Shown: piece by piece, positions 1-64,000 of the stretch
Position numbering within the stretch: the first letter of the stretch is position 1
Layout of the letters: the number at the start of each line of letters is the position of its first letter
Assembly (NCBI GenBank): GCA_017934745.1
Contig: JAGBIY010000041.1
Span: 48,070 to 112,069 of the forward strand
Reading direction: 5' to 3'
Length of the DNA stretch: 64,000 nucleotides
DNA from: Treponema sp.
GTDB lineage: Bacteria > Spirochaetota > Spirochaetia > Treponematales > Treponemataceae
Notes under the pieces: model-generated
Databases searched by the model: none
Told to the model about the DNA's origin: nothing
Seen by the model: only the letters and a program-made list of their open reading frames with translations
Made by a program: the position numbers and the translations under genes

Positions 1-649
1 CATGCTTTCGGAGGGATTCAGGCGGAGCGGCTGCTATTTGTACAGGGCGACCTGCCCGGACTGCAGGAAGTGCGTTCCCATTCGGATTCGCGTGGAGGAT
101 TTCGAATTCAGCAAGAGCCAGAGGCATCTTTTGAGGAAGAATTCGGACATCGAGCTTTCAATCACAAGCGCGCGCTCGAAGATGATTTCGGACGAGAAGA
201 TAGAGCTTATGATGATGTACAACAAGCGGCACGAACCCGACTCGAATGACGGACTCGATGAAACTAAGGACATCCTCTGCTCTCTGAACGGACTTTTCGG
301 CGGATTCGGGGAACTCCTCTCCGAGCCGCTCTATTGCGGAACGATAAACATGGACTACCGGCTGGACGGAAAACTCGTGGGCGTGGGTGTCGTGGATTTG
401 GGGGCTGTCTCCCTCTCGTCGAACTACTTCTACTACGACACTTCCGATGAAATCATGAAGAGGTCGATAGGCACTTTCACGATTTTGAAGGAGATTGAAT
501 TCTGCAAGGAACACGGGATTCCGTACTATTACCTCGGCTACTATCTCTCCGAGTGCAGAAAGATGAGCTACAAGGGGCGCTTCCTTCCCCACGAGCTTCT
601 AATCGACGGCGAGTGGAGAAAGCAGACTGAGCAGAACTTTTTCGTGTGA
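1..649 (+). CDS. bpt: Aspartate/glutamate leucyltransferase or arginyltransferase (Bpt/Ate1 family), 5' end cut by window edge
   Basis: The enzyme moves an amino acid from aminoacyl-tRNA to the N-terminus of a protein, marking it for turnover (N-degron pathway, cytoplasm). The visible part starts in the conserved segment that normally follows 30-40 N-terminal residues: GFRRSGCYLYRATCPDC then KCVPIRIRV, the usual paired Cys and RS-Q-R region. The C-terminal half (YYLGYYLSECRKMSYKGRF) matches the GNAT-like end of the family. The frame is open to base 2, and the ATG at 2 is probably internal, so the true start lies outside. The family is clear; whether the donor is Leu or Arg cannot be read from the sequence. 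Confidence 0.85.
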   Translation, partial: MLSEGFRRSGCYLYRATCPDCRKCVPIRIRVEDFEFSKSQRHLLRKNSDIELSITSARSKMISDEKIELMMMYNKRHEPDSNDGLDETKDILCSLNGLFGGFGELLSEPLYCGTINMDYRLDGKLVGVGVVDLGAVSLSSNYFYYDTSDEIMKRSIGTFTILKEIEFCKEHGIPYYYLGYYLSECRKMSYKGRFLPHELLIDGEWRKQTEQNFFV

Positions 650-672
650 GCGGTTTTTCGGGCACGCTCCCT

Positions 673-690
673 CCATCGCCGCAATCTCCT
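673..690 (-). repeat. 18-bp core repeat, copy 1 (3' flank of antitoxin gene 698-964)
   Basis: CCATCGCCGCAATCTCCT; the other copies are at 1010, 1883 and 2220 with one mismatch in total, all in the same orientation. This copy starts 8 bases past the stop of the neighbouring small gene. On the minus strand it reads like part of a EIAAVEG coding motif. Confidence 0.9.
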
Positions 691-697
691 GTTTATG

Positions 698-964
698 TCA
701 ATCAATGCTTTCATATTTCCTCATTACTGCGTCCGGCACTTCATTTGCACCGTCTTTGCTGATGTCGGAAGAACCTGTGAAACTCATCGCAATTATTTCG
801 TCGAAGGCTTGCCGGGCGCATAATCTTTCTTCCGGCGACTTCGAATTTCCGAAGTTTTTCCTGCGGGGAAGTGTTTCCATGTAGCTGACGGCAAGTTCCA
901 GCTCTTTCTCGCCGAACGCCGTTATGTAATTAATCGCTTTTTCTTTCAACGCAACATTCGTCAT
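698..964 (-). CDS. Small antitoxin-like protein (88 aa) in repeat-bounded module
   Basis: This is an 88-residue charged, helical protein beginning MTNVALKE, exactly as the gene at 1908-2174 begins. After about eight residues the two diverge completely. Length, composition and neighbours (GNAT toxin pair, VapC pair) suggest a DNA-binding antitoxin, but no toxin directly follows it. Start: ATG at 964 with TCCTCC (RC GGAGGA) at 971-976. The promoter and start codons lie inside the 107-bp repeat. I do not recognise a precise family; toxin neutralisation is inference. Confidence 0.6.
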   Translation of the reverse strand: MTNVALKEKAINYITAFGEKELELAVSYMETLPRRKNFGNSKSPEERLCARQAFDEIIAMSFTGSSDISKDGANEVPDAVMRKYESID

Positions 965-1047
965 GATTTTTCCTCCATGTCTTCATTATACCATACCGTC
1001 ACGCTCCTTCCACCGCCGCAATCTCCTCCGCGGAAAGGCCGTAGAGC
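941..1047 (-). repeat. 107-bp repeat copy A: promoter, RBS and first codons
   Basis: It is identical to 2151-2257 except for two bases. Read on the minus strand it holds the end of a decayed reading frame (LYGLSAEEIAAVEGA then stop), a TATAAT box (985-990), a Shine-Dalgarno and the first codons MTNVALKE of the antitoxin gene. It thus acts as a portable expression head. Confidence 0.9.
985..990 (-). promoter_or_regulatory. -10 box for antitoxin gene 698-964
   Basis: Perfect TATAAT on the minus strand, 20 bases before the start codon. It is repeated at 2195-2200 in the second repeat copy. Confidence 0.6.
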
Positions 1048-1058
1048 TTGTACACGGC

Positions 1059-1631
1059 TTAAAGCAGTTGGTACATAAAAATGCAGCCGTCGTCATATTT
1101 TGGCTTTACATGCTGGTGGACGAATTGCTCGTCTTCTGATTCAAGACGGTTGAAACCCATCGTTTTGTAATGCTCGATGAGCTTGTCCTGGGGGAGCGCA
1201 TAGATATAGATAGCCTGTATTCCAACGAGCGTCCGAAGGTATTTTACAAGTGGAAGGACAAATTCTGCGAAGACTGTGGAGCCGAGATTTTTTGCGTCAG
1301 GATGGTTCTTCCTATAGTTGGAGTTCACCGCAAAATTGGACAGTTCCACCGCCGAAATCGAATAAAAATAGTCATTTCCCGCATCGATGGTGAAAAGTCC
1401 CGTTTTCAATGAGAAATAGGCGGCAAGTTCATGCGAAAATTTATCCTTTACAAGGTACGTTCGCGCCGAGCCGTCTTTTTCGTCCGATTCCGCAAGTTCT
1501 TTCAAGTAGCGTTCAAGCCCGAGTCCAGAGAGATTCGCCACACAGAAATCCTGTATCAAATTCGGATTGTCAGATGAATCGAAAAGGTGTTCGTAATAGA
1601 GCAGATCCGTTTCAAGTGGCAGAAAAATCAT
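1059..1631 (-). CDS. GNAT-family acetyltransferase, probable toxin
   Basis: This 190-residue GCN5-related N-acetyltransferase has a central strand-rich part (ISAVELSNFAVNSNYRK), an acetyl-CoA helix region and a C-terminal HYKTMGFNRLESE segment typical of the fold. Its ATG overlaps the stop of the upstream 60-residue gene by 4 bases (ATGA). A small antitoxin-like gene coupled to a GNAT enzyme is the layout of tRNA-acetylating TacT/AtaT-type toxin-antitoxin pairs. Toxin activity is inferred from this layout. A stress acetyltransferase without toxicity remains possible. Confidence 0.75.
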   Translation of the reverse strand: MIFLPLETDLLYYEHLFDSSDNPNLIQDFCVANLSGLGLERYLKELAESDEKDGSARTYLVKDKFSHELAAYFSLKTGLFTIDAGNDYFYSISAVELSNFAVNSNYRKNHPDAKNLGSTVFAEFVLPLVKYLRTLVGIQAIYIYALPQDKLIEHYKTMGFNRLESEDEQFVHQHVKPKYDDGCIFMYQLL

Positions 1632-1810
1632 TGTCTCTGCTCCTTGTTTTCCTCTTTCATCATCTCCAGCGCAGTTTTCTCATAGTCGGCGGCGATTTTC
1701 TGCAATTTAGAGAAGTCCGCTTTTGGGGAATTGAGAATCTTCAAAAGCACATCTTTTCCCTTGCTTTCGGGAATGTCATTTATTGTCTGAAAGCGACTGA
1801 TTGAAGCCAT
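1628..1810 (-). CDS. Small antitoxin partner of the GNAT protein (60 aa)
   Basis: The ATG at 1810 is chosen because GGAGG (RC of 1817-1821) lies 6 bases upstream. The longer frame to 1930 has no ribosome site and runs through repeat remnants. The protein MASISRFQTINDIPESKGK... is rich in Lys/Glu and ends in a helical EEENKEQRQ-like tail. A TATGAT box (RC of 1832-1837) precedes it. It is translationally coupled to the GNAT gene, so antitoxin is the best guess; no domain is recognised. Confidence 0.65.
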   Translation of the reverse strand: MASISRFQTINDIPESKGKDVLLKILNSPKADFSKLQKIAADYEKTALEMMKEENKEQRQ

Positions 1811-1882
1811 AAAGCACCTCCGTTCCCTTATATCATAACATATTTTGGCTGAATCCATCGGTATCTGACCGTCATTTTCCCT

Positions 1883-1900
1883 CCACCGCCGCAATCTCCT
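1883..1900 (-). repeat. 18-bp core repeat, copy 3 (3' flank of antitoxin gene 1908-2174)
   Basis: CCACCGCCGCAATCTCCT followed by GTTTGTG and the stop codon of the next gene. The arrangement matches copy 1 base for base in spacing: 337 bases from core to core in both modules. Confidence 0.9.
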
Positions 1901-1907
1901 GTTTGTG

Positions 1908-2174
1908 TCAAGAAATATGCGGTTGGACAATTTCTCTCTCCTCTCGTATTTTTCTTTGGTAGTCTACAGGGTCTAATCCATCCCAACAATGGCTGCTTCC
2001 TCGGAATGAATCCAAAAACGCGCGCATTTCCTCTTTTGTCTTTTGTGTTTTGTGGGGTTTTTGCGCCTCGATTGTGCGGATTGATATGCTTAGCGACTCA
2101 AAAAGTTCTTTCTGCTCTTCATACGGCAATGAAACCGCCTCTTTTGTTAGTTCTTTCAACGCAACATTCGTCAT
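1908..2174 (-). CDS. Addiction-module antitoxin-like protein (88 aa), orphan
   Basis: It starts MTNVALKE like its sister at 698-964. The segment AVSLPYEEQKELFESLSIS resembles the helix of 'putative addiction module component' antitoxins, which pair with RelE/ParE-type toxins. No such toxin adjoins it. Start ATG 2174, Shine-Dalgarno RC of 2181-2186, and TATAAT RC of 2195-2200, all within repeat copy B. It may serve as an orphan antitoxin or be left over from module exchange. Confidence 0.65.
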   Translation of the reverse strand: MTNVALKELTKEAVSLPYEEQKELFESLSISIRTIEAQKPHKTQKTKEEMRAFLDSFRGSSHCWDGLDPVDYQRKIREEREIVQPHIS

Positions 2175-2257
2175 GATTTTTCCTCCATGTCTTCATTATA
2201 CCATACCGTCACGCTTCCTCCACCGCCGCAATCTCCTCCGCGGAAAGGCCGTAGAGC
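2151..2257 (-). repeat. 107-bp repeat copy B: promoter, RBS and first codons
   Basis: Second copy of 941-1047 (105 of 107 bases equal). It carries the TATAAT at 2195-2200 and first codons MTNVALKE of gene 1908-2174, and on its far side the end of a decayed methyltransferase-like frame. Confidence 0.9.
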
Positions 2258-2370
2258 AGAACGCCTGGAAAGCCACCCTGTCCAAGTCCTGCGTGTTCGT
2301 CCCTTTCAGCTCGATGACCGCCTTCACGTTCCCGTCGAGCACGATGGCTCCGCCGTTTTTTGCCGCTGCC
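2209..2370 (-). pseudogene. Remnant of a type IIG restriction-methyltransferase-like gene
   Basis: Minus-strand reading gives KNGGAIVLDGNVKAVIELKG and TNTQDLDRVAFQAF, the N-terminal AVIELKG...DLD segment of Eco57I/type IIG R-M proteins. A one-base frame change then leads into LLYGLSAEEIAAVEEA and stop, the typical C-terminal end of the same family. The roughly 1000-residue middle is missing. It looks like an internal deletion scar. The C-terminal part is also what repeat copies A and B share. Confidence 0.65.
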
Positions 2371-2371
2371 T

Positions 2372-2752
2372 CTACTGTTCGTACAGTTTCAGTTCCGGGT
2401 AGTAGCCTTGGATGAATTTGAAGTGGCTGTCCTTCGTCCAAAGCGGAATGTCGTATTTCATGGCGGTGAAGGCGATGAAGGCGTCCGCGAGTGGAACCTG
2501 GATGCCGTTCGAGCGGAGCGTGTTGAGGAGAAAACCCGTGCCCTCCCAGTCGTAGTCGTCGGTGGGGAGATTCTCGAATGTTTTGAATGCCGTCAAAAAG
2601 TCGTCTATTTCCTCGTTCGTGCGCGCTCCGTGGAGAATTTCCGCTCGTACAGGCCCGCAGAGGGCGATGGAAAGTGAATCGACTTTCACCGCCAAGTCGG
2701 AATTCCGTGAGCGAAAATAGTCTACCATTATGTTCGTGTCGGCCAAAATCAT
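2372..2752 (-). CDS. vapC: VapC-family PIN-domain ribonuclease toxin
   Basis: This 126-residue PIN domain has the acidic active-site set visible: D5 (ILADTN), E38 (VRAEIL), D90 (PLADAF) and D108 (WTKDSHF), which bind Mg/Mn for RNA cleavage. The start ATG at 2752 overlaps the stop of the upstream antitoxin (ATGA at 2749-2752), so the pair is translationally coupled. VapC toxins cut tRNA or rRNA when the antitoxin decays; the actual target cannot be seen. Complete and undamaged. Confidence 0.88.
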   Translation of the reverse strand: MILADTNIMVDYFRSRNSDLAVKVDSLSIALCGPVRAEILHGARTNEEIDDFLTAFKTFENLPTDDYDWEGTGFLLNTLRSNGIQVPLADAFIAFTAMKYDIPLWTKDSHFKFIQGYYPELKLYEQ

Positions 2753-3135
2753 CCAAGCCTCCTGAGAGCGCTTACCGCTTCTTCGTCTATGCTGAGCGGG
2801 CCGATTTCGTCCATGACTTTTTTTCTGTCGCTGCTCGCAGGAATCGGTGGGGGAACGTTCTGCCTGATTCTTCGTATGAATGCCTTGCGCCTTTCCTCTT
2901 CCTCCTTCGTCTGTTCTATCTTGACCGTGCGTGCTGATAGTGCGACGAATTTGTCGTATTCCTCCACGCTCATCATCACGCACTCCGGGATGTTGTTCTT
3001 GACGATTATGCGGATTCCGTCCTCCTTCACTTCGTCGATGATTTTTCCGGTCTCACCCTTGTTCAACCGGCTTATTGGGACGAATGCGTGCATGAGCTTC
3101 GCCGCCGTCACGCTGTCGTAGTTCTGCTTCGCCAT
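2749..3135 (-). CDS. Phd/YefM-type antitoxin paired with VapC
   Basis: This 128-residue protein has an N-terminal Phd/YefM-like DNA-binding part (TAAKLMHAFVPISRLNKGET, then a MSVEEYDKF helix) and a long charged C-terminal tail that would wrap the toxin. The start MAKQNYDS at 3135 has AGGAG 7-8 bases upstream; an earlier in-frame ATG at 3165 has none. Such antitoxins usually repress their own operon. A palindrome at 3189-3205 is a candidate operator. Confidence 0.82.
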   Translation of the reverse strand: MAKQNYDSVTAAKLMHAFVPISRLNKGETGKIIDEVKEDGIRIIVKNNIPECVMMSVEEYDKFVALSARTVKIEQTKEEEERRKAFIRRIRQNVPPPIPASSDRKKVMDEIGPLSIDEEAVSALRRLG

Positions 3136-3188
3136 TGGAATCTCCTTTTTTGTCGTGATATTCATCAGGATATTTGTCGATTTATTAC

Positions 3189-3205
3189 ACTGTAAATTGA
3201 ACAGT
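3189..3205. promoter_or_regulatory. Candidate operator palindrome upstream of the VapC module
   Basis: ACTGT-N7-ACAGT inverted repeat about 55 bases upstream of the antitoxin start, in an AT-rich promoter-like stretch. Autoregulation by the antitoxin is inference. Confidence 0.35.
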
Positions 3206-3232
3206 CTGATATGTCAACGAATTTGCTTGCGC

Positions 3233-3280
3233 AAAAAAATGCCCGGAAGAAATTCGCTTCCTCCGGGCTTTTCGCTTTTT
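3233..3280. terminator. Bidirectional rho-independent terminator
   Basis: GCCCGGA (3241-3247) pairs with TCCGGGC (3262-3268), extended by GAA/TTC inside. An A-run on the left (3234-3239) and a T-run on the right (3276-3282) allow termination in both directions. It ends the flavin reductase transcript coming leftwards. Confidence 0.8.
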
Positions 3281-3291
3281 TTGGTTGTCTT

Positions 3292-3846
3292 TTAGCGGTT
3301 TTTTATCTTGAGTCCGTCCTTGAACGCGTTGCCGACGACTTCGCCGATTACGCGGTAGACGTGGAACGATGCGTCGAACATTATCGGCTGCAGCTTTCCA
3401 AGGTCGATTTTCCCGTCGGTGAGCACCGATTCGTCGACCTGCTGAGCCACGATTTTCCCGACGAGCATCTCCCGCTTCTCGTCCCATTCCTTCACTTCGC
3501 ATTCGAGCGTTACTGGATACTCCTCGATGATTGGCGCGTTGACGTGCGCGCTTTTGTGGACGTGCACGCCGGCCTTCTCTATTTTGTTCACGTTCGCTCC
3601 GCTTTCAACGCCGAAGTAGTCCGAGATTTCCACTGTGCTTTTCGTTGCGAACGCCACCGTGAACGCTCCCGTCTTCTTGAGGTTCTCCGTCGTCTTGTGC
3701 TTTGCGAGGTAGAGCGTTATCTCGCCGTAGTCCGACTGGATTCCCCACGCCGCGTTCATCGCGTTCGGCACCCCGTTCTCGTCGTAAGTCCCGATGATGA
3801 AGACTCCCTCCGGCACGATGACCGCTTTCTTTGAATCGAATTCCAT
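3292..3846 (-). CDS. Flavin reductase / FMN-binding split-barrel protein
   Basis: This 184-residue flavin reductase-like domain protein of the NADPH-flavin oxidoreductase group has MEFDSKKAVIVPEGVFIIGT at the start and PNAMNAAWGIQSDYGEITL, the FMN-binding region in which a diffusible flavin or tightly bound FMN is reduced by NAD(P)H. It has the usual single-domain length. The gene is monocistronic with its own terminator at 3233-3280. Shine-Dalgarno GGAGG (RC near 3855) supports the start. Physiological substrate unknown. Confidence 0.85.
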   Translation of the reverse strand: MEFDSKKAVIVPEGVFIIGTYDENGVPNAMNAAWGIQSDYGEITLYLAKHKTTENLKKTGAFTVAFATKSTVEISDYFGVESGANVNKIEKAGVHVHKSAHVNAPIIEEYPVTLECEVKEWDEKREMLVGKIVAQQVDESVLTDGKIDLGKLQPIMFDASFHVYRVIGEVVGNAFKDGLKIKNR

Positions 3847-3870
3847 TTTGTACCTCCTTCTTGATACCTG

Positions 3871-5751
3871 TTACTCCCAGCCGAATGTGGCCGGCGGCTT
3901 GTTCGTCGCGTCGAAGTAGAGCGCGTCCACGAACGGAAGCGCGGCGATTTTTTCGACTATCGACTTGAATGTTTCTGCGCTGAACCATGCGAAGCGGGCC
4001 GTCATCACGTCTTCCGAGCAGACCGGGCGGAGCACGAAACTCGCCCTGTTTTTTTCCGAAGCGTACGGCAAATCGATTGTGAGGTGCTGGAAAATCTCGT
4101 TGTACAAGCCTGTCTTGTGGAGTTCCGTGAGCACGATGTCGTCCACTTCCCGAAGCTGGTCGAGCCTGTCGCGCGTGCAGTAGCCTTCCTGAATCTTCAT
4201 GTCGCCGTCCTTCACGGCCGGGTTCTGGTAGAGCTTGATGACCGTCCTGTTGAGGAACGAAGCCTTGTTCGTGATTGCCGAGCTGGCCGCTTCTACTTTT
4301 TCGCGCTTCCCAGGAATGTGGAAGAATCCGTTCCCCTCTTCCTTGAACGTGAGCACGGCCGGGAACCTGTACGTCCTGAAGTCGCCCTGAACGCCCACCG
4401 AGCGCACTGGAAGGACGCTTCTCTTCATCGACGCGCTGCATTTCTCGCAGAAAGCGTTGATTTCAACCTTGTCGAGCTCTTCCTGCGCCTTTTTGTATTC
4501 CTCTTCGTCCTTCCCGCTGAATTTTCCGTCAGAGCAGAGCACGTTTATCGAAAGGCCGGGTCCCGGGAACGGGTGGCGCATCACGAGGTCGTCCTCAAGT
4601 CCGAGCTTCTTTCCGATTGAGCGAACCTCGTCCTTGTACAAGTCCTTGAGCGGCTCGATAATCATTCCCGCCGCGATGAGCTTCTGGATTCCGTCAACGC
4701 GGTTGTGGTGGGTCTTTATCGTCTTTGAGTTCTTCGTCCCGCCCGACTCGATGATGTCCGGGTAGAGCGTTCCCTGCGCGAGCATCCACTTTGTCTCGTC
4801 GAGCTTCTGCGCCTTCACCACCGCGTCCCGCACCGTGATGAAGTTCTCGCCCACAGCCATGCGCTTCTTTTGCGGGTCGGTGAGTCCGGCAATCGCGTTC
4901 AGGAAGCTTTCGGAGGCGTCCTCCACGATGAAGTTGTTGAATCCGTGCGACTTGTACGCGCTTTCGACGTTCTTCGACTCGTTCTTCCTCATGAAGCCGT
5001 TGTCGATGTGGAGGCCGAGCACCCTCTCCTGTCCGAGTGCCTTGTTCAAAAGCGCGAACGCCACTGTCGAATCGACGCCGCCGGAGAGGAAGAGGAGGAC
5101 GTTCTTGTCTCTCGCGTCCTTCTTGATGTTCTCGATGATTACCTGAAGGACAGTGTCTTCGTCCCAGTTCTTTTCCATTTTGCAGATTTTCGCGAAGTTC
5201 TCGAAAATCCTGTTGCCTTCCGGGGTGTCCTTCACCTCGCAGTGGCACTGGAGCGAGAAGCGTTTCTTTGAGAGATTCTGCACCGCCGCGAACGGGCAGT
5301 CCTTCGTCGTTCCGATGACCTCGAACCCGTCTCCGAGAGAAAGCACGCCGTCCTGATGGCTCATCCAGACCTGCGTTGTGTCGCTGATTCCTTCGAGGAG
5401 CGGCGATTTCTTTCCGGCTTCGTTCTTTTCGAGGTGCGCGATTCCGAATTCTCCGACGGCCGCCTTTCCGACGTTCCCGCCGTAGCTTTTCGCCATGAGC
5501 TGGTGTCCGTAGCAAAGGCCGAGAATCGGAAGGTCGAGCTTGAGAATCTCCGAGTTGAATTCTGGCACGTTGTCCTCGTACACGGAACTTGGGCCTCCCG
5601 ACATTATCACGCCCTTCGCGTTTTCGAATGTTTCGAGTGGGGCGGATGGCAGGGCTATTTCCGAATAGTAGCCGAGCGCGCGGAATCTTTTCGCAATCAG
5701 GTGGGCGTACTGCGAACCGAAGTCAAGAACGACGATTTTTTCTCGTGACAT
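3871..5751 (-). CDS. guaA: GMP synthase (glutamine-hydrolysing), long form
   Basis: Converts XMP, ATP and glutamine to GMP (cytoplasm, purine synthesis). The N-terminal class I glutaminase has its nucleophile C80 in LGLCYGHQ. The ATP-pyrophosphatase domain has the SGGVDS loop. The C-terminal dimerisation part ends in PPATFGWE. Start at 5751 (MSREKIVV) because GGAG stands 6-7 bases upstream; the upstream frame to 5784 has none. At 626 residues it is about 100 longer than E. coli GuaA; the extra length lies between the PP-loop domain and the C-terminus (DGKFSGKDEEEYKKAQEE and following Cys-containing part), as in longer GMP synthetases. Divergent from the GH25 gene. Confidence 0.95.
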   Translation of the reverse strand: MSREKIVVLDFGSQYAHLIAKRFRALGYYSEIALPSAPLETFENAKGVIMSGGPSSVYEDNVPEFNSEILKLDLPILGLCYGHQLMAKSYGGNVGKAAVGEFGIAHLEKNEAGKKSPLLEGISDTTQVWMSHQDGVLSLGDGFEVIGTTKDCPFAAVQNLSKKRFSLQCHCEVKDTPEGNRIFENFAKICKMEKNWDEDTVLQVIIENIKKDARDKNVLLFLSGGVDSTVAFALLNKALGQERVLGLHIDNGFMRKNESKNVESAYKSHGFNNFIVEDASESFLNAIAGLTDPQKKRMAVGENFITVRDAVVKAQKLDETKWMLAQGTLYPDIIESGGTKNSKTIKTHHNRVDGIQKLIAAGMIIEPLKDLYKDEVRSIGKKLGLEDDLVMRHPFPGPGLSINVLCSDGKFSGKDEEEYKKAQEELDKVEINAFCEKCSASMKRSVLPVRSVGVQGDFRTYRFPAVLTFKEEGNGFFHIPGKREKVEAASSAITNKASFLNRTVIKLYQNPAVKDGDMKIQEGYCTRDRLDQLREVDDIVLTELHKTGLYNEIFQHLTIDLPYASEKNRASFVLRPVCSEDVMTARFAWFSAETFKSIVEKIAALPFVDALYFDATNKPPATFGWE

Positions 5752-5824
5752 ATTTTTCTCCAAAAAGGACGCTTTTTTCAGCAAGTCCAGTATCGTTTGT
5801 TGTTGGGTCTGTTTGTATAAAGAA

Positions 5825-5830
5825 ATTATA
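5825..5830 (-). promoter_or_regulatory. -10 box for guaA
   Basis: TATAAT on the minus strand about 75 bases before the guaA start. The leader shows no obvious purine-riboswitch fold. Confidence 0.5.
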
Positions 5831-5921
5831 TCTGATTCCGATTCGTCTGAAAATGTGGGAACCGCTTTGAATGTCGTTGAGGAATTGGCATTTCGCTTTA
5901 GCGTTCTCGGATTTTCGGGTG

Positions 5922-5927
5922 TATAAT
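5922..5927 (+). promoter_or_regulatory. -10 box placing transcription start at the GH25 ATG
   Basis: Perfect TATAAT six bases before the ATG at 5934, leaving no room for a Shine-Dalgarno. This is a leaderless-mRNA candidate. Confidence 0.55.
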
Positions 5928-5933
5928 GTCTGC

Positions 5934-6794
5934 ATGTCGCTCTTCCGAAAAACGCTCTGCGCTCTTCTTGCTTCCGTGTCCTTTTCCATTCTCTCCTGCG
6001 CTTCCTCGAATGTGGTGGAGGAAGCCGAAAAATTCTCGTTCAGGGATGCCTGCGGCGGAGAGCACGAGTTCTTCCTCGACGAGAGCGCGTCGTACCACGC
6101 CTACGACTGCTCTAAATTCAGCCGCGAAGGAGAGGAAAAGCTGCTGTACAACGACGAGGATTTCATCGTCCGTCACGGAATCGACATCTCCAGGCACGAG
6201 GGAAAGATAAACTGGAAGAAGGTGAAGAATTCCGGCTACGATTTCGTGATTCTCCGGGTGGGGTACAGGGGCTACCAGACAGGAAAACTCAAGGTCGACG
6301 AGAATTTCCACGCGAACGTCAAGGGCGCAATCAAGGCCGGGTTCGACGTGGGGGTGTATGTCTATTCACAGGCGATAACCGAGGAGGAGGCGCTTGAGGA
6401 GGCGGACTTGGTGCTGAACGAAATCAGGGGCTACAAGATAACGCTGCCCGTCGTCTACGACCCTGAGAGCGTCGGGTGGGACTCTGCCCGCACGGACGGG
6501 GTTCCTCCGAGCGTGTTCAACAAGACGACGGTGATTTTTTGCGAGAAGATGAAGGAAGCCGGGTACGAGCCGATGATTTACGCGAACCACTATTGGGAGG
6601 CGTTCGTTTTGGACATGGGGCTTTTGAGGGACTACAAGTTCTGGTACGCCGACTATGAGAATTCTCCGCAGCTGCCTTACGATTTTGAATTCTGGCAGTA
6701 CACGGCGACCATGAGCGTGAGCGGAATAAAAAAGAAATGCGACGCCGACATTTGGATTCGCCGCCGTGAGAATTCCGCGGATTCAGGTTTGTGA
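5934..6794 (+). CDS. GH25-family lysozyme, predicted lipoprotein
   Basis: Glycoside hydrolase family 25 muramidase acting on peptidoglycan outside the inner membrane. A signal peptide with lipobox FSILSC places the anchored Cys near residue 21. The catalytic TIM-barrel starts at HGIDISRHEG (catalytic Asp) and runs through FVILRVGYRG, VGVYVYSQA and LPVVYDPES; position D/E in the last is where the acid residue is expected. The end FEFWQYTATMSVSG is typical of the family. Start MSLFRKT at 5934 is chosen for the signal peptide and TATAAT position; the upstream frame to 5871 is unlikely. Probably a cell-wall remodelling enzyme. Confidence 0.88.
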   Translation: MSLFRKTLCALLASVSFSILSCASSNVVEEAEKFSFRDACGGEHEFFLDESASYHAYDCSKFSREGEEKLLYNDEDFIVRHGIDISRHEGKINWKKVKNSGYDFVILRVGYRGYQTGKLKVDENFHANVKGAIKAGFDVGVYVYSQAITEEEALEEADLVLNEIRGYKITLPVVYDPESVGWDSARTDGVPPSVFNKTTVIFCEKMKEAGYEPMIYANHYWEAFVLDMGLLRDYKFWYADYENSPQLPYDFEFWQYTATMSVSGIKKKCDADIWIRRRENSADSGL

Positions 6795-6811
6795 AAATCC
6801 AATTTGCCTAG

Positions 6812-7789
6812 TCATTTTGGGGCTGGAAGCCTGTAGTCATCCGGCTTTTTCTTCTGCTTGATGAACAGCTTTGAGAGTGCCATCACCGTTGGCCCGAAGT
6901 CCTTCACCAGTTGCTTTGCCTTTTCGTTGTCGCCATTCAGTTTCGCCTTGTGGATTGCGTATGCCGCGGCCGATGCCGCTTCCCCGAACGCCGCCGTGAC
7001 CACCGCTCCGACCGTCCCCGAAATGACTCCGCCCACAACCGTGCCCACTCCTGGAAGCAGTTTGAAGAGAGATGCGGCCAACGCCTTTCCGCCAGACGAG
7101 AGCAGCGGCCCCAGCACGGAAGAGAGTCCGATTGATTCGAGTGTTTTGAAAATTGAATCGAGGTCGTACAGGTAGAGCACTCTCGCGAGCAGCGCCATCT
7201 CGTTCGCGACCAGCAGTGGCGCGTCCGAGAATGGAATCGGCGTGAATCCGATGGCTCCCGCTCCGATTGTGTGCTGGACGATAATCGCGTGGGACTTCTT
7301 CCACTTCTCATCGATGTTTATTTTCTGGATTTTGATGAATGCGTCCCTGAATTTTTCCGGCAGCCTTTCTATAGACCAGTCCGTCAAGCCCTTCAATTGG
7401 TCGCCTTTTTTGCCGCTGCCGCAGGATGCGAACGTGGAATCTTTTGCCCATGCGGGAAGAGACGATTTTATTTCTCTGATTTTTTCGTCTGTTGAAGAAT
7501 CCGCGTCTGTGAGGACTATCGCTGTCGGAATCCCGCTTTCGTGGAATGATTCGATTTTTTCCATGTCTTCCTGGGCGATTTTTCCGCTTCTGCAGGAAAC
7601 GCAGTACCAGACGAGATAGACTGGCTTTGATTCGTCCGCGTTCGAGAAGTCCCTGCCGAAAACCGCCTTGCCGATTCTTTTCCTCGTCTCTTCTCCGTCG
7701 CCCGAAACAAGCACGTTCGGCTTTTCCTCCGCCTTGAAGAGCTTTGCGTATTCTTCTTCAAGCTTTTTCCTCAAATCCTGTTCCGCCAT
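6812..7789 (-). CDS. DUF697 membrane protein with degenerate GTPase domain
   Basis: 325 residues. The C-terminal half has the DUF697 signature: AIGFTPIPFSDAPLLVANEM and the glycine-rich hydrophobic PGVGTVVGGVISGTVGAVVT, likely membrane-inserting. In family members the N-terminus is an Era/dynamin-like GTPase, but here the P-loop position reads NVLVSGDGEETRKR, without the GKS/T, and the NKxD position reads VLTDADS. GTP binding is therefore doubtful, and a CVSC pair is present instead. Start at 7789 (MAEQDLRK) with GGAG upstream; that site abuts the pyrG terminator T-tract. Function unknown. Confidence 0.75.
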   Translation of the reverse strand: MAEQDLRKKLEEEYAKLFKAEEKPNVLVSGDGEETRKRIGKAVFGRDFSNADESKPVYLVWYCVSCRSGKIAQEDMEKIESFHESGIPTAIVLTDADSSTDEKIREIKSSLPAWAKDSTFASCGSGKKGDQLKGLTDWSIERLPEKFRDAFIKIQKINIDEKWKKSHAIIVQHTIGAGAIGFTPIPFSDAPLLVANEMALLARVLYLYDLDSIFKTLESIGLSSVLGPLLSSGGKALAASLFKLLPGVGTVVGGVISGTVGAVVTAAFGEAASAAAYAIHKAKLNGDNEKAKQLVKDFGPTVMALSKLFIKQKKKPDDYRLPAPK

Positions 7790-7800
7790 CGTTTTCTCCA

Positions 7801-7841
7801 AAAAAAAACTCCGCACCATGCGCTTCACAACGATGCGGAGT
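7801..7841 (-). terminator. pyrG terminator
   Basis: Minus-strand stem ACTCCGCA (7841-7834) with TGCGGAGT (7815-7808), then eight Ts. The T-tract runs straight into the ribosome site of the downstream DUF697 gene, so that gene may depend on read-through. Confidence 0.8.
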
Positions 7842-7848
7842 CTTCTCG

Positions 7849-9465
7849 CTATTTTTTCATGCGGTTGCTGTAGCTCGCCTTTATGAATTCCCTGAAAAGA
7901 GGGCCTGCCTTGTTCGGGCGGCTCTTGAATTCCGGGTGGAACTGGCCGCCGACCATCCACGGGTTCGTCGGCACTTCAACGACCTCCACCAAGTCGCGCT
8001 CCGGGTTCACTCCCGCTATCACAAGCCCGGCCTTCTCCAAGTCGGCTCTGAATGCGTTGTTGAACTCGTAGCGGTGGCGGTGGCGTTCCCAGACGGTCTT
8101 CGTTCCGTACGCCTCAAACGTCTTCGTCCCGTCCTTGACTGCGCACTCGAACTTTCCGAGGCGGAGCGTTCCGCCGAGAATCTTTCCGTTCTGGTCCGGC
8201 ATCAAGTCGATGACAGGGTGCTTCGTGTCCTTGTCCATCTCCGTCGAGTGCGCGTCCTTCCAGCCGAGCACGTCGCGCGCGTATTCGATTACGATTATCT
8301 GCATTCCGAGGCAGATTCCGAAATACGGAACGTTGTTCTCGCGGCAGTACTTCGCCGTGAGAATCATTCCCTCGATTCCGCGAGTACCGAATCCTCCCGG
8401 CACGATGATTCCGTCCGCGTCCTTGAGCCTTTCCTTCGTCTTCTCGTCGTCGGTAAGCTCCTCCGAGTCCACCCAGTCGATTTCAACGGCGAGTTCGTTC
8501 GCGATTCCTCCGTGGATGAGGGATTCCACCACCGAAAGGTACGCGTCGTGGAGGGCGACGTATTTTCCGACGAGCGCGATTTTCACCTTGTCCTTTGGAT
8601 TGTGGAAGACATCGACGACTTTCGCCCAGTCCGAAAGCTCCGTGGGCGGTGTCTGGAGTCCGAGGACCTTGCAGACCGCGTCTCCGATGTGCTCTTCCTC
8701 AAGCTGGAGCGGAACGGCGTAGATTGAGCGCGCGGTTGTGTTCTGGATTACGCAGTCCGTGTCCACGTTGCAGAAGAGAGCGAGTTTTTCCCTCGTCGCC
8801 TGCGAAATCGGCACGTCGCACCTGAGCATGAGGATGTTCGGCTGTATTCCGAGCTTCTGCAAATCCTTCACCGAATGCTGGGTCGGCTTCGTCTTGATGT
8901 CCTTCGCCTTGTTGAGGTAGGGGACGAGCGTGAGGTGGATGTAGCAGCAGTTCTCCTCGCCGACTTCGTACTTTATCTGCCTGATTGCCTCGATGAACGG
9001 AAGCGACTCGATGTCTCCGATGGAGCCTCCGATTTCAGTGATGATTACGTCGGCGTTCGTCTCTTTTGTCGAGAGGAGCATCCTTCGGAGAATCTCTTCC
9101 GTGATGTTCGGAATCACCTGCACCGTTCCTCCGTTGTACTTTCCCTCGCGCTCGTTCTGCAACACAGTCATGTAGACTCTGCCCGCCGTCGTGTTGGAGC
9201 TTTGTGAAAGGGATGTGTCCGTGAACCTCTCGTAGTGTCCGAGGTCGAGGTCAGTCTCCGCTCCGTCGTCCGTCACGAAAACCTCTCCGTGCTGGATTGG
9301 GTTCATCGTGCCCGGGTCGATGTTCAGGTACGGGTCGAATTTCTGGTTGACGACCTTCAATCCGCGGCTTTTGAGAATGAGACCGATTGATGCCGCCGCG
9401 ATTCCCTTTCCGAGTCCAGAAACAACTCCACCGGTGATGAAGATGTATTTTGTTTGTTTTGCCAT
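7849..9465 (-). CDS. pyrG: CTP synthase
   Basis: Makes CTP from UTP, ATP and glutamine (pyrimidine synthesis, cytoplasm). 538 residues, the usual length. The N-terminal amidoligase has the FITGGVVSGLGKGIAAAS loop and DPYLNIDPGTMNP. The C-terminal glutaminase has its nucleophile in FGICLGMQ and a GQFHPEFKSRP His/Glu region. Shine-Dalgarno GGAG lies 10 bases before MAKQTKYI. It carries its own terminator at 7801-7841. Confidence 0.97.
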   Translation of the reverse strand: MAKQTKYIFITGGVVSGLGKGIAAASIGLILKSRGLKVVNQKFDPYLNIDPGTMNPIQHGEVFVTDDGAETDLDLGHYERFTDTSLSQSSNTTAGRVYMTVLQNEREGKYNGGTVQVIPNITEEILRRMLLSTKETNADVIITEIGGSIGDIESLPFIEAIRQIKYEVGEENCCYIHLTLVPYLNKAKDIKTKPTQHSVKDLQKLGIQPNILMLRCDVPISQATREKLALFCNVDTDCVIQNTTARSIYAVPLQLEEEHIGDAVCKVLGLQTPPTELSDWAKVVDVFHNPKDKVKIALVGKYVALHDAYLSVVESLIHGGIANELAVEIDWVDSEELTDDEKTKERLKDADGIIVPGGFGTRGIEGMILTAKYCRENNVPYFGICLGMQIIVIEYARDVLGWKDAHSTEMDKDTKHPVIDLMPDQNGKILGGTLRLGKFECAVKDGTKTFEAYGTKTVWERHRHRYEFNNAFRADLEKAGLVIAGVNPERDLVEVVEVPTNPWMVGGQFHPEFKSRPNKAGPLFREFIKASYSNRMKK

Positions 9466-9480
9466 TTGAAAAACTCCGAT

Positions 9481-9517
9481 AAAAAGAAAAAAGACAGAAC
9501 CAACCGATAGTCCTGTC
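9481..9517 (-). terminator. Terminator of the YihY-cNMP gene
   Basis: Minus-strand 8-bp stem GACAGGAC with GTTCTGTC (one G-U pair), loop of nine, followed by TTTTTTCTTTTT. Confidence 0.75.
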
Positions 9518-9555
9518 CCTTTGTCATGATTTCAATTTCGTTTTCCATTATAGAG

Positions 9556-10860
9556 TTAATCCGCTTGTTCGTCCATAAACGAAAAGTTCGAACTGATTTT
9601 TGATATCAGCTTCCGCATCGCCCTCTGGTTCTTCCTCGCCATCGAGACGAATTCGTCAGCGTCGATTTTTATGATTCTTGAGTCTTCCGTCACCGTCACT
9701 GTCGAATTCCTGGGCTTCTTGATGACGCATCCGACTTCTCCGAAAAAGTCTCCCCGTCCCATCTGCGTTACGGTTCCGTTCCTCTCTTCCTCGATTTTTC
9801 CTTCGACAATGTAGTATGCGCCTTCCGTTTCGTCGCCCGGCCTGTAAAGCACTGTCCCTCCCTTCAGCGTCATGACGTTGGAGTCCTCCGCGAGAAGGTA
9901 GTCCGGGCGTATGAAAAGCACCATCTTCGTCTGCCCCAGAAATCCGACGCCCTCGCTCTTCGGCAGAAGGTAAAGCTCGGCGAGTAGGTGCTCGTTGAAG
10001 AACTGGTAGACGTATATCGTCTGCGCGAAAAAAAGGAAGAACGTGAAGAAGAACTGGATGTCCATAAGCGTTATGACGATTTGGCTCAGGACTCCGTAGA
10101 CCATGTTGTAGTTGGACACGTTCAGGAACGCGTGGAGCGTCACTCGGAACACATAGAACGTTCCCGTGCAGAGGAGGGCGGAGACGGTGCAGATTGCCGT
10201 GTCCGGTGTCGTTCCCGGAACAAGCCTGTAGAGCGTAAGGAGCGCGATGAAAATCAGCAGGTTCGGGAAGTATTTGATGAAATTCGAGACGATTACATCG
10301 TTGAACACGAACGAAACCTGCGGAATCTCCTCGAAGAAATTCCTGATGAACGAGATGTCCGAAACCGTCCTTATTGACATGTACACGAAAATCATCATCG
10401 CGACAATGATGATGAGCAACGCTTCCACGGCTATTGTCAAAAGCTGGTTCATCGCCGCCTTGCGCTTCGTGTGCGTGTGGAAGATGTTCTGCAGCGAGTC
10501 GAACGTCGTGGCGAAGAACCTCCTCGCCATCCAGAATATGAAGAGGCCGAGGATTATTTCGAATATGTGAAGTTCCCTTGTCGATTGGATTTCCTTCAGC
10601 ACCGCTTCCGCGGAGATGAATTCCGACATCGCAGGAAACCAGCCCGTCACCGCGTTGATGAAGTCCGGGGACGCGTGGAGGAAGCGCACAAGTATTATCG
10701 CTATCATCATGAAGACCGGTATGAACGACACGAGGAAGTTGAACGAGCAGGCGCATGCGTATGAGAGCAGTCTGTTCCTGAAAAAAAAGTTTATGTTCAA
10801 AAACAGAGTCTGGGAAATCGTTATCAGTGTCAGTTTTCTTTGCTTTTTAGCTTTTGCCAT
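9556..10860 (-). CDS. YihY/BrkB-family membrane protein fused to a cyclic nucleotide-binding domain
   Basis: 434 residues. The first about 300 form the YihY/virulence factor BrkB family (formerly 'RNase BN'), with some six hydrophobic segments such as LSYACACSFNFLVSFIPVFM and FEIILGLFIFWMARRFFAT. The last about 110 are a cNMP-binding jelly roll: GGTVLYRPGDETEGAYYIVE, then MGRGDFFGEVGCVIKKPRNS, the phosphate-binding cassette pattern with FGE. The sensor may bind cAMP or a dinucleotide. Start at 10860 (MAKAKKQ): a TAGAAT box lies seven bases upstream and there is no Shine-Dalgarno. A longer frame to 10896 is possible. Confidence 0.8.
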   Translation of the reverse strand: MAKAKKQRKLTLITISQTLFLNINFFFRNRLLSYACACSFNFLVSFIPVFMMIAIILVRFLHASPDFINAVTGWFPAMSEFISAEAVLKEIQSTRELHIFEIILGLFIFWMARRFFATTFDSLQNIFHTHTKRKAAMNQLLTIAVEALLIIIVAMMIFVYMSIRTVSDISFIRNFFEEIPQVSFVFNDVIVSNFIKYFPNLLIFIALLTLYRLVPGTTPDTAICTVSALLCTGTFYVFRVTLHAFLNVSNYNMVYGVLSQIVITLMDIQFFFTFFLFFAQTIYVYQFFNEHLLAELYLLPKSEGVGFLGQTKMVLFIRPDYLLAEDSNVMTLKGGTVLYRPGDETEGAYYIVEGKIEEERNGTVTQMGRGDFFGEVGCVIKKPRNSTVTVTEDSRIIKIDADEFVSMARKNQRAMRKLISKISSNFSFMDEQAD

Positions 10861-10867
10861 GCTGAAT

Positions 10868-10873
10868 ATTCTA
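10868..10873 (-). promoter_or_regulatory. -10 box directly upstream of the YihY-cNMP start
   Basis: TAGAAT (minus strand), seven bases before the ATG at 10860. Candidate leaderless transcript. Confidence 0.4.
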
Positions 10874-10937
10874 GCACGATGGACATTTTCTTTCATAATT
10901 TGTAGGCTGAGTTTTTGTCGAATTAAGGAGGCGAAGA

Positions 10938-11339
10938 ATGACGGACAAGGAATTGATTGGAATGGCGATGGAAGCCAGGAACGGCTCGTACAGCCCGTAT
11001 TCGAAATACAGGGTCGGTGCCGCCGTAGTCGCGCAGAACGAAAGGGGCGAGGAGAAGGTCTTCACAGGCGCCAACATCGAGAACGCGTCGTATCCGTGCG
11101 GTGTGTGCGCCGAGCGCGTCGCCGTTCCAAAAGCGGTGTTCGAGGGGTTCAGGCACATAAAGACGCTGGCGGTGGTCGGCTCTTCCGATGTCATCTGCAC
11201 GCCGTGCGGAATGTGCAGGCAGTTCCTCAACGAATTCAACCCCGATTTGCGTGTCCTCTGCGCTGGAGCCAAGGGCGACTACAAGGAAGTGAAGTTGAGG
11301 GAGCTTCTGGCCTTCGGGTTCGGGCCTGAGAACATGTAG
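10938..11339 (+). CDS. cdd: Cytidine deaminase
   Basis: Deaminates cytidine/deoxycytidine to uridine (pyrimidine salvage). 133 residues, the homotetrameric short form. Zinc site: CAERVA with the catalytic Glu, and PCGMCRQ supplying two Cys; substrate loop YSPYSKYRVGAAV; N-I-E-N-A-S-Y motif before the first Cys; family-typical FGFGPENM end. AAGGAGG stands 6 bases before the ATG. Divergent from the YihY-cNMP gene. Confidence 0.95.
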   Translation: MTDKELIGMAMEARNGSYSPYSKYRVGAAVVAQNERGEEKVFTGANIENASYPCGVCAERVAVPKAVFEGFRHIKTLAVVGSSDVICTPCGMCRQFLNEFNPDLRVLCAGAKGDYKEVKLRELLAFGFGPENM

Positions 11340-11591
11340 AAAATTTTTTTTCAGCACTGCGCATTTTTGGACTGGAGATTCAGAACTGCGCTTTTTTATT
11401 GTCGTTTATTATTATTTTCAGAAGTTTTTAAAAAAAATGCCGATTTCTCCAAAATGTCAAAATGGGGCGTACAAAATTTGTGATTTTGTCATTTTCGAGT
11501 GCCTCTTATCGGTTTATTAAATTGACACCTTCAGTTTAAAATGGAAGTATTGTTATTCCGAAAAACAAAAATTAATAATAGGAGTGAATCT
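11340..11591 (+). other. Intergenic region: weak terminator and leader of the 11.6-19.8 kb operon
   Basis: GCGCA (11359-11363) and TGCGC (11387-11391) followed by six Ts may end cdd. Farther on, TTGACA (11522-11527) and TAAAAT (11537-11542) are present but only nine bases apart, so they do not form one standard promoter. AGGAG at 11579-11583 serves the next gene. I see no RNA gene here. Confidence 0.4.
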
Positions 11592-13181
11592 ATGCTAAAA
11601 AGTAGAAAAAACGCAAGAATTCTTGCTGCTTCTCTTTGTGTAGCTCTTTTAGGAAGTTTTGCTTTCGCAAAGAAATCGAAAGAGCCTGTCAAGGAGGAGG
11701 CCGGTTACTATTACGGTTACGGAAAAGGCTCTTCGATTGACGAGGCCTCTGTCGCCGCAAAGAAGAACCTCCTCGAAAAGGCGTTGACGGAGAAGGCCAG
11801 GAGCCTGAACCCCCGTGCGTCGCGTGTCAGCGTGAGCGCGTCTGTCGCTTCTTCCCGCCTTTCGTCTTTGAAACCGTTCGAGAAGGACGAAAAAGAAAAT
11901 TCAGTCATCTATAGAATAAAGAGCGAGGATTGGGACAAGGACGAGCTTGCCTATTCATCTTCTCTCAGGGCATCAATCGCCGACCGTTTCGATTCCCTTT
12001 CTAAGAAGGGCTTGGCAGACAAGCTCAACGACTCGGTGGACATACTGAGCGTGCTCGCCGAGAACGGAGAGACCGATGTTTTGACAGTCTCCGCAGGTGG
12101 AAACGCCAACGACCTTTTCTCAGCAAAAATCGAGGACATCTGCAAAGGAGCTGTGAAAGAGCTTGAGTTCAAGATTTCTGTCGAGGACGGAATCGTGGGA
12201 CCCGACACGAAATACGTCGTGTCCGTCTCCGACGCTTCTGGAAGCCCTGTCGCCGGCTTGAACGTCAAAGCGTACTGGGAAGTCCCGAACCTTTTGGGAA
12301 GGGAAGACTTCGAAGAGCGCGACTCCACTTCTGTTGTCAAGACTGACAAGTCTGGAAAGGCTTCTGTGGCTTTCCCCGCCGACGAGGCATTCCACAACAA
12401 GGCCGTGACGCTTTCCGTCTCGACCGCTTTCTCTGCCTCTCCAGAAGCGACTTCCGCGATGAAGAAACTCGACAACGCTTCCGGTGTGGACGGTAACTTC
12501 GTCCATTTCGACGACGTTAAGTCCGCCTTCAAGGTCGCTTCCGTTCCTGCCGGAGAGTTCAACGCGGGCGGAATCCCGAAGGACAAGCCCGGAAAGAGCG
12601 AGGCTTCGCACAAGGCAACGACCGGCGCGTATGAAATCGAGCTGGCTCCTGTTACGAACGCCCAGTACGCCGCTTTCCTCCACGCGACAAGGGCCGAGAC
12701 CAAGCCGGAGTTCTTCGACAACTCGAATTTCAACATGGAGAACCAGCCGGTGGTCGGTGTCTCTGTCGCCGATGCCGAGGCCTATGCCGAGTGGCTTTCC
12801 GCCCAGACTGGAGCGAAATACCGCCTTCCGACCGAGGAAGAGTGGGAGAAGGCTGCCCGCGCCGGAAAAGAAGTTACATATTCTTGGGGAGACGACGACC
12901 CTGTGAAGGCCAAAAAAGGAAACTGCAAGAAGAACGGAAAATTCAAGTTCACATCTCCAGTGGGTTCTTTCGAGAACGCGAACGAATGGGGGCTTGTGGA
13001 CATGTCCGGAAACGTTTGGGAATGGACATCTTCGACACGCGATTCTGAGCAGAACATCGTCAAGGGTGGTTCTTGGATGGACGGCGCGAAGGAACTGCGC
13101 ATTTCAAATTTCAAAAAAGTTGATGGAAGCAAGGGTACGAACGAAATCGGTTTCCGTCTTGTAAAGGAGATTTCTGAATGA
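11592..13181 (+). CDS. Secreted SUMF1/formylglycine-generating-enzyme-like domain protein
   Basis: 529 residues with a cleavable signal peptide ending near GSFAFA. The N-terminal half (to about residue 330) is a LPP20-like region with a GYGKGSSIDEASVAAKKNLL start, then an Ig-like segment (VSDASGSPVAGLNVKAYWEV). The C-terminal part is an FGE-sulfatase fold: ELAPVTNAQYAAFL, YRLPTEEEWEKAARAG, VDMSGNVWEWTSS, KGGSWMDG and GFRLVKE. The catalytic Cys pair of true FGE is not seen, so it is probably a binding or structural member. First gene of an operon; its stop overlaps the next start (ATGA). Confidence 0.8.
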   Translation: MLKSRKNARILAASLCVALLGSFAFAKKSKEPVKEEAGYYYGYGKGSSIDEASVAAKKNLLEKALTEKARSLNPRASRVSVSASVASSRLSSLKPFEKDEKENSVIYRIKSEDWDKDELAYSSSLRASIADRFDSLSKKGLADKLNDSVDILSVLAENGETDVLTVSAGGNANDLFSAKIEDICKGAVKELEFKISVEDGIVGPDTKYVVSVSDASGSPVAGLNVKAYWEVPNLLGREDFEERDSTSVVKTDKSGKASVAFPADEAFHNKAVTLSVSTAFSASPEATSAMKKLDNASGVDGNFVHFDDVKSAFKVASVPAGEFNAGGIPKDKPGKSEASHKATTGAYEIELAPVTNAQYAAFLHATRAETKPEFFDNSNFNMENQPVVGVSVADAEAYAEWLSAQTGAKYRLPTEEEWEKAARAGKEVTYSWGDDDPVKAKKGNCKKNGKFKFTSPVGSFENANEWGLVDMSGNVWEWTSSTRDSEQNIVKGGSWMDGAKELRISNFKKVDGSKGTNEIGFRLVKEISE

Positions 13182-14653
13182 TGAAAAAAACTGGAATTAT
13201 TTTGTCGGCTGCGTTGGCGGCCGGACTTGCGTTCTCTGCTTTGTTTGTTTCCTGCGGCTCTTCTTCTGCCGACGGAGTTGACCCCGCAATCACGAAAGGT
13301 ATCCAGCAGTGGAACAAAATCACGCCAAAAGACGCTGTCGACCCGTGGAACGGAATCTCCGACGCGGCCGTGAAGGCGAAGTACTTGAACTATGTCGAGC
13401 TGTACAAGGCCGGACACGAGGCTCTCGAAAGCACCGACAGCATGAAGGCTTCGCAGGAGACAAAACTCCTCAACGCCTGCAACACAGCATTGGACAAATT
13501 CACCGCAATCGACGATTCGCAGCTCAAGCTTCCGCCGAACGACTGCGAGAAGGGTGCGAACCTTTCAGCGGACCGCATCAACAAGCTTCTTGAGTCGAAC
13601 AAGATTACCGCCGCCAAGACGATGCACCAGAAGTCTGTGAGCGTCTACGGCACGAACGATGCTTTGACGGCCGCCGGAAAGGAAATCGATGTCGTCAGCG
13701 GCATCTACTCGAAATCCCAGACACTCTCAGGCGAGGGCGCGAAAGCCGCCGCTGTGGAAGGATTCGAGGCAAAGGTCGCGGCTTACGACGACGCAATCGC
13801 CAAGTACAAGACGGCCGAGTCCGAGGTCGATTCTTTGGCTTCAAAGTCGGGAGTCGCTGGCAAGTCCGCCGTCTCCAAGAACATCAACAAATTGAAGAGC
13901 GACAGGCAGAACCTTGAAAGCGAGAGGGCCAGCGTCATCCGCGAGAAGGCTTACGAGTACAAGGACAAAATCGGCGAGGAATTCGCCCGCGAGTTGACTA
14001 CGGGAACTGGAAAGAAGGGAGCCATCACTTCATACGACATCAGGAACCACTACAACTCGATCCAGTCGAACATCGACAAAATCTACGGAGAGCTCACCGC
14101 TTTCGCCGCCCAGTATCCGAAGGATGTCGGACAGGACGTTTTGAGCGACATCGACGCCCAGAGAAAGGACTTGAAGAACAAAATAGCCCAGATCAACAGG
14201 GAAATCGCCAACGAAGAGGAAATCAAGAGCCGCGGCAACACCGTCATGCCTTTGATGATTGGTCTCTTCAACCCGGATCCGAAGTCCACGGCCGAGAGCA
14301 AGAAGTCGCGCCCTGCGAAATTCAGCTCTGCAAAGCAGAAGGACACGGACTACTGGTGGGGAATGGTCTCAATCCCTTCTGGACAGATGAACGACCTCGT
14401 TATCACTCTCAAGGACAACAGGACTGTCCATGTCTACAACCAGAACACCCACAGCGGAAAGGACATCAAGAAGAAGAATCTTCAGGACTTGGTGAGCAAG
14501 GCGAACAAAATCGGAAATTCTTGGCCTGTGATGAATGTTGGAAAGGCTCTCAATGGCGGATCCAACTACTATTTCTCTATCGAAGAGGGTAAAACAAATA
14601 CATATGCGGGTGAAGTTGTAATCTACAGCTCATTTGTAACAAGGAGTCGCTAA
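13178..14653 (+). CDS. Coiled-coil lipoprotein of unknown function in the oligopeptide ABC operon
   Basis: 491 residues. Signal peptide with lipobox ALFVSC (Cys 26) shows a lipid-anchored periplasmic or surface protein. The middle is rich in Lys/Glu/Ala helices (KYKTAESEVDSLASKSG, NKLKSDRQNLESERASVI), predicting long coiled coils; the end (YWWGMVSIPSGQMNDLVI) is more strand-like. No family recognised. It overlaps the SUMF1-like gene by 4 bases and stands two bases before the solute-binding protein gene, so the three are co-expressed. A role in ligand capture or scaffold for the transporter is only inference. Confidence 0.7.
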   Translation: MMKKTGIILSAALAAGLAFSALFVSCGSSSADGVDPAITKGIQQWNKITPKDAVDPWNGISDAAVKAKYLNYVELYKAGHEALESTDSMKASQETKLLNACNTALDKFTAIDDSQLKLPPNDCEKGANLSADRINKLLESNKITAAKTMHQKSVSVYGTNDALTAAGKEIDVVSGIYSKSQTLSGEGAKAAAVEGFEAKVAAYDDAIAKYKTAESEVDSLASKSGVAGKSAVSKNINKLKSDRQNLESERASVIREKAYEYKDKIGEEFARELTTGTGKKGAITSYDIRNHYNSIQSNIDKIYGELTAFAAQYPKDVGQDVLSDIDAQRKDLKNKIAQINREIANEEEIKSRGNTVMPLMIGLFNPDPKSTAESKKSRPAKFSSAKQKDTDYWWGMVSIPSGQMNDLVITLKDNRTVHVYNQNTHSGKDIKKKNLQDLVSKANKIGNSWPVMNVGKALNGGSNYYFSIEEGKTNTYAGEVVIYSSFVTRSR

Positions 14654-14655
14654 TC

Positions 14656-16266
14656 ATGGCATTGAACAAAAAGGTTTTGGCGATTGGCATTGGAGCCGTC
14701 GCCGTGGCTGGTGCTGTTGTTGGTGTTGTCATAGCGAAGGCTCAGCCGAAGGGTATGACAATCGCCGTTTCTGAACTTCCTGATTCTTTGAATCCGGTCT
14801 TGGAGCAGAACACATCTGGCTTGAACGCCAACGAACTTATTTTCGACGGTCTCGTGAACTTCGAGGTCGATCCTTCGACTGGAAAACGCTATACGGAATT
14901 CGCTTTGGCGGAGGACATCGTTCAGGACGAGAAGACCCGCAAGAACTACACTGTCACTCTCCGCGATGTCGCATGGAACGACGGCGAGGACGGAAATCCG
15001 GGCACTCCTGTGACTTCTGCCGATGTCGTCTATTCTTTCAAGGCGTACACTTTCGAGGGAAACAGGTCTCCGAAGCGCGACTACATCCTCAGCTTCATAA
15101 AGGATGTCACTGCTGTGGACGACAAGACTGTCAATATCGAATTCAACGATCCGATTCCTTCTTACAAGGCGATTCCTGTACTCGACTTCAAGATTGTTCC
15201 TTCAAAGTACAACGGCATCGACATGAACGTTGACATGCGTTCCGGCGAGAACGAGAGAAAATTCTCCCAGAACCCTGTCGGAACAGGTCCTTTCAAGCTC
15301 ACAAGCTGGGACATCGGAAAGTGGCTCACATTCCAGAGCAACGGACTTTATTTCAAGAAGACTCCGCAGGCAGATTCTCTCGTCATCAAGAGGACAATCG
15401 ACCCTGTAGTCCGCAAGAACGAACTCAGCAAGGGAAGAATCAACGTTATTCTTGAGACGAACCCGATGGACCGCCCGACAATCGAGAAAATCGACAACGT
15501 GGACATCAACTCGTTCCTGCCTTACGCTTTCTACCAGATTGAAATCAACACGAGCCTCTTCAAGAGCGCGGACGCAAGAAAGGCCATGGCGCAGGCTCTC
15601 GACAAGAAAAACCTCATCCCTTCTATTACGGATCAGGAAAGCGGTGTCGTAATCAACAACGGCTTGTATCCGACGAACATTTTCCAGGAAGCCATGCCTG
15701 AGTATGTGAACGAACCTCTCCCGAACCTTCTTCCTTACGATCTCGAAAAGGCGAAGTCGCTCGCTTCATCAAGCGGACTCGCTGGCCAGAACGTAAACCT
15801 CATCTATCCTGATTCGATGGGAGATTTCGGAAAGGCTTTGGCCGAGGGTGTCGCCAGCCAGCTCAAGGAAATCGGCTTGAATGTCGAGGCCAAGCGTATC
15901 GGTAACCAGGTCTTCAACCGCATGGTGTACAAGGAGAAGTCCTACGAGTTGGCTCTCGTCTACCATGACGGATTCGACAACTTCTACTCAAGCATCGACA
16001 CTTTGTACCGTACAGGAAGCGAGGCCAACGTGACGGGAATCGCCGACAGGGAACTCGATTCTCTGTTCGACGAGTTGGCTACGCAGAACAAGACCGAGGA
16101 TGTCGCGAAGCAGATTCTCAAAATCAACGAGAAGGTCTCTGACCTCTGCCCGGCCTTGTATCTCTGCACTTTGCAGAAGGATGTCTATTCTCGCGGTTTG
16201 TCGAATGTCTTGATTGCAAGCGACAATCCGTTCCTCTCGGTCGAGGATTGGGAATTCAAAAACTGA
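14656..16266 (+). CDS. ABC transporter substrate-binding protein, family 5 (oligopeptide/dipeptide type)
   Basis: 536 residues, SBP_bac_5 family. An N-terminal hydrophobic segment (VLAIGIGAVAVAGAVVGVVI) is followed by Ala/Lys without a lipobox Cys, so it is anchored by an uncleaved helix or cleaved late. Signature regions: SELPDSLNPVLEQNTSG, RDVAWNDGEDGNPGTPVTSADV (the family's DGxPxTAxDV site), PVGTGPFKLTSW. It delivers peptides or similar ligands to the following permeases. AAGGAG site before the ATG. Confidence 0.9.
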   Translation: MALNKKVLAIGIGAVAVAGAVVGVVIAKAQPKGMTIAVSELPDSLNPVLEQNTSGLNANELIFDGLVNFEVDPSTGKRYTEFALAEDIVQDEKTRKNYTVTLRDVAWNDGEDGNPGTPVTSADVVYSFKAYTFEGNRSPKRDYILSFIKDVTAVDDKTVNIEFNDPIPSYKAIPVLDFKIVPSKYNGIDMNVDMRSGENERKFSQNPVGTGPFKLTSWDIGKWLTFQSNGLYFKKTPQADSLVIKRTIDPVVRKNELSKGRINVILETNPMDRPTIEKIDNVDINSFLPYAFYQIEINTSLFKSADARKAMAQALDKKNLIPSITDQESGVVINNGLYPTNIFQEAMPEYVNEPLPNLLPYDLEKAKSLASSSGLAGQNVNLIYPDSMGDFGKALAEGVASQLKEIGLNVEAKRIGNQVFNRMVYKEKSYELALVYHDGFDNFYSSIDTLYRTGSEANVTGIADRELDSLFDELATQNKTEDVAKQILKINEKVSDLCPALYLCTLQKDVYSRGLSNVLIASDNPFLSVEDWEFKN

Positions 16267-16302
16267 TTGAGCTGATTGCACAAGTCAAAAATGTAAAACT
16301 GT

Positions 16303-16340
16303 CCGGGAGCGGCTTTTCCTCATGGATTCGCGTTCCCGGG
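16303..16340 (+). promoter_or_regulatory. Stem-loop between substrate-binding protein and permease genes
   Basis: CCGGGA (16303-16308) pairs with TCCCGG (16334-16339), extended inwards by GCG/CGT. There is no T-run after it, so it is not a classic terminator. Such hairpins often protect the binding-protein mRNA and lower permease expression. Confidence 0.5.
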
Positions 16341-16365
16341 CATGTATTCCAAAAGGGGAGTATGA

Positions 16366-17244
16366 ATGCGTTTTCTGCGCTTTTTAGTCAGGGAACTCGT
16401 CTTCCACGGCATTCTTTTTGCCGTTGTGGGAACGGTCGTTCTTTCTGCGCTTTATCTTCTTTCGACTGGAGCCGACGCCGCGAGATACGCTGAGGCTACA
16501 AGGTCGTTTTTGTTGTTCATCTCCGGTTCAGCGAATTCGAACACTGTCGGATTCACTTCCGGGGACATCATCTTGGCGGGAGCGAAAGTGACTTTGCCGC
16601 TGGCTCTCATTTCGCTCGTCTTCCTCATAATCATTTCCCTTGTCTGCTCTTCTTTCGCTGTTTCGAGCAGGTACATGTCGTTGAATTTCGGAAAGAAATT
16701 TGGAGAGAGGACTGAGCAGGTCTGGAATTTCATCGCTTCCGTGTTGGCTGCAATCCCGCTGTTCGTCGGATTCTGGATTGCCTATATGTTTTTTGGAAAC
16801 GATGTGTCGCTTTTCCTCATCGCGCTTGTCACTGTCATTCTCGGTGGGCTTTCTTGGGATGCGACAAACTTCTTGAAGACGGACATGCTGAGCCAGGTCA
16901 ACCAGACGCACGCAATCGTCTTCTCCACGCTCGGAAGGAACATGGGAACGTTCCTCCCTCTGCCTGGCACATATTCTGGATACCTTTTCCAGTCGAGCCT
17001 GCCTCGCTACATTCCGTATCTTGCAGGAAAAGTTCCCGCGATTATCGGTTCCGTTACTATCGCCGAAATCGCATACAGCTTTCCGGGACTCGGAAGCAAC
17101 CTCATAGACGCGTTGATTTCCACGAACACTGATTTGCTCGTCACTTCGGTATTGATTCTTCTCTGCATCAACGCAATCGTTTCGTTCTTTGTGAAAACTA
17201 TTTTGTTCTTGATTTATCCGAGGTGGTATGAAAAAGCAATTTAA
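16366..17244 (+). CDS. ABC transporter permease (DppB/OppB type)
   Basis: 292 residues, inner-membrane permease of the oligopeptide family with about six helices, e.g. FLVRELVFHGILFAVVGTVV and LPLALISLVFLIIISLVCSS. The cytoplasmic coupling loop shows the GRNMGTFLPLPGTY and FPGLGSNLIDALISTN pieces corresponding to the EAA/FPGxG region. AAGGGGAG site 6 bases before the ATG. Its end overlaps the next gene by 17 bases. Confidence 0.85.
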   Translation: MRFLRFLVRELVFHGILFAVVGTVVLSALYLLSTGADAARYAEATRSFLLFISGSANSNTVGFTSGDIILAGAKVTLPLALISLVFLIIISLVCSSFAVSSRYMSLNFGKKFGERTEQVWNFIASVLAAIPLFVGFWIAYMFFGNDVSLFLIALVTVILGGLSWDATNFLKTDMLSQVNQTHAIVFSTLGRNMGTFLPLPGTYSGYLFQSSLPRYIPYLAGKVPAIIGSVTIAEIAYSFPGLGSNLIDALISTNTDLLVTSVLILLCINAIVSFFVKTILFLIYPRWYEKAI

Positions 17245-18322
17245 TGTCGTCAAGACTGTTGTGGTTGTCGTTTTCTTGCTTCCACTTTTGATTTCTTGGC
17301 TGCCGTGCGAATGGTTCGAGGGAGTCGTCCCTGAAAGTTTCGTCCGTTCGTCCGTGCCAACGGCTGTAAAGCATGTTGAAAAGCCCGCGGTCGATTCTTC
17401 AGTTGCCGATGTTCCTTCATCTGGTGAGGCTGCTTCTTTGGAGTCTAAAGATGCAGCTGTTGCGGAGCCGGAAAAAGAGCCAGAGGTCAAGGCTGAACCG
17501 CAGCGCGAGCAGCTCAATGCCGGAATACAGAGGCTTGAGCAGGAGCTTTTGAAGGAAATGGAAGCCCAGATGATGATGGAGGAGGAATCTTCCGACTCCG
17601 AGTCCCTTTCTCCGGCTCCTTCCATCGAAAAAAAGAATTTCCTGAGGGAGCTTTTCCTTTCGTTCAGGGAGCTTTCGATAACTCTCGTCACGACGATGGT
17701 TTTCGCCATGATAATGAGCTACATAATCGGATACTGCAGCGTGCTTTCGATGAGGTTCGGAAGGGGATTCGCGAACGTTTTGAACGCCATAGAGTCGATT
17801 CCTTCGATTCTCATAGCTCTCTTCTGCTACGCTCCTGTCTCAGGCGCGTTGGCGAAGACTTCCGGCTCCACGTCGTCGACGCTCTCGCTCATAGTGTTCA
17901 TATTCGCCGCCACGGCGACCGTCCTTCCAGAGGCCGTCCGAAGCATTTCCATTCCGTTGTCCGATTTGTACAACAGAAAGTACAGCGTTTCGTTCCGCTC
18001 TTACGGATTCACGAAAAACCGGATTCTTTCCGTTTTGATGAGGACTTCCATCATGGTCGACACATTGAAGCGCGTCGCTGCTGGAATCCTTTTGAAGACG
18101 CTCGTCCTCGACACGTCTTTCGGATTCGTCATCCAGGTCGGACTTGGAGCCACAGGAACTCCGAGCCACACTAGCCCTGGAGCGTTGATCGCCACATACA
18201 GGCAGACGGTTCTTGGTCTGGGCGATGGGGATCCTTTGTATTTCTGGGTTCCTTCAATCTTCCTCATCATGATAAGCGTTGCCTTCCTCATCGTTTTGAA
18301 CGACAACAAGGAGGATGCATGA
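17228..18322 (+). CDS. ABC transporter permease (DppC/OppC type) with long acidic insert
   Basis: 364 residues. After one N-terminal helix (KTVVVVVFLLPLLISWL) comes a hydrophilic stretch of about 110 residues, rich in Glu, Ala, Ser and Met (EPEKEPEVKAEPQREQ; EMEAQMMMEEESSDSES), where DppC proteins normally have only a short periplasmic loop. The permease core then follows (RELSITLVTTMVFAMIMSYI, AIESIPSILIALFCY, EAVRSISIPLSDLY in the EAA loop position). The insert could contact the coiled-coil lipoprotein encoded upstream; this is inference. Confidence 0.82.
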   Translation: MKKQFNVVKTVVVVVFLLPLLISWLPCEWFEGVVPESFVRSSVPTAVKHVEKPAVDSSVADVPSSGEAASLESKDAAVAEPEKEPEVKAEPQREQLNAGIQRLEQELLKEMEAQMMMEEESSDSESLSPAPSIEKKNFLRELFLSFRELSITLVTTMVFAMIMSYIIGYCSVLSMRFGRGFANVLNAIESIPSILIALFCYAPVSGALAKTSGSTSSTLSLIVFIFAATATVLPEAVRSISIPLSDLYNRKYSVSFRSYGFTKNRILSVLMRTSIMVDTLKRVAAGILLKTLVLDTSFGFVIQVGLGATGTPSHTSPGALIATYRQTVLGLGDGDPLYFWVPSIFLIMISVAFLIVLNDNKEDA

Positions 18323-19782
18323 CACCCATTTCTCTCGACAAATTCTGCATCCATCTTGGAGACAGAATAACGCTCAAGCCTACGACTCTCGACATAGAGT
18401 CCGGCACTTCAACTGTAATAATGGGACCGACGGGAACCGGAAAGTCCGTTTTCCTCAAGTCCATAGCCGGAATCCTTCCGACGCACATCTTCAAATTCGA
18501 TGGCGCCCTCAAGGTCAACGGAAATCCCGGATACTTCAACGGAAAGAAGCTCGACTTCTTCGAGTGGACGAAAATCGAGCAGTCGGGATTGATGTTCATT
18601 CCGGCCGAGACCGCGCAGGTCATGAATCCCGCGCTCACCCTCGACCAGAACCTTTCCCTTTTGGCTCCGGGATGCCGTCCGAACGTCGTCCGCCGCTTGA
18701 AGGAATTCTTCACTCTCGACTTCGAGAAGTTCGCGCGACTGTACCCGGACGAAGTCTCCGGCGGCGAGATGCAGCGAATCACGTTGATGATTCTCCTTTC
18801 CCGGCAGGGGAATCTCATCCTCCTCGACGAGCCGACCGTCAACCTCGACAGAAACCTCAGGAAGAATTTCGTGGAATTTTTGAACAAGGAGATTCTCTGC
18901 GACAAATCGAAGACGTTCCTGATGGTCAGCCACGACTTGGACTTCATAAAACGCCTCAACTTGACGCAGGTCTTCATCCTGAAAGAGGGCGACCTCGTGA
19001 AACTTGAGCAGCTCCCTGAAATGGAAGGCTACGAGAAGCCTGAGGCGAAGAAGGGCGCGTCTGGAACTTCGATGGAAATCAAGAACGTCTCCCAGTCGTA
19101 CAACAAGCGCGGTCTTTTCGGCGAGCGCAAATTCACGGCTTTCAAGGGACTCAACCTCACGTTCGAGCGTTCCACCGTCTACGGAATCACAGGTCCGTCA
19201 GGTTGCGGAAAGTCGAGCACGATAAAGGCGATCCTCCGCTTGCTCGACGAGACAGAGGGCGAGATTCTCCTTGAGGGCAACGACCTCGTAAAACTCAAGC
19301 CAGTCGAGGACGGCAGGGACCCTGAGGAATTCAAGCCGTTCAGGAAGAGGATGGCCGTCGTCCAGCAGGATTCCAGATTCTCGTTCTTCCCTGACTTGAA
19401 AATCCGCGATTCGTTCGCCCAGATTTCCAAGGCGGGAATCGACGGCACAATCGAGGAGATGGCGGAGAACCTTGAGAAGGTCGGTTTGACGAAGGGGCAC
19501 TTGGACGCGTATCCTCAGTCCCTCTCTTCCGGCGAGATGAAGCGAATGGACATCGCCCGCGCCTTGACCGCCAAGCCTGACATCCTCCTGCTCGATGAGC
19601 CTTTCGCCCACATCGACTTCGACACGCGACTGCACGTCATGAAGGTCATCTCCGACTATCTTGCCGAGCACGCCACGATTCTTGTCGTCGTTACCCACGA
19701 GGATTTCGATTTGAGGTACTTTGTCGAGAAGAACTTCGATTTCCCTGAGCTTGTCGGTTTGACGTTGAACACGGAAAAATGA
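18319..19782 (+). CDS. ABC transporter ATPase with two fused nucleotide-binding domains
   Basis: 487 residues, equivalent to OppD plus OppF in one chain. First domain: Walker A GPTGTGKS, signature VSGGEMQR, Walker B LILLDEPT. Second domain: GPSGCGKS, LSSGEMKRMDIARAL, DILLLDEPFAHID and the H-loop VVVTHED. Both sites look complete. It overlaps the permease gene by 4 bases and is the last gene of the operon; the transcript likely ends at the hairpin 19828-19860 inside the convergent gene. Confidence 0.93.
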   Translation: MTPISLDKFCIHLGDRITLKPTTLDIESGTSTVIMGPTGTGKSVFLKSIAGILPTHIFKFDGALKVNGNPGYFNGKKLDFFEWTKIEQSGLMFIPAETAQVMNPALTLDQNLSLLAPGCRPNVVRRLKEFFTLDFEKFARLYPDEVSGGEMQRITLMILLSRQGNLILLDEPTVNLDRNLRKNFVEFLNKEILCDKSKTFLMVSHDLDFIKRLNLTQVFILKEGDLVKLEQLPEMEGYEKPEAKKGASGTSMEIKNVSQSYNKRGLFGERKFTAFKGLNLTFERSTVYGITGPSGCGKSSTIKAILRLLDETEGEILLEGNDLVKLKPVEDGRDPEEFKPFRKRMAVVQQDSRFSFFPDLKIRDSFAQISKAGIDGTIEEMAENLEKVGLTKGHLDAYPQSLSSGEMKRMDIARALTAKPDILLLDEPFAHIDFDTRLHVMKVISDYLAEHATILVVVTHEDFDLRYFVEKNFDFPELVGLTLNTEK

Positions 19783-19796
19783 ACCTGAGAGGGGGT

Positions 19797-20408
19797 TTAT
19801 AGAAAAACTTTCACGGAGAGAGTTTTTGGTCTTTGATGATTTCCATCAAAGACCTTTTTTATGCTGTCGCACAGAAGTTCCGCTTCTTTTTCGTTGTGCG
19901 TTACGAAGATTGTCGTCCTGCCTTCGCTTTTCAGAAGCGACTTCGTGAACGATATTATTTCCAGTTTTGTTTTTTCGTCTATCGAATTGAAGGCTTCGTC
20001 AAGTAGAAGTATCTCGCTCGGAAAGGCAAGCGCGCGGGCGAGCGAAACCCTCTGCTTTTCGCCTCCTGAAAGCTTCGCTGGAAAAGAGCCTTCTTTGTCT
20101 TCCATCTTCATTTCCTTCAGAAATCGGTGCGCTTTTTCGATGGCTTCCTTTTCCGTCATGATGTTTTTTAGCGGAACCGCCACGTTCTCAAGCACGGTCG
20201 CTCCTTCCAAAAGCCGTGGTTCCTGGAATGCGAACGACACTGTCTTTCCTTTCTTCATTTCGTTCTCGCATATCCAGTTGAGCAGTGTCGTTTTTCCGAA
20301 TCCGCTTGGAGCCAGGAATCCTGTCGTTTTTCCGTCCTCGAATTCAATCGAAAAATCGGAAAGCACTTTTTTGCCGTTGAACGCTATAGAAAGTTTCTCT
20401 ATCTTCAT
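19797..20408 (-). CDS. ABC transporter ATPase (SsuB/TauB type)
   Basis: 203 residues; a short ATPase with Walker A APSGFGKTT, signature LSGGEKQRVSLARAL, Walker B EILLLDEAF and H-loop FVTHNEKEA. It powers the importer made with the permease at 20405 and the binding protein at 21152. Its ATG overlaps the permease stop by 4 bases, with GAGAGGG upstream. The last 20 codons contain, on the opposite strand, the terminator of the convergent operon. Confidence 0.9.
   Translation of the reverse strand: MKIEKLSIAFNGKKVLSDFSIEFEDGKTTGFLAPSGFGKTTLLNWICENEMKKGKTVSFAFQEPRLLEGATVLENVAVPLKNIMTEKEAIEKAHRFLKEMKMEDKEGSFPAKLSGGEKQRVSLARALAFPSEILLLDEAFNSIDEKTKLEIISFTKSLLKSEGRTTIFVTHNEKEAELLCDSIKKVFDGNHQRPKTLSVKVFL
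19828..19860 (+). terminator. Terminator of the 11.6-19.8 kb operon, inside the convergent ATPase gene
   Basis: Perfect 11-bp stem GGTCTTTGATG / CATCAAAGACC with a five-base loop and six Ts on the plus strand. It lies entirely within the 3' coding part of the gene at 19797-20408. Confidence 0.85.
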
Positions 20409-21139
20409 TTGTCCCTCTCAAGGATTAGTTTCAGTAGCGTTTCCATGGCGAAACTCAGGGCCACTATCACAATTGACAGCGCCATGACTTCCTGCGTCTC
20501 CAGATGCACCTGCGCTGCTGAAAGCTGGGTGCCGATTGCCTTGTTTGGAAGACTCAAAACCTCTCCAGCCACGACGACCTTCCACGTCATTCCGAAAACC
20601 GACACGGTTCCGCTTTTGAAGAAGGGCTTGAGCTTTGGAATCCAGATGAACCTTACCCTCTGCGTCGTTTTGAGGGAGAAGACGCGCGCCATCTGCATCA
20701 TCTTTTTGTCGTCTTCTGAGAGCGCGAATCCCGCGAAAAGCGACGAGACCATGACGGGGAGCGACATCAGGACGGCGACTGCCACGGGGACGTTCCCCGA
20801 ACTGAACGAGAAAACCAGAATGAGAATGAGAGCGACGACCGGTGTGGAGCGCAGAATCGATATCGGAAAAGCGAAAAAGTCCTTCATGAACCGTGATTTT
20901 CCGCACGCGACTCCAAGAATCGAGCCGAAAACGAGCGATATCGAGAACGCTTTCGCGACGCGGACGAATGTTGAGAGGGCGTTCGCCCAGAATGAGCTGT
21001 CCGCCAAAAGCCTCCCCATGCAGAAAAGAACGCTTTTCGGCGTGGGAAGAATGAGCGGTGAGTCCATGACGGAAGCCGCTGTCTGCCAAACGAGCAGGAC
21101 TGCCGCCATGGATAGTATTTTTGGAATGACTTTTTTCAA
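20405..21139 (-). CDS. ABC transporter permease (nitrate/sulfonate/taurine type)
   Basis: 244 residues, BPD_transp_1 fold with hydrophobic segments (ILSMAAVLLVWQTAASV, PVVALILILVFSFSSGNVPV) and the cytoplasmic loop VRFIWIPKLKPFFKSGTVSV. The first codon appears to be TTG (21137-21139) without a clear Shine-Dalgarno, 12 bases after the binding-protein stop, so translation is likely coupled. An internal ATG at 21109 is the alternative start. Confidence 0.85.
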   Translation of the reverse strand: MKKVIPKILSMAAVLLVWQTAASVMDSPLILPTPKSVLFCMGRLLADSSFWANALSTFVRVAKAFSISLVFGSILGVACGKSRFMKDFFAFPISILRSTPVVALILILVFSFSSGNVPVAVAVLMSLPVMVSSLFAGFALSEDDKKMMQMARVFSLKTTQRVRFIWIPKLKPFFKSGTVSVFGMTWKVVVAGEVLSLPNKAIGTQLSAAQVHLETQEVMALSIVIVALSFAMETLLKLILERDK

Positions 21140-21151
21140 TTTTTTTTCTGC

Positions 21152-22063
21152 TTAGTAGTAGAATTTTTCGTCCGGGAGTTTTCCGCCTATTGCCTCTGGG
21201 GAATTTTCCAGGAATATTCCCAAAAGCTTTTCAACTTCGCCCTTTCCCTTCTTCGCCGGCTTCCATGTGTAGGCGGCGTTCGGAATCGATTTTGCCGCGA
21301 TAGCCGCTTTCAGGCCGAGCGAGTGCTTTTCGACGAGTTTTCCGGCTTCCATCGGGTTTTTCACTGTCCAGCCGCTCGCTTTCTCAAAATCCGCGATGAA
21401 CTTCTTGATTTCCTTCTTGTGCTTCTTCGCGTAAGATGCGTTCGCCACAAGGAGCGTCATCGGAAAGTCCGTTCCCTCGGCCGCCTTGAACTCGTCGGAG
21501 ATGCTCAGGCGTTTCACGCTCTCGCCCTTAGTCTCCGCGACTGTCGCGAACGGTTCCGGGACGAGCGCGTAGTCGAATTTGCCTTCGATGAGGGCAGCCG
21601 CTATCTCCGCGTTCGGCGTGGTGAAGTCGAGCGTGGACTCGATGGAATTCTTCTTCATCAGGTACTTCATCATGTATTCTGGTGTCGCTCCCTGTCCCGC
21701 GCAGGCTATCGTCTTTCCGTCCAAGTCCTTCACGGATTTTACAGATTCGTCCTTCGTAATCAGGAAAAGGTTGCCGTTGCCCGCTATTCCGAGGCATAGA
21801 ACCGCTCCTTTTGACGAGTTGTATACTTTCGCGGCCGCGTTCGGAGGAAGGAATCCTATGTCGATTTCCCCCTTCATGAGCTTTGGAAGCTCGTTCTGCG
21901 CCGACGCGAATTTCTCGAATTCGTATTTCGAGCCGCCTTTTTCAGCCTGCTCCATCAAGTAGGCGCACGGGATGCCCGAAGGTCCGTTCAGTACTCCGAC
22001 TTTCTGCGCGAAGATTGCCGATGAGATGGCTGCGAAAATCACAGCCGCAATTGTTCTTTTCAT
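21152..22063 (-). CDS. ABC transporter substrate-binding protein (NMT1/SsuA-like)
   Basis: 303 residues, signal peptide MKRTIAAVIFAAISSAIFAQ. Typical of periplasmic binding proteins of the nitrate/sulfonate/thiamin-precursor group: GVLNGPSGIPCAYLM near the start, KGEIDIGFLPPNAA, DLDGKTIACAGQGATPEYMM, and EGKFDYALVPEPFA. The ligand cannot be told. GAGG lies about 12 bases before the ATG, within the end of the hydrogenase gene region, and the gap is 17 bases, so it is co-transcribed with the hydrogenase. Confidence 0.85.
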   Translation of the reverse strand: MKRTIAAVIFAAISSAIFAQKVGVLNGPSGIPCAYLMEQAEKGGSKYEFEKFASAQNELPKLMKGEIDIGFLPPNAAAKVYNSSKGAVLCLGIAGNGNLFLITKDESVKSVKDLDGKTIACAGQGATPEYMMKYLMKKNSIESTLDFTTPNAEIAAALIEGKFDYALVPEPFATVAETKGESVKRLSISDEFKAAEGTDFPMTLLVANASYAKKHKKEIKKFIADFEKASGWTVKNPMEAGKLVEKHSLGLKAAIAAKSIPNAAYTWKPAKKGKGEVEKLLGIFLENSPEAIGGKLPDEKFYY

Positions 22064-22080
22064 TTTTCAATTCACCTCGA

Positions 22081-23622
22081 CTATGATTCTATCACTTTTT
22101 CGATTTCGCATTCGGCTATCGTCCCGTTCTCGTTCGGTTTGCTTCCTGCGTTCGCGTACATCATCAAAAGTCCGTTGCCGGCTTTCGGGTTCGTGATGAC
22201 GAATGGACCTGCTATGCAGCCTCCTTCGCAAGCCATGACCTCCACGAGGTTCGGCGTTTCCGGTGATGAAGGAATCTTTCCGCTGTTGATTTGTCCGTAT
22301 GTCGTGAGCATTTTCATGCCGTTCTTGTCCAGTCCGTTTATGACTGTCGGTCTGAGTATTCCCCTTGTCTTCTCGTCGAGCCTGAGCCTGACGCTTTCCG
22401 CGACTCCTCCCGTCTTCGCGAAGTTCCTTCCGGAGACTGTCGGGACGTATTTTGTCGGAATTGAGTCCTCCTTCACCTCGACTTTCGCTATCTCTATTCC
22501 CTTCGCCTGGAAAAGGGCCGCTATCTCCTCGACAGAAAGAACGTAGTCCACCTCGTCCGAGTCGAATCCCTCGCGCCTTTTTGCAAGGCAGGGACCGATG
22601 AACACGGTGACGCATTCTGGATCCGCCTGTTTCGCAAGCTCCGCCGTGTAAATCATCGGGGATTTCGTTTCGCTTATGCATTCGGCGAGTTCCGGGACGT
22701 GGATTCTGACGGCGCGGACGTATGCCGGGCAGCAGCTCGTCGTCATCATCTTCTTTCCGCTTTCCATTCTCTCGGCGAATTCCTTCGCTTCCTTGTCCGC
22801 GGTGATGTCGGCTCCAATCGCCACTTCCCACACTTTGCTGAATCCCGACTGCTTGAGGGCTTCCTCCAGCTGTCCCGGCTTCGCCCTGAACTGCGCTCCG
22901 ATTGCCGGCGCGTACATCGCAACGACTTGCTTTCCGTTCATGATGTGCTTTACGACGTCGAAGAGCTGCGACTTTCCCATCATCGCGCTGAACGGACAGT
23001 TCGACATGCACTTTCCGCAGAATATGCACTTTTCGTAGTCTATCGTCTCCCTTCCGTCGTCGCCTTTTGTGATTGCGCCTACCGGGCAGGCTTCCTCGCA
23101 CGGAACGACTGTCTTTAAAATCGCGTGGTACGGACAGTTCTGGGCGCAGAGCCCGCAGTTGATGCACTTGCTCGCGTCGATTCTTGCCCTGTCTGTCACC
23201 TCAATCGCCTTTTTGGGGCAGTTCACCTTGCATGGGCGGGCGAGGCAGGCCTGGCACGCGTCTGTCGGAAAATAGTGCGGCTTGACGCAGGCGTTGCACG
23301 CGCTTCTTATCATCGTGAGCATCGGCCACGTCGGCTTTTCTCTTTCGTATGCTTCTTTGACATATTCCCTGAGCGGCTTCTTTCCGTCCCAGTCCTCGAC
23401 CGAGTGACCGAGCCTTGCCGCTATTCTGATTCTGACGATTTCCCTGTCTTCTTCTATTGAAGAGCGTATCGGCTCCGTTCCATCCGGGATTATTGTTTCT
23501 GGAATCTTTTCGATTTCGTCGACCGTTTTTTCATCGAGGAGCTTTCCTGCAAGCTGGAGCTTCATAATCTCCACGAGAATGCTTTTCTTGATGTTCGCTG
23601 CGTTGTTGTTTGTGTTCAGCAT
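22081..23622 (-). CDS. [FeFe] hydrogenase, group B-like monomeric enzyme
   Basis: 513 residues, cytoplasmic. Two ferredoxin-like cluster regions ([31 protein letters not shown]) plus further Cys near the N-terminus ([14 protein letters not shown]). H-cluster motifs: TSCCPAYV (L1), [10 protein letters not shown] (L2), [12 protein letters not shown] (L3), the variant set known for group B rather than the group A PCxxKxxE form. It either makes H2 from reduced ferredoxin or senses/uses H2. Shine-Dalgarno GAGGCGG and a TATAAT box upstream. Heads an operon with an ABC importer. Confidence 0.9.
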
Positions 23623-23653
23623 GATTCTACCGCCTCAAAAAAGATATTGAGAA

Positions 23654-23659
23654 ATTATA
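23654..23659 (-). promoter_or_regulatory. -10 box of the hydrogenase operon
   Basis: TATAAT on the minus strand, 31 bases before the hydrogenase start. The -35 is not clear. Confidence 0.5.
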
Positions 23660-23716
23660 TCATTAAATGCTGTTTTGTAGTTTCTTCTTTGAGAATAAAT
23701 GAAAGCGAATGGGCAT

Positions 23717-23751
23717 AAAAAAAAAAGCACTCCAGATTTCTCCGAAGTGCT
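23717..23751 (-). terminator. Terminator after tRNA-Lys
   Basis: Minus-strand stem AGCACT (23751-23746) with AGTGCT (23731-23726), followed by a run of at least nine Ts. Confidence 0.75.
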
Positions 23752-23754
23752 TCA

Positions 23755-23827
23755 TGAGCTACGATGGACTCGAACCATCGACAACCGCCTTAAAAGGGCG
23801 GTGCTCTACCACCTGAGCTAGTAGCCC
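23755..23827 (-). tRNA. tRNA-Lys (anticodon UUU)
   Basis: A 73-base cloverleaf on the minus strand: acceptor GGGCTAC / GTAGCTC with discriminator A, anticodon stem CCGCC / GGCGG around loop CTTTTAA, T-loop TTCGAGT. CCA is not encoded. A terminator follows at once. Confidence 0.95.
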
Positions 23828-23897
23828 ATCATTCTTGCGAATGTTTTTCTAATATACAGAAAATATTTTTTTTGGTCAAGCGAAAATTAACCGGGCG

Positions 23898-23926
23898 AAA
23901 AAAATCCGAACTCTTTTGAATTCGGA
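23898..23926 (-). terminator. Terminator of the HtrA-like protease gene
   Basis: TCCGAA (23905-23910) pairs with TTCGGA (23921-23926), inner CT/AG-type pairs, then a seven-T run on the minus strand. T-rich on the other side too, so it may work both ways. Confidence 0.7.
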
Positions 23927-23947
23927 TTTTTGCTTTTCAGCCTCGTT

Positions 23948-25453
23948 CTAGTTGAACTTGTAGTGCCCTGTCGAGATTATGTGGCCGTCGTTGTAGACGT
24001 CGAACCAGATTTCCTTGTTCTTCGTCAAATCGAGCGCCTCGTAGAATTCCTCGACGCTTGAGATTTTCTTGTCGTTCACGGCCGTTATGATGTCGCCCGC
24101 CTGGATTCTGAGGGCGGCCGCCGGTGAGCGCTCAAGCACGCTTGACACTGCGACTCCCTTCACTTTGTCGTCCGTCACGTTGAGTTCTTTCCTCAAGTCG
24201 TCGTTGAGAGGGGAGGCGATGAATCCCGGCCAGAGCTTTGAGTTGTCGTTTCCCGAATCCTTCGAGCGTTCCTCGATTTTCACTTTGACGGTGACTTCTT
24301 TTCCGCCTCTTATCACCTTGAATTCTGCTGTTTCTCCGGCTGGAAGATAGCCGACTTCGCGCATGAAGTCCGCCTGGTTCTTCACGCTCTTTCCGTTTAG
24401 CTCGATTACGAAGTCGCCAGCCTGCATTCCGCCCTTGTATGCCGGAGAGTCGATGAAGACCTGCGAAGCGAACGCTCCGTGCTTGCCCTTCACGCCGAGA
24501 TTCTCCTTGTACTTCTCTGTTACGTCTGCGAGCGAGACTCCGAGCCAGCCGTATGTGATTTTTCCGTTGGAGATGAACGAGTCGATTGCTTTCTTGATTG
24601 AGTTGATTGGGATTGAGAATCCGAGTCCGACACTTCCGCCTGAGTTCGACGCTATCCATGTGTTGATTCCGATGACTTCTCCGTAGATGTTCACGAGAGG
24701 ACCGCCCGAATTTCCCTGGTTGATTGCGGCGTCGGTCTGGATGAAGTCGTTCATGTTTCCGATTTGTGTTCCGCTTCTTCCTGTCGCCGATACGATTCCC
24801 TGTGTGACGGACTGGCTGTAGCCGAGCGGCGCGCCCATCGCCAAGCAGATGTCGCCCGTCTGAACTTCGTCGCTGTTTCCGAGAGCCGCCACCACGATGT
24901 TGGAGTCTGACTGCGCCTCGAAAGAGACGAGCGCGATGTCCTGCCTTTCATCGGCTCCGACAAGCTTTCCGTCGAATTCCTGTCCGTCGTTCAGTTTCAC
25001 TTTTATGGAATCCGCTTTTCCCGCGACGTGGTTGTTCGTAAGGACGTAGACCGTGTTGCCGTTCCTTTTGACGATTACGCCTGAGCCGAGTCCCTGCTGG
25101 ATTCTCTCTCTCGTGCGTCCTTTCCCTGAGTCTCCCTGGTTCGGAATGCCGAAGAAGAAGAACGGAAGGTCGTCGAACGGAGATGAGGCCGACATCGTGG
25201 TCTTTTCTGTGACGTCGATTTCAACAACTGACGGGAGAACCCCGGAGCTTATCGCCCTGAACGAGGACTGCAACGCTTCGAGCACGCTGAGGTCGCTTCT
25301 TGAGATGCTCACGGCCGAGTTCTTCGCTGTCTCGGCGAATGCAGTGTCCGCTGTTCCCTTTACTTCGACTCTGTGGCATGAGAGTGAGAGGAATGAGAAG
25401 GCCAATGCTCCGGCCGCTGTCACTCCAAGCACGCTTTTCGTAATTTTTTTCAT
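23948..25453 (-). CDS. HtrA/DegP-like periplasmic serine protease, lipoprotein
   Basis: 501 residues. Lipobox FLSLSC (Cys 26) suggests a lipid anchor, unusual for DegP itself. Trypsin-like domain with H142 (NNHVAG), D172 (RQDIALV) and S249 (NQGNSGGP), all intact. Two PDZ domains follow (GGMQAGDFVIELNGKSVKN; LRIQAGDIITAVNDKKISS). Degrades or refolds damaged envelope proteins. Strong GGAGG nine bases before the ATG; own terminator downstream. Confidence 0.93.
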   Translation of the reverse strand: MKKITKSVLGVTAAGALAFSFLSLSCHRVEVKGTADTAFAETAKNSAVSISRSDLSVLEALQSSFRAISSGVLPSVVEIDVTEKTTMSASSPFDDLPFFFFGIPNQGDSGKGRTRERIQQGLGSGVIVKRNGNTVYVLTNNHVAGKADSIKVKLNDGQEFDGKLVGADERQDIALVSFEAQSDSNIVVAALGNSDEVQTGDICLAMGAPLGYSQSVTQGIVSATGRSGTQIGNMNDFIQTDAAINQGNSGGPLVNIYGEVIGINTWIASNSGGSVGLGFSIPINSIKKAIDSFISNGKITYGWLGVSLADVTEKYKENLGVKGKHGAFASQVFIDSPAYKGGMQAGDFVIELNGKSVKNQADFMREVGYLPAGETAEFKVIRGGKEVTVKVKIEERSKDSGNDNSKLWPGFIASPLNDDLRKELNVTDDKVKGVAVSSVLERSPAAALRIQAGDIITAVNDKKISSVEEFYEALDLTKNKEIWFDVYNDGHIISTGHYKFN

Positions 25454-25637
25454 AAAAAATCCTCCAAATAATTTTCAATATCGAATGGCGGCGTTTGCTA
25501 GGATTTCAAGATAATCAAAAAGATTTCCATCGGCAAACTGTCGCGCTGCTTTTCTTCAAGCTTCAAATATAAAAATTATTGAAGGATTTTTGGGTTACTT
25601 TCGCTAAAGATAATTTTTTGTTGTTGAAAGTTCTCGT

Positions 25638-26408
25638 TTATGCCCAGTCCGGCAAACCTGTGCATTCCGTGAGGACTTCCGTGTGGTCTTCGAATACCGC
25701 GACCGTATGCTCCTCGTGGCACGACCACTTGCCGTCCTTCGTGAGTACCGTCCAGCCGTCTTTCGCTGTCTCTACGTCGGCGGTTCCCAAATTTATCATC
25801 GGTTCGATAGCGAGCACCATTCCGGCCTGTATGCGTGGGTTCGGGCCTGACTGCGGGCAGTTCGGGACGCTTGGGTCTTCGTGCACGTCGAGTCCGACTC
25901 CGTGTCCGCAGTAGTCGTAGACGACGCCGTATCCGTATTTTCCGAAGGCGACATCGTTCACCGCGTTCGAGATGTCCCTTATCCTGTTCCCGACCACGCA
26001 GGCCTGGATTCCTGCCACGAGGCTTTCTCGTGTGGCCTGCACGAGCTTCCTGATTTCAGGCTTCACGTTTCCGACCATGACAGTGTGCGTTGAGTCCGAG
26101 ATGTAGCCGTCCAGGTCGATTCCGATGTCGAGAGACACGATGTCCCCGTCCTGCACTATGCGCTTCTTCGACGGAATCCCGTGGATTACCTCGTTGTTGA
26201 TTGAAATGCACGCGACTCCGGGGAAATCCTCCTTCGCCCATGCCGGCTTTCCTCCGATGTCCTTGCAGAATTTGCGGCAGAGGTTGTCTATTTCCAGTGT
26301 CGACATTCCCGGCTTCACCTGAGGAATTACGAACCTGAACAAATCCGCCAGCGCATGGCATGACTTCCTGATTCCATCGATTTCCTTCTCATTCTTCAAA
26401 CGAATCAT
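25638..26408 (-). CDS. map: Methionine aminopeptidase, type I
   Basis: Removes the initiator Met from nascent proteins. 256 residues. Metal and catalytic residues visible: His in EVIHGIP, Asp pair in DIGIDLDGYISDST, His in GHGVGLDVHE, Glu in LAIEPM and Glu in CHEEHTVAV. Start MIRLKNEK at 26408, because GGAG lies 6 bases upstream; the in-frame ATG at 26420 would contain that site. No SEC-C zinc extension, as in the short class. Confidence 0.95.
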   Translation of the reverse strand: MIRLKNEKEIDGIRKSCHALADLFRFVIPQVKPGMSTLEIDNLCRKFCKDIGGKPAWAKEDFPGVACISINNEVIHGIPSKKRIVQDGDIVSLDIGIDLDGYISDSTHTVMVGNVKPEIRKLVQATRESLVAGIQACVVGNRIRDISNAVNDVAFGKYGYGVVYDYCGHGVGLDVHEDPSVPNCPQSGPNPRIQAGMVLAIEPMINLGTADVETAKDGWTVLTKDGKWSCHEEHTVAVFEDHTEVLTECTGLPDWA

Positions 26409-26534
26409 TTTTATCTCCAAATTTTTTGATTTGCTGTTTCTGAAAAAATATAGAACTTTGGACGAATAATTTACAGTTACGAATCGGTAATTGAAAAAAG
26501 TTTATTCGGCTTTCATGAAAATTCCTTGAAGTTC

Positions 26535-27311
26535 TCATTTCGATTTCAATTCCGCCGCCGCATCTTCGCAGATTTTCGCCGTCTTGTGGTCGCCCATCCT
26601 TCTGTACGCGGCCCCCATCTTTCTGAGGAAGAGCGCGTCGTCCGCGTCCCCGAATCCGAGCTCGAGCGCGCGTTCCCAGCAGTCGAGCGCGAGTTCGTCT
26701 GAGACTTTGCCTTCGAGGTGGCTTTTGAGCACGAGCCTCGCCAAGTCCATGACCTCCGGGAAAAAGTGCCTGAAATATTGGAAAGAATGCTCCATTCTGA
26801 TTATCTGTTCGAGCAGGTTGAACGCGTCGTAGTATTCCTGCCTGATGACAAGCTCCTCGCAGAGTATGAAGCCGTAGTCCATGAAGTCTTCCCTGGAGAA
26901 CCAGTACGAGAGCCTGAAATTCGACCGCTCCATGCTCATCCTCTTGAATTCCGCCACGGCGTCGTCTTCTCGGTTGTGCATGAGGTCGAAGAATATAAGC
27001 CTGGCCCTGTTCTCGTCGTCTTCCTTCTCCAGAAGCCATGTCCTGTAGTCCCAGACCTTAATCTTCCTGTTGGAGAAGTCGAACGGATTCTCTTCTTTTG
27101 AAAAGCGGGTGAAGTAGGATTCGTCGAAAATCGAACGCTGCTTTGCGTCGGAGAGAAGCTCGTACGCTTTCACGACTTCGTTGAATTTTTCCGAGGTGTC
27201 GTGTTTCGAGGCGTCCGGGTGGAATTCTTTCGCCTTTTTCCTGTACGCCCGCTTTATCTCGGCGGCGGTCGCGTTCTTCTGTATTCCTAGTGTTTTATAT
27301 GGGTCGGTCAT
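26535..27311 (-). CDS. DnaJ-domain protein with helical repeat tail
   Basis: 258 residues. N-terminal J domain (1-70): DPYKTLGIQKNATAAEIKRA, then the Hsp70-stimulating HPD in FHPDASK. The rest lacks the Gly/Phe and zinc parts of DnaJ and looks like alpha-helical repeats (ELGFGDADDALFLRKMGAAY), so it is a specialised co-chaperone. GGAG upstream of ATG 27311 and a TATAAT box (RC of 27337-27342) in the short region shared with the divergent rplU promoter. Confidence 0.8.
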   Translation of the reverse strand: MTDPYKTLGIQKNATAAEIKRAYRKKAKEFHPDASKHDTSEKFNEVVKAYELLSDAKQRSIFDESYFTRFSKEENPFDFSNRKIKVWDYRTWLLEKEDDENRARLIFFDLMHNREDDAVAEFKRMSMERSNFRLSYWFSREDFMDYGFILCEELVIRQEYYDAFNLLEQIIRMEHSFQYFRHFFPEVMDLARLVLKSHLEGKVSDELALDCWERALELGFGDADDALFLRKMGAAYRRMGDHKTAKICEDAAAELKSK

Positions 27312-27336
27312 GCTTTTTCATCTCCAAAAACGTCTG

Positions 27337-27342
27337 ATTATA
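27337..27342 (-). promoter_or_regulatory. -10 box of the DnaJ-domain gene
   Basis: TATAAT on the minus strand, 26 bases before the start codon. Confidence 0.5.
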
Positions 27343-27363
27343 TCATGAACGCGAAATAATTCC

Positions 27364-27393
27364 TTGAATTTCATCTGCGAATTCAGATATACT
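27364..27393 (+). promoter_or_regulatory. Promoter of the rplU operon
   Basis: TTGAAT (27364-27369), 18-base spacer, TATACT (27388-27393). A leader of about 65 bases follows before the rplU start. Confidence 0.6.
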
Positions 27394-27463
27394 CTAAATC
27401 TATCATTTTAATTTTGAGCCGTTGGAGTTCCGTTACACTTCGCGGCGGATAAGAGGTTTTACA

Positions 27464-27775
27464 ATGTACGCACTTTTTGAATACAAAGGCAAACAGTACA
27501 AAGCTGAGAAAGACGCTCTCATCAACGTCGACTTGGTCGATGCGAAAGAGGGCGACAAAATCGTAATCGAGGACGTTCTCCTCGTGAGCGATGGCGACAA
27601 CGTGAAAGTCGGCGCTCCAAAAGTAGCCGGAGCAAAAGTCGAGGTTGTCGTTCAGAAGTCATTCAAGGACAAGAAAGTCCTCGTCTTCAAGTACAAGTCA
27701 AAGAAGGACTATCACCGCCTCATCGGCCACAGGCAGCAGTACACGACTGTGAAGGTCGAGAACATCATCGGCTAA
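27464..27775 (+). CDS. rplU: 50S ribosomal protein L21
   Basis: 103 residues, the usual L21 length: MYALFEYKGKQYKAEKDALI at the start, KKDYHRLIGHRQQYTTVKV at the end (conserved 23S rRNA contact). Start at 27464, with AAGAGG upstream; the open frame to 27422 is leader. First gene of rplU-prp-rpmA, the common bacterial order. Confidence 0.96.
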   Translation: MYALFEYKGKQYKAEKDALINVDLVDAKEGDKIVIEDVLLVSDGDNVKVGAPKVAGAKVEVVVQKSFKDKKVLVFKYKSKKDYHRLIGHRQQYTTVKVENIIG

Positions 27776-27785
27776 GTCGTTTTTG

Positions 27786-28142
27786 ATGACTGAGGTTGTT
27801 GTTTCGTTTGGCAAGGACGGCGTGATAAAAAAACTGCAAGCTAACGGGCACGCTGGTTTTTCTAGGAAAGGAAGCGACATCGTCTGTTCCGCTGTCACTG
27901 TTCTGATTCGGACTGCGATGCAGGTTCTTTCACAAACCGAAAACATAACCTTCAATGCTGATTCTTCTTCGCGCGGGACTCTCGCATTCTGCGTGGACAT
28001 CGAGGAAAATCTGGCGGGTCCGAAAAGGGCCGAAACCGAGGCCAGGTTGAGGTGCGTGGCGGATTTTTTGAGGACAGGGATTTCTTCCATTTCCGAAAGC
28101 TATCCGCAGAACGTGCTGTTGCGGGAAATTCAAATTAGCTAA
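27786..28142 (+). CDS. prp: Ribosomal-processing cysteine protease Prp
   Basis: 118 residues. Catalytic pair His (ANGHAGF) and Cys (SDIVCSAVTVL) in the conserved Prp spacing. In Firmicutes this protease removes an N-terminal extension of L27, ending in a FFA-like motif, before ribosome assembly. The adjacent L27 gene here codes for no such extension. ATG 27786 (a TTG lies just before it) follows the L21 stop by ten bases, so translation is coupled. Confidence 0.9.
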   Translation: MTEVVVSFGKDGVIKKLQANGHAGFSRKGSDIVCSAVTVLIRTAMQVLSQTENITFNADSSSRGTLAFCVDIEENLAGPKRAETEARLRCVADFLRTGISSISESYPQNVLLREIQIS

Positions 28143-28162
28143 ATCTTTAGCGGAGGATAAAA

Positions 28163-28417
28163 ATGGGACGCAGTAAAGGTGGTAGCGGCGCAAAGAACGG
28201 CCGCGATTCAAATCCAAAGAGCTTGGGTGTAAAAGTTTACGGTGGACAGACAGTTTCTGCTGGTTCAATCATCATTCGCCAGCGCGGCACAAAAATCTTC
28301 GCGGGCGACAATGTTGCGATGGGCGGAGACAACACTCTGTTCGCGACAGCCGACGGCGTTGTTGAGTTCAAAGAGCGCAACAACAGAAAGTACGTCGCTG
28401 TGAAGGTCAACGCATAA
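28163..28417 (+). CDS. rpmA: 50S ribosomal protein L27, short N-terminus
   Basis: 84 residues: [19 protein letters not shown], the peptidyl-transferase-centre tail, then [25 protein letters not shown] sits 5-6 bases before the ATG and a stop codon (TAG 28148-28150) lies in frame just upstream, so no cleavable extension can be made. A terminator follows at 28445. Confidence 0.97.
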
Positions 28418-28444
28418 CTTTTGCATTTGATTTATCAGAAAAAA

Positions 28445-28480
28445 AGCTCGGATTCAGATTCTGTTTCCGGGCTTTTTTTG
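28445..28480 (+). terminator. Terminator of the rplU-rpmA operon
   Basis: AGCTCGGA (28445-28452) pairs with TCCGGGCT (28466-28473), one G-U pair, then seven Ts. The T-run touches the TATAAT of obg. Confidence 0.85.
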
Positions 28481-28486
28481 TATAAT
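28481..28486 (+). promoter_or_regulatory. -10 box of the obg-nadD-yqeK-lytR operon
   Basis: TATAAT directly after the rpmA terminator T-tract; the -35 region would fall inside the hairpin. AGGGGAAGG serves as ribosome site before ATG 28513. Confidence 0.5.
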
Positions 28487-28512
28487 GGGAAGGATTTTTA
28501 GGGGAAGGAAAA

Positions 28513-29676
28513 ATGAATCAATTTGCAGACGAAGCAATTATAGAAGTCACGTCGGGAAAAGGCGGAAACGGATGCGTCTCGTTCAGGCGCGAAAAATACA
28601 TTCCGAACGGTGGTCCGAACGGCGGCGACGGCGGAAGGGGCGGAGACGTCATCTTCTGCGTGAAAAGGAACGTCAAGACGCTCGCCAACATAAGGTTCCG
28701 CAGGTTCTTCAAGGCGAAGAACGGCGGCGACGGGCAGGGCTGGAACAGATACGGAAAGGACGGAGAGGATGTCGTCATCTCTGTGCCTCCGGGAACGGCG
28801 ATACGCGACGCTGAGACGCACGAGCTTATCCGCGAATTCACGACCGAGAGCGACGGAGAGCAGTTCGTCTTTTTGAAGGGCGGAAACGGCGGCTGGGGAA
28901 ACATCCATTTCAAGTCTTCGACGAACCAGGCTCCGAAAAGGGCGAACGCCGGTCAGCCGGGCGAATACAGAAAGCTCCTGCTTGAGCTTAGCATCATGGC
29001 GGACATCGGACTTGTCGGCTTTCCGAACGCCGGAAAATCGACTCTGCTCGACGCTTTCACGGCGGCGCGTCCGAAGATTGCTCCGTATCCGTTCACTACG
29101 AAGATACCGAACCTCGGCGTGCTCCATGCCGACGAGGAGCGAGACATAATCATCGCCGACATCCCCGGCATCATCGAGGGCGCGAGCGGGGGAAAGGGGC
29201 TTGGAATCCGCTTCCTGAAGCACATCTCAAGGACGGCCGGGCTTTTGTTCATGATAGACTGCTCGGACGAGAACTGCATGGACGCTTACAAGACCCTGTG
29301 CGGCGAGCTTTCGGGGTATTCTGCCGATTTGGCGAACAAGCCGCACATCGTACTCTGCAACAAAATCGACGTGGAGGGGGCGAAGGAGAACGCGGACAGA
29401 ATAGCCTCCGAGATAAAGAAGACGGAGCCGGATACTGTCGTCCTGCCGGTGTCGGTCGCTTCGCACATCGGAATGAACGAGATTCGGCTCGCTCTCCTCA
29501 AGCTGGTTTCCTCTATGGAAGATTCCCAGGATTCAGTGAACGAAAAGGGCGAGAAAGTCTCCAATGGCGGCTTTTTGACGAAGAGGAACAGGGCTTCCGT
29601 CATAAATCCCACATTTGTCGAGACCCGTTCTATTGACGAGGACATGGAAATCCAATATCCGGGTAGCGAAAAATGA
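28513..29676 (+). CDS. obg: GTPase Obg
   Basis: 387 residues, 50S assembly and stress GTPase. Glycine-rich Obg fold (SGKGGNGCVSFRREKYIPN, GGDGGRGGDVIF), then the G domain: G1 GFPNAGKS, switch I YPFTTKIPNLG, G3 DIPGIIEGAS, G4 NKID. It ends shortly after the G domain with an acidic tail and lacks a clear C-terminal OCT domain. Its stop overlaps the nadD start by 4 bases. Confidence 0.95.
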   Translation: MNQFADEAIIEVTSGKGGNGCVSFRREKYIPNGGPNGGDGGRGGDVIFCVKRNVKTLANIRFRRFFKAKNGGDGQGWNRYGKDGEDVVISVPPGTAIRDAETHELIREFTTESDGEQFVFLKGGNGGWGNIHFKSSTNQAPKRANAGQPGEYRKLLLELSIMADIGLVGFPNAGKSTLLDAFTAARPKIAPYPFTTKIPNLGVLHADEERDIIIADIPGIIEGASGGKGLGIRFLKHISRTAGLLFMIDCSDENCMDAYKTLCGELSGYSADLANKPHIVLCNKIDVEGAKENADRIASEIKKTEPDTVVLPVSVASHIGMNEIRLALLKLVSSMEDSQDSVNEKGEKVSNGGFLTKRNRASVINPTFVETRSIDEDMEIQYPGSEK

Positions 29677-30320
29677 AGATTGCGATTCTCGGCGGAAGCT
29701 ACAATCCGATACACATAGGGCATTTGATTCTCGCTGATTCCGTCTGCACGGAGCTTGGCTACGACAAGGTTCTCTTCGTGCCGACTTTCAAGCCTCCCCA
29801 CAAGGAACTTGCCGAGAACGTCTCGTCATTGGACAGGCTTGCGATGGTCGAGGCCGCTGTGAGGGGCGACGAGAGGTTCGAGGCGGAGCCGTGCGAAATC
29901 GAGAGGGGCGGAATCTCCTACACTTGGGACACCGTGTGCTTCCTTGAAAAAAAATTCGAGTCCGTTCTCACAGGTAAAATCGGGGTGGTTTTCGGCGAGG
30001 ATTTGCTTCCCGACTACGACAAGTGGGAGCACGCGGCGGAACTGGCCGAGAAGGCCGACTTGATTTTGGCGTGCAGGCCGAAGTATGCCGAGGACAATGG
30101 AAAATTCTGCAATTCGCCCACCGAAAAATATGGAAAGAATCCAATGGTGGGCGTTGACAGGTTCAATTTTCCTTATCCCCACAAAATCGTAATGAACCCG
30201 AAAATGGAGATTTCCTCGTCGGAAATCAGGCGCAAGATAGCAGAGCGGGGGGCTTGGCGTTATCTTGTCGGCGAAGGTGTTTTTGAATATATTTTGGAAA
30301 AAAAATTATATGGAATCTGA
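29673..30320 (+). CDS. nadD: Nicotinate-nucleotide adenylyltransferase
   Basis: Makes NaAD from NaMN and ATP (NAD synthesis). 215 residues. Nucleotidyltransferase signature GGSYNPIHIGHLILA with the HxGH motif, FVPTFKPPHKE and the C-terminal ISSSEIR. Overlaps obg by 4 bases and yqeK by 11 bases, an operon order common in bacteria. Confidence 0.94.
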   Translation: MKIAILGGSYNPIHIGHLILADSVCTELGYDKVLFVPTFKPPHKELAENVSSLDRLAMVEAAVRGDERFEAEPCEIERGGISYTWDTVCFLEKKFESVLTGKIGVVFGEDLLPDYDKWEHAAELAEKADLILACRPKYAEDNGKFCNSPTEKYGKNPMVGVDRFNFPYPHKIVMNPKMEISSSEIRRKIAERGAWRYLVGEGVFEYILEKKLYGI

Positions 30321-30912
30321 AATTTTTGAGAAAATACGCTCTTATGCAAAAGAAAATCTTTCTTCCGAAAGGTATGAGCATTCCGTGAGAGTCGCCGAGA
30401 CTGCCGCGTTCATGTGCGGCTTGTACGGGCTTGACGAGGGGGCTGGCAGGCTCGCTGGAATCGCGCACGACATCTGCAAGGAGATTCCGAGGGACGAGAT
30501 GGAGTCGCTGGCAGGAGAGGACGGGCTTCCGTTCGACGAATTCGAGAAAAAGAAGCCGAGTTTGCTCCATGGTCGCGCCGCCGCAGTGAAAATCCGGCGC
30601 GATTTCGGCATAACTGATTCCGATGTCATCGAGGCTGTCGCCAACCACACCTGCGGCAAGCCCGGCCTTTGCGATTTGGGGAAAATCCTTTTCGTCGCGG
30701 ACAAAATCGAGCCTGGCCGCCCCCAGTCGACCGACGAGTACAGGGCGAATCTGTTCAGGAAGTCGCTGGACGGCATAACGCTGTCCGTTGTCGAGGAGAA
30801 CATCGAGTATCTTGCGAAGAAGGGGAAGAAGTCCGCTCCGAGCGCGTTGGAGTGGGCTGAGGAATTGAGAAAATCCGTGGAGTCTAGGAAGTCTGAAAAT
30901 GAGAAAAAGTGA
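30310..30912 (+). CDS. yqeK: HD-domain Ap4A hydrolase, YqeK type
   Basis: 200 residues. Metal-binding HD residues: His in YEHSVRVAETA, His-Asp in GIAHDICKE, His in NHTCG, and Asp in FVADKIEPGR. The family cleaves diadenosine tetraphosphate symmetrically to ADP. Start ATG 30310 (MESEIFEK) lies within the end of nadD; an upstream frame to 30265 is less likely. The end overlaps the next gene by 14 bases. Confidence 0.92.
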   Translation: MESEIFEKIRSYAKENLSSERYEHSVRVAETAAFMCGLYGLDEGAGRLAGIAHDICKEIPRDEMESLAGEDGLPFDEFEKKKPSLLHGRAAAVKIRRDFGITDSDVIEAVANHTCGKPGLCDLGKILFVADKIEPGRPQSTDEYRANLFRKSLDGITLSVVEENIEYLAKKGKKSAPSALEWAEELRKSVESRKSENEKK

Positions 30913-32155
30913 ATTCAACAGGGAAATCAACAGCGGAAAAGCCCAGAGAAGCGGAATTTTGTTCCTTTTCGTGATGCTGCTGATTTTTGTGGGCGCGGGA
31001 ATCTGGATCGCCCTTTCGTTGAGGACGGATCCAGTCTCCGAGAACCTCAAGAGCGACCGTGTCGTGAAGACTCTCTTTGTGATGGAGGACAAGGGCAAGG
31101 TCCTTTTCACCGACGTGTTCATCTACTATCCGATGACGAAGAGGGGCGCGCTCATAAACATTCTCGGAAACACCGGCGCAATCTACCGCAGTCTGAACAG
31201 GGTCGACCGCATCGACGCTATATATTCTGAAAGGGGAATAGAAATCTACAAGTCGGAGATAGAGACTCTGATAGGACAGCAGATTCCGTTCTATGTGGTG
31301 CTGCGCCTTGAGGATTTCGGGGAGCTGACGGATTTGCTCGGCGGAATGAAGGTGTTCATACCTGTTCCCATCGATTCAAAGAGCGATTCGGAGGCTTCCA
31401 CAAGTGGCGAGGAGTCGGCCGGGGATTCTTCCGCCCCATCAAAACGCTGGCTCCTTCCCAGCGGCGTCGTGAATTTGGACGGCGACAAGATTCACGACTA
31501 TCTGACATACGAGAAGGAAGGCGAGTCTGAGGACGATTTGATCGACAGGCGGCAGAACGTGATGGTCTCGTTCTTCACCGCTCTAGGTCGCAACCAGCGT
31601 CTTTTGCAGAACAAGAACACGTTCGAGACCGTTTGCGGAAAATTCGACGCCAACTTGAAGTCCGACGATTTGTACAGGCTGATGAACGAGATTTCGCAGG
31701 TGGATTCTGAACGCTTGATTCCGCAGACTATAACCGGAACGCGGAGGACTGTCGACGGAAAACAGCTCTTGTTCCCGTTCTACGACGGCGAACTCATAAA
31801 GGACGTCGTGAAGCAGGCCGCGAGCGCGCTCGTCTCCTCGGACGGCGTTGACGTGAACCGCGTCTATGTTCTTGAGATAAAAAACGGAACGCTCACCCAG
31901 GGACTCGCGAGAAACACGTCCGTCCTGTTGCAGAGTGCGGGGTACGATGTCCTGAGTACGACGAACGCGGATTCGCAGGACTATGAGAAGACCGTCATCA
32001 TAAACCACATCGGAAACGAGGAGGTCGCGAAGAACCTTGGAGATTTCATCCGGTGCACGAACATAGTGGACGAGGAGGTGAATCCTGATTCGGATGCGAA
32101 TGTCGACTTCACTCTCATTCTTGGAAAGGATTTCGACGGACGCTATGTGAAATAG
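30899..32155 (+). CDS. LytR-CpsA-Psr family protein
   Basis: 418 residues. One N-terminal membrane helix (ILFLFVMLLIFVGAGIWIAL), then a LCP-like domain outside the membrane (TDVFIYYPMTKRGALINIL, IGQQIPFYVVLRLEDFGEL), a low-complexity Ser/Glu linker (DSKSDSEASTSGEES), and a LytR_C domain near the end (VYVLEIKNGTLTQGLARN). LCP enzymes attach polymers to peptidoglycan in Gram-positives; in spirochaetes the substrate is unknown. The catalytic Arg/Asp set looks divergent, so activity is uncertain. Confidence 0.85.
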   Translation: MRKSEFNREINSGKAQRSGILFLFVMLLIFVGAGIWIALSLRTDPVSENLKSDRVVKTLFVMEDKGKVLFTDVFIYYPMTKRGALINILGNTGAIYRSLNRVDRIDAIYSERGIEIYKSEIETLIGQQIPFYVVLRLEDFGELTDLLGGMKVFIPVPIDSKSDSEASTSGEESAGDSSAPSKRWLLPSGVVNLDGDKIHDYLTYEKEGESEDDLIDRRQNVMVSFFTALGRNQRLLQNKNTFETVCGKFDANLKSDDLYRLMNEISQVDSERLIPQTITGTRRTVDGKQLLFPFYDGELIKDVVKQAASALVSSDGVDVNRVYVLEIKNGTLTQGLARNTSVLLQSAGYDVLSTTNADSQDYEKTVIINHIGNEEVAKNLGDFIRCTNIVDEEVNPDSDANVDFTLILGKDFDGRYVK

Positions 32156-32214
32156 GGGGCTTGAAAAGCCGTCCGCTTTTCTAATTGCCCGTGATTTTTT
32201 ATTTGGAGGAAAAA

Positions 32215-32565
32215 ATGGCTGAAAAGACAGGAAAGGACAACGCTTTGGAAATCGCTCAGATTCTTGAGGATGGAAAGGCGGAGAACGTTAGGGTGCTTGA
32301 TGTGTCGGAGCTGAACAGCTGGACCGACTATTTCGTCATCGCCACAATCCACAGTTCCGCCCATTGGCAGGGACTCGCAAAGCAGGTTAAGGACTACACG
32401 AAGGCGAACGACATGATGATTCACGTCGCCAACCAGAAGACGTCCGACGGAGACGACTGGAATCTCATCGATATCGGAAACGTCGTCGTCCATTTGATGT
32501 CGGAGACCGCGAGGGAATTCTACGACCTTGAAAAGCTCTGGCATGCCGGCACTGTGCTCAAGTAG
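32215..32565 (+). CDS. rsfS: Ribosomal silencing factor RsfS
   Basis: 116 residues. Binds L14 on the 50S subunit and blocks subunit joining in starvation. Signature: LNSWTDYFVIATIHSSAHWQ, then WNLIDIGNVVVHLM and REFYDLEKLW. GGAGG 6 bases before the ATG. Ends the obg-lytR operon; a strong terminator follows. Confidence 0.95.
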   Translation: MAEKTGKDNALEIAQILEDGKAENVRVLDVSELNSWTDYFVIATIHSSAHWQGLAKQVKDYTKANDMMIHVANQKTSDGDDWNLIDIGNVVVHLMSETAREFYDLEKLWHAGTVLK

Positions 32566-32602
32566 CCGCTTTTTCGTGGCAGACTTGTTTGGAAAAAAGC
32601 AA

Positions 32603-32636
32603 AGCCGAAGGTCCAAACTGAATCTTCGGCTTTTTT
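32603..32636 (+). terminator. Terminator after rsfS
   Basis: Perfect AGCCGAAG (32603-32610) / CTTCGGCT (32624-32631) stem followed by six Ts. Confidence 0.9.
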
Positions 32637-32663
32637 CGTTTATTTTTTTGTTGAATTCTTGAA

Positions 32664-32960
32664 TCAGAAAATGTCGTTTTCGTTCGAGAAGTCGTCGAAG
32701 ACTTCCTCACCGGAGTCGAACTGCGGAACATTTTCGGCACCACCGTTTGAGACAGCCGCCAAAGCCTCTGCTTCGATTGCGTCGATGTCGCTCATTCCGT
32801 CGAAAATCTCGTTGTAGATTTCGTCGTCAAGAGAATCGATCGAGTCGTCTTTGTTTTTTTCAAAGTCGTTTCCGGCTTCGAAATCAGCGTCGGATTCCAT
32901 GAAATTCTCGTCGTATTCATCATCGTACGAGAACGCCAATAAATCTTCATTCGTGAACAT
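32664..32960 (-). CDS. Small, very acidic protein of unknown function
   Basis: 98 residues with about one third Asp/Glu (FSYDDEYDENFMESDADFE; DSIDSLDDEIYNEIFDG), no Cys, no signal peptide, likely disordered or helical. Start at 32960 (MFTNEDLL) because AAGGAAGG lies 7 bases upstream; the longer frame to 32990 has no ribosome site. Convergent with rsfS. It could be a binding partner of a basic protein or a nucleic-acid mimic; no family recognised. Confidence 0.6.
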   Translation of the reverse strand: MFTNEDLLAFSYDDEYDENFMESDADFEAGNDFEKNKDDSIDSLDDEIYNEIFDGMSDIDAIEAEALAAVSNGGAENVPQFDSGEEVFDDFSNENDIF

Positions 32961-33101
32961 AAGTGTGCCTTCCTTGAGTATCTTCGGCATTTTGTGCCGT
33001 AACTCGAAATTTAATTTAGAGCCGTTCTTATGTCAATCGATTTGGCGTGTCGATGACGGAATTTTCACTTTTTTGTTATGAATCGACTCTTTTTTTTAGA
33101 A

Positions 33102-33131
33102 TTGACCTTGCTTTTGAATTCGTTGTATCAT
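33102..33131 (+). promoter_or_regulatory. Promoter of ispE (leaderless arrangement)
   Basis: TTGACC (33102-33107), 18-base spacer, TATCAT (33126-33131), and the ATG only seven bases later at 33139. No Shine-Dalgarno fits. Confidence 0.6.
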
Positions 33132-33138
33132 AGCTGCT

Positions 33139-34035
33139 ATGTCGGTGAGAATCTTGTCTCCAGCGAAAATCAACATAGGCCTTCAAGTCTACCCTAAAAG
33201 TGGAGAGTATGCGGGTTTCCATAGAATCGAAAGCATATTCCAGACAGTCGAGCTTTTCGACAAGCTTTTTGTTGAATTTTCCGACGACGGAATGGGCAGG
33301 TGCGTGGTCTCCTGCGATTCCATGAAACTGCCTGCCGAGAATACTCTCACGAAGACGTTTGATTCTTTCAGGAAATTCGCTTCGGTGAATGACGGCCGCT
33401 CTGTGTCAGTGTCGATTGTGAAGAGGATTCCTTCCGGTGGCGGATTGGGCGGAGGCTCATCCAATGCCGCGTTCTTCTTGAAGGCTTTGTCCGGTATGTA
33501 CGGTGTTCCGCTGACTAGGGAACTTTCTTTTTCCGTTGCCGGCGAAGTCGGAAGCGACGTGTTCTTTTTCCTTGGATTGAAGGACGGAACCGGCGCTGCG
33601 CTTGTTGGCGGCAGGGGCGAGCGTGTTTCCGAGATAGAATGCAGGAAGCTTTGGTTCGTGCTCGTCTTTCCCGATGTCTTCAGCTCGACGAAAGAGGCGT
33701 ATTCGCTCTTGGACAGGTCGTATGGGATTTTGGAGGAGTCCGGCGAAAGCGCGGTTTCGGATTTTCTTCCGTTCGGGGAATTCGAGGGGCTTTACAGAAA
33801 AGACGTTTCCCTTTGGGGAAGCGGAGGCTTGGGCTTCAAGAACAGTTTCACTTCTGTTATGCTGGAGGCCCACCCCAAAATAAAGGACGCGATTTCCGAT
33901 TTGAGGGAGGCGGGGGCCGCCTTTTCGGATATGTCCGGCTCCGGCTCTACGGTGTTCGGTGTTTTCGGGGACGCGGATTCGGCAAAAAAAGCCGTGGCCG
34001 CTCTTGGGTCGAAATGGAAGTGCGTTTTGGCTTAG
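33139..34035 (+). CDS. ispE: 4-diphosphocytidyl-2-C-methyl-D-erythritol kinase
   Basis: GHMP kinase of the MEP isoprenoid pathway. 298 residues. N-terminal SPAKINIGLQV (catalytic Lys), ATP loop RIPSGGGLGGGSSNAA, Asp in EVGSDVFFF, and C-terminal MSGSGSTVFGVF. Of usual length. Expression seems leaderless. No terminator before the next short frame. Confidence 0.93.
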   Translation: MSVRILSPAKINIGLQVYPKSGEYAGFHRIESIFQTVELFDKLFVEFSDDGMGRCVVSCDSMKLPAENTLTKTFDSFRKFASVNDGRSVSVSIVKRIPSGGGLGGGSSNAAFFLKALSGMYGVPLTRELSFSVAGEVGSDVFFFLGLKDGTGAALVGGRGERVSEIECRKLWFVLVFPDVFSSTKEAYSLLDRSYGILEESGESAVSDFLPFGEFEGLYRKDVSLWGSGGLGFKNSFTSVMLEAHPKIKDAISDLREAGAAFSDMSGSGSTVFGVFGDADSAKKAVAALGSKWKCVLA

Positions 34036-34056
34036 GTTGTTGTTTTGAAAGGAAAT

Positions 34057-34164
34057 ATGGCGGATTTTTTCATGTTCGCTTTTACGGATGCTTGGTGCTT
34101 CGGTCGGTTCGATTCCGGTTGTCCGTTTATGGAAAGCTCTGGCGTGATGAACGATGGGGTTTGA
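34057..34164 (+). CDS. Possible 35-residue peptide between ispE and rplY
   Basis: ATG 34057 preceded by AAAGGAA; codes for a Phe-rich peptide starting MADFFMFAFTDAW and ending in TGA at 34162. Nothing is known to match. It may be a leader peptide for rplY or chance. Confidence 0.25.
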   Translation: MADFFMFAFTDAWCFGRFDSGCPFMESSGVMNDGV

Positions 34165-34229
34165 ATAAAACATTTCGCACTTACGGTGCAGGTCTTTCCA
34201 AAAAAAATTATTTTTTTAGGAGTCCTTAA

Positions 34230-34787
34230 ATGGCACAGTTGACACTTGCGGCTAGCGTCCGCAAAGAGACAGGAAAAAAGGCTGTAAAAGCCACTCGCGC
34301 TGCTGGAAAAATCCCGGCTGTCGTCTACAACGAGAAAGGTGAGTCCACACCAATTGAAGTCGGCGTTGTTGAATTCAACAAGATTTGGCGCAATATCACA
34401 AAGACTACTCTCATCACTCTCGATGTCGATGGAAAGGCCTGCGACGCTTTCATTTCCGACGCAGACTACGACATCATGACTGACACCGTCGTGCACGCAG
34501 ATTTCTTCGCTGTATCGAACACAAAGAAAGTCGTCCGCTCATACAAAATCCAGTACACAGGAACAGCTGCCGGCGTTCTCAAGGGTGGATTCATGGTGAA
34601 GCACGTTCCTGAGGTTCAGGTGAAGGCTTTGCCGAAGGACCTTCCTGTCAGAATCATCGCCGACGTTTCAAAGGTCAACATCGGCGACCTCTTGACTGTA
34701 AAGGATCTTGGCTTGCCGGAGTCTGTCGAGCTTCTCACTCCAGCCGACACTGTTCTCGTAACAATCGCTCCTCCACGCTCAAAGTAA
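34230..34787 (+). CDS. rplY: 50S ribosomal protein L25 (CTC family)
   Basis: 185 residues: the 5S rRNA-binding L25 domain (LAASVRKETGKKAVKATRAA, KIPAVVYNEKG) plus the C-terminal TL5/CTC beta domain (VKHVPEVQVKALPKDLPVRI) of the long form. AGGAG before ATG 34230. A strong terminator follows at 34851. Confidence 0.95.
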   Translation: MAQLTLAASVRKETGKKAVKATRAAGKIPAVVYNEKGESTPIEVGVVEFNKIWRNITKTTLITLDVDGKACDAFISDADYDIMTDTVVHADFFAVSNTKKVVRSYKIQYTGTAAGVLKGGFMVKHVPEVQVKALPKDLPVRIIADVSKVNIGDLLTVKDLGLPESVELLTPADTVLVTIAPPRSK

Positions 34788-34850
34788 AATTTGACGCTTT
34801 CCCTGAATTTTGGGGAAGGCTTTGCGGGCGTTTTTTATGCGTCCGCGTGC

Positions 34851-34876
34851 GCCCGTCTTTTTAGGCGGGCTTTTTT
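34851..34876 (+). terminator. Terminator after rplY
   Basis: GCCCGTCT (34851-34858) pairs with AGGCGGGC (34863-34870), loop of four, then six Ts. The tilS -10 box starts five bases after it. Confidence 0.88.
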
Positions 34877-34880
34877 GTTT

Positions 34881-34886
34881 TAAAAT
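34881..34886 (+). promoter_or_regulatory. -10 box of tilS (leaderless arrangement)
   Basis: TAAAAT five bases before the tilS ATG, directly behind the rplY terminator. Confidence 0.45.
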
Positions 34887-34891
34887 GAATC

Positions 34892-36142
34892 ATGGCTGAT
34901 TTTTTGAAGAAAGTTGCGGATGGATTTCGTTTGTGCGGAGTCGATGTCGAGAAAAGCGGCAGGGTGGGCGTCGCCGTTTCGGGGGGCGCGGATTCCGTTT
35001 CCCTTTTGCTTGCGTGCGTCGAGATTTTCGGCCGGGCGGATGTCGCGGTCTTGACGGTGAACCACAACATCCGCCCGGAAAACGAAAGCGCGGGGGACGC
35101 AAGTTTTGTCGCGTTCTTGTGCGGCAAGCTTGGAGTCGAGTGCGAGATTTCGTTCATTCCTCGCGGGAAAGTGCTTGAGGTGGCGGAAAAGCGGGGGGGA
35201 GGAATCGAGGATGCCGCCCGCGCTCTTCGTTACGAGGCGTTCGAGGATTTCATCGAGCGGAAACGAGTCGACTGCCTTTGCCTCGCCCACAACCAGAACG
35301 ACCAGCTTGAGACAGCCCTGATGCGTTTTCTGCAGGGGAGCGGCTGCGACGGCGGAGGCGGAATCTCAAGACGGCGCGGAAAATTCGTCAGGCCGCTGCT
35401 CGGTATCTCCCGCGCGGAGATAGAGGAATTCCTGAAAGGTCGGAATCAGGAGTGGCGCACAGATTCCACCAATTCCGACACGAACTACCTAAGAAACAGG
35501 ATACGCTCGTCGTTGATGAAGGAACTTGATTCTCTCTTTCCTGGTTGGAGGAAGTCAGTGCTTTTGGGTGCCGAGAAGAATTCGGACGACAACGAGACGC
35601 TTCAGGAAAAATCATCCGAGATAGCGTCTCTCGTGGCCGTTTCCGGCTCTTCCGTTTCCATCGGGGAGGAAATCTTCTATTCGCTGGACAATTCCATAAA
35701 AAGGCGCGTTTTCCAAATCATGCTGGCGAAAATCAAGTTCTTCGGAAGGTTCCCGTACAAACTCATCCGGGAGATATCGTCGTGGGGGCGCGGTGGAAAT
35801 CGCTCGGTCAGGTTCTCCTCGGTCGAGGTCTCTGTGGGTGGGGGATTGTTGTCGATAAAGCCTGTCTCGGATTGCGGCGGGTGCGGGTCTGGATTTTTCC
35901 GCATCGCGGACGGGTTCGTGTTCAGAAGTTTCCAGAGCGGGGACGAAATCCGAATGAAGGACGGAAGGATGAAGAGCGTTGCCAAGATTTTTTCCGACTG
36001 GAAAGTGGGCAGGGACGACAGGGACAGAATCACGGTCGTCCAGGATTGCGCTTCGTTGGAGGTAGTCGCGGTTCTTGGCGGAAAACTGGGCTATGCGGAT
36101 TGGATTGTTGACGGCTTTTCCTTTTCAACTGCCGATAATTAG
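34892..36142 (+). CDS. tilS: tRNA(Ile)-lysidine synthase
   Basis: Converts C34 of the CAU anticodon of tRNA-Ile to lysidine so that AUA is read. 416 residues. PP-loop VAVSGGADSVSLLLA, then TVNHNIRPEN, LAHNQNDQLETALMRF and the RPLLGISRAEIEEFL segment, DSTNSDTNYLRNRIR. C-terminal substrate-binding domains follow. The start is the first ATG; no Shine-Dalgarno. Confidence 0.93.
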   Translation: MADFLKKVADGFRLCGVDVEKSGRVGVAVSGGADSVSLLLACVEIFGRADVAVLTVNHNIRPENESAGDASFVAFLCGKLGVECEISFIPRGKVLEVAEKRGGGIEDAARALRYEAFEDFIERKRVDCLCLAHNQNDQLETALMRFLQGSGCDGGGGISRRRGKFVRPLLGISRAEIEEFLKGRNQEWRTDSTNSDTNYLRNRIRSSLMKELDSLFPGWRKSVLLGAEKNSDDNETLQEKSSEIASLVAVSGSSVSIGEEIFYSLDNSIKRRVFQIMLAKIKFFGRFPYKLIREISSWGRGGNRSVRFSSVEVSVGGGLLSIKPVSDCGGCGSGFFRIADGFVFRSFQSGDEIRMKDGRMKSVAKIFSDWKVGRDDRDRITVVQDCASLEVVAVLGGKLGYADWIVDGFSFSTADN

Positions 36143-36175
36143 AGTAAAGTTAGAAAACAGAACTAGGAAAAAATT

Positions 36176-38479
36176 ATGAAAAGAATTCTTGGATTTTTCA
36201 TGGCGGCCTTTGTCGCATCTTCTCTCTCCGTGCCTTTTGTTTCCGCCCAAAATAGCAATTCCCAATCAACGTTCTCGACTTCGGCTTCCGCCGCGAACAG
36301 GCGCACAGCCATCCGCTATCTCCAGAACGCAAAGCAGTACGCCGCGGAGAAGGCTTGGAAGGAGGCTTATTCCGTCGCGAAAATCGGTCTTGAGTACGAC
36401 GATTCCGTTGCCGACCTACACTACATATCCGCTGTTTCCCGGTACGCGCTTGGGGCTTCCAAGAACGAGGTCATGGGAATCGTGGTGAAGGCCCTCAACG
36501 AGGACAAGGCGCAGTGGGTCGACTACAACAAGGACAACGCGAGGATCCTCTACGCCGACATCCTTTGCGGAACCCGCCATTTCAAGGAGGCCCTCGCGGT
36601 CTTGGACACCGAGCCGTTCGTGTATTCGTCGGACGCGGAAGTGATACGCGTGAAGTCCTACTACAATCTTGGGTTCGCGACCTCCAATTCTGACGAGGAG
36701 CTGAGGAAGGCCAGAAGCCGTGTCGACACTGCCAGGAAAGTCTACCCGGAAGACGTCCGGTTCGCAGACCTCTTCTACAATTTCGAGTACAAAATCAATT
36801 TTTTGGACGCTGCTGATTCTGAATCTGGAAAAGGCGAAGTGAACCTCGATGTGCAGAGAATCGCGGACTCGTTCAGTTCCATAATCAAGTCCGGAAAATT
36901 CTACAAGAAAGTCGACGACGACCTTCTGATGCTTTCGGTGATATTCTCTTCGGACGAAAAGGAAAAAGTGCGTTCGATGAAGTCGTTCAACGCAGAACGG
37001 CACAGCTCAATCCATTTCGCCGAACACGCGCTCAGGGCGGGTGTCGTCGACGAGACGGCCGCTTTGGATTACTTCTACAAATTCTCCGACTACTCGAAGG
37101 ACGCCCCTGTGGACATAAAAGTTCTGGAGTCGTTCGCGTCTTCCCTCAAGACCGACAAGGCGAAAAGCGAGTTCGCATCGTACCTCAACTCTTTCAAAGG
37201 CGTTCTCGTGTCTGACACCGACGGCGATCTCGAACCCAACATGCTGATAGTCTACGAGCGCGGCAGGCCGGCCTCGATTTCCTACGACAGGAACCAGGAC
37301 GGAATCGACGACTGGAAGGCCGAGTGCGATTTCGGCGTTCCGTTGAGCGTGCATTTGGCCGACAACGACTTGGACATAGTGTACGGAAACTATCCTGCTG
37401 TGCAGACTGCCACCTACCATGTCGGAAACGCGGGCGGTTCAATCGTGCCTGAAAACGCCGAGCTTTCGTTCAACCTGCTTGCCGACACGCTCAAGTGGTC
37501 TCCGTTCGACATTTCGGGCGACAAGTCCATAATGGAGTCCCTCGCCCTCGAATTCTTCGTTCCGACAGTGCCCGATAAAGTTCGCACCGTCACAGGCTCA
37601 GAGCTTCTTGTTTCGTCTTCGTACTACACGATGCCGACTGTGGAGCGTCCGAACGCGTTCGTTCAGGTCACTGTCTTGAGCGGAAGTCCGCAGAGTTCAA
37701 GATACTGCATCGGTTCTCCAAAGGACATCGCCTCTGCGAAAATCTACGCAATCGCCCAGTTCGACAGGGGGGTGCCGGTCTTGCGGCTCGTCGACAGCGA
37801 CAACGACGGCCTCTTCGAAACCAAGGAGAGGTATGGAGTCACTTCGGATTTGAGCAAGAAGTACATCACTGAAAGCGACGAGATGCAGATTATCGCGAAC
37901 CTTTTCGGTGCTCCGACCTCCAACACCGGATTCTATGTGAAGATGGTCATGCTCGACCAGAACGGCGACACTGTTCCAGAATTCGTGGAGGAGTACACGG
38001 AAGGGTACGGAAAAATCTCTTCATGGGACACCGATTCCGATGGGAAATGGGACGTGCGCTATGTAAAACGCCCGATGAGGGACGAGAACGATGTCCTTTG
38101 CGAGGACGCCATGTTCCATCAGCCGTTCACCAACGAGATTGTCACTGTCTCGACGGAGAACGGAATCCCCGTGAACGTCTCCATTGGAAGCAAAAGCCGC
38201 GTGCGCATATTCTCCGGCGATTCGTCCCCGAACTTTTTCTGGATTGGCGAAAAGGAAAGCCCTGTGCTTTCCAAGGCCGCGGAGTATTTCATAATCCAGG
38301 AATTCGAGAACGAGGAGCAGGGCGTGTCGAAAATCGTCCAACCGTCCAAGACCGACGACGAAAGGAGATATTTCGCTGTCAAAATCGGTTCGATGATTTT
38401 GGCGGAGAAGATATCCGAAACGTTCTATGAGCCTCCGAAGAAAACTTTGCCGGAGTCTTCCGATGGAGCTTCTGAATAA
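36176..38479 (+). CDS. Periplasmic TPR-like protein with repeated calcium-binding DxDxDG motifs
   Basis: 767 residues. Signal peptide ending SVPFVSAQ. The first 300 residues are helical and TPR-like (AIRYLQNAKQYAAEKAWKEA, DLHYISAVSRYALG). The second half has at least five acidic loops: DTDGDLEPN, DRNQDGIDD, DSDNDGLFE, DQNGDTVPE, DTDSDGKWD, the pattern of dockerin/thrombospondin-3 type Ca loops that reads as structural repeats. No enzyme motif. Weak AGGA site before ATG. Followed closely by the S1C protease gene; a shared envelope role is inference. Confidence 0.7.
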   Translation: MKRILGFFMAAFVASSLSVPFVSAQNSNSQSTFSTSASAANRRTAIRYLQNAKQYAAEKAWKEAYSVAKIGLEYDDSVADLHYISAVSRYALGASKNEVMGIVVKALNEDKAQWVDYNKDNARILYADILCGTRHFKEALAVLDTEPFVYSSDAEVIRVKSYYNLGFATSNSDEELRKARSRVDTARKVYPEDVRFADLFYNFEYKINFLDAADSESGKGEVNLDVQRIADSFSSIIKSGKFYKKVDDDLLMLSVIFSSDEKEKVRSMKSFNAERHSSIHFAEHALRAGVVDETAALDYFYKFSDYSKDAPVDIKVLESFASSLKTDKAKSEFASYLNSFKGVLVSDTDGDLEPNMLIVYERGRPASISYDRNQDGIDDWKAECDFGVPLSVHLADNDLDIVYGNYPAVQTATYHVGNAGGSIVPENAELSFNLLADTLKWSPFDISGDKSIMESLALEFFVPTVPDKVRTVTGSELLVSSSYYTMPTVERPNAFVQVTVLSGSPQSSRYCIGSPKDIASAKIYAIAQFDRGVPVLRLVDSDNDGLFETKERYGVTSDLSKKYITESDEMQIIANLFGAPTSNTGFYVKMVMLDQNGDTVPEFVEEYTEGYGKISSWDTDSDGKWDVRYVKRPMRDENDVLCEDAMFHQPFTNEIVTVSTENGIPVNVSIGSKSRVRIFSGDSSPNFFWIGEKESPVLSKAAEYFIIQEFENEEQGVSKIVQPSKTDDERRYFAVKIGSMILAEKISETFYEPPKKTLPESSDGASE

Positions 38480-38547
38480 AAGCGTTCGTTTTGGAGTGTC
38501 GGGCGGGTTTTCGGTATCTCTTTGCGCTCTTTTTGATTTGAGAATAT

Positions 38548-40179
38548 ATGAGAAAAAATAGAATTTTCGTTTCTTTATTTGCGTCGTTTGTCGTTTGTTC
38601 CTGTTCGACTTTGAAGGAGCCTGTGGTCTATGAGAATCCCGATTATTCCATAGAGGATGTCAGAAGGGACGAGATAAGGAAGACGGAGGAGCTTCTTGAA
38701 AAGAACAATGTCCAGGCTTTGTGGCGCGCTTCGATAATAGGGGACGGACCGACAATCGAAAGGTGCTTCGAGTCCGTTGTGGCTTCGTTCAATTCCGCGT
38801 TGGAGGACAAGAGCTATTTCGCCGCCAGGAATTTGTACAAGTCCCTCAAGGCGATGGACTATCCGAAGCTTTCTTCCCTCGGCAAAAGCGAGTCGGAGCT
38901 TGAGAAGCTTTGCATGGAGTCTGTGCCCGGCCTTTCTTCTGCGTCCGCACCCCGCTCGGCCTCGAAAAAGGTCTCCTCCTACATAAGCGGCACCGTCACA
39001 ATCTGGGTGGACAAGGGCATCGCCGTGCACAACGGCTACGGATACGCCGACAGGGTCATCGGTTCTGGATTTTTCATCTCAGACGACGGGTACATCATCA
39101 CGAACAACCATGTCATAGCAGATGTGGTCGATCCGAAAAACGAGAAATACACGAGGCTGTTCATAAAACTCGCCGCCGACGACGACACCAGGATTCCCGC
39201 CAAGGTCGTGGGATGGGACCCCGTGCTCGACCTCGCGCTTTTGAAGACGGAGGTCGAGGTTCCTTTCGTGTTCAACCTCGGCTCTAGCGAGGATTTGGAC
39301 GTAGGCGACAAGATTTACGCAATCGGCTCTCCGATAGGGCTTGAGCGGACTCTAACCAGCGGAATCGTGAGCGCGGTCGACAGGAAGATGTTCTCCCTCG
39401 GTTCCGTCATGCAGATTGACGCGGCCGTGAATTCTGGAAACTCAGGCGGTCCGTGCGTTGACTCGGACGGAAACGTCCAGGCGGTCGTGTTCGCTGGAAT
39501 GCTCCAGTACACTGGATTGAATTTCGCGATTCCTGTCGAATACCTGAAAATCGAGCTTCCCGCCCTTTATGCGGGTGGAAAGCTTGTGCATTCGTGGATC
39601 GGCGCGTTCGGGAAGACCAAGAAGTCGATGGGGAAGGATTCCGGCGTGGAAGTCCAGTACGTCCTTCCGGGCGGAAGCGCGTTCAGGAGCGGGGTGAAAG
39701 TGGGTGACATCATAACGGAAGTCGACGGAGTGAAAGTCGCGACTGTCGACGAGCTTCAGAATGCGTTGATGAAGACGCCCGCGAAATCGATAGTCAAGGT
39801 GAAATTCTCAAGTGGTGGAGCCTCCGAGGAAAATGCCGAGCGCACGGTTCCTGTCTATCTCGCGAGCCGTCCCGACAATCCTGGCCTTGCCGTCTACGAG
39901 GGCGACATCATCAAGAACGCCTTCACACCGATTTACGGACTCAGGCTTGAGGGGACGGCCCAGGGAAAACGTCACTACGTCATATCCGAGGTTCTCAAAG
40001 GCTCCATCGGGGACGAGTCGGGGTTCTCTGAAAACGATTATCTCGAAATCAAAAACATCAAATTCAACGACGAAAAAACTGCTATAATTGCTGAAGTTTA
40101 TTCTAAGAACAGAAAGAAGGGCTATCTTGACATCAACATGGCTTTGCCCGCGACGTTGGACAGTCCGTACTATTTTTGA
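38548..40179 (+). CDS. S1C serine protease with PDZ domain, lipoprotein
   Basis: 543 residues. Lipobox region FVVCSC near residues 17-19. An N-terminal helical part of about 140 residues comes first, then the trypsin-like domain with H188 (NNHVIA), D228 (DLALLK) and S299 (NSGNSGGP), and one PDZ domain (RSGVKVGDIITEVDGVKVAT). This is the second HtrA-like protease of the window; it differs from the one at 23948 by its helical front and single clear PDZ. The C-terminal 120 residues are unassigned. Confidence 0.88.
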   Translation: MRKNRIFVSLFASFVVCSCSTLKEPVVYENPDYSIEDVRRDEIRKTEELLEKNNVQALWRASIIGDGPTIERCFESVVASFNSALEDKSYFAARNLYKSLKAMDYPKLSSLGKSESELEKLCMESVPGLSSASAPRSASKKVSSYISGTVTIWVDKGIAVHNGYGYADRVIGSGFFISDDGYIITNNHVIADVVDPKNEKYTRLFIKLAADDDTRIPAKVVGWDPVLDLALLKTEVEVPFVFNLGSSEDLDVGDKIYAIGSPIGLERTLTSGIVSAVDRKMFSLGSVMQIDAAVNSGNSGGPCVDSDGNVQAVVFAGMLQYTGLNFAIPVEYLKIELPALYAGGKLVHSWIGAFGKTKKSMGKDSGVEVQYVLPGGSAFRSGVKVGDIITEVDGVKVATVDELQNALMKTPAKSIVKVKFSSGGASEENAERTVPVYLASRPDNPGLAVYEGDIIKNAFTPIYGLRLEGTAQGKRHYVISEVLKGSIGDESGFSENDYLEIKNIKFNDEKTAIIAEVYSKNRKKGYLDINMALPATLDSPYYF

Positions 40180-40203
40180 CATTTTTAATTGAGGAAAGCA
40201 CAC

Positions 40204-42006
40204 ATGACCGAAATGAAATTCAAGCGCAATTTTTGCATTGTCGCCCACATCGACCACGGAAAGTCGACTCTCGCCGACAGATTGATTCAGAAGGCGAAAA
40301 TCATAGACGACAGGCAGATGATGAACCAGATTCTCGACAACATGGACATCGAGCGAGAGCGCGGAATCACAATAAAAAGCCAGGCCGTGACGATTCCATA
40401 CCATGCCAAGGACGGTTTCGATTACGAGTTGAATTTCGTAGACACTCCGGGACACGTCGATTTCTCCTACGAAGTCTCCCGCGCCATAGCCTCCTGCGAG
40501 GGTGCGCTCCTTCTTGTGGATGCTTCGCAGGGCGTGGAGAGCCAGACCGTCTCGAACCTCTACATGGCGATGGAGCACGATTTGACGATTGTTCCCGTGA
40601 TAAACAAAATCGACTTGCCTTCCGCCGACATTCCGAGAATAGAGCACCAGATTGACCACGACCTCGGTCTTGATTCCGCCGATGCCGTTCCTGTCTCCGC
40701 GAAGACTGGTGTCGGAATCGACGACTTGATGGAGGCCATCGTCACAAAGTTTCCGCCGCCGAGCGGCGACCCGAACGGAAAGGCGCAGGCTCTCATCTTC
40801 GACTGCCACTACGACGAGTACAGGGGCGTCATCATCCACATCCGCGTGAAGGAAGGGCGCATAAAGAAGGGCGACATCATCCGATTCATGTCGAACAGCA
40901 CGGACTACAAAGTCGACCAGATTGGAATATTCAAAATCAACTACGAGGAGACTGGCGTGCTGGAGGCCGGGGACGTAGGCTATGTCATCGCCGGTGTGAA
41001 GACCGTCTCCGACGTCCGCGTGGGCGACACCGTGACCTTGGCGAACGACCCGGCTCCGGAGCCGCTTCCGGGCTTCAAGGAAGTCAAGCCGGTCGTCTTC
41101 TCTTCAATCTATCCAATGGACTCGAACGACTACGAGGAACTCAAGGATGCCATGGAGAAGCTCAAGCTGAACGATGCCTCCCTGGTCTACGAGAAGGACA
41201 ACTCTGTCGCTCTCGGAAACGGCTTCCGCTGCGGTTTCTTGGGCTTGCTGCATCTGGAGATAATCCAGGAGAGGCTTGAGCGCGACTACGACCAGGCCGT
41301 AATCTTCACGGCTCCGAGCGTCCAGTACAAAATCCAGCTCTCGAACAAGGAAGTGAAGATAATCGACAATCCGACCGAGTACCCGGAGGGCAGGATAGAG
41401 CAGGCGTGGGAGCCTTACATCAACGCTTCGATAATCACTCCGACAGACTACATCGGCTCGATAATGAACCTCTGCACCGAAAAGCGCGGTGTCCAGAAGA
41501 ACATGACATATCTTGACGAGAAGCGCGTGGAGCTGACGTACGAGATGCCCCTCGCCGAGGTTCTCTTCGACTTCTACGACAAGCTCAAGAGCTACAGCCG
41601 CGGATACGCCTCTTTCGACTACGAGGTGACCGACTACCAGCCGACGGAGCTTGTGAAGGTGGACATCCTGTTGAACGGAAAGCCCGTGGACGCCCTCTCC
41701 CAGTTGGCGTTCAAGCCGGAGGCCGCCACTCACGCCAAGAAGGTCTGCGAGAGGCTCAAGGGCGAAATCGCCCGCCAGCAGTTCAAAATCGCAATCCAGG
41801 GCGCGATTGGAAGCCAGATAATCGCGAGGGAGACCGTGAACCCGGTGAGGAAGGACGTTCTCGCCAAGTGCTACGGTGGCGACGTGACGAGAAAGAGGAA
41901 GCTTCTGGAGAAGCAGAAGGAGGGAAAAAAGCGCATGAAGATGATCGGCAATGTCGAACTTCCCCAGAGCGCGTTCCTTGCCGTCCTCAAGGAGAAGGAG
42001 GAGTAG
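40204..42006 (+). CDS. lepA: Elongation factor 4 (LepA)
   Basis: 600 residues, ribosome back-translocase GTPase. G1 AHIDHGKSTLADR, G2 RERGITIKSQ, G3 DTPGHVDF, G4 NKID, and the LepA-specific C-terminal domain (KCYGGDVTRKRKLLEKQKEG). Start MTEMKFKRN at 40204 with GAGGA upstream. The last 20 bases overlap the convergent gene at 41987. Confidence 0.97.
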   Translation: MTEMKFKRNFCIVAHIDHGKSTLADRLIQKAKIIDDRQMMNQILDNMDIERERGITIKSQAVTIPYHAKDGFDYELNFVDTPGHVDFSYEVSRAIASCEGALLLVDASQGVESQTVSNLYMAMEHDLTIVPVINKIDLPSADIPRIEHQIDHDLGLDSADAVPVSAKTGVGIDDLMEAIVTKFPPPSGDPNGKAQALIFDCHYDEYRGVIIHIRVKEGRIKKGDIIRFMSNSTDYKVDQIGIFKINYEETGVLEAGDVGYVIAGVKTVSDVRVGDTVTLANDPAPEPLPGFKEVKPVVFSSIYPMDSNDYEELKDAMEKLKLNDASLVYEKDNSVALGNGFRCGFLGLLHLEIIQERLERDYDQAVIFTAPSVQYKIQLSNKEVKIIDNPTEYPEGRIEQAWEPYINASIITPTDYIGSIMNLCTEKRGVQKNMTYLDEKRVELTYEMPLAEVLFDFYDKLKSYSRGYASFDYEVTDYQPTELVKVDILLNGKPVDALSQLAFKPEAATHAKKVCERLKGEIARQQFKIAIQGAIGSQIIARETVNPVRKDVLAKCYGGDVTRKRKLLEKQKEGKKRMKMIGNVELPQSAFLAVLKEKEE

Positions 42007-43732
42007 GGCGCAGCCTTCTTATTCCGTTCCTGATTGTCTTCAGGAAAAAGTCGGCTTCTCCGCGTATGCGCTTGAGCTGGCTTATGTTGCCCGCGTCGAA
42101 GTTGTGGCCGTCTGGGAAGTGCAGGAACAGGTATTCCCTGTCCGTTATCAATTCCCCGAGCTCGCTTTCGACTGTGCGGCCGCATTTTTCAACGTCCTTT
42201 CCGTAAATCAAAAGTTCCTTGATTCTTTCGAGCGATTTTTCTTCGTTTTCGAGAAAGTCAAGGATTTTTTTTGCTGATTCTGTGTTTCTTCCGCATTTTT
42301 GTTTCGCCAGAGAGAATTTCGGAAAATTCGACATCATGTTCCAGAAGTCCGAGCCTGACGCGTCGATTTTGATGAGCCCCAGATCCAGTCCGCTTTTTCC
42401 GATGTCGAACAGGTTTCTCTGTCCTTCGAATGTCGCCTGGAAATTCCTTGCGTAGCTGTATAGGGCTATGTCGGTGAATGCCGCCGCTCCGTCTTTTCCG
42501 ACCGTCCTCTGCGCGCCAGCCTTGAACGCGGCCTCGTAGTTCTCTGCCGGATGAAGCCTGTCGCATGTGGACTGCCTTTGGATTGTTTGCGGCGCGCCCT
42601 TCGTGTGGGTCGCTCCAAGCGAATACGAGAAGTCGAGGCCCGTGACGAACACCGGCACGGACTGGTCTTTTCTGAGCAGAAGCGCGAGGTATGTCGCCGT
42701 CAATCCGACTGAGCCGAGTGGCGGGACGACAGCGGGAAAGAAGTCTTCCTTAGTCACTCTCCTGAAAAAATTTGTGTCGGCGAATTCGGAGGCGAAAAAG
42801 CAGACGCCCTTGTTGTCGTGTCTGGTGACAGCCGGCCGGGATGCCATGTCCGCGAATATGATGGAATCTGCCGCGCCTCCGCCGATGTACGCCTTCTCTA
42901 TGGCAAGCTGGGCTTCCACCGCCGCTATGAAGTCTATCCTCACACCGTTCGCCTTGAGTGATGGTACAGCCGCGTCCACCGCGACTACGCACAGCCTCTC
43001 GAAAATTCTCCTGTCGATATCGTCCAAAAGTTTCTGTGTTCCTTCTCCCGCTCCGAAAACGACAATGGGGTTCCCGATTCTGCCGAAAAATTCTTTGCAG
43101 TTCCCTGCGTCTGGAAGGGACGAAATGTTGTCGAGCAAATTCTTCGAGAAAAGCCTTCCGAGTTTCGTGAGCGTTATCCTGTTCTTCCAGAACGACGCGA
43201 CTGCGTTTTCCGCCGCGGCCGCTATCTCCCTGTAGAAGTCCCTGTCGAATGCTGTTCCTCCGCTCATCTCGACCATGACGGCGCGCTTGAGCGTGTGCGG
43301 CTTTGGAAAGTCGATTTTCGACTTCTCCTTTCCCGTCATGATTTCAACGATTCTGCGTATTTCGTCAATCGGAAGCATCTCCACTCGGCATTTCGCGCCG
43401 CCGTCGGCTCCGCCTCGTTCCGCCTTGAATTTTTCCAGTTCCGATTGCGCGAGTCTGAAAAGTTCCCGGTCGGTCTCTATTCCGAGGACAATGCATCCGT
43501 CGCCCGCTTTTTCCAGAATCTCGGAAAGTCCGTGCCACAGGACAGGGGACGCGCAGAGGATGAGCGTGTTCGGAAGGAATGTCATGGACTGCACCGCCTG
43601 GACAATCGCCCTTTTCGGAGCGTATTTCGAATAGAGGAAGCGGTTCTTGTATGAAACAGAAAAGCCCTGACTAGTTTCAACCAGACAGGGCTTTTCCAAG
43701 CGGCTTTCGCCGCCGGGATTTGATGTCGTCAT
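41987..43732 (-). CDS. DUF115 / motility-associated (Maf-like) glycosyltransferase-type protein
   Basis: 581 residues. N-terminal LVETSQGFSVSYKNRFLYSK resembles the start of the Maf/DUF115 family. The core VVFGAGEGTQKLLDDIDRRI, DAAVPSLKANGVRIDFIAAVE, PPLGSVGLTATYLALLL and FVTGLDFSYSLGATH is the DUF115 (6-hydroxymethylpterin-PPK MptE-like) domain. In other bacteria such proteins glycosylate flagellins with nonulosonic acids; that use here is inference. An 11-bp hairpin lies in codons 12-25 and may limit expression. Ends overlap lepA by 20 bases. Confidence 0.78.
   Translation of the reverse strand: MTTSNPGGESRLEKPCLVETSQGFSVSYKNRFLYSKYAPKRAIVQAVQSMTFLPNTLILCASPVLWHGLSEILEKAGDGCIVLGIETDRELFRLAQSELEKFKAERGGADGGAKCRVEMLPIDEIRRIVEIMTGKEKSKIDFPKPHTLKRAVMVEMSGGTAFDRDFYREIAAAAENAVASFWKNRITLTKLGRLFSKNLLDNISSLPDAGNCKEFFGRIGNPIVVFGAGEGTQKLLDDIDRRIFERLCVVAVDAAVPSLKANGVRIDFIAAVEAQLAIEKAYIGGGAADSIIFADMASRPAVTRHDNKGVCFFASEFADTNFFRRVTKEDFFPAVVPPLGSVGLTATYLALLLRKDQSVPVFVTGLDFSYSLGATHTKGAPQTIQRQSTCDRLHPAENYEAAFKAGAQRTVGKDGAAAFTDIALYSYARNFQATFEGQRNLFDIGKSGLDLGLIKIDASGSDFWNMMSNFPKFSLAKQKCGRNTESAKKILDFLENEEKSLERIKELLIYGKDVEKCGRTVESELGELITDREYLFLHFPDGHNFDAGNISQLKRIRGEADFFLKTIRNGIRRLRPTPPSP
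43659..43696 (-). terminator. Terminator-like hairpin inside the 5' coding part of the DUF115 gene
   Basis: Minus-strand GAAAAGCCCTG / CAGGGCTTTTC perfect 11-bp stem with 16-base loop, ending in TTTTCTGTTT. It lies 40-75 bases past the stop of the PpiD-like gene, the expected terminator position, but within the next reading frame. Confidence 0.6.
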
Positions 43733-43736
43733 CTGC

Positions 43737-45224
43737 TTACTTGTTCATGTGGAGCTGGGCGTATGCGTTCCAGACGTTGTTCTCGACTTTGTCGCTGTCG
43801 AGGAGGTTCGCCTGTGCCGCCGACTGGTCGTAGCCCTGAATGTCGCTCTTCAAAGTGTCCGCTTTGTCGGCCGCGACCTCTGCCGTCTCCTCGCCTGTGC
43901 AGTTGAGGACGACAACGTAGTTACCGAGCACGATTGGCTCCGAGTACGAGCCGACCTTCATTCCGAATGCCTTCTCCCAGAACGCTTCGTTGCTCACGGC
44001 CGATGAAAGCTGCTTGGCCGTGTCCGTCGGGAGTTTGTCCGCGAGAGAGACTCCGCCGTAGTTCAGCGAGAACGCCGGGACGGTGACTTTCTCCGCTCCG
44101 TCAATCGCGCTTACGTCGAGCGCGTCGAATCCGTTGAGCGTCGCGTCGGCCGTGACGTTCTTCGCAGTCTCGATGAAGTAGTCCTCGATTTTTCCGGATT
44201 CGTTCGACGTAATGTACTTCTTGACTACATCGAATGTGTTCTTGTCGTTGAAGTCGGCCTGCGTGCTCTCCCCGTCCTTCCTGAAGACTGTGTAGCCGCT
44301 TGATGTCTTGACGACTCCGCTGAAAGCGTCCTTTGCGAGCGCCTTTATCGTCTCAAGGCTGGCCTCGTCTGCGAGTATGCCCTTGACCTGGTACTTGTAG
44401 GAAGCTGTGATTTTTCCCTCTGCGTCCGTGAAATATTTCTCCGAGTACTCTTCCTTCACTGCGTCCTCGAATTTGATTTCTCCGCTGGAAAGCTGCTTCT
44501 GGACTTTCTCGGCTGTCTTCTCGTCAGCGAACGATATTGCGGAGAGCGAGAACTTCTCGAACGTGTCCTTGTTCGCCTCGGCGAATTTCATGACTTCCGA
44601 ATCTGGATAGTTCGATTTGTTGAACGAGATGATTCCGAACGAGCGTTTCTTCGCTCCGAAGCCTGACAGGAAGTCGCTCTCGGCGTTCGATGTCTTGAGA
44701 CCGAAGAAGCTCTTGCCTCCAAGCTCTTCCGAAGAGCCGAACAGGTCGTCCTGGAACCTTTTGCTGACGAGTGACGCCTTTATGCTTGTCCTGATTTCCT
44801 CTTTCTGCTCGTCCGAGTAGAGGCGTGCGAGTTCTGGAGAATACTTTCCGTTTTCGTCCAGGAAGTAAGGAAGCTGGAGCATGTGGCGTGCGACTTCCGT
44901 GCTGCCCGGCTCGTATCCTGTTCCTTTTACCGCGTTCTTGGCGGCTATCGACTGTACGGCCGCGTTGAACGCATAGCTGTAGAGGTAGATGTAGTTCGAC
45001 TCGTCGATGTTGATTCCCTGCGCCTGGTATTGCTGCTGGAGGTTGTTGACAGCCTGCGCGAATTCCGTGCCTGGCTTGAGCTCTATCGGCTTGCCGTCGT
45101 ATTTTCCGAAGACGACCGCGTCTCTCTGAGCCGCTCCTCCCACTTTCGCGGGCGCGAAGACAAAAGCGACCGCCGCCAATATGAAGATGACGACGGCTCC
45201 GATTGTGATAAATGTTTTGTTCAT
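43737..45224 (-). CDS. Membrane-anchored PpiD/SurA-like foldase
   Basis: 495 residues. N-terminal membrane anchor TFITIGAVVIFILAAVAFVF, then a SurA_N-like helical part (NNLQQQYQAQGINIDESNYI) and a parvulin-like region (FSLSAISFADEKTAEKVQKQ; GVVKTSSGYTVFRKDG). Probably helps folding of exported proteins; PPIase activity cannot be judged. Start MNKTFITI at 45224 with AAAGGAAA upstream; the longer frame to 45281 is unlikely. Confidence 0.78.
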   Translation of the reverse strand: MNKTFITIGAVVIFILAAVAFVFAPAKVGGAAQRDAVVFGKYDGKPIELKPGTEFAQAVNNLQQQYQAQGINIDESNYIYLYSYAFNAAVQSIAAKNAVKGTGYEPGSTEVARHMLQLPYFLDENGKYSPELARLYSDEQKEEIRTSIKASLVSKRFQDDLFGSSEELGGKSFFGLKTSNAESDFLSGFGAKKRSFGIISFNKSNYPDSEVMKFAEANKDTFEKFSLSAISFADEKTAEKVQKQLSSGEIKFEDAVKEEYSEKYFTDAEGKITASYKYQVKGILADEASLETIKALAKDAFSGVVKTSSGYTVFRKDGESTQADFNDKNTFDVVKKYITSNESGKIEDYFIETAKNVTADATLNGFDALDVSAIDGAEKVTVPAFSLNYGGVSLADKLPTDTAKQLSSAVSNEAFWEKAFGMKVGSYSEPIVLGNYVVVLNCTGEETAEVAADKADTLKSDIQGYDQSAAQANLLDSDKVENNVWNAYAQLHMNK

Positions 45225-45331
45225 AAATTTTTCCTTTTTTGGAATGAGTTTATAATGAAGATATAATTTTAACATCGTCAAAAATAAATATCAACGAGAG
45301 CGGAAAAAGGAGATTTTAAACAGGCTGGGGC

Positions 45332-45364
45332 ATAAAAAAAACGCCCTGCAAAAGCAGAGCGTTT
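45332..45364 (-). terminator. Terminator after tRNA-Pro
   Basis: Minus-strand AAACGCTCTGC / GCAGGGCGTTT stem (one mismatch-type pair), AAAA/TTTT loop, then five or more Ts. Confidence 0.85.
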
Positions 45365-45365
45365 G

Positions 45366-45438
45366 TCGGGTAGACTGGATTCGAACCAGCGACCCCTACG
45401 TCCCGAACGTAGTGCGCTACCAGCTGCGCTACTACCCG
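45366..45438 (-). tRNA. tRNA-Pro (anticodon CGG)
   Basis: 73 bases on the minus strand: acceptor CGGGTAG / CTACCCG with discriminator A, anticodon stem CTACG / CGTAG around TTCGGGA, T-loop TTCGAAT. CCA not encoded. Confidence 0.94.
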
Positions 45439-45440
45439 AA

Positions 45441-45476
45441 AAAAGAAAACCCGTTCAAAAAAGAACTGAACGGGTT
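45441..45476 (-). terminator. Terminator between tRNA-Asp and tRNA-Pro
   Basis: Minus-strand AACCCGTTC / GAACGGGTT perfect 9-bp stem followed by TTCTTTTTT. Confidence 0.75.
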
Positions 45477-45477
45477 A

Positions 45478-45551
45478 CGCGATGTGCGGGGCTCGAACCC
45501 GCGATCTCCGGCGTGACAGGCCAGCGCGATAACCAACTTCGCTAACACCGC
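45478..45551 (-). tRNA. tRNA-Asp (anticodon GUC)
   Basis: 74 bases on the minus strand: acceptor GCGGTGT / ACATCGC with discriminator G (Asp identity), anticodon stem CTGGC / GCCGG around CTGTCAC, T-arm GCGGG TTCGAGC CCCGC. CCA not encoded. Confidence 0.95.
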
Positions 45552-45622
45552 ATCAACGAGTGATGAATATGACTATATCAAAAAGTGCGATTTTGTGTCA
45601 ACAGCAAATTCAAAAAAAATCG

Positions 45623-46270
45623 TCAATTTATCAAAAAATCAAGAAAATCTTTCTGGAAGAAGAGTTTTTCGACTCCGAGAGACTTGAATCCCTCGTTCCA
45701 GGTGAACGACGCGCAGATTCCGGGCGCGGCGGTGTTCAGGCCGTCGAGGTAGGGCATGTTGTAGAGGGACGTTATCTTTACTTCCATGTCCTTTTCGCTT
45801 TTCTTCGCCGATTTCAGCAGGTCGTGGATGAGAATCGGGGCGACTGAATTCCTCAGGACTTCGTTTTGGAAGAGGTTCGTCTTGTGGTTGATGTTGAACG
45901 AGATTCCCGAAAGCGCGCAGAAGAGGAACGAGTCGAGCTTCAGGAAAAGTTCAAAATCGTTTATTTCGATGAGAAAGAAAAAATCCGAAGTCGTCACGCC
46001 CGACATGAATTCAATCTGGCTCATCTGTTCCGTCTGGGCCGGTGTGAGTTTCCTGATTCCCTGCTCCAGGAATATTTTTTTGAGGTGGATTCTCATCTTG
46101 TTCGTGAACGCCGCAAGAATCTCGTCGAATTTCGCTATTTCCTCGTCCGCCGCTATCTTTACCCGCTCGTAGACCTTCTTTGGCTTTATGTCCAGCTTTG
46201 ATTCCCTGTGCTGTCCGAGTAGCCTGTCGACTTCTTCCTGCGAAAGGCTTATGTTGTTTTCGTTGCTCAT
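45623..46270 (-). CDS. FliM-like protein (short, divergent)
   Basis: 215 residues. It starts with SLSQEEVDRLLGQ, the N-terminal CheY-P-binding motif of the flagellar switch protein FliM. The rest (DEILAAFTNKMRIHLKKIFL, SGVTTSDFFFLIEINDFELF) follows a FliM/CheC-like pattern of helices and strands but is short against the about 340 of true FliM and has no clear SpoA domain. It may modulate chemotaxis or be a decayed paralogue. A TAAAAT box ends six bases before the ATG. Confidence 0.5.
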   Translation of the reverse strand: MSNENNISLSQEEVDRLLGQHRESKLDIKPKKVYERVKIAADEEIAKFDEILAAFTNKMRIHLKKIFLEQGIRKLTPAQTEQMSQIEFMSGVTTSDFFFLIEINDFELFLKLDSFLFCALSGISFNINHKTNLFQNEVLRNSVAPILIHDLLKSAKKSEKDMEVKITSLYNMPYLDGLNTAAPGICASFTWNEGFKSLGVEKLFFQKDFLDFLIN

Positions 46271-46305
46271 TCGTCTATTTTACAACATAATTCGACTATT
46301 ATGAG
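46263..46305. promoter_or_regulatory. Overlapping divergent promoters in a 30-bp intergenic gap
   Basis: Rightwards: TTGCTC (46263-46268), 17-base spacer, CATAAT (46286-46291), ATG at 46301. Leftwards: TAAAAT (RC of 46277-46282), ATG at 46270. Each -35 lies in the other gene's coding start, and neither gene has a Shine-Dalgarno. Confidence 0.5.
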
Positions 46306-46753
46306 AGAAATTTTGTTCGTATGCCACGGAAACATTTGCAGGTCTCCAATGGCGGAGATGGTCTTCAAGGATATTGTCAGGAGAAACGGCAGGGAAGGGG
46401 ATTTTTCAATCGATTCCGCCGCGACCGACTACGACGCGATTGGCTGTGGAATCCACAGGGGCACGAGGAACGCCTTGGTGAGGAACCAGATTCCATTCTC
46501 TGAGCACATTGCGCGCAGGGTGACGATGGACGACTATGTTTCGTCGGACTTGATAATCTGCATGGACGACGAGAACCTTGAGCATCTTGAGAGAATCGTG
46601 GGGAAGGACAGCGACGGGAAAGTCCACAAGCTCCTGGAATATTGCGGGGAGACGCGCGACGTTGCCGATCCGTGGTATACTGGGAATTTCGATGAGACTT
46701 TCGACGATGTGAAGAGGGGCTGCGAGGCTCTTTTCGATTTTTTGAACAGATAG
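46301..46753 (+). CDS. Low-molecular-weight protein-tyrosine phosphatase
   Basis: 150 residues. P-loop VCHGNICRSP with nucleophile C8 and R14, and the general acid D123 in VADPWYTG. Typical length. It may act on phosphotyrosine proteins or on small phosphoesters; targets unknown. It stands 13 bases before a phosphoribosyltransferase gene. Confidence 0.92.
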   Translation: MREILFVCHGNICRSPMAEMVFKDIVRRNGREGDFSIDSAATDYDAIGCGIHRGTRNALVRNQIPFSEHIARRVTMDDYVSSDLIICMDDENLEHLERIVGKDSDGKVHKLLEYCGETRDVADPWYTGNFDETFDDVKRGCEALFDFLNR

Positions 46754-46765
46754 GGGGTATTTTTC

Positions 46766-47368
46766 ATGAAAGAATTTTTGTCTTACGACATCGTTAGGAA
46801 CAACGCCTTGAAACTGGCGGACAGAATCTACCGGGAGGACAATTTCGTCCCGGATGTAATCTATACTTCGCTCAGGGGCGGCGCGTACATGGCGAACGTC
46901 ATAAGCGAGTACTTCAAACTCGCAAGGAAGAACGAGAAGCCGGTCCTGTACGCGGCCGTGGTCGCCAGAAGCTACACCGACGTGCACCAGAGTTCCGCAA
47001 TCAGAATCGACGGCTGGACTTACTCGCCTGAGTACCTCCGCGCCGGCGACAAAATCCTCTTGGTCGACGACATCTACGACACCGGAAGGACTCTGAACTA
47101 CCTCGTGGAGGTCCTCATAAGCCACGGAATCCCCCGGAAGGACATCAAGGTCGTGGTGCATGACTTCAAGAACTTTTTGGACAGGCCGACACTTCCGATA
47201 AAGCCCGACTACTGGTGCCGCAAATTCGACATCGCCCGCCCGGAGGACGACAGGTGGATACACTACTTGAGCCACGAGCTTGTGGGGCTTACGGACGAGG
47301 AGCTTGAGGAGCACTACTACAAGGAAGACCCTGAACTCAAGCCGATTCTTTCAAAGTTGATGAAGTGA
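46766..47368 (+). CDS. Phosphoribosyltransferase family protein
   Basis: 200 residues, type I PRTase fold with the PRPP-binding LLVDDIYDTGRTL and an upstream YTSLRGGAYMANV loop. The C-terminal part (PIKPDYWCRKFDIARPEDDR) resembles hypoxanthine/xanthine PRTases. Purine salvage is the likely role. AGGGGG site 9 bases before the ATG; closely linked to the phosphatase and rnhB. Confidence 0.85.
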   Translation: MKEFLSYDIVRNNALKLADRIYREDNFVPDVIYTSLRGGAYMANVISEYFKLARKNEKPVLYAAVVARSYTDVHQSSAIRIDGWTYSPEYLRAGDKILLVDDIYDTGRTLNYLVEVLISHGIPRKDIKVVVHDFKNFLDRPTLPIKPDYWCRKFDIARPEDDRWIHYLSHELVGLTDEELEEHYYKEDPELKPILSKLMK

Positions 47369-47391
47369 TGTGTTTTGCGAGGAGAAATGGA

Positions 47392-48069
47392 ATGCCTGAG
47401 AAACTGATTTTGAAATGCGGACTCGACGAGGCTGGAAGGGGACCGATTGCAGGTCCTGTGACCGCCGGATGCGTGGTTCTTCCTGATGATTTTCCGATTG
47501 AGCTTTTGGACGACTCCAAGAAGCTTTCCGAAAAGAAACGGGAGAAGGCTCTGGAAGCCATCAAAGAAAAAGCCTGCTACGGATTCGCACGCGTGGAGCA
47601 CGACAAAATCGACGAAATCAACATCCTTCAGGCTTCCCTCCTTGCAATGAGAAAGGCCTTCGACGACATGCTCCAGAAATTGCCGTCATGGCTGAAAAAT
47701 CAGCCCGGTCTTGCTCCTGCTTTTTCCGCGAAACTCGATTCCGGCGACTTGTCGTTCATTGAAATCGAGGCGATGACGGACGGCAACTTCTGCCCTTGCA
47801 TAGACGGTGGGAAAATCCCCTGCCGGGTCTCTGCCGAGCCGAAGGCTGACGGAAAATACCACGAGGTAATGGCCGCGAGCATCGTGGCGAAGGTGGAGCG
47901 CGACAGAATCATGCGCGAATTCGACAAGCTCTACCCGGAATACAACTACGCCAAGCACAAGGGCTACCCGACGCCCGCCCATCTCGAAGTCTGCCGCAGA
48001 ATCGGCCCAAGCCCCATCCAGCGGCTCTCGTTCGACATTCGGCCGAAAGCGGAGAAGAAAAAGCGGTAG
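47392..48069 (+). CDS. rnhB: Ribonuclease HII
   Basis: Removes RNA from RNA-DNA hybrids and misinserted ribonucleotides. 225 residues. Active-site carboxylates: DEAGRGPIAGPV (Asp, Glu), CIDGGKIP (Asp), and AASIVAKVERD (Asp). An insert of about 35 residues (LPSWLKNQPGLAPAF and following) precedes the third Asp. Start MPEKLILK at 47392 with AGGAG 7 bases upstream. Confidence 0.94.
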   Translation: MPEKLILKCGLDEAGRGPIAGPVTAGCVVLPDDFPIELLDDSKKLSEKKREKALEAIKEKACYGFARVEHDKIDEINILQASLLAMRKAFDDMLQKLPSWLKNQPGLAPAFSAKLDSGDLSFIEIEAMTDGNFCPCIDGGKIPCRVSAEPKADGKYHEVMAASIVAKVERDRIMREFDKLYPEYNYAKHKGYPTPAHLEVCRRIGPSPIQRLSFDIRPKAEKKKR

Positions 48070-48074
48070 GGAGG

Positions 48075-48635
48075 CTATTCGGTTGAGTCGAGGGCTTCGC
48101 ACTCAAATTCCTTTGACGCTGAATGGAGAATCTTGGTTTCCTTCAGTCGGTTCGTGCCTTTCAGCGTGACGGAAAATCTGTATAGGCCGGGCTTCGTGTA
48201 CTTTGCGTACATTTTTTCGGAGGTGAAAATCGAGCCTCCGACCTCTCCGCATTCCTGCCGCAATGTGTAGTTGCTTCTATGGCTGGTGTTGTCCTTCTTC
48301 TGATTGTCGAAAACAAAGAAATCAGGGGAATTCGCTTTCGCTTCGACAAATTCTCCAGCGGACTCGTCGTAATGTTCCAAAAGCCATGTCGTTTCGTACT
48401 CCGTAAAAAACAGCGAGTCCTTTCTCTCTCGCTCGCTTGTGTTCATGTTGAAATCGCGGGAAATGTAGAGTTTGTAGAAAAATCCGCCGCCGCCGGATAT
48501 TGAGTCGCACACTTCCAGGGAAAACGAGTCTTCGGGAGTCAGCTCGTCGTCAAAAAGAAGAAAGCATGACTGGAAAGAAAAAGCAAATGCTGCAAGAAAA
48601 AAGGCAAGGGTGATTTTGGAAAACGGAGATTTCAT
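48075..48635 (-). CDS. Lipoprotein of unknown function (third of a tandem set)
   Basis: 186 residues. Signal peptide with lipobox SFQSC. The mature part is beta-rich, with Cys in LEVCDSIS and LRQECGEV. ATG 48635 has AGGA upstream (a TTG two codons earlier is an alternative). Downstream of two other lipoprotein genes on the same strand with 3-9 base gaps, so one operon. No family recognised. Confidence 0.7.
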   Translation of the reverse strand: MKSPFSKITLAFFLAAFAFSFQSCFLLFDDELTPEDSFSLEVCDSISGGGGFFYKLYISRDFNMNTSERERKDSLFFTEYETTWLLEHYDESAGEFVEAKANSPDFFVFDNQKKDNTSHRSNYTLRQECGEVGGSIFTSEKMYAKYTKPGLYRFSVTLKGTNRLKETKILHSASKEFECEALDSTE

Positions 48636-48644
48636 GGGCAAGTC

Positions 48645-49130
48645 CTATTCGCTGAAACTGATGGAAATTATTTTGTGGCAGACTCCATACACATATCCTG
48701 ATTCTGGAGCGGCCACGATGTCCACCAAAAAGCGGTAGTCGCCCAGAGCCGCGGCTGACGCGTAGAAATCAAAGTCTGCGCTTTTTTTTCCCGCATAGTC
48801 GCCGCTTGATATGACAACCGTCCTGTTCACTGCGGATGCTTGGGAGTCTGTTGGGGAATCCTTTGCGGAAAGGCCGGAAGAGGGAACGAAAATGTCGTTT
48901 TTCACGTCATGGACTTCCGTCGTGAAATCTACAGAGTAGGAATCGTAAGTTCCAAAATGAAGGGGAATCGAAACCTGGATGTGGACTTCTTCGGAGAGCG
49001 CGTAGCTCTCTTTTTGGGGAGAAAGACTGATGCCCACGTCTGTTATCTCTTCGAAGCCGCTTTCCGGGCTGCATGCGGAAAAAAGAAGAAGAGACATGGC
49101 GAAAAGGATTGCGGAAAGATTTTTTTTCAT
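48645..49130 (-). CDS. Lipoprotein of unknown function (second of a tandem set)
   Basis: 161 residues. Lipobox LLFSAC. The mature part looks like an Ig/CARDB-type beta sandwich: YALSEEVHIQVSIPLHFG resembles the KGDTIPITLTLNTDFSSYE part of the upstream neighbour, so they may be diverged paralogues. A surface or periplasmic place is likely. Confidence 0.7.
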   Translation of the reverse strand: MKKNLSAILFAMSLLLFSACSPESGFEEITDVGISLSPQKESYALSEEVHIQVSIPLHFGTYDSYSVDFTTEVHDVKNDIFVPSSGLSAKDSPTDSQASAVNRTVVISSGDYAGKKSADFDFYASAAALGDYRFLVDIVAAPESGYVYGVCHKIISISFSE

Positions 49131-49133
49131 CGT

Positions 49134-49631
49134 TTACTCCTGTTCCTCCGTAAAATCGAAGCAAAGGCTTTTTTCGCACAAGTCCACGCAGATTTTGTCC
49201 AGGCGAAAGGCTTTTCCCGTCACTTTTACTTCGCATGGGGCTGCGAAATCCGATTTCAAGTAGAGAGTCCTCTGCAGTACAGGAGAAGAGTAGAAATCCT
49301 TCCTGTATCCTGAGAATGACACCGTGTACTCGGTGAGGTTTTCTGAGGAGTCGGGACTTCCGAAAATCGGAACCGGCTTTGAAACAAGAAACGAGTTCTC
49401 GTTGAGGATTTGAACGTTCGCCTTTATTTTGAAAACATATTGTTCGTAGCTGGAGAAGTCTGTGTTGAGTGTCAGTGTAATGGGAATGGTGTCGCCTTTG
49501 CGGGGTTTTGTGCTTTCATCGGAAAGCTGGATGAAAACTCCGTCGAATTCGCCAAAAATTTCAGGCTCCTCTACCAGGCAGCCGAAAAAAAAGAATCCCA
49601 GCAAGATAAAAAGGAAAGCGCGATTTTTCAT
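49134..49631 (-). CDS. Lipoprotein of unknown function (first of a tandem set)
   Basis: 165 residues. Signal peptide FILLGFFFFGC with lipobox Cys 18. PEIFGEFDGVFIQLSDES follows, then a beta-sandwich-like body and a Cys-rich end (CVDLCEKSLCFDF). First gene of a three-lipoprotein operon. A copy of its early coding part exists at 49696-49743. Confidence 0.7.
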   Translation of the reverse strand: MKNRAFLFILLGFFFFGCLVEEPEIFGEFDGVFIQLSDESTKPRKGDTIPITLTLNTDFSSYEQYVFKIKANVQILNENSFLVSKPVPIFGSPDSSENLTEYTVSFSGYRKDFYSSPVLQRTLYLKSDFAAPCEVKVTGKAFRLDKICVDLCEKSLCFDFTEEQE

Positions 49632-49695
49632 TTTAATTTAACCTTAATATCTGTCATTATATGGCCTTGTGGTGAATATGCCAAGAATTTTTTCG

Positions 49696-49743
49696 CCGGA
49701 AAGCTGGATGGAAAACTCCGCAAAATTCTCCAAAAATTTCAGG
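49696..49743 (-). pseudogene. Duplicated fragment of the lipoprotein gene's 5' coding part
   Basis: The 48 bases closely match 49520-49565, coding PEIFGEF-GVF on the minus strand. The copy lies upstream of the intact gene with no signal peptide left, as a scar of tandem duplication and deletion. Confidence 0.65.
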
Positions 49744-49775
49744 TTTAAAAGTTGCGTGCGGAAGCCTTCCGCTTT

Positions 49776-50501
49776 TCACCTCGCGCAGAAAACGCGTTTT
49801 CTTAAGAATTCGCGCAGTTCCCTGCCGGTCGGGTCTGATTGCGGATTGGCTTGCCGCCAATGCGTTATCGGGAAATCGCTTCCGAAACGGATTCGTTCTG
49901 AGAAGCCCCCTCCGCGCAATGCGGAGATCGTCGCTCTGTCCGCCATCGCCGTGTCCGCAAACACATTCGGGTAAGTTTTAATCATATAAAGCGTTTCACA
50001 AATCGGTCGGCAGTGCGCCATCTGCACAAGGGAAGCGGGGTGCGCCTTTATGAACGGCTCGAACAGTGTCGGCGGATAATCCTCGTCGCAGTGAATTAGA
50101 ATCATTTTGTCGTGCTTTTCCGCATACAAAAAAACTTCTTCTGCAAGAGAATAGATTCTTTCATCTCCAAAATTCCACTTTTGCGCCCGCGGGTGAATCT
50201 TGAAGCCGTCGTATGCGATTTCGCCCATAGCCTGCTCTGTGGAAATGCCGGAAAAACGCACGTCAGGCACGACCCAATAGAGCGCGTGCGCTTTGATTCC
50301 GATTTCCGTCGCGGCCGAAAGAGCGTCTTTTACTTCACCGCGGACACCCTCGTACAAATCTTTTGGGGGACAATAAAGACAGCTTGTGGTGCTGGAAAAA
50401 TACACCTCGTCCACACCGGAAGCCTTTAGCGCGGAAAAAACGCGGTCTGCAAAGTAATATGCTTTGTCAAACTGCCCGATGTGGACGTGGTAGTCTGTCA
50501 T
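49776..50501 (-). CDS. Amidohydrolase-family metal-dependent hydrolase
   Basis: 241 residues, Amidohydrolase_2/TIM-barrel type. Metal residues: HVH in TDYHVHIGQ, His in GFKIHPRAQKW, His in MILIHCDED and Asp in FGSDFPITHW. Substrate unknown. Its ATG overlaps the upstream radical SAM gene's stop by 4 bases (50498-50501), so both were one transcription unit, possibly a peptide-modification or catabolic pathway now broken by the IS. Confidence 0.82.
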   Translation of the reverse strand: MTDYHVHIGQFDKAYYFADRVFSALKASGVDEVYFSSTTSCLYCPPKDLYEGVRGEVKDALSAATEIGIKAHALYWVVPDVRFSGISTEQAMGEIAYDGFKIHPRAQKWNFGDERIYSLAEEVFLYAEKHDKMILIHCDEDYPPTLFEPFIKAHPASLVQMAHCRPICETLYMIKTYPNVFADTAMADRATISALRGGGFSERIRFGSDFPITHWRQANPQSDPTGRELREFLRKRVFCAR

Positions 50502-51196
50502 TTTGAAACAGCCTTGAGTTTCTCGTTGCGCCAGTCCAAGACAATCTGCTTGTTCTTTGCCGCGACCGCGCAGAAATGGCGGTTGATTTCAAGCGGATTT
50601 CCCGTCGGAGACTCGTTGGCGTTTCGCACCATGCACGGAGCGCAGAAAGCCGCCTTGTCGCACTTGCAGCATTCTCCGCCGCCCAAGTCTTTCATCTTCA
50701 AGCCGCGGAGCCATTTGATTTTCTCGCTGTTGTCCCAGATTTCCTGAAGCGGCGTTTCGTTCAAGTTGCCCAATATCATTTCCTGCCAGCCCGCGCACGG
50801 ATACACGTTGCCGTTCGCCACCATGCAGCAAGAAGAAATGCCCACGCCGCACAGTCTGCGCTCCGGGTTGAACTGGTTTTCGTTGCACCTCTGGACGAAA
50901 TCGGGCGCGAGAATAGCCTTTTGATAGTCAACATCGTCAGCCATGATGTCGCTGATGACTTTTCCCGCCTCTTCCACAGTCAAGCGGTTGGCGAGGTTCG
51001 ATGTTTCGTGGTTGTACTGCGCCATCATGATGTAGTCGGTCTGCGCGCGGATTTTGTGCTCGTGGCACCATCTCAAGACATCGCCGTAATCGTCCTTGTT
51101 TCCCTTCATCGTGGGGCAGGAAACATGGAGCGGCAAATCGTTTTCGATAAGGCGCAAAATGTTGTCGCGGGTCTTGTAGAAGCTGCCTACAAGTTT
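50498..51196 (-). pseudogene. Radical SAM/SPASM maturase, N-terminal half lost to an IS3 remnant
   Basis: About 230 residues of the C-terminal half remain: FYKTRDNILRLIENDLPLHV (end of the radical SAM barrel), then a SPASM domain with CGVGISSCCMVANGNVYPCA and GGECCKCDKAAFCAPCM, which holds extra Fe-S clusters in peptide-modifying enzymes. The N-terminal CxxxCxxC is missing; the frame ends where transposase sequence begins near 51196. The usual family length is about 400. Probably inactive. Confidence 0.8.
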
Positions 51197-52070
51197 TTAA
51201 GCATTTCAAGGCAGTGCAAGCTGATTGGGATTTCACGGAGCCAGTATTATTACGAACCGAGCTCAGAGCAGGATGAAAAAGATTTCAATCTGCTTGTGAA
51301 AACCAAGGAAGTCCAGATTGAGCATCCGTATTACGGTTACCGCAGAATCTGGCGTGAGATAAATAAAAACGGTGGGGACACTACAGAAACAACTGTACGC
51401 CGTGTAATGCGAAGATTCTGGATTACGGCAGTATTTCCGGGCAAGAATCTTTCTAAGGCCTGTAAATATCACAAGAAGTATCCGTATCTTCTTAGAAATA
51501 AGGTAATCAGATATCCAAATCAGGTATGGTCAACGGATATCACTTACATAAAGCTGCCGACAGGAAATGTTTACCTGATGGCAATAATCGACTGGTTCTC
51601 AAGAAAGGTCTTGAGCTAGCGTGTATTCAATACGATGGATGCGCTGCAGTATGCAAATCTTCTGAGGGAAACAATCAAAGAATACGGCTGTCCTGCAATC
51701 TTCAACACAGATCAGGGAAGCCAGTTTACATCTGATGTTTTTTTCAAAGTTCTTGTCGATTACGACATCCAGATCAGCATGGATGGAAAAGACCGGGCTT
51801 TGGACAACATCAGAATTGAGCGTCTTTGGAGAAGCCTCAAGTACGAGGACATCTATCTTAAACGCTACGAAACAATGAAAGACTTGAAGACCGACCTAAA
51901 TGCCTACTTCAACTTCTACAATACGGCGAGGTTTCATCAGTCGCTGGATTACAACGTACCTGATGAAATGTATAAATGCTTCCAGTACAATGAACTGGAA
52001 AGGAAAAAGGCTGCATAATTTTTTACACCTTAAACCTGTAAAAAAATTGTGTTGACTAAATAGCGCATTT
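51190..52070 (+). mobile_element. IS3-family insertion sequence remnant
   Basis: Holds an OrfB-type transposase but no OrfA, so the left part of the element is lost. The left junction falls inside the radical SAM gene. The right end is uncertain, probably in GTGTTGACTAAATAGCGCA near 52050-52070. No target duplication can be recognised. Confidence 0.75.
51197..52018 (+). pseudogene. IS3-family OrfB transposase with in-frame amber codon
   Basis: The reading frame runs from 51197 (SISRQCKLIGISRSQYYYEP, HTH_21-like) through the rve core: first Asp in VWSTDITYIKLP, second in NTDQGSQFTS, Glu in IRIERLWRSLKYE. One TAG at 51617-51619 splits it where IS3 relatives have Trp (S-W-R), the same frame continuing after it. 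No start codon or OrfA remains. Inactive unless the amber is suppressed. Confidence 0.85.
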
Positions 52071-52409
52071 TAATAGGGCGAAAGTCGAGTTTTCACAGTG
52101 CAATGGCAGAAACGAGCAGAAGCGGGGTTCCATCCATCAAAACACTCAGCCACCGCGAAGCGGTACTGCCGTTTTGATGGGCGGGTTCCCGCTGGGAGCT
52201 TGTTTTTGCAACTACGGTATGCATAAACTCGACATTCGACCTAATATATACTTGCATAGTGTGCTCCTGTTTTGTGTAGACAGTATGTTTTATAGAAATA
52301 ATATTATTAATAATTTATTATGTTGCGAAATAATCAAAAATGTTTATAATTTTTACAAATCGACATTGTCAATTTATTGCAGTGTTAAATTAATTAAAAG
52401 TGTGAATAT
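52019..52409. other. Gene-free stretch: IS end, palindromes, AT-rich upstream region
   Basis: Contains the right IS end (to about 52070), a cruciform cluster (52134-52192) and, from about 52230, very AT-rich DNA leading to the next gene. The frames here look random; no ribosome site or conserved protein seen. Confidence 0.6.
52134..52192. repeat. Nested palindromes (cruciform)
   Basis: CCATCAAAAC (52134-52143) pairs with GTTTTGATGG (52171-52180). Inside is ACCGC-GAA-GCGGT (52152-52164). GCGGG-TT-CCCGC follows at 52181-52192. The GCGAAGCGG core recurs in the palindromic insert near 57731. Confidence 0.75.
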
Positions 52410-53567
52410 ATGAAAAAAGAATTTTTTTTGATTTTGTTAATTTCATTATTTATTGTTGGTTGTAACAACTCTTCCCAAGAACAATCATCGCAAAACACTG
52501 AACAAACTTCGGTAAATACTGAACAACACACTCATAATTTTAGTGAAAACTGGATTTATGACAAACAATATCACTGGCATGCTTGTAATATATGTGATGA
52601 AATAAAAGACAAAACTGTTCACAGTTACAATGCTCCAGAAATTCTTGTTGAACCAACCGAAGATCATAATGGAATTGAAGTACGCATTTGTTCAATCTGT
52701 AAATATAGAAAAGAAAGAGAACTTGTTTATTTGAAAACTTCAACTACTGATGAAACAATCTTTTCTCATAAACTTATTAAAATTAATTATAATGCAGGGG
52801 ATTTTTACATTGGAAGCACAGAGGTTACTTATAAAGAATGGTATGATGTGTGGACATGGGGTGAACAACACGGATATTTATTTGCAAATTATGGACGAGA
52901 AGGCTCAAATGGCTATGATGACAGAGAATATCCAGAAACACCAAAGGGAAGTTCTCAACCTGTTGTAAGTATTTTTTATAGAGATATTATTGTATGGTTG
53001 AATGCTGCAAGTGAAAAAGCAGGGCTAACTCCTGTTTATATGTATAATGGCGAAGTAATAAAAATTGCAGAAATTCTCCCTTACAGCACATATTTCATTG
53101 GAACAAATCAGAAAAATAATATCTGGTGCGCAAAAGATAGACAAGGTCGTTCAACAAAATGCACAATTAATAAAAATGCAAATGGATATCGTCTTCCAAC
53201 TAATGATGAATGGGATTTTGCTGCAAGGGGTGGAAAATCAGATTTTGGTATTACAAATAACAAAAAAGAAATTCTTGATGCAATAGCTTGGTATAAAGGA
53301 AATAGTGATGGTCACACACATGATGTTGCAACACAAGAACCTAATGAATACGGATTATATGATACAATTGGCAATGTTTGGGAATATACAGAAGGTTATA
53401 AAATTGGTCAAAATAACGATTATTTTGTAACAAATATAAAAGGATGGTATTTCGATAAAGATTGGTATGAAATTACAATGCCACCAGAAAAAGGTGAAGT
53501 AACATCCGGGGATTGTAATGCGACTATTTCTCAAGGCTTTAGAGTTTGTCGTTCATGTTTTGATTAG
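52410..53567 (+). CDS. AT-rich SUMF1/FGE-like lipoprotein
   Basis: 385 residues. Lipobox FIVGC (Cys 18), a Ser/Gln/Thr-rich linker, a small Cys/His part (HWHACNICDEIKDKTVHSY and ICSICKYRKE) that may bind metal, then an FGE-sulfatase fold: GSTEVTYKEWYDVWTWGEQH, YRLPTNDEWDFAARGG, YDTIGNVWEYTEG, SQGFRVCRS. No clear formylglycine-generating Cys pair. Codon use is far more AT-rich than the SUMF1-like gene at 11592, which suggests transfer. Confidence 0.8.
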   Translation: MKKEFFLILLISLFIVGCNNSSQEQSSQNTEQTSVNTEQHTHNFSENWIYDKQYHWHACNICDEIKDKTVHSYNAPEILVEPTEDHNGIEVRICSICKYRKERELVYLKTSTTDETIFSHKLIKINYNAGDFYIGSTEVTYKEWYDVWTWGEQHGYLFANYGREGSNGYDDREYPETPKGSSQPVVSIFYRDIIVWLNAASEKAGLTPVYMYNGEVIKIAEILPYSTYFIGTNQKNNIWCAKDRQGRSTKCTINKNANGYRLPTNDEWDFAARGGKSDFGITNNKKEILDAIAWYKGNSDGHTHDVATQEPNEYGLYDTIGNVWEYTEGYKIGQNNDYFVTNIKGWYFDKDWYEITMPPEKGEVTSGDCNATISQGFRVCRSCFD

Positions 53568-53627
53568 TTTACTGATTGGAATATATTTACCCCACCGAAA
53601 ATAGAATGTCAAATATTTCGATTTTTG

Positions 53628-53930
53628 CGGTTATATATTCCCCGGAAAAACAAACTCCAGATTTCCCCTTGCAAGTTCAACAAGCCGCAGGATTGTGTCG
53701 ACTGGTGTTGGCCCCCTGTCTGTAAGTTTGAAAGCTGGGAAAAAGCTTGTGATGTGAAGGGGGATTTTTTTTACCAGTCTGATTTTCAAGTGTGGCGACC
53801 CAGGCAGACAATTCACGCATTTCCTGCTCACTGTCGTTTCCGCCGGGGATGATTAGCGTGGTAAGTTCCACGTGGCAATCCCTAGCAGCAGTGGTAATAA
53901 AATCCTTTACCATTTGAAAATCCCCGTCGA
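53628..53930 (-). pseudogene. C-terminal fragment of AmrS (AmmeMemoRadiSam system) with frameshift
   Basis: Minus-strand reading: MVKDFITTAARDCHVELTTL, IIPGGNDSEQEMRELSAWVA, then after a frame change KIPLHITSFFPAFKLTDRGP and VELARGNLEFVFPGNI, stop. This is the C-terminal third of the AmrS radical SAM enzyme family. The frame changes at a run of eight T/A (53765-53772). The first two thirds with the Fe-S site are absent. Confidence 0.75.
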
Positions 53931-53993
53931 TGTGATGTAGCCCACTCCGTTGTAGTTTCGGATATAGGTGTCCTTTTTCTGTCTGTAAAGCAT
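53930..53993 (-). pseudogene. Orphan N-terminal fragment, PqqD-like or rSAM-partner start
   Basis: ATG 53993 with GAGG upstream starts MLYRQKKDTYIRNYNGVGYI and then runs out at the AmrS fragment. The TYIR..G.VGYI pattern recalls leader-binding partners of radical SAM peptide maturases, but this is a weak recognition. Two partial copies lie at about 54765-54792 and 55065-55095. Confidence 0.35.
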
Positions 53994-54014
53994 TTTGTAC
54001 CTCGTTAGAATTGC

Positions 54015-54167
54015 GGTCATTGAGCGAAGTCGAAATGACCGTTTCTGTGTTTTTCATGGTGGTTTCGACTGTGCTCAACCACCGTTTTGTGTTTTTCATG
54101 GTGGTTTCGACTACGCTCAACCACCGTTTTGTGTTTTTTATGGTGGTTTCGAATGCGCTTAACCACC
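54015..54167. repeat. Tandem hairpin repeats (period 42)
   Basis: Four 26-base palindromic units: 54015-54040 (GGTCATT / AATGACC stem), 54058-54083, 54100-54125 and 54142-54167 (GGTGGTT / AACCACC stems), linked by GTTTTGTGTTTTTCAT-like spacers. A degenerate fifth unit is at 55797-55822. Confidence 0.85.
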
Positions 54168-54235
54168 GTTTGTGTCTATGTTTTTTCGCCTCCGTGTTCT
54201 ATACTGTGCGTATCACACACAAGGAGGTGTTTTTT

Positions 54236-54457
54236 ATGCATGATTTGGCCGAACGAGAGCAGGTCATGGAGCTTGTCCAAACGTTGCCCGACGAGCAAAT
54301 CCACTATGTGCTGAATGTCATTCAGTCTTTGCCGCAATCTGCCCCAAAAAATGATTTTTCTCTTGAAACCGCCATTGACGACGCGCGAAATCAAAAAAAT
54401 TTGACAGGTCCGTTTTTCAGCGCAAGAGATGCCGTTGCCGCAATGCTGGAGGATTGA
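54236..54457 (+). CDS. RelB/DinJ-like antitoxin (73 aa)
   Basis: AAGGAGG stands 8 bases before ATG 54236. The helical start MHDLAEREQVMELVQTLPDE and acidic body fit small antitoxins that pair with YafQ/RelE toxins. The toxin gene follows after three bases. A TATACT box at 54200-54205 gives a short leader. The specific antitoxin family is not certain. Confidence 0.7.
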   Translation: MHDLAEREQVMELVQTLPDEQIHYVLNVIQSLPQSAPKNDFSLETAIDDARNQKNLTGPFFSARDAVAAMLED

Positions 54458-54460
54458 TTT

Positions 54461-54739
54461 TTGTACACAATCAATTTCACCAACAGAATGAAGCACGATG
54501 TGAAGCTGATGAAAAAGCGCGGGAAGGACATCGGAAAACTTGAAGCTGTTCTTGATGTACTCTCAAAAGGAGAACAACTTCCCGAAGCAAAACACGACCA
54601 TCAGCTTACAGGCAATCTAAAAGACTTCCGCGAATGTCATATTGAACCCGACTGGCTCTTGCTGTACCGCATTGTAGAAAATGAGCTGATTCTTTCCGCC
54701 ACCGCCACTGGCTCGCACGCGGACATTTTTGGTCTTTAA
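54461..54739 (+). CDS. YafQ-family mRNA interferase toxin
   Basis: 92 residues, RelE/ParE superfamily: MKHDVKLMKKRGKDIGKLEA, then KHDHQLTGNLKDFRECHIEP and DWLLLYRIVENELIL, the YafQ pattern with catalytic His and Asp candidates. Cleaves mRNA at the ribosome in relatives. The start is TTG at 54461, with GGAGG seven bases upstream inside the antitoxin's end. Confidence 0.87.
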   Translation: MYTINFTNRMKHDVKLMKKRGKDIGKLEAVLDVLSKGEQLPEAKHDHQLTGNLKDFRECHIEPDWLLLYRIVENELILSATATGSHADIFGL

Positions 54740-54822
54740 TTGCTCCCTTGCGCAATATGTTTCTGTCTGTAAAGAATTTTGTACCTCGTTTGTAAAAAAG
54801 TTTTTTGTGCCAAAACGGCAAA

Positions 54823-54850
54823 CGGCAAGGAAACTTTCGCTTCCTTGCCG
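54823..54850 (-). terminator. Terminator of the precursor-peptide operon
   Basis: Perfect 10-bp stem CGGCAAGGAA / TTCCTTGCCG, 8-base loop, followed on the minus strand by TTTGCCGTTTT. Weak T-run. Confidence 0.6.
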
Positions 54851-54878
54851 GGCTAATGTTTTTAAGACTCTGCTATGC

Positions 54879-55049
54879 TTATTTCAACTGCTTTATGATT
54901 ACGCTTAACAGTTCCTTTAATTTTTCAGCATCTGCTCTGTTCAACTGTATTTGCGCATAATCACCAGTTTCCAAGTCGCATGGTGGAATCCCGTGTTTTG
55001 ATTTTTCCTCAAATTCTTCTAATTTCTTAAAACGTTCATTGTCTTCCAT
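54879..55049 (-). CDS. Small protein of unknown function (56 aa)
   Basis: AAGGAG six bases before ATG 55049. Sequence MEDNERFKKLEEFEEKSKHG, a PPCDLETGDYAQIQL middle and a leucine-rich helix KLKELLSVIIKQLK. One Cys. Third gene of the small operon behind the Cys-containing peptide. Function unknown. Confidence 0.55.
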   Translation of the reverse strand: MEDNERFKKLEEFEEKSKHGIPPCDLETGDYAQIQLNRADAEKLKELLSVIIKQLK

Positions 55050-55105
55050 ATTTTTCTCCTTTGCAGTTTCGGATATAGCTGTTCTTTCTTTGCCGCTAGG
55101 GCACT

Positions 55106-55348
55106 TTAGTTTTTGCATTTTTCGTATTCCTCTTTGCAGACTTCATCATAGGCTTCATCCACATTGACATAATCAGGATGTTTTTCTGCCTGCTCCTTCA
55201 ATTTTTGATAGACTTGAAGTTTCAAAGTGGCAGGAATGTTTAGGCCAGGTATTGGAATTTCACCGTTTTGTCTATCTATCCAAAAACCATCATTTGCCAT
55301 AAACCAAGTTGAATCTTCATAGGTCTGGTTGTTTGCGATTATTCTCAT
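55106..55348 (-). CDS. Small protein of unknown function (80 aa)
   Basis: GGAGG before ATG 55348; MRIIANNQTYEDSTWFMAND, then GLNIPATLKLQVYQKLKEQ and a charged tail with two Cys (EVCKEEYEKCKN). Between the precursor-like peptide gene and the 56-residue gene. It could be an immunity or recognition protein, but nothing in it shows this. Confidence 0.55.
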   Translation of the reverse strand: MRIIANNQTYEDSTWFMANDGFWIDRQNGEIPIPGLNIPATLKLQVYQKLKEQAEKHPDYVNVDEAYDEVCKEEYEKCKN

Positions 55349-55375
55349 GTTTTTCCTCCAAAATTAAATTTCATC

Positions 55376-55406
55376 GGGAACTGGCAGTTTTTTTTCCACA
55401 GTTCCC
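55376..55406 (-). promoter_or_regulatory. Hairpin between the Cys-peptide gene and the next gene
   Basis: GGGAACTG (55376-55383) pairs with CAGTTCCC (55399-55406). On the minus strand no T-run follows, so it more likely stabilises the peptide mRNA or partly uncouples the next genes. Confidence 0.45.
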
Positions 55407-55440
55407 GACTTTTTATTGTTTCTAGAACAGTCATTACCCC

Positions 55441-55596
55441 CTATGCCGTTCTTTCACAATTTTTACACTGCCTCTGCCCAGGAGCACTAGTAGTACCCCA
55501 GCCAGCGCCACTAGCGTTTTGGTTTGCAGGGCAACCCGCCGCGTAGCTGCCAGATGAGTTGTTCTGTGCGATTACCTGTGGTTTTGTGTAAGCCAT
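55441..55596 (-). CDS. Cys-containing small peptide, candidate RiPP precursor (51 aa)
   Basis: MAYTKPQVIAQNNSSGSYAA is a leader-like N-terminus; the second half is Gly/Ala/Ser/Asn-rich with three Cys (GCPANQ at 22, CKNC at 44 and 47) and no hydrophobic core, so it is not a folded domain. AAGGAG seven bases before ATG 55596. Heads a small operon with its own hairpin behind it. Near it are a broken radical SAM/SPASM gene and fragments of a leader-binding-like protein. Precursor role is inference. Confidence 0.5.
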   Translation of the reverse strand: MAYTKPQVIAQNNSSGSYAAGCPANQNASGAGWGTTSAPGQRQCKNCERTA

Positions 55597-55908
55597 TTTG
55601 TTTTCTCCTTTTGAGTTTATGTTTTTCACAATCGACGATTGCGGACAAGAGCATTTCGCAATTCGATTTTTCGAGCGAAGCGTTGAAAAATCGAATTGCA
55701 GTTGCCTCCGTCAACTGCAATGGTATACCATTGCAGCACCCGCGCGCGGGCGGCGGATTTTTGGGGGAGTACAGAGGCTTTCTTGTGTTTTTGTATGGTG
55801 GTTTCGAATGCGCTCAATCTCCGTTTGCAGTTATGGTTTTTCGCATCCGTGTTCTGAGTGAAGCTTCTCGCCTTGAATTGAACGCAACTTTGAGTTTGAA
55901 AGATTTCC
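55597..55908. other. Gene-free, palindrome-rich stretch
   Basis: Besides the palindromes at 55658-55736 it has a GC-alternating block CGCGCGCGGGCG from 55741 and a degenerate copy of the 42-base hairpin unit at 55797. No convincing coding frame on either strand. Confidence 0.6.
55658..55736. repeat. Cluster of perfect palindromes
   Basis: GCAATTCGATTTTTC (55658-55672) pairs perfectly with 55685-55699. TTGCAGTTG (55696-55704) pairs with CAACTGCAA (55712-55720). A 22-base perfect palindrome centred on GGTATACC spans 55715-55736. The last two exclude each other, so alternative folds exist. Confidence 0.85.
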
Positions 55909-56463
55909 TCAAAAAATCTTATTTTGAACGGTGGAGAAAAATCTTTGGATAAACTGTTCGCGCTGATTTGTAACATTTTGGCGAATGCCGTCGGCGACAC
56001 TGACAGTGCTCTTTTTTAATTCCATTACCGCAACTGCAATACCGTTTATATAAAGAACGATATCAGGCCGTTTTTCTACATTACCATTTACTGTTACTTC
56101 TTCCGCAATGTAAAAATTGTTTTTCTCCGGCTCTTCCCAGTTAATGAAATAAACCGTCTTGGGAGATTCTCCAGGATGCTCTGCAAGTTTAAGACCATAT
56201 TTTAAAATGCGGTAAACTTCTTTGTTTGTGTGGTATGGAGATTGAGAAAAATCTGCGAGTATCTTGTAAAACTCATTTTGAAGAGATTCAATAAATGCAG
56301 CTCTATAGCCGTTATCTGTAAGAAAAGATTTCCAGTCACCCCATCGAACATTGTAGTTCTCCGACTCTTCCAGATTACCAAGATATTTATATCCAAGTTC
56401 CTTTTGAAAAAATGTAACAATGCGGTTCTGGGGTTCGCGTTCAGGGTGAGCTGATTTTGTCAT
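55909..56463 (-). pseudogene. hsdR: Truncated type I restriction subunit HsdR (N-terminal domain)
   Basis: 184 residues: REPQNRIVTFFQKELGYKYL, TVYFINWEEPEKNNFYIAEE and the nuclease segment RPDIVLYINGIAVAVMELKK with the PD..(E)xK residues. It stops after NQREQFIQRFFSTVQNKIF, where HsdR normally goes on for about 800 residues of helicase. Start at 56463 overlaps the regulator gene. The restriction motor is gone, so cleavage by this locus is unlikely. Confidence 0.85.
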
Positions 56464-57838
56464 TCGGATTCCTCCTGGTTTACAATTTCCCAATATCCGG
56501 TTTTCTTACTTCCTTTACGGATTATTTTACCACTATTCTTTAATTCTCCAATATGTCTTTTTATGGTTGCGGAAGAAACTCCTAATTTTTGTGCATATTC
56601 ATCATAACTGCAATTTGGATTTTTTTTTATAAGGTCAAAAAGATTTATCGGGTCATTTATCGGGTCATTTATCGGGTCGTTTACAGTGTCATTTGCCTTA
56701 AACATCATCATAATGTCATTGGGATGAACTGTATATTCCGGTTCGGCAATTCCATATTCCTTGCAAAGATTGCAAATTTTTTCTATACTGCGGCTCCAGC
56801 TTTCTATAAAGCCCGCTCTAAAGAATGTATTCGCAATATTCGGGTTATGGGGAAGTGAGCGATGTTTTTGCATTAAAGTGTCGGCTGTCCAGTTGGCAGG
56901 AAAAACACAGTCATTGCTGATATAAAGCTTATCCCTGTAAACGCTGATTTGCACAGGCACGCCAACAGAAAAATCCTGATGAATGAGCGCATGAACACCG
57001 CTTCTCGAACGGCATCTTTAGGGAATGGATAATGCTCTATGCGGGTGATGTTGTCATAAGAAATTTCTGTAGTCAGATATTTTGTGTAAAGCAAATCTAT
57101 AACGCGGTCTGCCTGAATCATTAGAGAACCATGAACTTCATCCTGATAGCGCAAATCTGCGTCAGTTTCAAAAAAACCGATTTTTACAAATGAACCTGTT
57201 ATCCATTTTTCCGGATTGCGATGAAATAGCAAAACAGCTGCCCGCTTAAGCAAAGTCCCGTCAAGAAGATTAAGTTTTTCAAGTAAATCCTGATTCGAAA
57301 GCTTCAAGTCATCCTTACTCATTCTTCCACTGCGGATTGCTTCACGATGGAAAATATCAAAGCTTTCTTTATCGAGGTCATCAACGCTTACATTTTCAAG
57401 AGGAACAGAATCCCAGTTTTTACCTGTCTTACGCAAAAGAAAATTAGTCAGCGCCGAACCTTGCAAAAGCTGTTTTGTGCTTCCAGTTCTATAATGATAC
57501 TCACCCTTGTAATTAACAGGATAAGGATTTTCTTCAACAGTGATTTTTATAACATCAAGTTCGTTCTCAGTAATCAAATCCACATCAACAATCAATCCAA
57601 GGGCATCACGAACTTTATTAGGAATATCTTCCATAAGTTTCTTTGAATCAGCAACGCCACAAACAGAGCCATCATCACGCTTGCCAATATAAAGCACACC
57701 GCCCTGAGCATTTGCAAAACGTCGCAATCCGCTTCGCGTCTTGCTAAACGAGTTTTGACAAGCAAAACTCGCGCAAATTCATTTGAGATATTCATCGCGC
57801 CAAGATTCTTTGTATTCGATTAACTGGGATTCGGACAT
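56460..57838 (-). pseudogene. AlbA/Schlafen-type ATP-binding regulator, broken in two places
   Basis: Starts MSESQLIEYKESWRDEYLK at 57838, then TGA where relatives have Trp, a palindromic insert (about 57722-57772), and on in the same frame with RRFANAQGGVLYIGKRDDGS (AlbA_2). A one-base loss near 56997 shifts the frame into PVQISVYRDKLYISND and a winged-helix end (YDEYAQKLGVSSATIKRHIG). A run of 12-base repeats (56644-56691) codes NDPI units. Such regulators are often embedded in type I R-M loci. Probably inactive. Confidence 0.8.
57749..57771. repeat. Palindromic insert in the regulator gene
   Basis: CGAGTTTTG (57749-57757) and CAAAACTCG (57763-57771), loop ACAAG. It interrupts the conserved W-I-C-G-F-A-N-A-Q-G-G segment of the AlbA domain. 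Confidence 0.75.
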
Positions 57839-57839
57839 G

Positions 57840-58934
57840 TTAGTGACTCCTTAAGCGAATTATTTTTTTATTACATATATCAATAGAAGGATATAAATTA
57901 CAACCACCCAAACAATATTCTCTTTTTATACAAGACATGCAGTTAGTTTCTTGTTTTTTTCTAAATTGATTAAATTGATCAGAAGTCCAAACTTCAGAAA
58001 TTGTTTTTCCTTTTAATGAAATACAGAATTTCCTTTCTGTTGAATCAAAAGAACATGGATATGCATTTAATTCGCAATCAATATACATTGAAAAACGCGC
58101 AGCTTCACAAAAATCAATTGAACTAAAGTCAATTGTATTTGAATAAGAAAGTAACGCCGGTGTGAAACAAGTGTCAAAACCAACATCAAAATTAAAATGA
58201 GTCTTATCTATAATATCTATAAGCTCTTTTAATTCTAAATCATTATAAGACAATGTTTTATTCAAAATACCAAAACCTGAAGGCTTATAAAGTAAAAAAA
58301 TAACAGCATTTATACCTTGTGGAAATAAATTGTTTTTCAATCTAAAAATCGCTTCTGAAATAGTATCCTTTGATAAAACATAATGTATGTTTGTAGTACA
58401 CCCATGCTCCAAAAATAAATTAATTGCTTTAATAGTATGAGGATTTGTTTCTTTATTATTAGATAAATTTGAATAAAATGAAACTGCAACTGCACCACAA
58501 TAGATCTTTGTTAATTCAGCTTCCAAATCTGTTAATAAATATCCACTTGTTGTATAATTCGGAATAATCATATTTTCACGTGTTATTTTTAGTATTTCTT
58601 TAAACAATTCATGTTTATTTGGATCTCCAGCACCTCCTAAAGCAATTTGAAATACTTTACCTTTGCACTGATCTATAATTTTTTTATAATCGTAATAATT
58701 CATATTTGGTCGTTTTAGAATCTTTGCTTTTTGATAACAATCTACGCCAAAATTTTTGCAAATATTATATTTACTCGCCAAACATGTTCCCATAATTCCT
58801 ATATCCAATAACTCAGGAAACGAGCGCATTATAGGATTTTTATTCGACTGTAAGGAATCTGAACGAAATAAAAAACCATTTTGCTCATTAAAATATTCGT
58901 AGAATTGGTATTTTTTATCTTTATATACTATCAT
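57840..58934 (-). CDS. Radical SAM/SPASM enzyme with unusual Cys spacing
   Basis: 364 residues, AT-rich. The cluster region LLDIGIMGTCLASKYNICKN then FGVDCYQ has C51, C59 and C66: C-x7-C-x6-C, not CxxxCxxC. Glycine motif IALGGAGDPNKHELF matches the radical SAM GGE position. C-terminal SPASM-like Cys: SIDFCEAARFSMYIDCELNA, YPCSF, then NCMSCIKREYCLGGC. Likely a peptide/protein-modifying enzyme. It follows the GFVTNSSST protein gene by four bases, and that protein is the natural candidate substrate. Confidence 0.8.
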   Translation of the reverse strand: MIVYKDKKYQFYEYFNEQNGFLFRSDSLQSNKNPIMRSFPELLDIGIMGTCLASKYNICKNFGVDCYQKAKILKRPNMNYYDYKKIIDQCKGKVFQIALGGAGDPNKHELFKEILKITRENMIIPNYTTSGYLLTDLEAELTKIYCGAVAVSFYSNLSNNKETNPHTIKAINLFLEHGCTTNIHYVLSKDTISEAIFRLKNNLFPQGINAVIFLLYKPSGFGILNKTLSYNDLELKELIDIIDKTHFNFDVGFDTCFTPALLSYSNTIDFSSIDFCEAARFSMYIDCELNAYPCSFDSTERKFCISLKGKTISEVWTSDQFNQFRKKQETNCMSCIKREYCLGGCNLYPSIDICNKKIIRLRSH

Positions 58935-58938
58935 TTAT

Positions 58939-59316
58939 TTACCAGACACAATTTAATCCATTAAGGTAAAAACCTTTTGTTTCAAATTCAATTGACTCAC
59001 AAGTAAAAAAAGATTCTATTTCATCTGATTCGGAAGAAGTTGAACCAAAATAGATAAAACATCCTTTTTTCGACATTTTTTTATAAATTTTGTCTAATTT
59101 TCCTCCATATTGTTTTTCTATTTCATCAGTAATTGGACCAATCTTTTTGACAGAGTTTAGAATAACATTACAGAGTTCCCTCATTACATCAGCAAAGATA
59201 GATTGTTTTGAATCTGTTAATTTTTCATATAAATAATCATAAGACAATTCTTTATCAGAAATGATAATAAAATTGGTAGAAGAACTGTTTGTGACAAATC
59301 CCTTTCTAATCTTCAT
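58939..59316 (-). CDS. Protein with N-terminal KIRKGFVTNSSST motif, possible modification substrate
   Basis: 125 residues. The first 20, MKIRKGFVTNSSSTNFIIIS, carry the GFV(T/S)NSSS-type start that I recall from many small bacterial and phage proteins of unknown role. The body has Cys at four or more places, including KKGCFIYFG, FFTCES and NCVW at the end, and an acidic ESDEIES stretch. Overlaps the upstream 131-residue gene by 11 bases. Substrate status is inference from the neighbouring radical SAM gene. Confidence 0.6.
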   Translation of the reverse strand: MKIRKGFVTNSSSTNFIIISDKELSYDYLYEKLTDSKQSIFADVMRELCNVILNSVKKIGPITDEIEKQYGGKLDKIYKKMSKKGCFIYFGSTSSESDEIESFFTCESIEFETKGFYLNGLNCVW

Positions 59317-59701
59317 AAATATAAAACTTTCCTCCGAAATAATTATTCAATTTTTCACGAACACTTTTTACATAAAGCAAATTATTATGCGAGCTAAATC
59401 GTTCTTCCTTAGAGCATCTTAGAAAGATTGATGATAAGCTATTGAGCTCAGATTCAATTAGATTATAATGACAATCCAAGTATTCGCTATAGGTATCAAA
59501 CTCTTTTCTGTAATACTTTAAATATTCTAAATACACACTATAACTATTTGAAAATCGTGTTCGATAAATATTCTTTAAAACGATACCTATAAATCCTTTA
59601 CGTGAAATATTAAAAATTTTATAAGATAAAAAAATCTTAAAATAAATGATAGGCAAGAAGAGTACATAATCTTGTTTATCAACGAAATTAATTCTTTTCA
59701 T
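59306..59701 (-). CDS. 131-residue protein of unknown function in the ATPase/rSAM operon
   Basis: Basic, Tyr/Phe/Asn-rich, with one possible membrane-associated start (YVLFLPIIYFKIFLSYKIF) and a helical remainder (YLEYLKYYRKEFDTYSEYLD). AGAGG before ATG 59701. Overlaps the ATPase gene by 14 bases and the GFVTNSSST gene by 11, so all are made from one mRNA. No family recognised. Confidence 0.6.
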   Translation of the reverse strand: MKRINFVDKQDYVLFLPIIYFKIFLSYKIFNISRKGFIGIVLKNIYRTRFSNSYSVYLEYLKYYRKEFDTYSEYLDCHYNLIESELNSLSSIFLRCSKEERFSSHNNLLYVKSVREKLNNYFGGKFYIYED

Positions 59702-61967
59702 AATACAAAACCTCTTCTTCTAATTCTTTTATAAGAGTATCTTTTTTATATGTTTGTATTACATTTGACTTCAATATATTCTGTGCTTTATTCTTTAGTT
59801 CAATACAATTTGTATTTTGAATAATATTATGCAAGATTGAAGTATAATTTGGACATAATTCCATATAATTTTGCAATGTATACATATCATCAATTACAAT
59901 TCCAATTATGGCAAAGTATTCCTGACAATCAATACATTTTTCATTTCTCAGTGAAAACAATAGTCGCTTCAAACACTCAACGATATGTTCATTTCTAGAA
60001 TAATAGGGATAACCATAACTAGTATAACATCCCAGTACATTTTTCAAATCTGAATAATTACTATACGAGTAAACAAGTTTCAATAAAATAATCAACTTAT
60101 TTTTAATTCCATTTTTCTCCTGATGGAAAAGATATAGAAATAAATTATCTATATCCCGATTCTCTATCAATAAGATAGATGCAATATAATTTAATTCAAA
60201 CCCTTCCAGCTCTTCTTCAGAATCCATAATGACGGATATTGCAAAACTATTAAACAATCTTTCTTGAGCATGATTCCATAAGTCATTATAAAAGTCCTGA
60301 GCCAATAAACCTTTACAGATATCAATTTGTTTATTTGCTTTAAAATGCAAATACAGATAATGTAAAATTCCTTCTAATGGTGATAAATACCCCTTTTTTA
60401 AGCTCTTCAAAAAAGCATATAAATTTTCTTTTGAATCATTGCCATTACCTTCTTCAATTTCTTTATTAAATTTAATGACCAAATATCTTGCTAAACAATA
60501 ATCTCTTAGTTCATCAAAAGGAAAATACACAACTTCTTCGCTGAATTCTGCAATCGAATTTTCATTTTTTATAACTTTTCTTCCTGTTAATAAATTATCA
60601 TCACTTATTGCTCGTATAAAAAGAATTTGCTGTTCATTATTAGTTACTTCTTTTATTGATATATAATTGAATATATTTTTTTCTATCATCTTTTTTGAGA
60701 TCATATCTATAAATTCTTCAACATTTTCTTTGGAATATTTTTTTTCCAAAGATCTTATATATTCCTGATATATTTTAAATCGATACAAACTTATATCTTG
60801 ATTTGTTTTTCCTTCATTTACTTCAAAGTATAAACGTAGCAACAATAAAGAAGTAGAGAACAATTGTTCAGAAATGAAAGGTAATGGTTTTGTAACATTA
60901 AAATTTTTACAATACCGTTCCAGGAGTTTTTCTTTTGCTGGTATATCTCTATAATAATTTAAGTCAATTATATAAGGTTTTTTATTCATATCATCTATTA
61001 ATGATGAAAACCTTTGTTCAAAGTATTCTTGCCGACAAGTAATTATAATTTTTACTTTTGAAGTTAGGAGTTTATCTATTTCTGAGAATAATTGTTTAGA
61101 AAAATCCATTGCATCATTTTCATTAATTGCATCAATAATGATATAAGTTTCAAAGCATTTAAAAAATAAATAATATATACCGCTTGCTATTTTTTTTAGA
61201 AAATAATATAGATTCAAACGAGAAAGCAAATAATCACGGAATGGTTCTTGAATATCTTTTGCATTTATAAAAATAACTCTCTTCTTTAGTTTCAAGAGTA
61301 AATCAACAATATTGCAGACTAAATTTGTTTTTCCATTTCCAGCGGTTCCCTTAATCAATATAAATTTTGATTCAATAATCTCACATTTTTTCTTTTCAGT
61401 TTTTAATGTCTCCTGATACCAATAGCTATTTATGTCTAATGTGTATTTATAATCTGGGAAATAAGACGAACTGTCTTTTAAGTATTCATGTCCTGAAAAA
61501 TATGAAAGATGTTTATCAATTCTATTCTTTATTGTTACTAGTGATGAAAAAGAAGACAATCTATGATGCTTTAGGTATTGTTTACTATATTTTCTAAAAT
61601 CTTTCTTTCCTTTATACAAATAATTAAAACTTGAAATAATCTTTTTCCGCCACTTTATACCATAAATAAAATAACGTAATAGTTCTTTTGTATTTGATAG
61701 TTCAACAAACAAGAGAGGAATATATTTTTTATTTTTCATAAACTCTTGTAATTTGTCTTTAGAAAGTGCATTTATACGACGTTTATTTGAAAAGAAATAT
61801 ATTATTACAAAAAGAAAAATGAGACATACAACTATTAACCACCACCAATTTTGAAAATCAGAAACATAATTCGAGACGGTAGAAATTAACGAGTCTTGTT
61901 TAGAAGTAGTTTGAGCAGATTCAACAACAACTTCTTCTATTGAAATCTCATTTACAGAATTGTCCAC
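59688..61967 (-). CDS. Membrane-anchored NACHT/STAND-like P-loop ATPase
   Basis: 759 residues. One membrane helix at 41-59 (WWWLIVVCLIFLFVIIYFF), Walker A IKGTAGNGKT at 205-214, Walker B-like TYIIIDAINEND at 274-285, and the sensor-like IIITCRQEYFEQRF at 307-320, as in NACHT ATPases. The C-terminal 400 residues are helical and repeat-like, a plausible sensor. Start is GTG 61967 with AGGAG six bases upstream, ten bases after the hsdS stop. Defence-type signalling is inferred from architecture and place. Confidence 0.75.
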   Translation of the reverse strand: MDNSVNEISIEEVVVESAQTTSKQDSLISTVSNYVSDFQNWWWLIVVCLIFLFVIIYFFSNKRRINALSKDKLQEFMKNKKYIPLLFVELSNTKELLRYFIYGIKWRKKIISSFNYLYKGKKDFRKYSKQYLKHHRLSSFSSLVTIKNRIDKHLSYFSGHEYLKDSSSYFPDYKYTLDINSYWYQETLKTEKKKCEIIESKFILIKGTAGNGKTNLVCNIVDLLLKLKKRVIFINAKDIQEPFRDYLLSRLNLYYFLKKIASGIYYLFFKCFETYIIIDAINENDAMDFSKQLFSEIDKLLTSKVKIIITCRQEYFEQRFSSLIDDMNKKPYIIDLNYYRDIPAKEKLLERYCKNFNVTKPLPFISEQLFSTSLLLLRLYFEVNEGKTNQDISLYRFKIYQEYIRSLEKKYSKENVEEFIDMISKKMIEKNIFNYISIKEVTNNEQQILFIRAISDDNLLTGRKVIKNENSIAEFSEEVVYFPFDELRDYCLARYLVIKFNKEIEEGNGNDSKENLYAFLKSLKKGYLSPLEGILHYLYLHFKANKQIDICKGLLAQDFYNDLWNHAQERLFNSFAISVIMDSEEELEGFELNYIASILLIENRDIDNLFLYLFHQEKNGIKNKLIILLKLVYSYSNYSDLKNVLGCYTSYGYPYYSRNEHIVECLKRLLFSLRNEKCIDCQEYFAIIGIVIDDMYTLQNYMELCPNYTSILHNIIQNTNCIELKNKAQNILKSNVIQTYKKDTLIKELEEEVLYYEKN

Positions 61968-61977
61968 ATTATACTCC

Positions 61978-62535
61978 TTATTTTACCAACCTAATCTTTC
62001 CCGTCAAGAGTTGCTGCATCATGGCGGTTTTGAGGTTGTGGTATTTTTCTAGTTTTGCCTTTAAGGTTTCTATTTCTTTGTCCATGCTGGAAAGAACATT
62101 GGCGATGGCAGTTTGTTCTTTTCTTGAAAACTCTATTACATTTAGTTTCTTTATGATTGTTGTACTTAATCCATCCATAATTCCACCTACAGATAATGCA
62201 ACAATCTGCTTTTGAATTAAATCACTTTGGAAGAAGTATTTAAAGAAATTTTTATCCATGGAATTCAATAATCTTAATCTAACTAGGTGAGAATCCATAA
62301 TTCCTACACCAACATTTTCTGGAACAATATCACATTTACCAATTGTCCCCATTGTAGAAATTACAAAATCTCTTGGCTTTAATTCACATGATTGTAATTT
62401 TTGAAAATGTTCTCTTGTTAGGAATCTATAACAATATTCAAAATTACCTGAATAAATATTCTCCTGCCCGTAGACTTTATAAAATCCATTAGTATAGTAA
62501 ATATTCTTTTTTAAGTTGACTTCCGAATGGACCAA
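61978..62535 (-). pseudogene. hsdS: HsdS specificity subunit, second half (after a frameshift)
   Basis: About 185 residues: NGFYKVYGQENIYSGNFEYC, DFVISTMGTIGKCDIVPENV, HLVRLRLLNSMDKNFFKYFF, and the conserved helix KEQTAIANVLSSMDKEIETL plus MMQQLLTGKIRL. This is the second target-recognition domain and coil of type I HsdS. Its natural front, GPFGSQLKKEY, lies in the previous frame at 62490-62560. With one frame correction both parts would join. Confidence 0.82.
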
Positions 62536-64000
62536 TTTTTAGTTTATCTTTTGAAGAAATAAGAATATCCATTATGTTCTTCACTTCCCAATCATCTGGG
62601 ATGGGGCCGAGTTCGGTTTGTTTGTAGGTTGGGGATTTGGTTTGCGGGGCAAAACCTGGGAGGCGTTTTTTGCCGGTGAGGAGATTTTGCATTGTGCCCT
62701 GTTTGATGTTCTTTTTCTTTTGGATGAGTTTTTCTGTTGTGGAAATAAGGGCATCCACATCGGAAAGGGCTTTTGCGATTCGCTGCTGTTCGTTTTGGTC
62801 TGGAGAAATAACTATATTAAATTTCTTAAAATCACTATTTGTTATTTGATTTATTGTTGCTCCAAGATTATCTGAGACTTGTTTTTGTACTAAATCTGAT
62901 TGCCAAACATAAAGTAAATATTTTTGATTTATTGTCTTACTTCTTAATACAGTCATAAATGCACCAAATGCCATTCCTACTGCATTTTTGGTAATAAGAG
63001 AACTTTTACCAATTAATGTTTTACTTCCATTTCTAACACAAATGAGAATATCGTTTTCTTTTACAATAGCACGCTCAGATATAGGCATTTGAACATAAAC
63101 ATTATCTTCAAAGCATAATTGCCCATTCTTTATATTTGAAGAACGTAAAACTAAAGTTCCATGTTCATATATATTCTCAGGAGAATATGTTAATCCTGTA
63201 AAAGTATCTGCGACTTCTCCAAGCTGCCCCAAATCCGCAGCCTTGAATTTTGTGATTTTGACTTCCACAACAACATAGCAATGAAGATTAGTGTTGTAAA
63301 AAAGCATATCCATGAATTTCTCTTCACTACCCACTTCTAGCCGAAACTCACGTCCCATATATGCAAAACCGCGTCCCAGTTCCAGCAGAAACTTTTCTAT
63401 ATTTGCTATCAAAGCGTCTTTGAGTTCTGCTTCTTCGTATTTTTCGCGAATAGCAAGAAAATCAAATGTGTATGGGTCTTTCGTGATTTGTTGCGCAAGC
63501 TCTCCTTGAGGTGCAGGCAAGGTGTTTGAAAAATTAGTGATTGCTTTGCCTTGCCGCTCGTACAAGTCTGTATCAAGAAAATTCAAGAGAACCTGGCGGC
63601 TCCAATTGTTTTCTCTCGTTTTGTTTACGAAGAAAATAGCCTTCTTTTCATTGCTCTTGCATTTATCGATAATTGTAACATGATGTCCCAATGGAATAGA
63701 AAAAAGTTCTTTCATGCTGAAATCGTCAACAGCCTGTTGACGATTTTCAACATCTTTATATAACTCATAAAAATACTTCATATATTTTAGATTTGTGGGA
63801 GACAAGCCTTTTACACCCGGCAATTCATTTTTTAAGTCATTGCTCAGTCTTTTATAAAATCCACTGCCGTATCTATTTTCACTCTGTTTTGAAACAATAT
63901 CTTTTCCAACCGACCAGTAGAATTCAAGATAGTAATTCAGTACGGCAGAATGCGCCTTTAACTGCTGGCTCAAATACCGTTCTTTAAGTTCCTGTAACCA
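62489..64000 (-). CDS. YhcG (DUF1016) nuclease-like domain fused to HsdS first half; runs off the right edge
   Basis: The first 245 visible residues are YhcG/PDDEXK-like: YWSVGKDIVSKQSENRYGSG, GLSPTNLKYMKYFYELY, LPAPQGELAQQITKDPYTFD and FYNTNLHCYVVVEVKITKFK (nuclease core). At ADLGQLG the chain passes into HsdS: EVADTFTGLTYSPENIYEHG, the TRD, then NEQQRIAKALSDVDALISTT and MQNLLTGKKRLPGF, and a second-TRD start ending in a premature stop. The frame is open to base 64000, so the N-terminus is outside. Confidence 0.8.
   Translation of the reverse strand, partial: WLQELKERYLSQQLKAHSAVLNYYLEFYWSVGKDIVSKQSENRYGSGFYKRLSNDLKNELPGVKGLSPTNLKYMKYFYELYKDVENRQQAVDDFSMKELFSIPLGHHVTIIDKCKSNEKKAIFFVNKTRENNWSRQVLLNFLDTDLYERQGKAITNFSNTLPAPQGELAQQITKDPYTFDFLAIREKYEEAELKDALIANIEKFLLELGRGFAYMGREFRLEVGSEEKFMDMLFYNTNLHCYVVVEVKITKFKAADLGQLGEVADTFTGLTYSPENIYEHGTLVLRSSNIKNGQLCFEDNVYVQMPISERAIVKENDILICVRNGSKTLIGKSSLITKNAVGMAFGAFMTVLRSKTINQKYLLYVWQSDLVQKQVSDNLGATINQITNSDFKKFNIVISPDQNEQQRIAKALSDVDALISTTEKLIQKKKNIKQGTMQNLLTGKKRLPGFAPQTKSPTYKQTELGPIPDDWEVKNIMDILISSKDKLKIGPFGSQLKKEYLLY

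What the first reader, a model, noticed from the sequence alone, without database searches (positions are those of the whole stretch)
57840..61967. Uncharacterised four-gene ATPase + rSAM cassette inside a type I R-M locus
Four AT-rich genes overlap or nearly touch: membrane NACHT/STAND-like ATPase, 131-aa protein, GFVTNSSST protein, radical SAM/SPASM enzyme. They lie between hsdS (ten bases upstream of the ATPase start) and the AlbA regulator plus hsdR. Genes lodged between R-M subunits are often anti-phage systems, and NACHT-type ATPases are known defence sensors (established). A defence sensor whose partner is a radical-SAM-modified protein is my inference and I know of no described system with this set.
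Basis: partly seen in the sequence, partly recalled or inferred. Interest (0 to 1): 0.85.

Follow-up and report, generated by a model that had tools for sequence, protein, structure and literature searches.

The report
STAND immune cassette with radical-SAM-tagged partner
Four genes that recur together in bacteria of many phyla look like an undescribed anti-virus system in which an ATPase switch works with a small protein whose first residues are probably chemically altered by a dedicated radical enzyme, a tag that some viruses also carry on their own proteins.

Summary
The four genes are real, at the stated places, tightly packed and AT-rich. The ATPase is an Avs2-like STAND NTPase with a swapped N-terminus: membrane anchor (window), SMEK/Mrr nuclease, or trypsin-like protease behind an Avs1a-type metallo-beta-lactamase, a pair proven antiviral elsewhere (PMC12799240, passages). 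Far more defence models match genes beside quartets than control genes. The third protein opens with a near-invariant, predicted floppy MKIRxDFVTNSSST segment; the second is its untagged homologue. The same opening sits on 23 BLASTP-distinct protein bodies, in 32 of 33 STAND-less rSAM loci, phage contigs included; in sampled genomes it goes with this rSAM, with exceptions. Best reading: an Avs-like immune cassette whose tagged partner is modified by its own rSAM. Neither defence nor chemistry was assayed. The surrounding R-M locus is decayed. I found no description of this set in the open-licence papers searched.

The parts
59688..61967 (-). STAND/NACHT-type ATPase with N-terminal membrane anchor, 759 aa
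   Evidence: PADLOC Avs2 3e-11; TM-like aa 42-60; GTAGNGKT aa 207-214; YIIIDAINE aa 275-283; IITCR aa 308-312
61788..61844 (-). transmembrane-like segment (aa 42-60), effector position
   Evidence: mean hydropathy 2.73; a like segment in 9 of the 10 window-clade quartets of the tree (not in L020, whose listed frame starts late)
61326..61349 (-). Walker A motif of the ATPase (aa 207-214)
59306..59701 (-). 131-aa partner protein, untagged homologue of the tagged protein
   Evidence: family profile 2e-16; hhalign 95.6% to the tagged protein's body; controls at most 0.5%; model, pLDDT 78.5, pTM 0.62
58939..59316 (-). FVTNSSST protein, 125 aa, C-terminal Trp
   Evidence: NSSST in 52 of 52 non-redundant quartets, last residue W in 51 of 52
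59269..59316 (-). N-terminal tag MKIRKGFVTNSSSTNF, candidate rSAM target
   Evidence: residues 2-9 pLDDT under 50; conservation; first 40 aa match phrog_7397, E 0.0011
57840..58934 (-). radical SAM/SPASM enzyme, 364 aa
   Evidence: family profile nearest to 5v1q, SkfB 6efn and PqqE 6c8v
58737..58784 (-). rSAM cluster loop C51-X7-C59-X6-C66
   Evidence: the three Cys and Tyr67 invariant over 37 rows; loops longer than in the CX3CX2C relatives
57873..58109 (-). SPASM domain cysteines C276, C294, C332, C335, C341, C345, C354
   Evidence: (first two invariant, the others at 90% or more of 37 rows)
61974..61979 (-). AAGGAG, possible ribosome-binding site of the ATPase gene
   Evidence: read by eye
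61978..63973 (-). context: DUF1016/YhcG nuclease fused to hsdS, hsdS in two frames (broken)
55909..57727 (-). context: AlbA_2/HATPase_c_4 gene in two frames and N-terminal piece of hsdR (broken)

Best explanation
A mobile, Avs-like STAND immune cassette. The STAND ATPase is the switch and carries a replaceable N-terminal effector (here a membrane anchor). It lacks the length of Avs2, whose C-terminal part is the sensor; I infer that sensing or licensing is done instead by two homologous small partner proteins. One of them bears a floppy N-terminal MKIRxDFVTNSSST tag, in which one or more Ser/Thr residues are post-translationally modified by the dedicated rSAM/SPASM enzyme. The modified tag lets the small-protein pair hold the STAND protein in its off state; infection disturbs the pair, the ATPase oligomerises, and the effector acts (in the window, membrane damage). 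Shown by computation: the conserved quartet, correlated divergence, STAND motifs, effector swapping, homology of the two small proteins, tag-rSAM pairing, predicted disorder of the tag. Inferred: defence, modification of the tag, and the off-state step, which is the least sure.
For: Quartet in 59 of 95 loci, 12 phylum labels; distance correlations 0.84-0.95 over 46 quartets, permuted maximum 0.32. Effectors: SMEK_N 3e-42, matching the solved Mrr domain of a pAgo system, 1e-35; trypsin with an Avs1a-type MBL upstream in five quartets, 1e-36 to 1e-82. That MBL/trypsin pair is a protease-activated DNA nuclease in AVAST and Hachiman (PMC12799240, passages). STAND core hits Avs2. Defence models beside quartets (control 77). 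Tag conserved: NSSST 52 of 52. 61 tagged proteins, 60 of them compared and falling into 23 BLASTP-distinct body families, in 32 of 33 STAND-less rSAM loci. Tag and rSAM in the same genomes: 5 tag / 6 rSAM of 299, all 5 shared; 1 and the same 1, the centre genome, of 297. The rSAM family profile is nearest to peptide-modifying SPASM enzymes (that they modify peptides is recalled).
Against: No assay. Defence is inferred from homology, effectors and neighbours. Tag-rSAM pairing could mean docking rather than modification of the tag. Exceptions to the pairing: G282 has the rSAM without a detected tag; G144 has a tagged gene at a contig edge without a detected rSAM; L092 has only a cut piece of a tagged-type gene; the generic rSAM record of L102 has only E 0.0095. 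Three of the 59 quartets have the STAND gene in two frames (L010, L020, L056). The window's quartet sits in a decayed locus and could itself be idle. Loci were collected by patterns drawn from quartet rSAMs, so 59 of 95 is not a rate. PADLOC counts are of models, several of which can hit one gene. A TCR-like sensor pattern was found in only 41 of 52 STAND proteins. Fold searches of the tagged protein found nothing.
Confidence: 0.6

Rival explanations
1. The rSAM acts on something else (a nucleotide, an RNA or another residue of the bodies) and FVTNSSS is only a docking or localisation signal for the enzyme or the STAND protein.
For: The tag is what 23 BLASTP-distinct body families share, as expected of a docking signal; no residue chemistry is seen in sequence.
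Against: The rSAM profile is nearest to peptide modifiers and carries the SPASM cysteines; the Asn-Ser-Ser-Ser-Thr core is invariant in 52 of 52 quartets. In the STAND-less loci NSS was part of the search pattern, so only the third Ser (61 of 61) counts there.
Confidence: 0.2
2. A ribosomal-peptide (RiPP) or bacteriocin cluster: the FVTNSSST protein is a precursor, the STAND protein a regulator.
For: rSAM/SPASM next to a small gene is the usual RiPP layout; the rSAM matches RiPP maturases at scores far under their cut-offs.
Against: The body is conserved to its last residue (W in 51 of 52) and is predicted to fold (pLDDT 81); the motif is at the N-terminus; tagged proteins reach 530 aa; none of the four genes is an exporter (flanks were not searched for one); effector swapping and an Avs1a-type MBL are unlike RiPP clusters.
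Confidence: 0.05
3. A toxin-antitoxin-like addiction or plasmid-maintenance cassette rather than phage defence: the rSAM-modified protein is an antidote to a STAND-gated toxin.
For: Found on large plasmids and viral contigs; membrane and nuclease effectors; sporadic distribution (rSAM in 1 of 297 and 6 of 299 genomes, centres included).
Against: Surroundings rich in defence models; STAND core and MBL/protease pair belong to proven antiphage systems. The two ideas overlap.
Confidence: 0.12
4. An accessory of the type I R-M system in which it lies (for example controlling HsdR).
For: It lies between hsdS and hsdR in the window.
Against: In the lists shown (25 of 201 and 25 of 191 families) type I methylase models match one of 91 flank genes and none of the other 92; no hsd gene is annotated within 6 kb of the four plasmid quartets (that annotation is incomplete); R-M genes here are broken while the quartet is open.
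Confidence: 0.03

Closest known systems
AVAST type 2 (Avs2)
   Same: STAND P-loop core (PADLOC Avs2 models, best E 3e-11 for the window, 1e-17 to 4e-25 for four others; solved Avs2 9o4e 2.8e-8); N-terminal effector
   Different: 759 aa against profiles of 1317-1576 positions; four genes instead of one; window effector is a membrane anchor; 22 bits against a curated cut-off of 1000
AVAST type 1 (Avs1a/Avs1b) and other MBL-trypsin pairs (Hachiman, Lamassu, DRT; PMC12799240)
   Same: five quartets (L065, L068, L069, L070, L083) have the Avs1a-like MBL upstream; a trypsin-like domain is at the STAND N-terminus in L065, L069, L070 and a separate gene in L083
   Different: they add the two small proteins and the rSAM; the window lacks the pair. 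The paper's main text holds no 'radical' or 'SPASM'
SMEK/Mrr-APAZ short Argonaute nucleases
   Same: the N-terminal domain of the SMEK-type quartets
   Different: no Argonaute, no APAZ; used as a STAND effector
rSAM plus peptide effector in FtsH-ternary vWA-MoxR conflict systems (Kaur et al. 2020, PMC7159879, passages)
   Same: the idea of an rSAM modifying a partner inside an NTP-dependent conflict system
   Different: different NTPase; the motif string NSSS does not occur in its text; whole protein rather than peptide
phrog_7293 (rSAM) and phrog_7397 (FVTNSSS protein) of Pseudotevenvirus and Slopekvirus phages
   Same: related rSAM (window 1.4e-20) and tag (E 0.0011)
   Different: in the two phages examined no STAND gene beside the rSAM and tagged genes about 20 kb away; function unknown

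Membership tests
AVAST / Avs2 | STAND NTPase core with Walker A and B | tested here: met
   (loose GK[ST] pattern in 52 of 52, Walker B pattern in 50 of 52 non-redundant quartets)
AVAST / Avs2 | score above the curated Avs2 cut-off | tested here: not met
   22 bits against 1000; 52.6 for the SMEK type L009
AVAST / Avs2 | long C-terminal sensor, single-gene system | tested here: not met
   759 aa against a 1317-position profile; four recurring genes
AVAST / Avs2 | senses a phage protein and protects | not testable with these tools
   needs phage assays
AVAST type 1 | Avs1a MBL pro-nuclease plus trypsin-like Avs1b | tested here: not met
   none among the window genes scanned; met only in the trypsin variant (L065, L068, L069, L070, L083)
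radical SAM superfamily | three-Cys cluster motif, canonically CX3CX2C | tested here: inconclusive
   three Cys and following Tyr kept in all 37 rows, but spacing is CX7CX6C in the window; the other clade is canonical
SPASM peptide/protein maturases | SPASM cysteine set and a candidate substrate gene beside the enzyme | tested here: met
   PF13186 9.6e-6; seven Cys; tagged gene adjacent
SPASM peptide/protein maturases | modifies the neighbouring protein | not testable with these tools
   needs mass spectrometry
RiPP precursor | short peptide, N-terminal leader, variable C-terminal core | tested here: not met
   proteins of about 100-530 aa; conserved C-terminal Trp in quartets; predicted fold
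Type I R-M subunit or accessory | regular linkage to hsdMSR | tested here: not met
   no hsd gene annotated beside four plasmid quartets; other flanks seen only through capped lists

The most novel reading that the evidence does not exclude
MKxRxDFVTNSSS is an undescribed portable modification tag read by one rSAM family. Phages put it on arrays of otherwise dissimilar proteins and carry the enzyme with them. The cellular STAND cassette is a guard built around the same chemistry: its FVTNSSST protein is a decoy target, and a phage's own rSAM, its tagged proteins, or its interference with the modification trips the STAND switch.
Probability: 0.2. Interest if true: 0.95.

Novelty: new variant of a known kind. 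Interest (0 to 1): 0.85.

Why it matters
If right, it would add protein-modifying radical chemistry to prokaryotic innate immunity, in a STAND/NLR-type system seen under 12 phylum labels, one of them archaeal, and define a new enzyme-tag pair (rSAM and FVTNSSS) that also gives a handle on recurring unknown genes in T4-like phages and viral contigs. The claim is directly testable: one mass spectrum and one plaque assay per variant.

Tried and rejected
Close relatives do not help: of 147 genomes only the own one has a close rSAM; five other hits were weak. Fold search of the tagged protein's model found nothing convincing in PDB (best E 0.32) or among viral models (best E 0.029, TM 0.33). Profile searches of the two small proteins against solved structures gave nothing convincing (best E 0.89 and 0.075). 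The fold search of the 131-aa protein never started. Literature: all ten searches, open-licence PubMed Central only. One search found no paper with the motif strings. The others gave capped listings (for example 20 of 1,087, 25 of 97, 15 of 41, 10 of 152), in which I saw no paper on this gene set; papers in subscription journals or below the caps were not seen. I saw passages, not whole texts, of PMC10853773, PMC7159879, PMC12839542, PMC13092281, PMC10810196, PMC12931631 and PMC12799240. Considered and rejected: R-M accessory, RiPP cluster (see rivals). I first took the second and third proteins for unrelated; profile comparison with controls spoke against that. Rows dropped before counts: 23 of the 103 genome relatives were never listed; seven near-copies (52 of 59 kept); L008, L010, L020, L051, L056, L065 from the distance correlation; L045 and six near-copies from the tree; L080, L086, L102 from the STAND-less count; L008, L010, L065 and second proteins of unusual length from the profile comparison; one tagged frame of 47 aa from the body families; genes above 1500 aa and under 120 aa from the flank sets.
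Full report
Observation. The cassette is 25-31% G+C in a window that is 44-54% at 45-52 kb. The ATPase matches NPHP3_N and nSTAND3 (1e-5) and NACHT (0.002) weakly and Avs2 in PADLOC (3e-11); the rSAM matches SPASM (9.6e-6); the two small proteins match nothing convincing. The surrounding R-M locus is decayed: hsdS is in two frames and fused to a DUF1016/YhcG nuclease, the AlbA-type gene is in two frames, and only an N-terminal frame of hsdR is seen; the contig ends with the window.

The quartet recurs. A translated search of plasmids with the rSAM gave seven records; the four that I opened (Rhodobacter, two Agrobacterium, Rhizobium) show STAND, about 121-aa protein, FVSNSSST protein and rSAM in this order; in one the 121-aa gene is not annotated and in another the STAND gene is in two pieces. 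A five-row rSAM alignment, all from quartets, was used to scan the species genomes (103 relatives confirmed, best 80 kept) and IMG/VR (10 loci). Over the 95 loci (window, 4 plasmid, 80 genome, 10 viral) iterated profiles find the complete quartet in 59, three of them (L010, L020, L056) with the STAND gene in two frames; 52 remain after removing near-copies. The record labels name 12 phyla: Bacillota, Pseudomonadota, Bacteroidota, Thermodesulfobacteriota, Campylobacterota, Mycoplasmatota, Cyanobacteriota, Spirochaetota, Nitrospirota, Acidobacteriota, Planctomycetota and archaeal Microcaldota; many records are metagenome bins, several labels rest on one record, and the Mycoplasmatota one is a near-copy of a Bacillota locus. 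Three viral contigs and the four plasmids are among the 59. In 46 quartets the pairwise distances of the four proteins correlate at 0.84-0.95; the largest value in 500 permutations per pair is 0.32. Shared descent of the hosts adds to such values; they show joint inheritance, not contact.

Effector swapping. A loose GK[ST] pattern is present in 52 of 52, the Walker B pattern in 50 and a TCR-like pattern in 41 of 52 STAND proteins. Their N-termini differ. In the window clade they hold a transmembrane-like segment (9 of 10). L009 holds SMEK_N (3e-42); a profile of the window and three SMEK-type proteins matches the solved Mrr domain of an Mrr-APAZ Argonaute system (1e-35); SMEK is described as a nuclease domain of short Argonaute systems (PMC10810196, passages). 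L065 and L070 match trypsin models, L069 weakly (0.0027); in L065, L068, L069, L070 and L083 an Avs1a-type MBL lies upstream (E 1e-36 to 1e-82), and in L083 the protease is a separate gene. Tuck et al. (PMC12799240, passages) showed that such MBL/trypsin pairs are proteolytically activated nucleases in AVAST and Hachiman and are shared with Lamassu and DRT; their main text does not hold 'radical' or 'SPASM'. This is the strongest indirect argument that the quartet is an antiviral system.

Neighbours. I took up to three genes of 120 to 1500 aa on each side of 31 quartets (183 genes) and 92 genes from 14 arbitrary stretches of five genomes (four with quartets, one with a STAND-less rSAM). PADLOC families matched at 1e-10: 201 (91 genes) and 191 (92 genes), against 11 for the control. 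Several models can hit one gene, the scanner gives no per-gene count and lists only 25 families, and four of the hits (Avs1a/LmuA/RTasMBL) are the MBL genes that I count as part of the trypsin variant. This shows direction, not a fold enrichment.

The tag. In 52 non-redundant quartets the third protein begins mostly MK[IV][KR]x[DG]FV[TS]NSSST[SN]F; N10-T14 is invariant, and the last residue is Trp in 51. AlphaFold gives a folded body (mean pLDDT 81) and pLDDT under 50 for residues 2-9. The second protein of the quartet is a homologue of this body without the tag: hhalign 95.6%, E 1e-8, against at most 0.5% for the six control comparisons with unrelated segments and at most 0.4% for six column shuffles (an earlier run with the tag included gave 97.3%). 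The order of predicted helices and strands is similar.

The same tag exists without STAND. Of 33 rSAM loci lacking the STAND gene, 32 have one to six tagged genes within 6.5 kb, 61 in all. Sixty of them fall into 23 families of bodies not linked by BLASTP at E 1e-3; remote kinship is not excluded, and one of these families is probably related to the quartet body (90%), another surely (99.5%). The search pattern contained NSS, so only the third Ser, present in 61 of 61, is a result. Six of these loci are viral contigs. T4-like Pseudotevenvirus and Slopekvirus phages carry the rSAM (174 of 50,697 phage records) and a tagged protein (175) with nearly the same counts per host name; in the two records examined each has two tagged genes about 20 kb from the rSAM. 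These phages are close relatives and count as few events. In 12 genomes behind the loci, 11 have exactly one tagged protein and one has two. In 299 Lachnospiraceae the tag (E 0.001) is in 5 genomes and the rSAM (E 1e-30) in 6, sharing all 5; without the centre genome, chosen because it has both, 4 and 5 of 298 (hypergeometric about 2e-8 by hand, ignoring kinship). In 297 Rhizobiaceae both are in one and the same genome, the centre, which says only that neither was seen alone. In 147 relatives the tag is in the own genome and in G144, where the gene runs off a contig and no rSAM was found. G282 has an rSAM and no tagged gene in the 7.5 kb around it.

The enzyme. A tree of 90 rSAMs (quick method) splits the quartets into two deep groups: one with CX3CX2C in many phyla, and one of 10 quartets (window and mostly Clostridia; CX7CX6C or CX6CX6C) beside 29 STAND-less loci and phage contigs that mostly share CX7CX6C. 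The motif labels came from a simple pattern and are odd for rows with an extra Cys (L019, L030, L098) or a truly different loop (L042, L097). The T4-phage rows and L102 have long branches and an unsure place. The three Cys and the next Tyr are kept in 37 of 37 aligned rows. The nearest solved relatives are 5v1q, listed as 'Radical SAM' (SuiB, as I recall), SkfB and PqqE, all peptide modifiers to my knowledge. NCBIfam at E 1e-5 has no model for the two small proteins of L009, and every equivalog-type rSAM model is far under its cut-off. Of 23 papers holding CX7CX6C or CX7CX2C, the five listed are not about rSAM enzymes by title.

Mechanism. I commit to: STAND switch, swappable effector, small-protein pair as external sensor or clamp, tag modified by the rSAM. 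My estimates: one functional unit 0.99; defence 0.85; tag modification 0.8; clamp or sensor role 0.5. The nature of the modification is unknown; oxidation or cross-linking of a Ser/Thr side chain is a guess.

Known or new. It works like an Avs STAND system but fails the Avs2 tests of score, length and single gene, and in the window those of Avs1. I therefore call it a new variant of a known kind; the rSAM-tag pair, taken alone, has no described counterpart that I could find in the searches named above.

Noticed in passing
window 62492-63973: In-frame fusion of a DUF1016/YhcG nuclease N-terminal part to an HsdS specificity domain, followed by a break in hsdS.
   Followed up: no
window 53945-55855: Short direct repeats (67 nt, four copies; 52 nt, two copies), the last ones close to where the hsdR frame ends.
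   Followed up: partly
window 49776-51157 and 55441-55629: A second rSAM/SPASM gene, seemingly cut (219 aa), beside a gene that looks by eye like a hydrolase, and a 62-aa Cys-containing frame MAYTKPQ...CKNCERTA that looks by eye like a RiPP precursor; no NCBIfam match at 1e-5 for the last two.
   Followed up: partly
window 54461-54739: RelE/YafQ-family toxin (TIGR02385 2e-24) with, by eye, a likely antitoxin just upstream.
   Followed up: no
window 50576-52018: Frames that read by eye like an IS3-type transposase, beside the cut rSAM gene.
   Followed up: no
L093-L098 (viral contigs): One rSAM next to arrays of three to six FVTNSSSSS proteins with mostly dissimilar bodies.
   Followed up: partly
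L084, L085 (Myxococcota records): rSAM with three and two tandem NSSST proteins of the quartet body type but no STAND gene in view.
   Followed up: partly
L037, L044 and kin: rSAM with an upstream gene of about 280 aa and a downstream 467-530-aa protein tagged VTNSSSE; no Pfam match above cut-off for the three of these that were scanned.
   Followed up: partly
L154 2612-5706 (Enterobacter phage phi5): A phage FVTNSSS-type protein (ORF28) lies one gene away from a vWFA protein (ORF26), reminiscent of the vWA systems of Kaur et al.
   Followed up: no
L042, L097, L022, L047: Further unusual rSAM cluster spacings (CX6CX6C and a CxC-containing variant) in the same clade.
   Followed up: no
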